A DNA stretch of 8,922 bases from Eubacterium sp. (GTDB lineage Bacteria > Bacillota_A > Clostridia > Lachnospirales > Lachnospiraceae): contig JAMPGN010000173.1 in the NCBI GenBank assembly GCA_023663915.1, positions 1-8,922 on the forward strand, written 5' to 3'. The position numbers and the translations under genes were made by a program. This document shows positions 1 through 8,922 of the stretch, in pieces (position 1 is the first letter of the stretch; each line of letters opens with the position of its first letter). The notes beneath the pieces are model-generated. The model was not told the origin of the DNA. It saw nothing but the letters and a program-made list of their open reading frames with translations, and made no database searches.

Positions 1-196
1 GCTGGAGGAAGTTTTAAAGGAAAAGCATTTTCTGCGTGTATCAAAATCCGTGCTGGTGAATCTCATGAAAATCGAGTCGATAAAATCCTCGCTGAATGGC
101 AGATTTACGGCTGTCCTTCAAAACGGAGAACAAATTATTGTTTCAAGAAAATACGTGCCTGAGCTGAAAAAAGCTCTGAAAGGTGGTAACTTATGA
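1..196 (+). CDS. LytTR-family DNA-binding response regulator or transcriptional regulator, C-terminal fragment
   Basis: Only the last 64 codons lie in the window; reading begins at base 2 and the stop is at 194-196. The visible part is the end of a LytTR DNA-binding domain. It has the F-L-R-V-S-K-S-V-L-V-N core, matching the family pattern F-x-R-x-H-x-S-x-x-V-N with Ser in the usual His place, then the N-G-E-Q-I-I-V-S-R-K-Y element and the final K-K-A-L helix. LytTR domains bind paired direct repeats upstream of target promoters through beta-strand loops. The stop overlaps the next start in an ATGA, so the two genes are translated together. LytTR followed by DUF3021 is a recurrent Firmicutes pair in which the membrane protein is thought to control the regulator. 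Whether a receiver domain lies further upstream cannot be seen; in LytTR-DUF3021 pairs the regulator is usually short and has none. Confidence 0.85.
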   Translation, partial: LEEVLKEKHFLRVSKSVLVNLMKIESIKSSLNGRFTAVLQNGEQIIVSRKYVPELKKALKGGNL

Positions 197-630
197 GCAT
201 GAAAGAAATACTTTATAAGTCACTTATGACATATTTTATTCTTGTCACCTGTATTACAGCAGGCATTATGATCCTCGGTTCCGTTCTTGACCCTGACGCA
301 AGATTCGGATACAGTGCATTTGCCTCGCCGTTTATTTTTGCGGCCCTGGGAGTGATTCCGAATCTGTTTATGTACTCTTCAAAAGAGTTATCTGACAAGC
401 AGATCATTCTGCGTAAAATGATACAGTTTGCGGTTATCGAAGCAGAGGTATCAGGGGTCTGTATCATAAGTCCCATCATCCACACGGAAAAAGCAGAAGT
501 TATGATAGGCGTCATGACCAGTGTGCTGGTGATATTTATACTTGTCCATTTTATCAGTATTATGAATGACTATTTTTCTGCAAAGCAGCTTACCAAAGAA
601 CTTGTGCAGTTTCAGAAAAATAGAAAGTAG
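193..630 (+). CDS. DUF3021 family four-helix membrane protein
   Basis: The protein has 145 residues with four hydrophobic segments at about 12-32, 40-60, 75-96 and 101-124. A charged, probably cytoplasmic C-terminal tail of about 20 residues (K-Q-L-T-K-E-L...) follows. This size, topology and position directly after a LytTR gene match DUF3021. Such proteins are thought to hold or modulate the partner LytTR regulator at the membrane; this role comes from related pairs and not from this sequence. The first ATG is preferred over the second (codon 3) because it overlaps the LytTR stop by four bases and sits about 7 bases after an AAAGGTGG ribosome binding site at 178-185. The gene converges on the solute-binding gene with only 15 bases between stops. 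Confidence 0.82.
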   Translation: MSMKEILYKSLMTYFILVTCITAGIMILGSVLDPDARFGYSAFASPFIFAALGVIPNLFMYSSKELSDKQIILRKMIQFAVIEAEVSGVCIISPIIHTEKAEVMIGVMTSVLVIFILVHFISIMNDYFSAKQLTKELVQFQKNRK

Positions 631-639
631 TATATACTA
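628..639. repeat. 12-base perfect palindrome between convergent genes
   Basis: TAGTATATACTA reads the same on both strands and includes the stop codon of the DUF3021 gene. It lies in the short gap between the convergent DUF3021 and solute-binding genes. On the minus strand it is followed by a T-rich stretch, so it could act as a weak terminator for the minus-strand operon. It has no G/C stem and no proper loop, so it is not a convincing intrinsic terminator, and no better one is visible nearby. Confidence 0.3.
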
Positions 640-645
640 TGCCAT

Positions 646-1968
646 CTACTCATGCAGCACACTATTTTCCCATCCCGCATCCAATGCCGCATTACAGCTC
701 TCATCCAGCATCTTTGCGCATTCCTGCGGGGTGACGCTCTTGGACAGCAATTCATGGATATTTGGCCAGAATACGCTCCGTACAGAAGTGTTGTCACCCT
801 GCCAGTTCGGGCTGTTATTCATGAAATCTACCACATTCACCGCGTTTTTGGTAAATTCGTCCAGCATGGTGATCTGATCCTGGTATTTCTCGGAAACCTT
901 GCTGCTCACAGGGATATTTCCGGCGGATATGTCCAGCCATTCATCGTTTTCATAGATAAATTTGACGAAGTCTTTCGCTACCTTAATTTTTAATTCGTCG
1001 CCATTATCAAACACTTCAAAACCGGTCACGAAAGAAGTTGCCACGTTGCCGGGGAAATTCACATATCCATAGTTTTCCATATCGCCATAGAGACCGAAAC
1101 TGGCATTGTTAAAAATATGGATCGCAAGCTGTCCGTTGCTGAATAATTCATTACAATCGGAAATTTCAAGGTTCTCCGGATGGGGCGGATACCAGCCTTT
1201 GTCCACGCCAGTCTGTATCCATTCCAACGCTTCCATAGCAGCGTCATTCTCGAAATCAAAGTGTCCATCCGCATCAAAAATCGGGCTTCCGAAAGCGCGT
1301 ATATAGGACATAATATGGGTATCGCCCTGATTGTTCTTGCCGTACATCATCATCGGATAAGACTGATTGGGAAGGTTTGCGGCAAGGGTATCCAGAATAT
1401 CCGCCCATTCTTCCAGTGTCCAGTTCTGTACTGTGACTGTGTCGGCAATGTATTTTTCAAGACCGCAATCACGGAAAAGTTGTTTGTTGTAGGTCAGTAT
1501 ATTTTGCATACTCAAGAACGGCATCATATAAATTTTGCCGTTTGCCGTGCTCATTGCCCACGATGCAGCGTCGATATCGTTCCGCAGTTCGTCCGAAATA
1601 ATATCGTCCAGCGGGACAACTTTGCCGGTATGCAGGTAGGAAGCCATGTTGAAATAGCCTTCATAGAGAACATCGGTCGCGTCCTCCGTATCGAAACAGC
1701 CTGTGATTGCTTTTACTTCATCTACATAGTCAAAGGTTTCCAGACGGATCGTGACATCCGCTTCTTCGTACTGTGCCGTAAATGCTTCGCCTGCCTGCTG
1801 TAAAAAGGTGTTTGAATCCACAATATCGGGATTGCTGACAGAGTTCATCACCAGGTTGGGGACTTTGATGATAAGAGTCACTTCTTTAGTGGCTTTGCCG
1901 CCGCAGCCAGCCAAAAGGCTGACACACAATGCGAGTGTGAGTATCAAGGCAGTTCGCTTTCTTTTCAT
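646..1968 (-). CDS. Extracellular solute-binding lipoprotein, family 1 (SBP_bac_1)
   Basis: The protein has 440 residues, a normal length for family 1 ABC substrate-binding proteins. A signal peptide (M-K-R-K-R then a hydrophobic run) ends in the lipobox L-A-G-C with Cys22, so it should be lipid-anchored on the outer face of the membrane. The mature part has typical family features: residues around N-G-K-I-Y-M-M-P-F, Y-N-K-Q-L-F, and W-T-L-E-E-W-A-D-I-L in the first lobe, and a later F-S-N-G-Q-L-A-I region. Members usually bind sugars or oligosaccharides and deliver them to an ABC importer. The start is supported by AGAGGA at 1978-1983, nine bases upstream. It lies 42 bases after the hybrid kinase gene on the same strand, with no visible terminator between, so the two form an operon. 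No permease or ATPase gene accompanies it, and it may serve the kinase as a ligand-presenting partner (inference). The ligand cannot be deduced. Confidence 0.88.
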   Translation of the reverse strand: MKRKRTALILTLALCVSLLAGCGGKATKEVTLIIKVPNLVMNSVSNPDIVDSNTFLQQAGEAFTAQYEEADVTIRLETFDYVDEVKAITGCFDTEDATDVLYEGYFNMASYLHTGKVVPLDDIISDELRNDIDAASWAMSTANGKIYMMPFLSMQNILTYNKQLFRDCGLEKYIADTVTVQNWTLEEWADILDTLAANLPNQSYPMMMYGKNNQGDTHIMSYIRAFGSPIFDADGHFDFENDAAMEALEWIQTGVDKGWYPPHPENLEISDCNELFSNGQLAIHIFNNASFGLYGDMENYGYVNFPGNVATSFVTGFEVFDNGDELKIKVAKDFVKFIYENDEWLDISAGNIPVSSKVSEKYQDQITMLDEFTKNAVNVVDFMNNSPNWQGDNTSVRSVFWPNIHELLSKSVTPQECAKMLDESCNAALDAGWENSVLHE

Positions 1969-2010
1969 AATGGATTTTCCTCTTTTCCTAATTGTATTTG
2001 TATTAGAAAA

Positions 2011-4206
2011 TCACTTCGGATTTTCAAGTTTTGCACTTTTTCTTAATTTACCCAGCAAGGCATTTACGTCGATCGGTTTCGTCAAGAAATCATTCATTCC
2101 GCTGGATAATGCCTGTTCACGGTCTTCTTGGAACATATTGGCTGTGCAGGCATAGATCAGGACAGATTTCGCGTCGGCTCTGTCTAATTTCCTAATCTCA
2201 CTCGCTGCAGTACATCCGTCCATGACAGGCATCTGCATATCCATTAGGATAATATCAAATTCCCCGATCTCGGATTGGTTAAACATATCCACAGCTTCCT
2301 TGCCGTTTTGCGCGAGAGCAGTCTCAAATCCTTCCATTCCGAGGATTTCCAGCAGGATCTCAGCGTTGAGTTCCACGTCTTCTGCAACCAGAATCTTGAT
2401 CGGTTTGCCGTCCGCCCTGCGTGTGGAAGCGGCAATATCTCCAATTTCATCCGCATTGTTTTGCATTTCCAGTTCAGTTGGAATATCCTGAACGATCTTG
2501 GAAGGAATCGTGACGGTAAAGGTACTCCCGACATTCAGCTCACTCTCCACCGTAATATCCCCGCCCATCGCGTTGGCAAGGAGTTTGCTGATTGCCATGC
2601 CAAGGCCGGTTCCTTTGATGCCGCTTGTGTTCCGGTTACGCTCTTGACTAAAGGAGTCAAAAATCTTATCAATATATTCTGCGGATATTCCAATTCCGGT
2701 ATCCTGACAGCGGTAAGTCGTAGTCACATGCGCATCATCTGTTTGTTCCTGCGTGACAGAAAGCCGTATCCATTTGCCTTCCGGCGTAAATTTAGCCGCG
2801 TTGCCAACAATGTTCATCAAAATCTGTTTCGTGCGGGTAAGATCGCCCTCGATACAGGGTGCTACGATATCTTTTTCCACAAGAAATTCCACGCCCCGGT
2901 TTCGGATATTGTCAGCCTGCATCGCCGCAATCTCATCAATCATCGTGGAGACCAGCATTGGTTCGTTTATAATGTCTACTTTGCCGGCTTGAAGTTTGGA
3001 CATATCCAGAATATCATTCACCAGCGACAGCAGATAGTTCGCCGTGCTGTGGGATTTAATCAGCCATTCCTTAATTTGCGGTCGCTGGCTCTCATCGTCG
3101 ATATTTACCATGATTAAGTGGTTCATACCGATCAGGCCGTTTAACGGCGTCCGGATCTCGTGGCTCATGTTGGAGAGAAATTCTTTCTGCGACCGCGCCG
3201 CTTCCGTCGTCCGTACCGTTTTTAGTTTCAGCCGCATGATGATGAGCAGCATGATGAAAATCGTAAGGATGACAACGACTATCATCGTCATGCCGAGGAT
3301 CATAAACGTTCTGTTCTGTTCCGAAAAGACTTCCTCATTGATTGACATGATGAAATACAGATCAAAACTGTCATCAAACGGTATAAAATAGAAGAGTTCC
3401 CTGCCTTTCTCGCCAGTGTGGGAGTGGTAAAAACCAAAGGTTTCCCGGTTATGAAGCCTCTCTTTGACCTCTTCATTTGTCTGGTCGGAACTTTCCGAAC
3501 CCGATAGGTGGTCGAACAGGTTATTTGTCTTGTTTAAGTAGATTTCCTTGTTGATATTGACGATATAGTTTCCATTCATGTCGATCAAGGCGCTGTGTCC
3601 GCGTGCTTTCCCATTTTTGATAAAGCTGTCGATTACCATGTTGTCCTGAATGGATGAAATATCGCTGATTCCGATTAGTGCAAACATTTTCTTGCCGTCT
3701 ATGCTGTAGTCATTCAGCCGGATTCCGTATAAAATACTTTCTTTCGCTAGCCATCCGCCTTCTATCTTATCGTCAAAACGGACAACAATTTTCTCCTCAC
3801 CGTCCTTAAAATAGGACAGGAAATCCAGATTCCGCTTCATAATATCGTCCCCAGGCTTATAAATGACATATTTATCCGTATAGACAGTGCCGTCCTCAGC
3901 GACCAGATAGACGTGTGTGAAGTCGCTGGAAGCGCATTCCAAATTGATTCTTGTCTCAATATCTTCGATCGTCTTACATTCAAAACTGGTGAAACGTTCC
4001 TGAATCTCATAAAGATCTTCCCAGCAGATTTCAATATATGTCTGAATGGTCGCCTTGTCATGCTCTGCGATCTCGCTGATCGAATTGATGATGTTTTCCG
4101 AAATAGTCTTATTCAGTCGGTTGATATAAATGAATGCTGACAGACCGACGATCATTGCCGCCGAAACAATGATCAGCAGATAAAATAGTCTATGTTTCTT
4201 TTTCAC
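2011..4206 (-). CDS. Membrane hybrid sensor histidine kinase with Cache-like sensor and C-terminal receiver domain
   Basis: The 731-residue protein starts at GTG, eight bases after a GAGG site at 4215-4218. A first membrane helix (about 7-28) and a second (about 301-325) bracket an extracellular domain of some 270 residues. That domain is probably a double Cache fold, from its helix-then-sheet pattern and V-Y-L-V-A-E-D-G-T-V-Y-T and S-A-L-I-D-M-N-G-N-Y segments. HisKA follows with S-H-E-I-R-T-P-L-N-G and phospho-acceptor His349. HATPase_c has the N box around Asn465/Asn469, D-T-G-I-G-I at 502-507, F-D-S-F-S-Q at 516-521 and G-T-G-L-G-M at 532-537. The receiver domain (about 603-722) keeps Glu609/Asp610, phospho-acceptor Asp656 in M-D-M-Q-M-P, Thr688 and Lys710, so every catalytic residue looks intact. 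No HAMP or Hpt domain is seen. It is the first gene of the operon with the solute-binding lipoprotein and diverges from the BMP-family gene. No partner response regulator is encoded in the window, so its output is unknown. Confidence 0.93.
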   Translation of the reverse strand: MKKKHRLFYLLIIVSAAMIVGLSAFIYINRLNKTISENIINSISEIAEHDKATIQTYIEICWEDLYEIQERFTSFECKTIEDIETRINLECASSDFTHVYLVAEDGTVYTDKYVIYKPGDDIMKRNLDFLSYFKDGEEKIVVRFDDKIEGGWLAKESILYGIRLNDYSIDGKKMFALIGISDISSIQDNMVIDSFIKNGKARGHSALIDMNGNYIVNINKEIYLNKTNNLFDHLSGSESSDQTNEEVKERLHNRETFGFYHSHTGEKGRELFYFIPFDDSFDLYFIMSINEEVFSEQNRTFMILGMTMIVVVILTIFIMLLIIMRLKLKTVRTTEAARSQKEFLSNMSHEIRTPLNGLIGMNHLIMVNIDDESQRPQIKEWLIKSHSTANYLLSLVNDILDMSKLQAGKVDIINEPMLVSTMIDEIAAMQADNIRNRGVEFLVEKDIVAPCIEGDLTRTKQILMNIVGNAAKFTPEGKWIRLSVTQEQTDDAHVTTTYRCQDTGIGISAEYIDKIFDSFSQERNRNTSGIKGTGLGMAISKLLANAMGGDITVESELNVGSTFTVTIPSKIVQDIPTELEMQNNADEIGDIAASTRRADGKPIKILVAEDVELNAEILLEILGMEGFETALAQNGKEAVDMFNQSEIGEFDIILMDMQMPVMDGCTAASEIRKLDRADAKSVLIYACTANMFQEDREQALSSGMNDFLTKPIDVNALLGKLRKSAKLENPK

Positions 4207-4255
4207 TTATGGTACCTCACGCTGCATTTCTTTCTTCTATTTATTGCATATATCA

Positions 4256-4284
4256 TAAATCTTTTTCTACAAAAAGTCTATCAA
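4256..4284 (-). promoter_or_regulatory. Possible promoter of the kinase/solute-binding operon
   Basis: Read on the minus strand, TTGATA (4279-4284) is followed after 17 bases by GATTTA (4256-4261). A TATGAT at 4252-4257 overlaps the latter. The -35 is good but the -10 at correct spacing is poor, so the exact site is uncertain. The position, about 50 bases upstream of the GTG start, is reasonable. Confidence 0.3.
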
Positions 4285-4430
4285 GTTTTGTGGTGAAACA
4301 TTAAATTGAAAGCAAAATTTTTATTTAGGGAGATGTATTTATTCCGGCATTTATGGGGATTCAAGAAAAATAACATTTGGAGGCATATAATTTGACAAAA
4401 ATTGCTTCAATGGGAACTTATTTTGATAGA

Positions 4431-4447
4431 AACATTTGCGAAATGTT
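4431..4447. promoter_or_regulatory. Probable operator: 17-base palindrome AACATTTGCGAAATGTT
   Basis: Two perfect 7-base arms (AACATTT and AAATGTT) flank GCG. The palindrome ends 17 bases before an exact TATAAT and so covers the place where the -35 box would lie. This is the expected geometry for a dimeric repressor, or for an activator replacing a weak -35. It does not fit the usual CcpA cre pattern well. The cognate regulator is not identifiable in the window. Confidence 0.45.
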
Positions 4448-4484
4448 CATATTAGTTATATACTTATAATGGGATATCGCAAAT
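4434..4484. repeat. Inverted repeat flanking the -10 box (ATTTGCGA / TCGCAAAT)
   Basis: ATTTGCGA at 4434-4441 is the exact reverse complement of TCGCAAAT at 4477-4484, with 35 bases between them that contain the TATAAT box. The left copy lies inside the 17-base palindrome. The pair could be two binding sites of one regulator either side of the promoter, but eight-base matches in a 300-base AT-rich region can also arise by chance. Confidence 0.4.
4442..4470 (+). promoter_or_regulatory. Likely promoter of the BMP/DUF5722 operon
   Basis: An exact TATAAT at 4465-4470 is the best -10 box close to the BMP gene. The hexamer 17 bases upstream is AATGTT, a poor -35, which suggests that an activator is needed. 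That hexamer is itself the right arm of the palindrome at 4431-4447. Transcription starting near 4477 would give a 5' leader of about 40 bases before the ATG at 4518. Confidence 0.5.
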
Positions 4485-4517
4485 ACATAGTAGAGAAGGA
4501 TAAGGGAACGGCAACAG

Positions 4518-5753
4518 ATGAAAAAGAAAATGAAAACGATAATAGTTGCAGTTACGCTAATGCTCTTAGCCTGTGCTTGCGGCGGGCAGACGGTGTCTGA
4601 GGAAAATGCGGAAGCGGCGGAAGACACGCAGGCCGCCAATCCGTCTGTGGACGAAAGCAATAGTCCTGAGCTGGATGCGAAACAAGATACAGAACAGCAG
4701 ACGGCGGAGAATCCCCGTGACGACCGCAAATCGGGAGTCCGGATTGCGCTTGTCACGGATGTCAGTTCGGTGATGGACAGCGGATTTAATCAGGCGGCGC
4801 TTGAGGGGATACAGACTTATGCGGACGGAGCGGGGGTGTATTATTCCACTTACAGTACGGAAACGGATACGCCTGAGGCCTATAAGAACACTGTTACAAA
4901 TGCCATTTTGGATAACGCGGAGCTGATTGTCTGCGTCGGCACGCATTTTGAACAGGTTGTTGGCGAACTGCAGGATGAATACAGTGACATTTATTTTCTA
5001 TTGCTGGACGGTGTACCGAAAGATGCTGACGACAATCCTGTCGAGATTGCGCCGAATGTCCATTGCATGACATATCGGGAAGAGGAAGCAGGTTATCTGG
5101 TTGGCTATATGTCGGTCATGGAGGGCTATACAAAGTTTGGGTTTATTGGCGGAGAGCAGCTTCCCTCGGTGAAAGGCTATGGTTATGGGTTCCTGCAGGG
5201 AATCGATGAGGCGGTGGCTTCTTTGGGAAATCATGATGAAATTCAGGTAGACTATTGGTATGCGGATACCTTTTCCCCGAATCAGCAGATTGAGGAAATG
5301 TCTGCCGAGTGGTATCAGGCGGGAACGGAGATTATTTTTGCCTGCGGCGGTTCGCTGTATGAGTCCGTTTTATCTGCGGCGGAAGAATGCAACGGCGTTC
5401 TGATTGGCGTGGACGCGGATCAGAGCGGTATTTCCGGGCGTTTCCTGACATCTGCCACCAAAGGGATTGATTCTTCGGTGATTGTGGCGCTCGATGACTT
5501 TTTTGCAAGCGGCAAAAAATGGCCGGAGGAACTGGCGGGCAAAGCGGTTTCTTACGGCGCGAAGGAGAAGTGCGTAAGCCTTCCCGTACAGGGGAATGCA
5601 TGGCGTTTCCAGAAGGCTACGATGAATCAGTACTTACAGACGCTTACACGTCTAAGATCCGGGGAGATCGAAATTCCTCTTGATGCGGACGCTCCCCCGC
5701 GGGTAGCCATTACGGTTATCTATCATGACCAGCAGGAGGAAAGTGACTCTTGA
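4518..5753 (+). CDS. BMP family (PnrA-like) substrate-binding lipoprotein
   Basis: The protein has 411 residues. A signal peptide ends in L-L-A-C with a likely lipidated Cys19. An acidic, low-complexity linker of about 50 residues (24-73, rich in Glu, Asp, Ala, Gln) precedes the folded domain and accounts for the extra length over the usual 330-360. The BMP/PnrA hallmarks are present in order: D-S-G-F-N-Q at 87-92, E-E-E-A-G-Y-L-V-G-Y around 188-197, F-G-F-I-G-G at 207-212, and G-V-D-A-D-Q at 297-302. Known members bind purine nucleosides for an ABC importer; one relative, Med of Bacillus subtilis, is regulatory. The ATG follows AAGGGAA (4502-4508) by nine bases. It heads an operon with the DUF5722-type gene, which overlaps its stop. 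The permease and ATPase genes normally adjacent are absent. Nucleoside binding is therefore plausible but unproven. Confidence 0.85.
   Translation: MKKKMKTIIVAVTLMLLACACGGQTVSEENAEAAEDTQAANPSVDESNSPELDAKQDTEQQTAENPRDDRKSGVRIALVTDVSSVMDSGFNQAALEGIQTYADGAGVYYSTYSTETDTPEAYKNTVTNAILDNAELIVCVGTHFEQVVGELQDEYSDIYFLLLDGVPKDADDNPVEIAPNVHCMTYREEEAGYLVGYMSVMEGYTKFGFIGGEQLPSVKGYGYGFLQGIDEAVASLGNHDEIQVDYWYADTFSPNQQIEEMSAEWYQAGTEIIFACGGSLYESVLSAAEECNGVLIGVDADQSGISGRFLTSATKGIDSSVIVALDDFFASGKKWPEELAGKAVSYGAKEKCVSLPVQGNAWRFQKATMNQYLQTLTRLRSGEIEIPLDADAPPRVAITVIYHDQQEESDS
5734..5739 (+). promoter_or_regulatory. Ribosome binding site supporting a TTG start
   Basis: AGGAGG lies inside the end of the BMP gene, ten bases before TTG at 5750-5752. 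That TTG overlaps the BMP stop TGA at 5751-5753. No ATG or GTG start occurs nearby in the same frame, and the TTG gives an immediate signal peptide (M-N-T-G-R-K-K then a hydrophobic run), so it is the likely start. Confidence 0.75.
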
Positions 5754-7468
5754 ATACCGGAAGAAAGAAATTAACGTTTTGTAGTTTATGTATATTTGTG
5801 ATTGGTTTGGTGATTGGTATTTCTGTTTTTCCTTCCGGCTGCGGCAAGGTCACGCCTGTCACGGTGGACAATCCTATGCAGGAGGAAATGCGGATCGAGG
5901 AAGAGCTTACGGAGGGCAATGTCGTTCTTTCCGCACAGCAGCTTTCTGCGTATGGCAGTGTTACAGAATGTCTCATCAAGGAGGACAAGGAGACGGTTGG
6001 GCTTACATTGAGTATGCCGGATATTCCGAGAAGCGACGACTCCATGATCTATCTGTTCGCGTTTGAACTTTATGAGGAATGTACGTTTGCGGACGGCTTT
6101 GACAAAGAGCCGATTGCGAGCACGAGAAAGGCGACGGACGGCGAACTTGAATGGGCATATGAGAGCGGTCAGCTTTTCCAGCAGTTTGTTCCAGCTCTGC
6201 TTTTGGATGAAAAATATGTTCCGATTGCCGAGAGTATCTGTATCAGTAATCCGGAGATGCTGGCGGACGAGGTTGACAATGCACCACAGCCGGAATCGAA
6301 GAAAGGACTTCTGCTAGATCCTCAGATGTTGGAGACGCCACTATTGACGGATTTGGATGTGAAGTATGCCATTTATAACATTCCACTTTCACATATCCTT
6401 GGCGAGACCACGAATGAGATTCAGCCGACGATTACATATGAGTATAAGGGCAAAGAATATAAATTTAATGGCGCCAGTATCGAAGGATATGACCATCTTT
6501 TTAAATATCTGACGGACAGTGGTATGAACTCCACGGCGATCGTTCTAAACGACTGGAATGATAATTATCCGGAGCTGATTCATCCGTTGGCGAGAAATAA
6601 GGAATCGAAGGCATATTATTATGCTTTTAACACCGCCGATGAGGAGGGGTGTGACTATCTGGAAGCGATTGCCAGTTTTTTGACAGAGCGTTATTCCGGC
6701 GGGGAGTATGGGCTTGTGTCAAACTGGGTGATCGCCAACGAGATCAACCAGTATCGGATCTGGAATTACATGGACACGGACGATATCAACCTGTACTGTA
6801 CCGAGTTTGAAAAAGCGCTGCGTATTTTCTATAATGCGGCGAAGAGCAATTACGCCGACGCGAACGTCTATTTCAGCATCGATCATGACTGGAATAACAA
6901 TGAAGGTGATAACGGGGATCATTTCAATGCGAAAGATCTTGTGGCGACGATCAATGACATTGCAAGACAGAAAGGCAATTATGATTGGGGACTTGCGATC
7001 CATCCGTATCCCGATCCGCTGACGAGAGTAAGTTACTGGACGGAGACTTATGATAAGACGGAGAATGCGCCGATCCTTACTATGATGAACTTAAGTACGG
7101 TAACGGATGTTTTAGAGAAAGAGGAGTATCTTGACAGGAGCGGTGAGGTTCGCAGCATTATGGTTACGGAACTCGGTTTTTCCTCGGCTTCCGGTGAAAA
7201 ATTGCAGGCGGCGGCTTTTGCCTACTGTTACTATATTATCGAGGCAAACCCTTACGTGGACGCGTTTGTCATGAACCGACAGACGGATGCCATGGAAGAG
7301 GTAAGGCAGGGGCTTGCGTTCGGGATTTATGACCTCGACCAGACGCCAAAGTATATTTTTGATACGTTTAAATACATTGATACCGACGAGGCGCAGGAGC
7401 ATACGGAATTTATGCTCAATATCCTTGGAGCGAACAGTCTGCAAGAAGCTCTTTCGTGGGCACAGTAA
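5750..7468 (+). CDS. Exported DUF5722-type protein, putative clan GH-A glycoside hydrolase
   Basis: The protein has 572 residues from a TTG start. A basic start and hydrophobic stretch (about 8-27) end in P-S-G-C at Cys31. This is lipobox-like although Pro replaces the usual Leu, so it is either a lipoprotein or anchored by an uncleaved helix. Residues of about 55-185 look like a beta-rich accessory domain. The C-terminal 380 residues look like a TIM-barrel enzyme: W-V-I-A-N-E-I-N-Q at 326-334 with Asn330-Glu331 as the candidate acid/base pair, S-I-D-H-D-W-N-N-N near 376-384, A-I-H-P-Y-P at 416-421, and M-V-T-E-L-G-F at 471-477 with Glu474 as candidate nucleophile. An N-E pair after strand 4 and a Glu after strand 7 are the clan GH-A signature. 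I assign DUF5722 from memory of the N-R-Q-T-D-A (509-514) and G-L-A-F-G (521-525) region. Overlap with the BMP gene implies coupled translation. The substrate is unknown. Confidence 0.7.
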   Translation: MNTGRKKLTFCSLCIFVIGLVIGISVFPSGCGKVTPVTVDNPMQEEMRIEEELTEGNVVLSAQQLSAYGSVTECLIKEDKETVGLTLSMPDIPRSDDSMIYLFAFELYEECTFADGFDKEPIASTRKATDGELEWAYESGQLFQQFVPALLLDEKYVPIAESICISNPEMLADEVDNAPQPESKKGLLLDPQMLETPLLTDLDVKYAIYNIPLSHILGETTNEIQPTITYEYKGKEYKFNGASIEGYDHLFKYLTDSGMNSTAIVLNDWNDNYPELIHPLARNKESKAYYYAFNTADEEGCDYLEAIASFLTERYSGGEYGLVSNWVIANEINQYRIWNYMDTDDINLYCTEFEKALRIFYNAAKSNYADANVYFSIDHDWNNNEGDNGDHFNAKDLVATINDIARQKGNYDWGLAIHPYPDPLTRVSYWTETYDKTENAPILTMMNLSTVTDVLEKEEYLDRSGEVRSIMVTELGFSSASGEKLQAAAFAYCYYIIEANPYVDAFVMNRQTDAMEEVRQGLAFGIYDLDQTPKYIFDTFKYIDTDEAQEHTEFMLNILGANSLQEALSWAQ

Positions 7469-7480
7469 ATATTTTGGAAC

Positions 7481-7509
7481 TTCACAACGGTATCTTTATT
7501 TGTTAGAAT
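7481..7509 (+). promoter_or_regulatory. Sigma-A promoter with extended -10
   Basis: TTCACA (7481-7486) is followed after 17 bases by TAGAAT (7504-7509), and TGT directly precedes the -10 to make the extended TGnTAGAAT form. It lies in the 84-base gap after the DUF5722-type gene, about 45 bases before the next ATG. The GGDEF-like gene therefore probably has its own promoter, in addition to any read-through, because no terminator is seen in the gap. Confidence 0.65.
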
Positions 7510-7552
7510 AAGTACATGGGTTAAGGCATTAAAATTAAGAGAGGTTACAATC

Positions 7553-8488
7553 ATGGATTATAAGGCAATTCCTTTTGAGAAAAGAATCAAACAAAACATT
7601 AGAAATTATTCGCTGGATAATCTGTTTGCGCTGGATACGCTGACGGAGTTTAGCCGGGCGTTCTGTGCGGCGGCGGACGTGGCGATACTGATTACGGAAA
7701 GACATGGTGAGAAGATCGTATCGGTCGGTGGTTTTGCAAGGTTTACGCCGGATGTGGTGGCGCAACCGGGGCGCAAGGTGCGAGTTTACGGTAGGACGAT
7801 CGCGCATCTGTATGCGGAGACGGATAAGGTTGCCGAAGACAAACGGGAAGCCGTGGAGAGAATGTTGGACGGTTTTGCAAGCATCTTGTCGCAGTGGGGC
7901 GAGGAAGCCTACCTTCATATGGAGTCTTCCATTTATATGGATGAACTGGAGGAAAAGGTGGGCGTACAGCACGTGCAGACCGCCAAAGGAGAGAAGGAAG
8001 ACGTGCTGACGGGGGTGTACCATAAGCATTACTTTGAGGAGCGCATGCACATCGTAGACCGTTCCGAGGTTGTTCCGGTAGCCGTGGTCAATGTGAACAT
8101 CAATGACTGGAAGTTTGTCAATGACCATTTCGGGGATACAGAAAGCGACAGGCTGATTAAGACGATCGCGGATATTCTGAAAAAAGAAGCCAAGCCGGAC
8201 TATGTGATTGGGCGTGTGGATGGTGATGTGTTTATTACGTTGATCCCCATGGCGGAGGACGGGGAGGCGGAAGCGTTCTGCACGAATGTGCAGGCGGCAT
8301 GTCTTGCTTATGACGATCCGGTACTCGCGCCTTCGGTGGCATGCGGCGTGGTTTATAAGACAAACGTCGAGGAGCGGCTTGAGGAGAAATTACCCGATGC
8401 GGAGTATGAGATGTTCAACAATAAGTTTGAGATGAAAAACGCACCGGGGTATCGGGAACGGCTGGAACATGGAGTGAAAGAAAAATGA
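7553..8488 (+). CDS. Degenerate GGDEF-domain protein with N-terminal PocR/GAF-like sensory domain
   Basis: The 311-residue protein has no signal peptide or membrane helix, so it is cytoplasmic. Residues of about 20-125 resemble a small PocR- or GAF-like ligand-sensing domain (L-F-A-L-D-T-L-T-E-F-S-R-A-F, then V-A-I-L-I-T-E-R-H-G-E). Residues of about 147-275 follow the diguanylate cyclase fold: D-V-L-T-G-V-Y near 150-156 and W-K-F-V-N-D at 186-191. The signature motif is D-G-D-V-F at 223-227 instead of G-G-D-E-F. The two metal-binding Asp positions before W-K are Asn182 and Asn184, and the upstream R-x-x-D inhibitory site reads A-K-P-D. It should therefore be unable to make c-di-GMP; a binding or signalling role is more likely. 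The ATG follows AAGAGAGG (7537-7544) by eight bases. A promoter lies upstream and a terminator immediately downstream. Confidence 0.8.
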   Translation: MDYKAIPFEKRIKQNIRNYSLDNLFALDTLTEFSRAFCAAADVAILITERHGEKIVSVGGFARFTPDVVAQPGRKVRVYGRTIAHLYAETDKVAEDKREAVERMLDGFASILSQWGEEAYLHMESSIYMDELEEKVGVQHVQTAKGEKEDVLTGVYHKHYFEERMHIVDRSEVVPVAVVNVNINDWKFVNDHFGDTESDRLIKTIADILKKEAKPDYVIGRVDGDVFITLIPMAEDGEAEAFCTNVQAACLAYDDPVLAPSVACGVVYKTNVEERLEEKLPDAEYEMFNNKFEMKNAPGYRERLEHGVKEK

Positions 8489-8496
8489 TGGATTGG

Positions 8497-8529
8497 AAAG
8501 GCAGCATTCGGTGGGAGTGCTGTCTTTTT
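8497..8529 (+). terminator. Rho-independent terminator
   Basis: AAAGGCAGCA (8497-8506) pairs with TGCTGTCTTT (8518-8527) with a single G-U wobble. Inner pairs TTC/GAG extend the stem to 13 with a five-base GGTGG loop, and a run of five T ends the element. It begins eight bases after the stop of the degenerate GGDEF gene and so closes that transcription unit. Confidence 0.85.
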
Positions 8530-8554
8530 GGATAGGGACAAAGGAATGTATTTT

Positions 8555-8922
8555 ATGAAAAGATATAATAAAGCAATGGTATGTATGAGTTTTTTACTTG
8601 CTGGTGTATTGATAGGATGTTCACAAAAGGATACTGAAAATATTTTCCATGAAACATCTGCCATAATTTCCAATGGTACACTTTGGGCGAATCAATTATC
8701 TGAAAATACAGAGCAAATTTCATCTATAATCCATGAAAGCGCGGATATTCTATATTATGAAAATGGTTATCCTTATATTCATGATATACTTACCAATAAT
8801 ACGAACAATATAATTACGGAAACAGAGTATTGTATGCTTGCGTATGATGTTAATGGTATGCCCTTAAAATTGTATTGGAACTTTTTGGACAGTAGTGCAG
8901 AATGTAGTTATGATTATGTTGT
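8555..8922 (+). CDS. Small lipoprotein, possibly DUF5780-like, 3' end outside the window
   Basis: The frame is open from ATG at 8555, with AAAGGAA eight bases upstream, to the window edge; about 122 codons are visible. A signal peptide ends in L-I-G-C with Cys22, so it is a lipoprotein. A region of about 55 polar residues follows, then N-N-T-N-N-I-I-T-E-T-E and L-A-Y-D-V-N-G-M-P-L-K. This resembles the small beta-sandwich module seen in DUF5780 and similar lipoproteins (N-x-T..., A-Y-D-x-N-G-x-P). The match is from pattern memory and is tentative. The gene is much poorer in G+C than its neighbours (15 of 60 bases at 8761-8820 against 37 of 60 at 7741-7800), which suggests a different origin. 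It starts after a terminator and belongs to a separate unit; no clear promoter is seen in the 25-base gap between them. Confidence 0.7.
   Translation, partial: MKRYNKAMVCMSFLLAGVLIGCSQKDTENIFHETSAIISNGTLWANQLSENTEQISSIIHESADILYYENGYPYIHDILTNNTNNIITETEYCMLAYDVNGMPLKLYWNFLDSSAECSYDYV

Follow-up and report, generated by a model that had tools for sequence, protein, structure and literature searches.

Two probably independent two-gene units, kinase-SBP1 and BMP-DUF5722, placed back to back in an 8,922-base stretch of DNA

The stretch of DNA analyzed here (8,922 bases, seemingly the entire record, and in the following called the window) carries two pairs of genes that point away from each other across a short intergenic region. 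Its features are:

Left part of the window, before SBP1: fragment of a LytTR gene, and a small gene that Pfam did not match (Pfam).
646..1968, minus strand: SBP1, a family-1 solute-binding lipoprotein and second gene of the kinase-SBP1 unit; PF01547 (SBP_bac_1), 3.1e-24.
2011..4206, minus strand: hybrid histidine kinase; HisKA, HATPase_c and Response_reg (Pfam).
4207..4517, no strand: divergent intergenic region, GC 0.30; compared with relatives by blastn.
4518..5753, plus strand: BMP (PnrA-like) lipoprotein; PF02608 (Bmp), 1e-36.
5750..7468, plus strand: DUF5722 protein; PF18989, 2.3e-136.
Right of the DUF5722 gene: GGDEF gene, then the start of a DUF5780 gene (Pfam).

As an earlier note on this DNA had described, a family-1 solute-binding protein (SBP) gene sits beside a hybrid kinase gene, with SBP1 downstream of the kinase after a gap of 42 nt, and the divergent BMP gene is coupled to the DUF5722 gene, the two overlapping by 4 nt. 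Its observation that importer genes are missing likewise holds, as neither the ORF list nor Pfam revealed permease, ATPase, or sugar-catabolic genes in the 8,922 bases, which is the span that this statement covers; Rfam matches and tRNA were not found in the window either. We read the locus as probably consisting of two independent two-gene units, namely a sensor kinase fed by SBP1 and an importer-less BMP protein partnered with a putative DUF5722 glycosidase.

The earlier note had instead suggested that the locus could be one surface-sensing module of binding proteins that feed a kinase; extended further, this reading would have both SBPs, the BMP protein included, feed the kinase and the DUF5722 protein make the ligand. 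In the window, the four genes do stand next to one another, with no importer genes among them. In the relatives, however, the kinase-SBP-BMP-DUF5722 order was nowhere recovered: a kinase-SBP1 unit lies beside the BMP-DUF5722 pair in 0 of 24 pair loci (fetched flanks of up to 10 kb for 19 loci, some contigs being shorter), a BMP-DUF5722 pair lies beside the kinase in none of the 11 kinase-SBP1 loci (fetched flanks), and genome G079, which carries both units, has them on different contigs. Among the loci examined, the adjacency is thus confined to the window. The 19 genomes found by a DUF5722 peptide-pattern scan (see below) gave no SBP1 match at E 1e-20 and are therefore uninformative on SBP1 linkage. 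The two halves also match different relatives at the DNA level, since blastn similarity to a kinase-SBP1 relative (L062) spans window positions 644–4281, whereas similarity to a BMP-DUF5722 relative (L001) starts at base 4436, so that each unit appears to have kept its own upstream region. With the units apart in relatives and the similarity switching inside the divergent region, a BMP input to the kinase is not borne out, and the four-gene module is very improbable and, on the genomes sampled, largely refuted by gene neighborhoods. What stands of it is the kinase-SBP1 pair, conserved in 11 of 11 loci and free of importer permeases among the scanned neighbors; the BMP-DUF5722 pair is conserved in its own right, and the linkage of the two halves in no relative. 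The change of the matching relative between 4281 and 4436, together with an adjacency seen nowhere else, would also fit a chimeric assembly in which two contigs were joined inside the divergent intergenic region. A natural rearrangement would look the same, however, and GC3 hardly differs between the two sides (SBP1 0.546, kinase 0.551, BMP 0.549, DUF5722 0.543); we consider such a chimera quite unlikely.

Upstream of the BMP gene, the divergent region contains an inverted repeat of 7 bp (3-nt spacer) that begins at 4431. A shared operator was rejected, as this repeat is absent from the 19 of the 24 pair-locus relatives that were tested. A scan for promoter- and terminator-like sites, not used as evidence, returned 27 and 5 sites versus 16.9 and 7.5 expected by shuffles, respectively.

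For SBP1, a sample of 397 genomes (family of G001) was surveyed and gave matches in 11 genomes, comprising 11 full-length genes from 10 genomes and one fragment. Every one of the 11 full-length relatives lies directly downstream of a kinase homologue, and as these kinases range from 27% to 83% identity, the pairing looks old. This gene order supports a conserved two-gene unit, which is what feeding of the kinase by the SBP would predict. Viewed from the kinase side, the ectodomain is present in 10 genomes, seven of which have SBP1 adjoining, while two (G192, G214) are without it and the contig of another (G358) stops at the kinase; three further kinase orthologues comprise two without SBP1 (G016, G018) and one whose contig ends 370 nt past the kinase (G003). 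Taken together, the kinase has no adjoining SBP1 in four genomes, and a contig end cuts two more (G003, G358), in which genome searches did not find SBP1 anywhere. In the kinase tree, for which the cut G003 was scored as lacking SBP1, the SBP1-adjacent kinases do not form one clade, and the 4 label changes were reached in 239 of 500 shuffles. Longest-contig sizes were also compared between 89 kinase clusters (P0002–P0090, from the 120 listed of 225 matches) and 71 SBP clusters (P0122–P0192, from the 120 listed of 637). A shared size was found for 33 of these kinase clusters (20 among the 28 closest, 4 among the 12 that follow, and 9 among the last 49), an agreement that is suggestive only because size stands in for identity.

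The kinase itself comprises an extracytoplasmic domain (approximately residues 30–300) followed by HisKA, HATPase_c, and a receiver, all three of which are shared by every protein in the kinase alignment (61 of 61, the window included). A dCache_1 domain was detected in only 3 of the 61, a profile built from 15 ectodomains gave chance-level matches only against the PDB (best E 0.016), and structure searches with the kinase (model with mean pLDDT 76.8 and pTM 0.43) were filled by matches to the cytoplasmic domains. The ectodomain fold is therefore left as dCache-like, an assignment for which the evidence is weak.

Around the 11 kinase-SBP1 units, 40 hand-picked neighbors were scanned (some overlapping antisense ORFs were left out). 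Six permease probes (phmmer) detected no importer permease among these 40, as compared to 7 positives among 89 neighbors of BMP-DUF5722 pairs. Signaling domains were encountered more than once (GGDEF in 6, EAL in 2, and MCP signaling in 3 neighbors), next to ABC_tran in 2 and PTS_EIIC, Glyco_hydro_77, and Alpha-amylase in 1 each. GGDEF genes lie at most three genes from the unit in G272, G266, and G034 and near it also in G152 (BLAST and tally), and a chemoreceptor-type gene follows directly 3′ of SBP1 in G079 and in one of the two G363 loci. The surroundings thus lean towards signaling, with c-di-GMP genes found near only 4 of the 11 loci, all of them distant relatives.

The gene for an importer SBP need not lie near those for its permease, and SBP1 might accordingly be an ordinary importer component with its permease and ATPase elsewhere, the kinase regulating that importer without touching the SBP. 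Homologous loci do contain importer genes in part, as had been named in the earlier note as an observation that would speak against a sensing module: the kinase orthologues of G003 and G214 are encoded within the same run of genes as a sugar ABC importer, and the alpha-amylase, GH77, and PTS EIIC domains, each found once in the 40 neighbors, also speak for this explanation. The SBPs of these two importers are not orthologues of SBP1, however (24% identity over 146 residues in one comparison and no real match in the other), and the constant kinase partner of all 11 full-length SBP1 relatives, with no permease among the scanned neighbors, further argues against it, so that we hold this alternative to be unlikely.

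For the preferred reading of an SBP-fed kinase, we infer ligand, docking, and output from the kinase domains, the conserved gene order, and the permease-free scanned neighbors. The surface lipoprotein SBP1 would capture a solute that is probably a sugar and, once loaded, would dock on the extracytoplasmic domain of the kinase. Docking would then change the phosphoryl flow via the kinase's own receiver to unlinked partners, and the output may be c-di-GMP-related, chemoreceptor-type, or transcriptional rather than uptake, as suggested by the neighborhoods of the relatives.

Comparable pairs have been described. The hybrid kinases LuxQ and TorS have the SBP partners LuxP and TorT, and both systems resemble the present unit in combining an SBP with a hybrid kinase of similar cytoplasmic half (NCBIfam matches over the kinase and receiver part). 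Membership of the window kinase in either family was rejected, with 253.7 bits versus a curated 1200 for LuxQ and 275 bits versus 676.5 for TorS. Another precedent is CuaD-CuaS-CuaR of Ruminiclostridium cellulolyticum, for which PMC10384115 describes an SBP that binds the kinase ectodomain and renders the response to cellobiose more efficient. There, too, a lipoprotein SBP gene lies beside a sensor kinase gene and apart from the importer SBP. In contrast, the window kinase is of the hybrid type and carries a receiver itself, a CuaR-like separate response regulator gene was not found beside kinase-SBP1 in the window, and the ligand and docking of the present unit are putative. PMC10384115 also names XylFII-LytS, an SBP in complex with a sensor kinase ectodomain, which by its description likewise joins an SBP to a sensor kinase. 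The earlier note had considered a Gram-positive module of this type to be new; judging from PMC10384115, the kind is already known in Gram-positives. Kinase-SBP1 may hence be regarded as a good further case of known SBP-fed sensing, one that would add a hybrid-kinase example and offer a clean pair for ligand finding.

The second unit was traced with six peptide patterns typical of DUF5722; scanning the genome collection for them yielded 19 loci encoding a relative, and in all 19 a BMP gene directly precedes the DUF5722 gene. Beyond this, DUF5722 matches occur in 110 of 397 genomes (family of G001). Thirty loci were fetched from this sample: the six nearest have BMP adjoining or fused (G001 being already among the 19), and BMP was not seen within about 1.5 kb of the remaining 24, none of which exceeds 45% identity. 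Among close and complete relatives, BMP precedes DUF5722 or is fused to it in 24 of 24 loci from 24 distinct genomes, one of which encodes both parts as a single 967-aa ORF, and five clusters of fused BMP-DUF5722 proteins were found. Two partial copies stand outside the 24, one in G337 (L117, BMP-like and DUF5722-like pieces) and one in G001:C217 (L119, cut at the contig start). No paper naming DUF5722 was found, nor, judging from titles and abstract openings, any on a fusion of BMP with a glycoside hydrolase; as far as seen, BMP-DUF5722 is a new arrangement and the fresher finding of the two units.

The BMP protein of the window clearly belongs to its family (PF02608, 127 bits versus a curated cut-off of 24.1) and carries pocket residues as in nucleoside binders (D81, D87, F90, N91, F252, V298, D299, K315). 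With the residue list taken from passages of PMC13325309 and the positions matched by our own alignment, eight of nine scored nucleoside-pocket positions are identical, and the ninth (F151, tentatively aligned) is Y. Within the clade, the pocket is relaxed: F27 is kept in 13 of 23 proteins and gives way to Y in 8 and to L and I in 1 each, V224 is replaced by A in 10 of 23, and D19 is D in just 1 of 5 fused proteins. The likeness to the nucleoside-binding proteins PnrA, BmpD, and Lbp thus comprises the sequence match with its eight pocket positions and the fold of a fused BMP-DUF5722 relative. The window protein differs from them in having no importer genes alongside (a BMP-type ABC ATPase and permeases linked to BMP were not found in the window) and in its partner, as BMP is paired with or fused to DUF5722. 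Also compared was the Bacillus halodurans protein 2hqb, titled activator of comK gene, for which we know of no enzyme partner.

By sequence, Pfam reports only DUF5722 for the partner protein. In the structure model, it comprises an N-terminal beta-rich part and a clan GH-A-like barrel, and the fold matches of a fused relative are led by GH39 (5jvk), followed by GH1 enzymes and PslG (5bx9, 9g17). E331 (NE) and E474 are invariant in 48 of 48 aligned DUF5722 relatives, and the structure model places both E723 and E866 at the end of a strand. By analogy, we propose E331 and E474 as candidate catalytic glutamates, presumably after strands 4 and 7. The protein thus resembles clan GH-A glycosidases in its barrel and its two invariant glutamates at strand ends but differs in having a BMP receptor as its partner or fusion part and in being recognized by Pfam as DUF5722 only. 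We read it as a predicted membrane-anchored glycosidase with a nucleoside-type receptor.

Alternatively, the enzyme might release a product that BMP passes in trans to the shared permease of an Opp-type or nucleoside importer. The nucleoside pocket is largely kept, and cousin BMPs mostly lie beside ABC importer ATPases, with 6 of 23 lacking an ATPase motif next door (L141, the twenty-fourth, was left out because its ORF had been picked in another frame). In addition, an Opp-type importer lies downstream of the pair in 5 of 24 loci (L007–L010, L018), apparently a single lineage, and these are the only importer permeases near BMP in the clade. However, the scanned neighbors of the other 19 loci include no permease, some of the contigs being short (89 of 134 neighbors were scanned, some overlapping antisense ORFs having been left out, and ABC_tran was detected in 3 of the 89). 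Furthermore, the Opp-type genes of L008 and L009 are accompanied by their own SBP_bac_5, and a BMP held in one chain with a large enzyme would conceivably be an awkward donor to a permease. Supply of an importer in trans is therefore doubtful.

For the importer-less BMP-DUF5722 unit, the constant pairing, the natural fusions, the pocket residues, and the predicted barrel with two invariant glutamates are observed here, and from these we infer ligand, gating, and catalysis. A receptor akin to the SBPs of nucleoside importers would have shed its importer and entered into a permanent pairing with a clan GH-A-type glycosidase. The membrane-anchored DUF5722 enzyme may trim a glycan at the surface or in the environment, and the BMP part may bind a nucleoside-like ligand and thereby position or gate the enzyme. 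Tentatively, BMP-DUF5722 could thus be a ligand-gated cell-surface glycosidase, in which a former importer receptor lets extracellular nucleosides switch or target glycan cleavage. If right, a transport receptor would have been taken over to regulate or direct an enzyme at the surface. In Lachnospiraceae, the processing of glycans would then be coupled to nucleoside sensing, and some of the DUF5722 family would gain a function.

In G034, the kinase of the kinase–SBP1 unit (a hybrid histidine kinase with the family-1 substrate-binding lipoprotein SBP1) is immediately preceded by a gene for a 581-aa protein (locus L072, 5081-6826), which is probably the single alpha-amylase tallied among the scanned neighbours of such units. 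Because this probable alpha-amylase gene adjoins the kinase, the ligand may, as a hint, be an alpha-glucan. In two other loci, SBP1 is followed directly by chemoreceptor-type signalling genes (PocR-MCP and MCP-CZB; L064, 8314-9096, and L068, 10945-12495). The kinase of the G266 unit is made up of two open reading frames of 176 and 557 aa (L071, 9096-12645), so either the gene is disrupted or the assembly is faulty there. Another SBP-kinase arrangement is found in L073 (6443-12727), where an HD and GGDEF response regulator, an SBP1-like fragment of 131 aa, an SBP_bac_1 protein that is complete, and a homologue of the kinase, 972 aa long, lie in a row.

In the window itself, the following features stand out:

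2-630, partial LytTR gene; small gene with no Pfam match
4431-4447, 7-bp inverted repeat with a 3-nt spacer, upstream of the BMP gene
7553-8488, GGDEF gene, 3' of the DUF5722 gene
8528-8920, DUF5780 protein, N-terminal start only, truncated by the window end

A stretch similar to 2-630, whose small gene we take to be DUF3021-like, occurs at 84-90% in three of nine genomes searched (G207, G079, and G125), the same genomes that carry the nearest kinase–SBP1 units. The inverted repeat was not found in any of the 19 relatives tested.

The BMP–DUF5722 pair is followed in G079 (L113, 10543-11764) and G389 (L115, 10801-12063) by a family-2 glycosyltransferase (assigned by testing the L113 gene) and a protein of 154 aa. 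The latter probably accounts for the two signal peptidase II matches among the neighbours of this pair. Immediately upstream of the pair, L004 (6936-8683) carries a response regulator (Response_reg and Trans_reg_C) and a kinase-like gene, pieces resembling which are present in L005. An 89% relative of the window's GGDEF gene likewise lies downstream of DUF5722 in L001 (4206-6907), with an additional GGDEF-EAL gene, bearing a C_GCAxxG domain, between the two. The start of the DUF5780 gene has a GC content of 0.31 and encodes a lipoprotein-like N-terminus.
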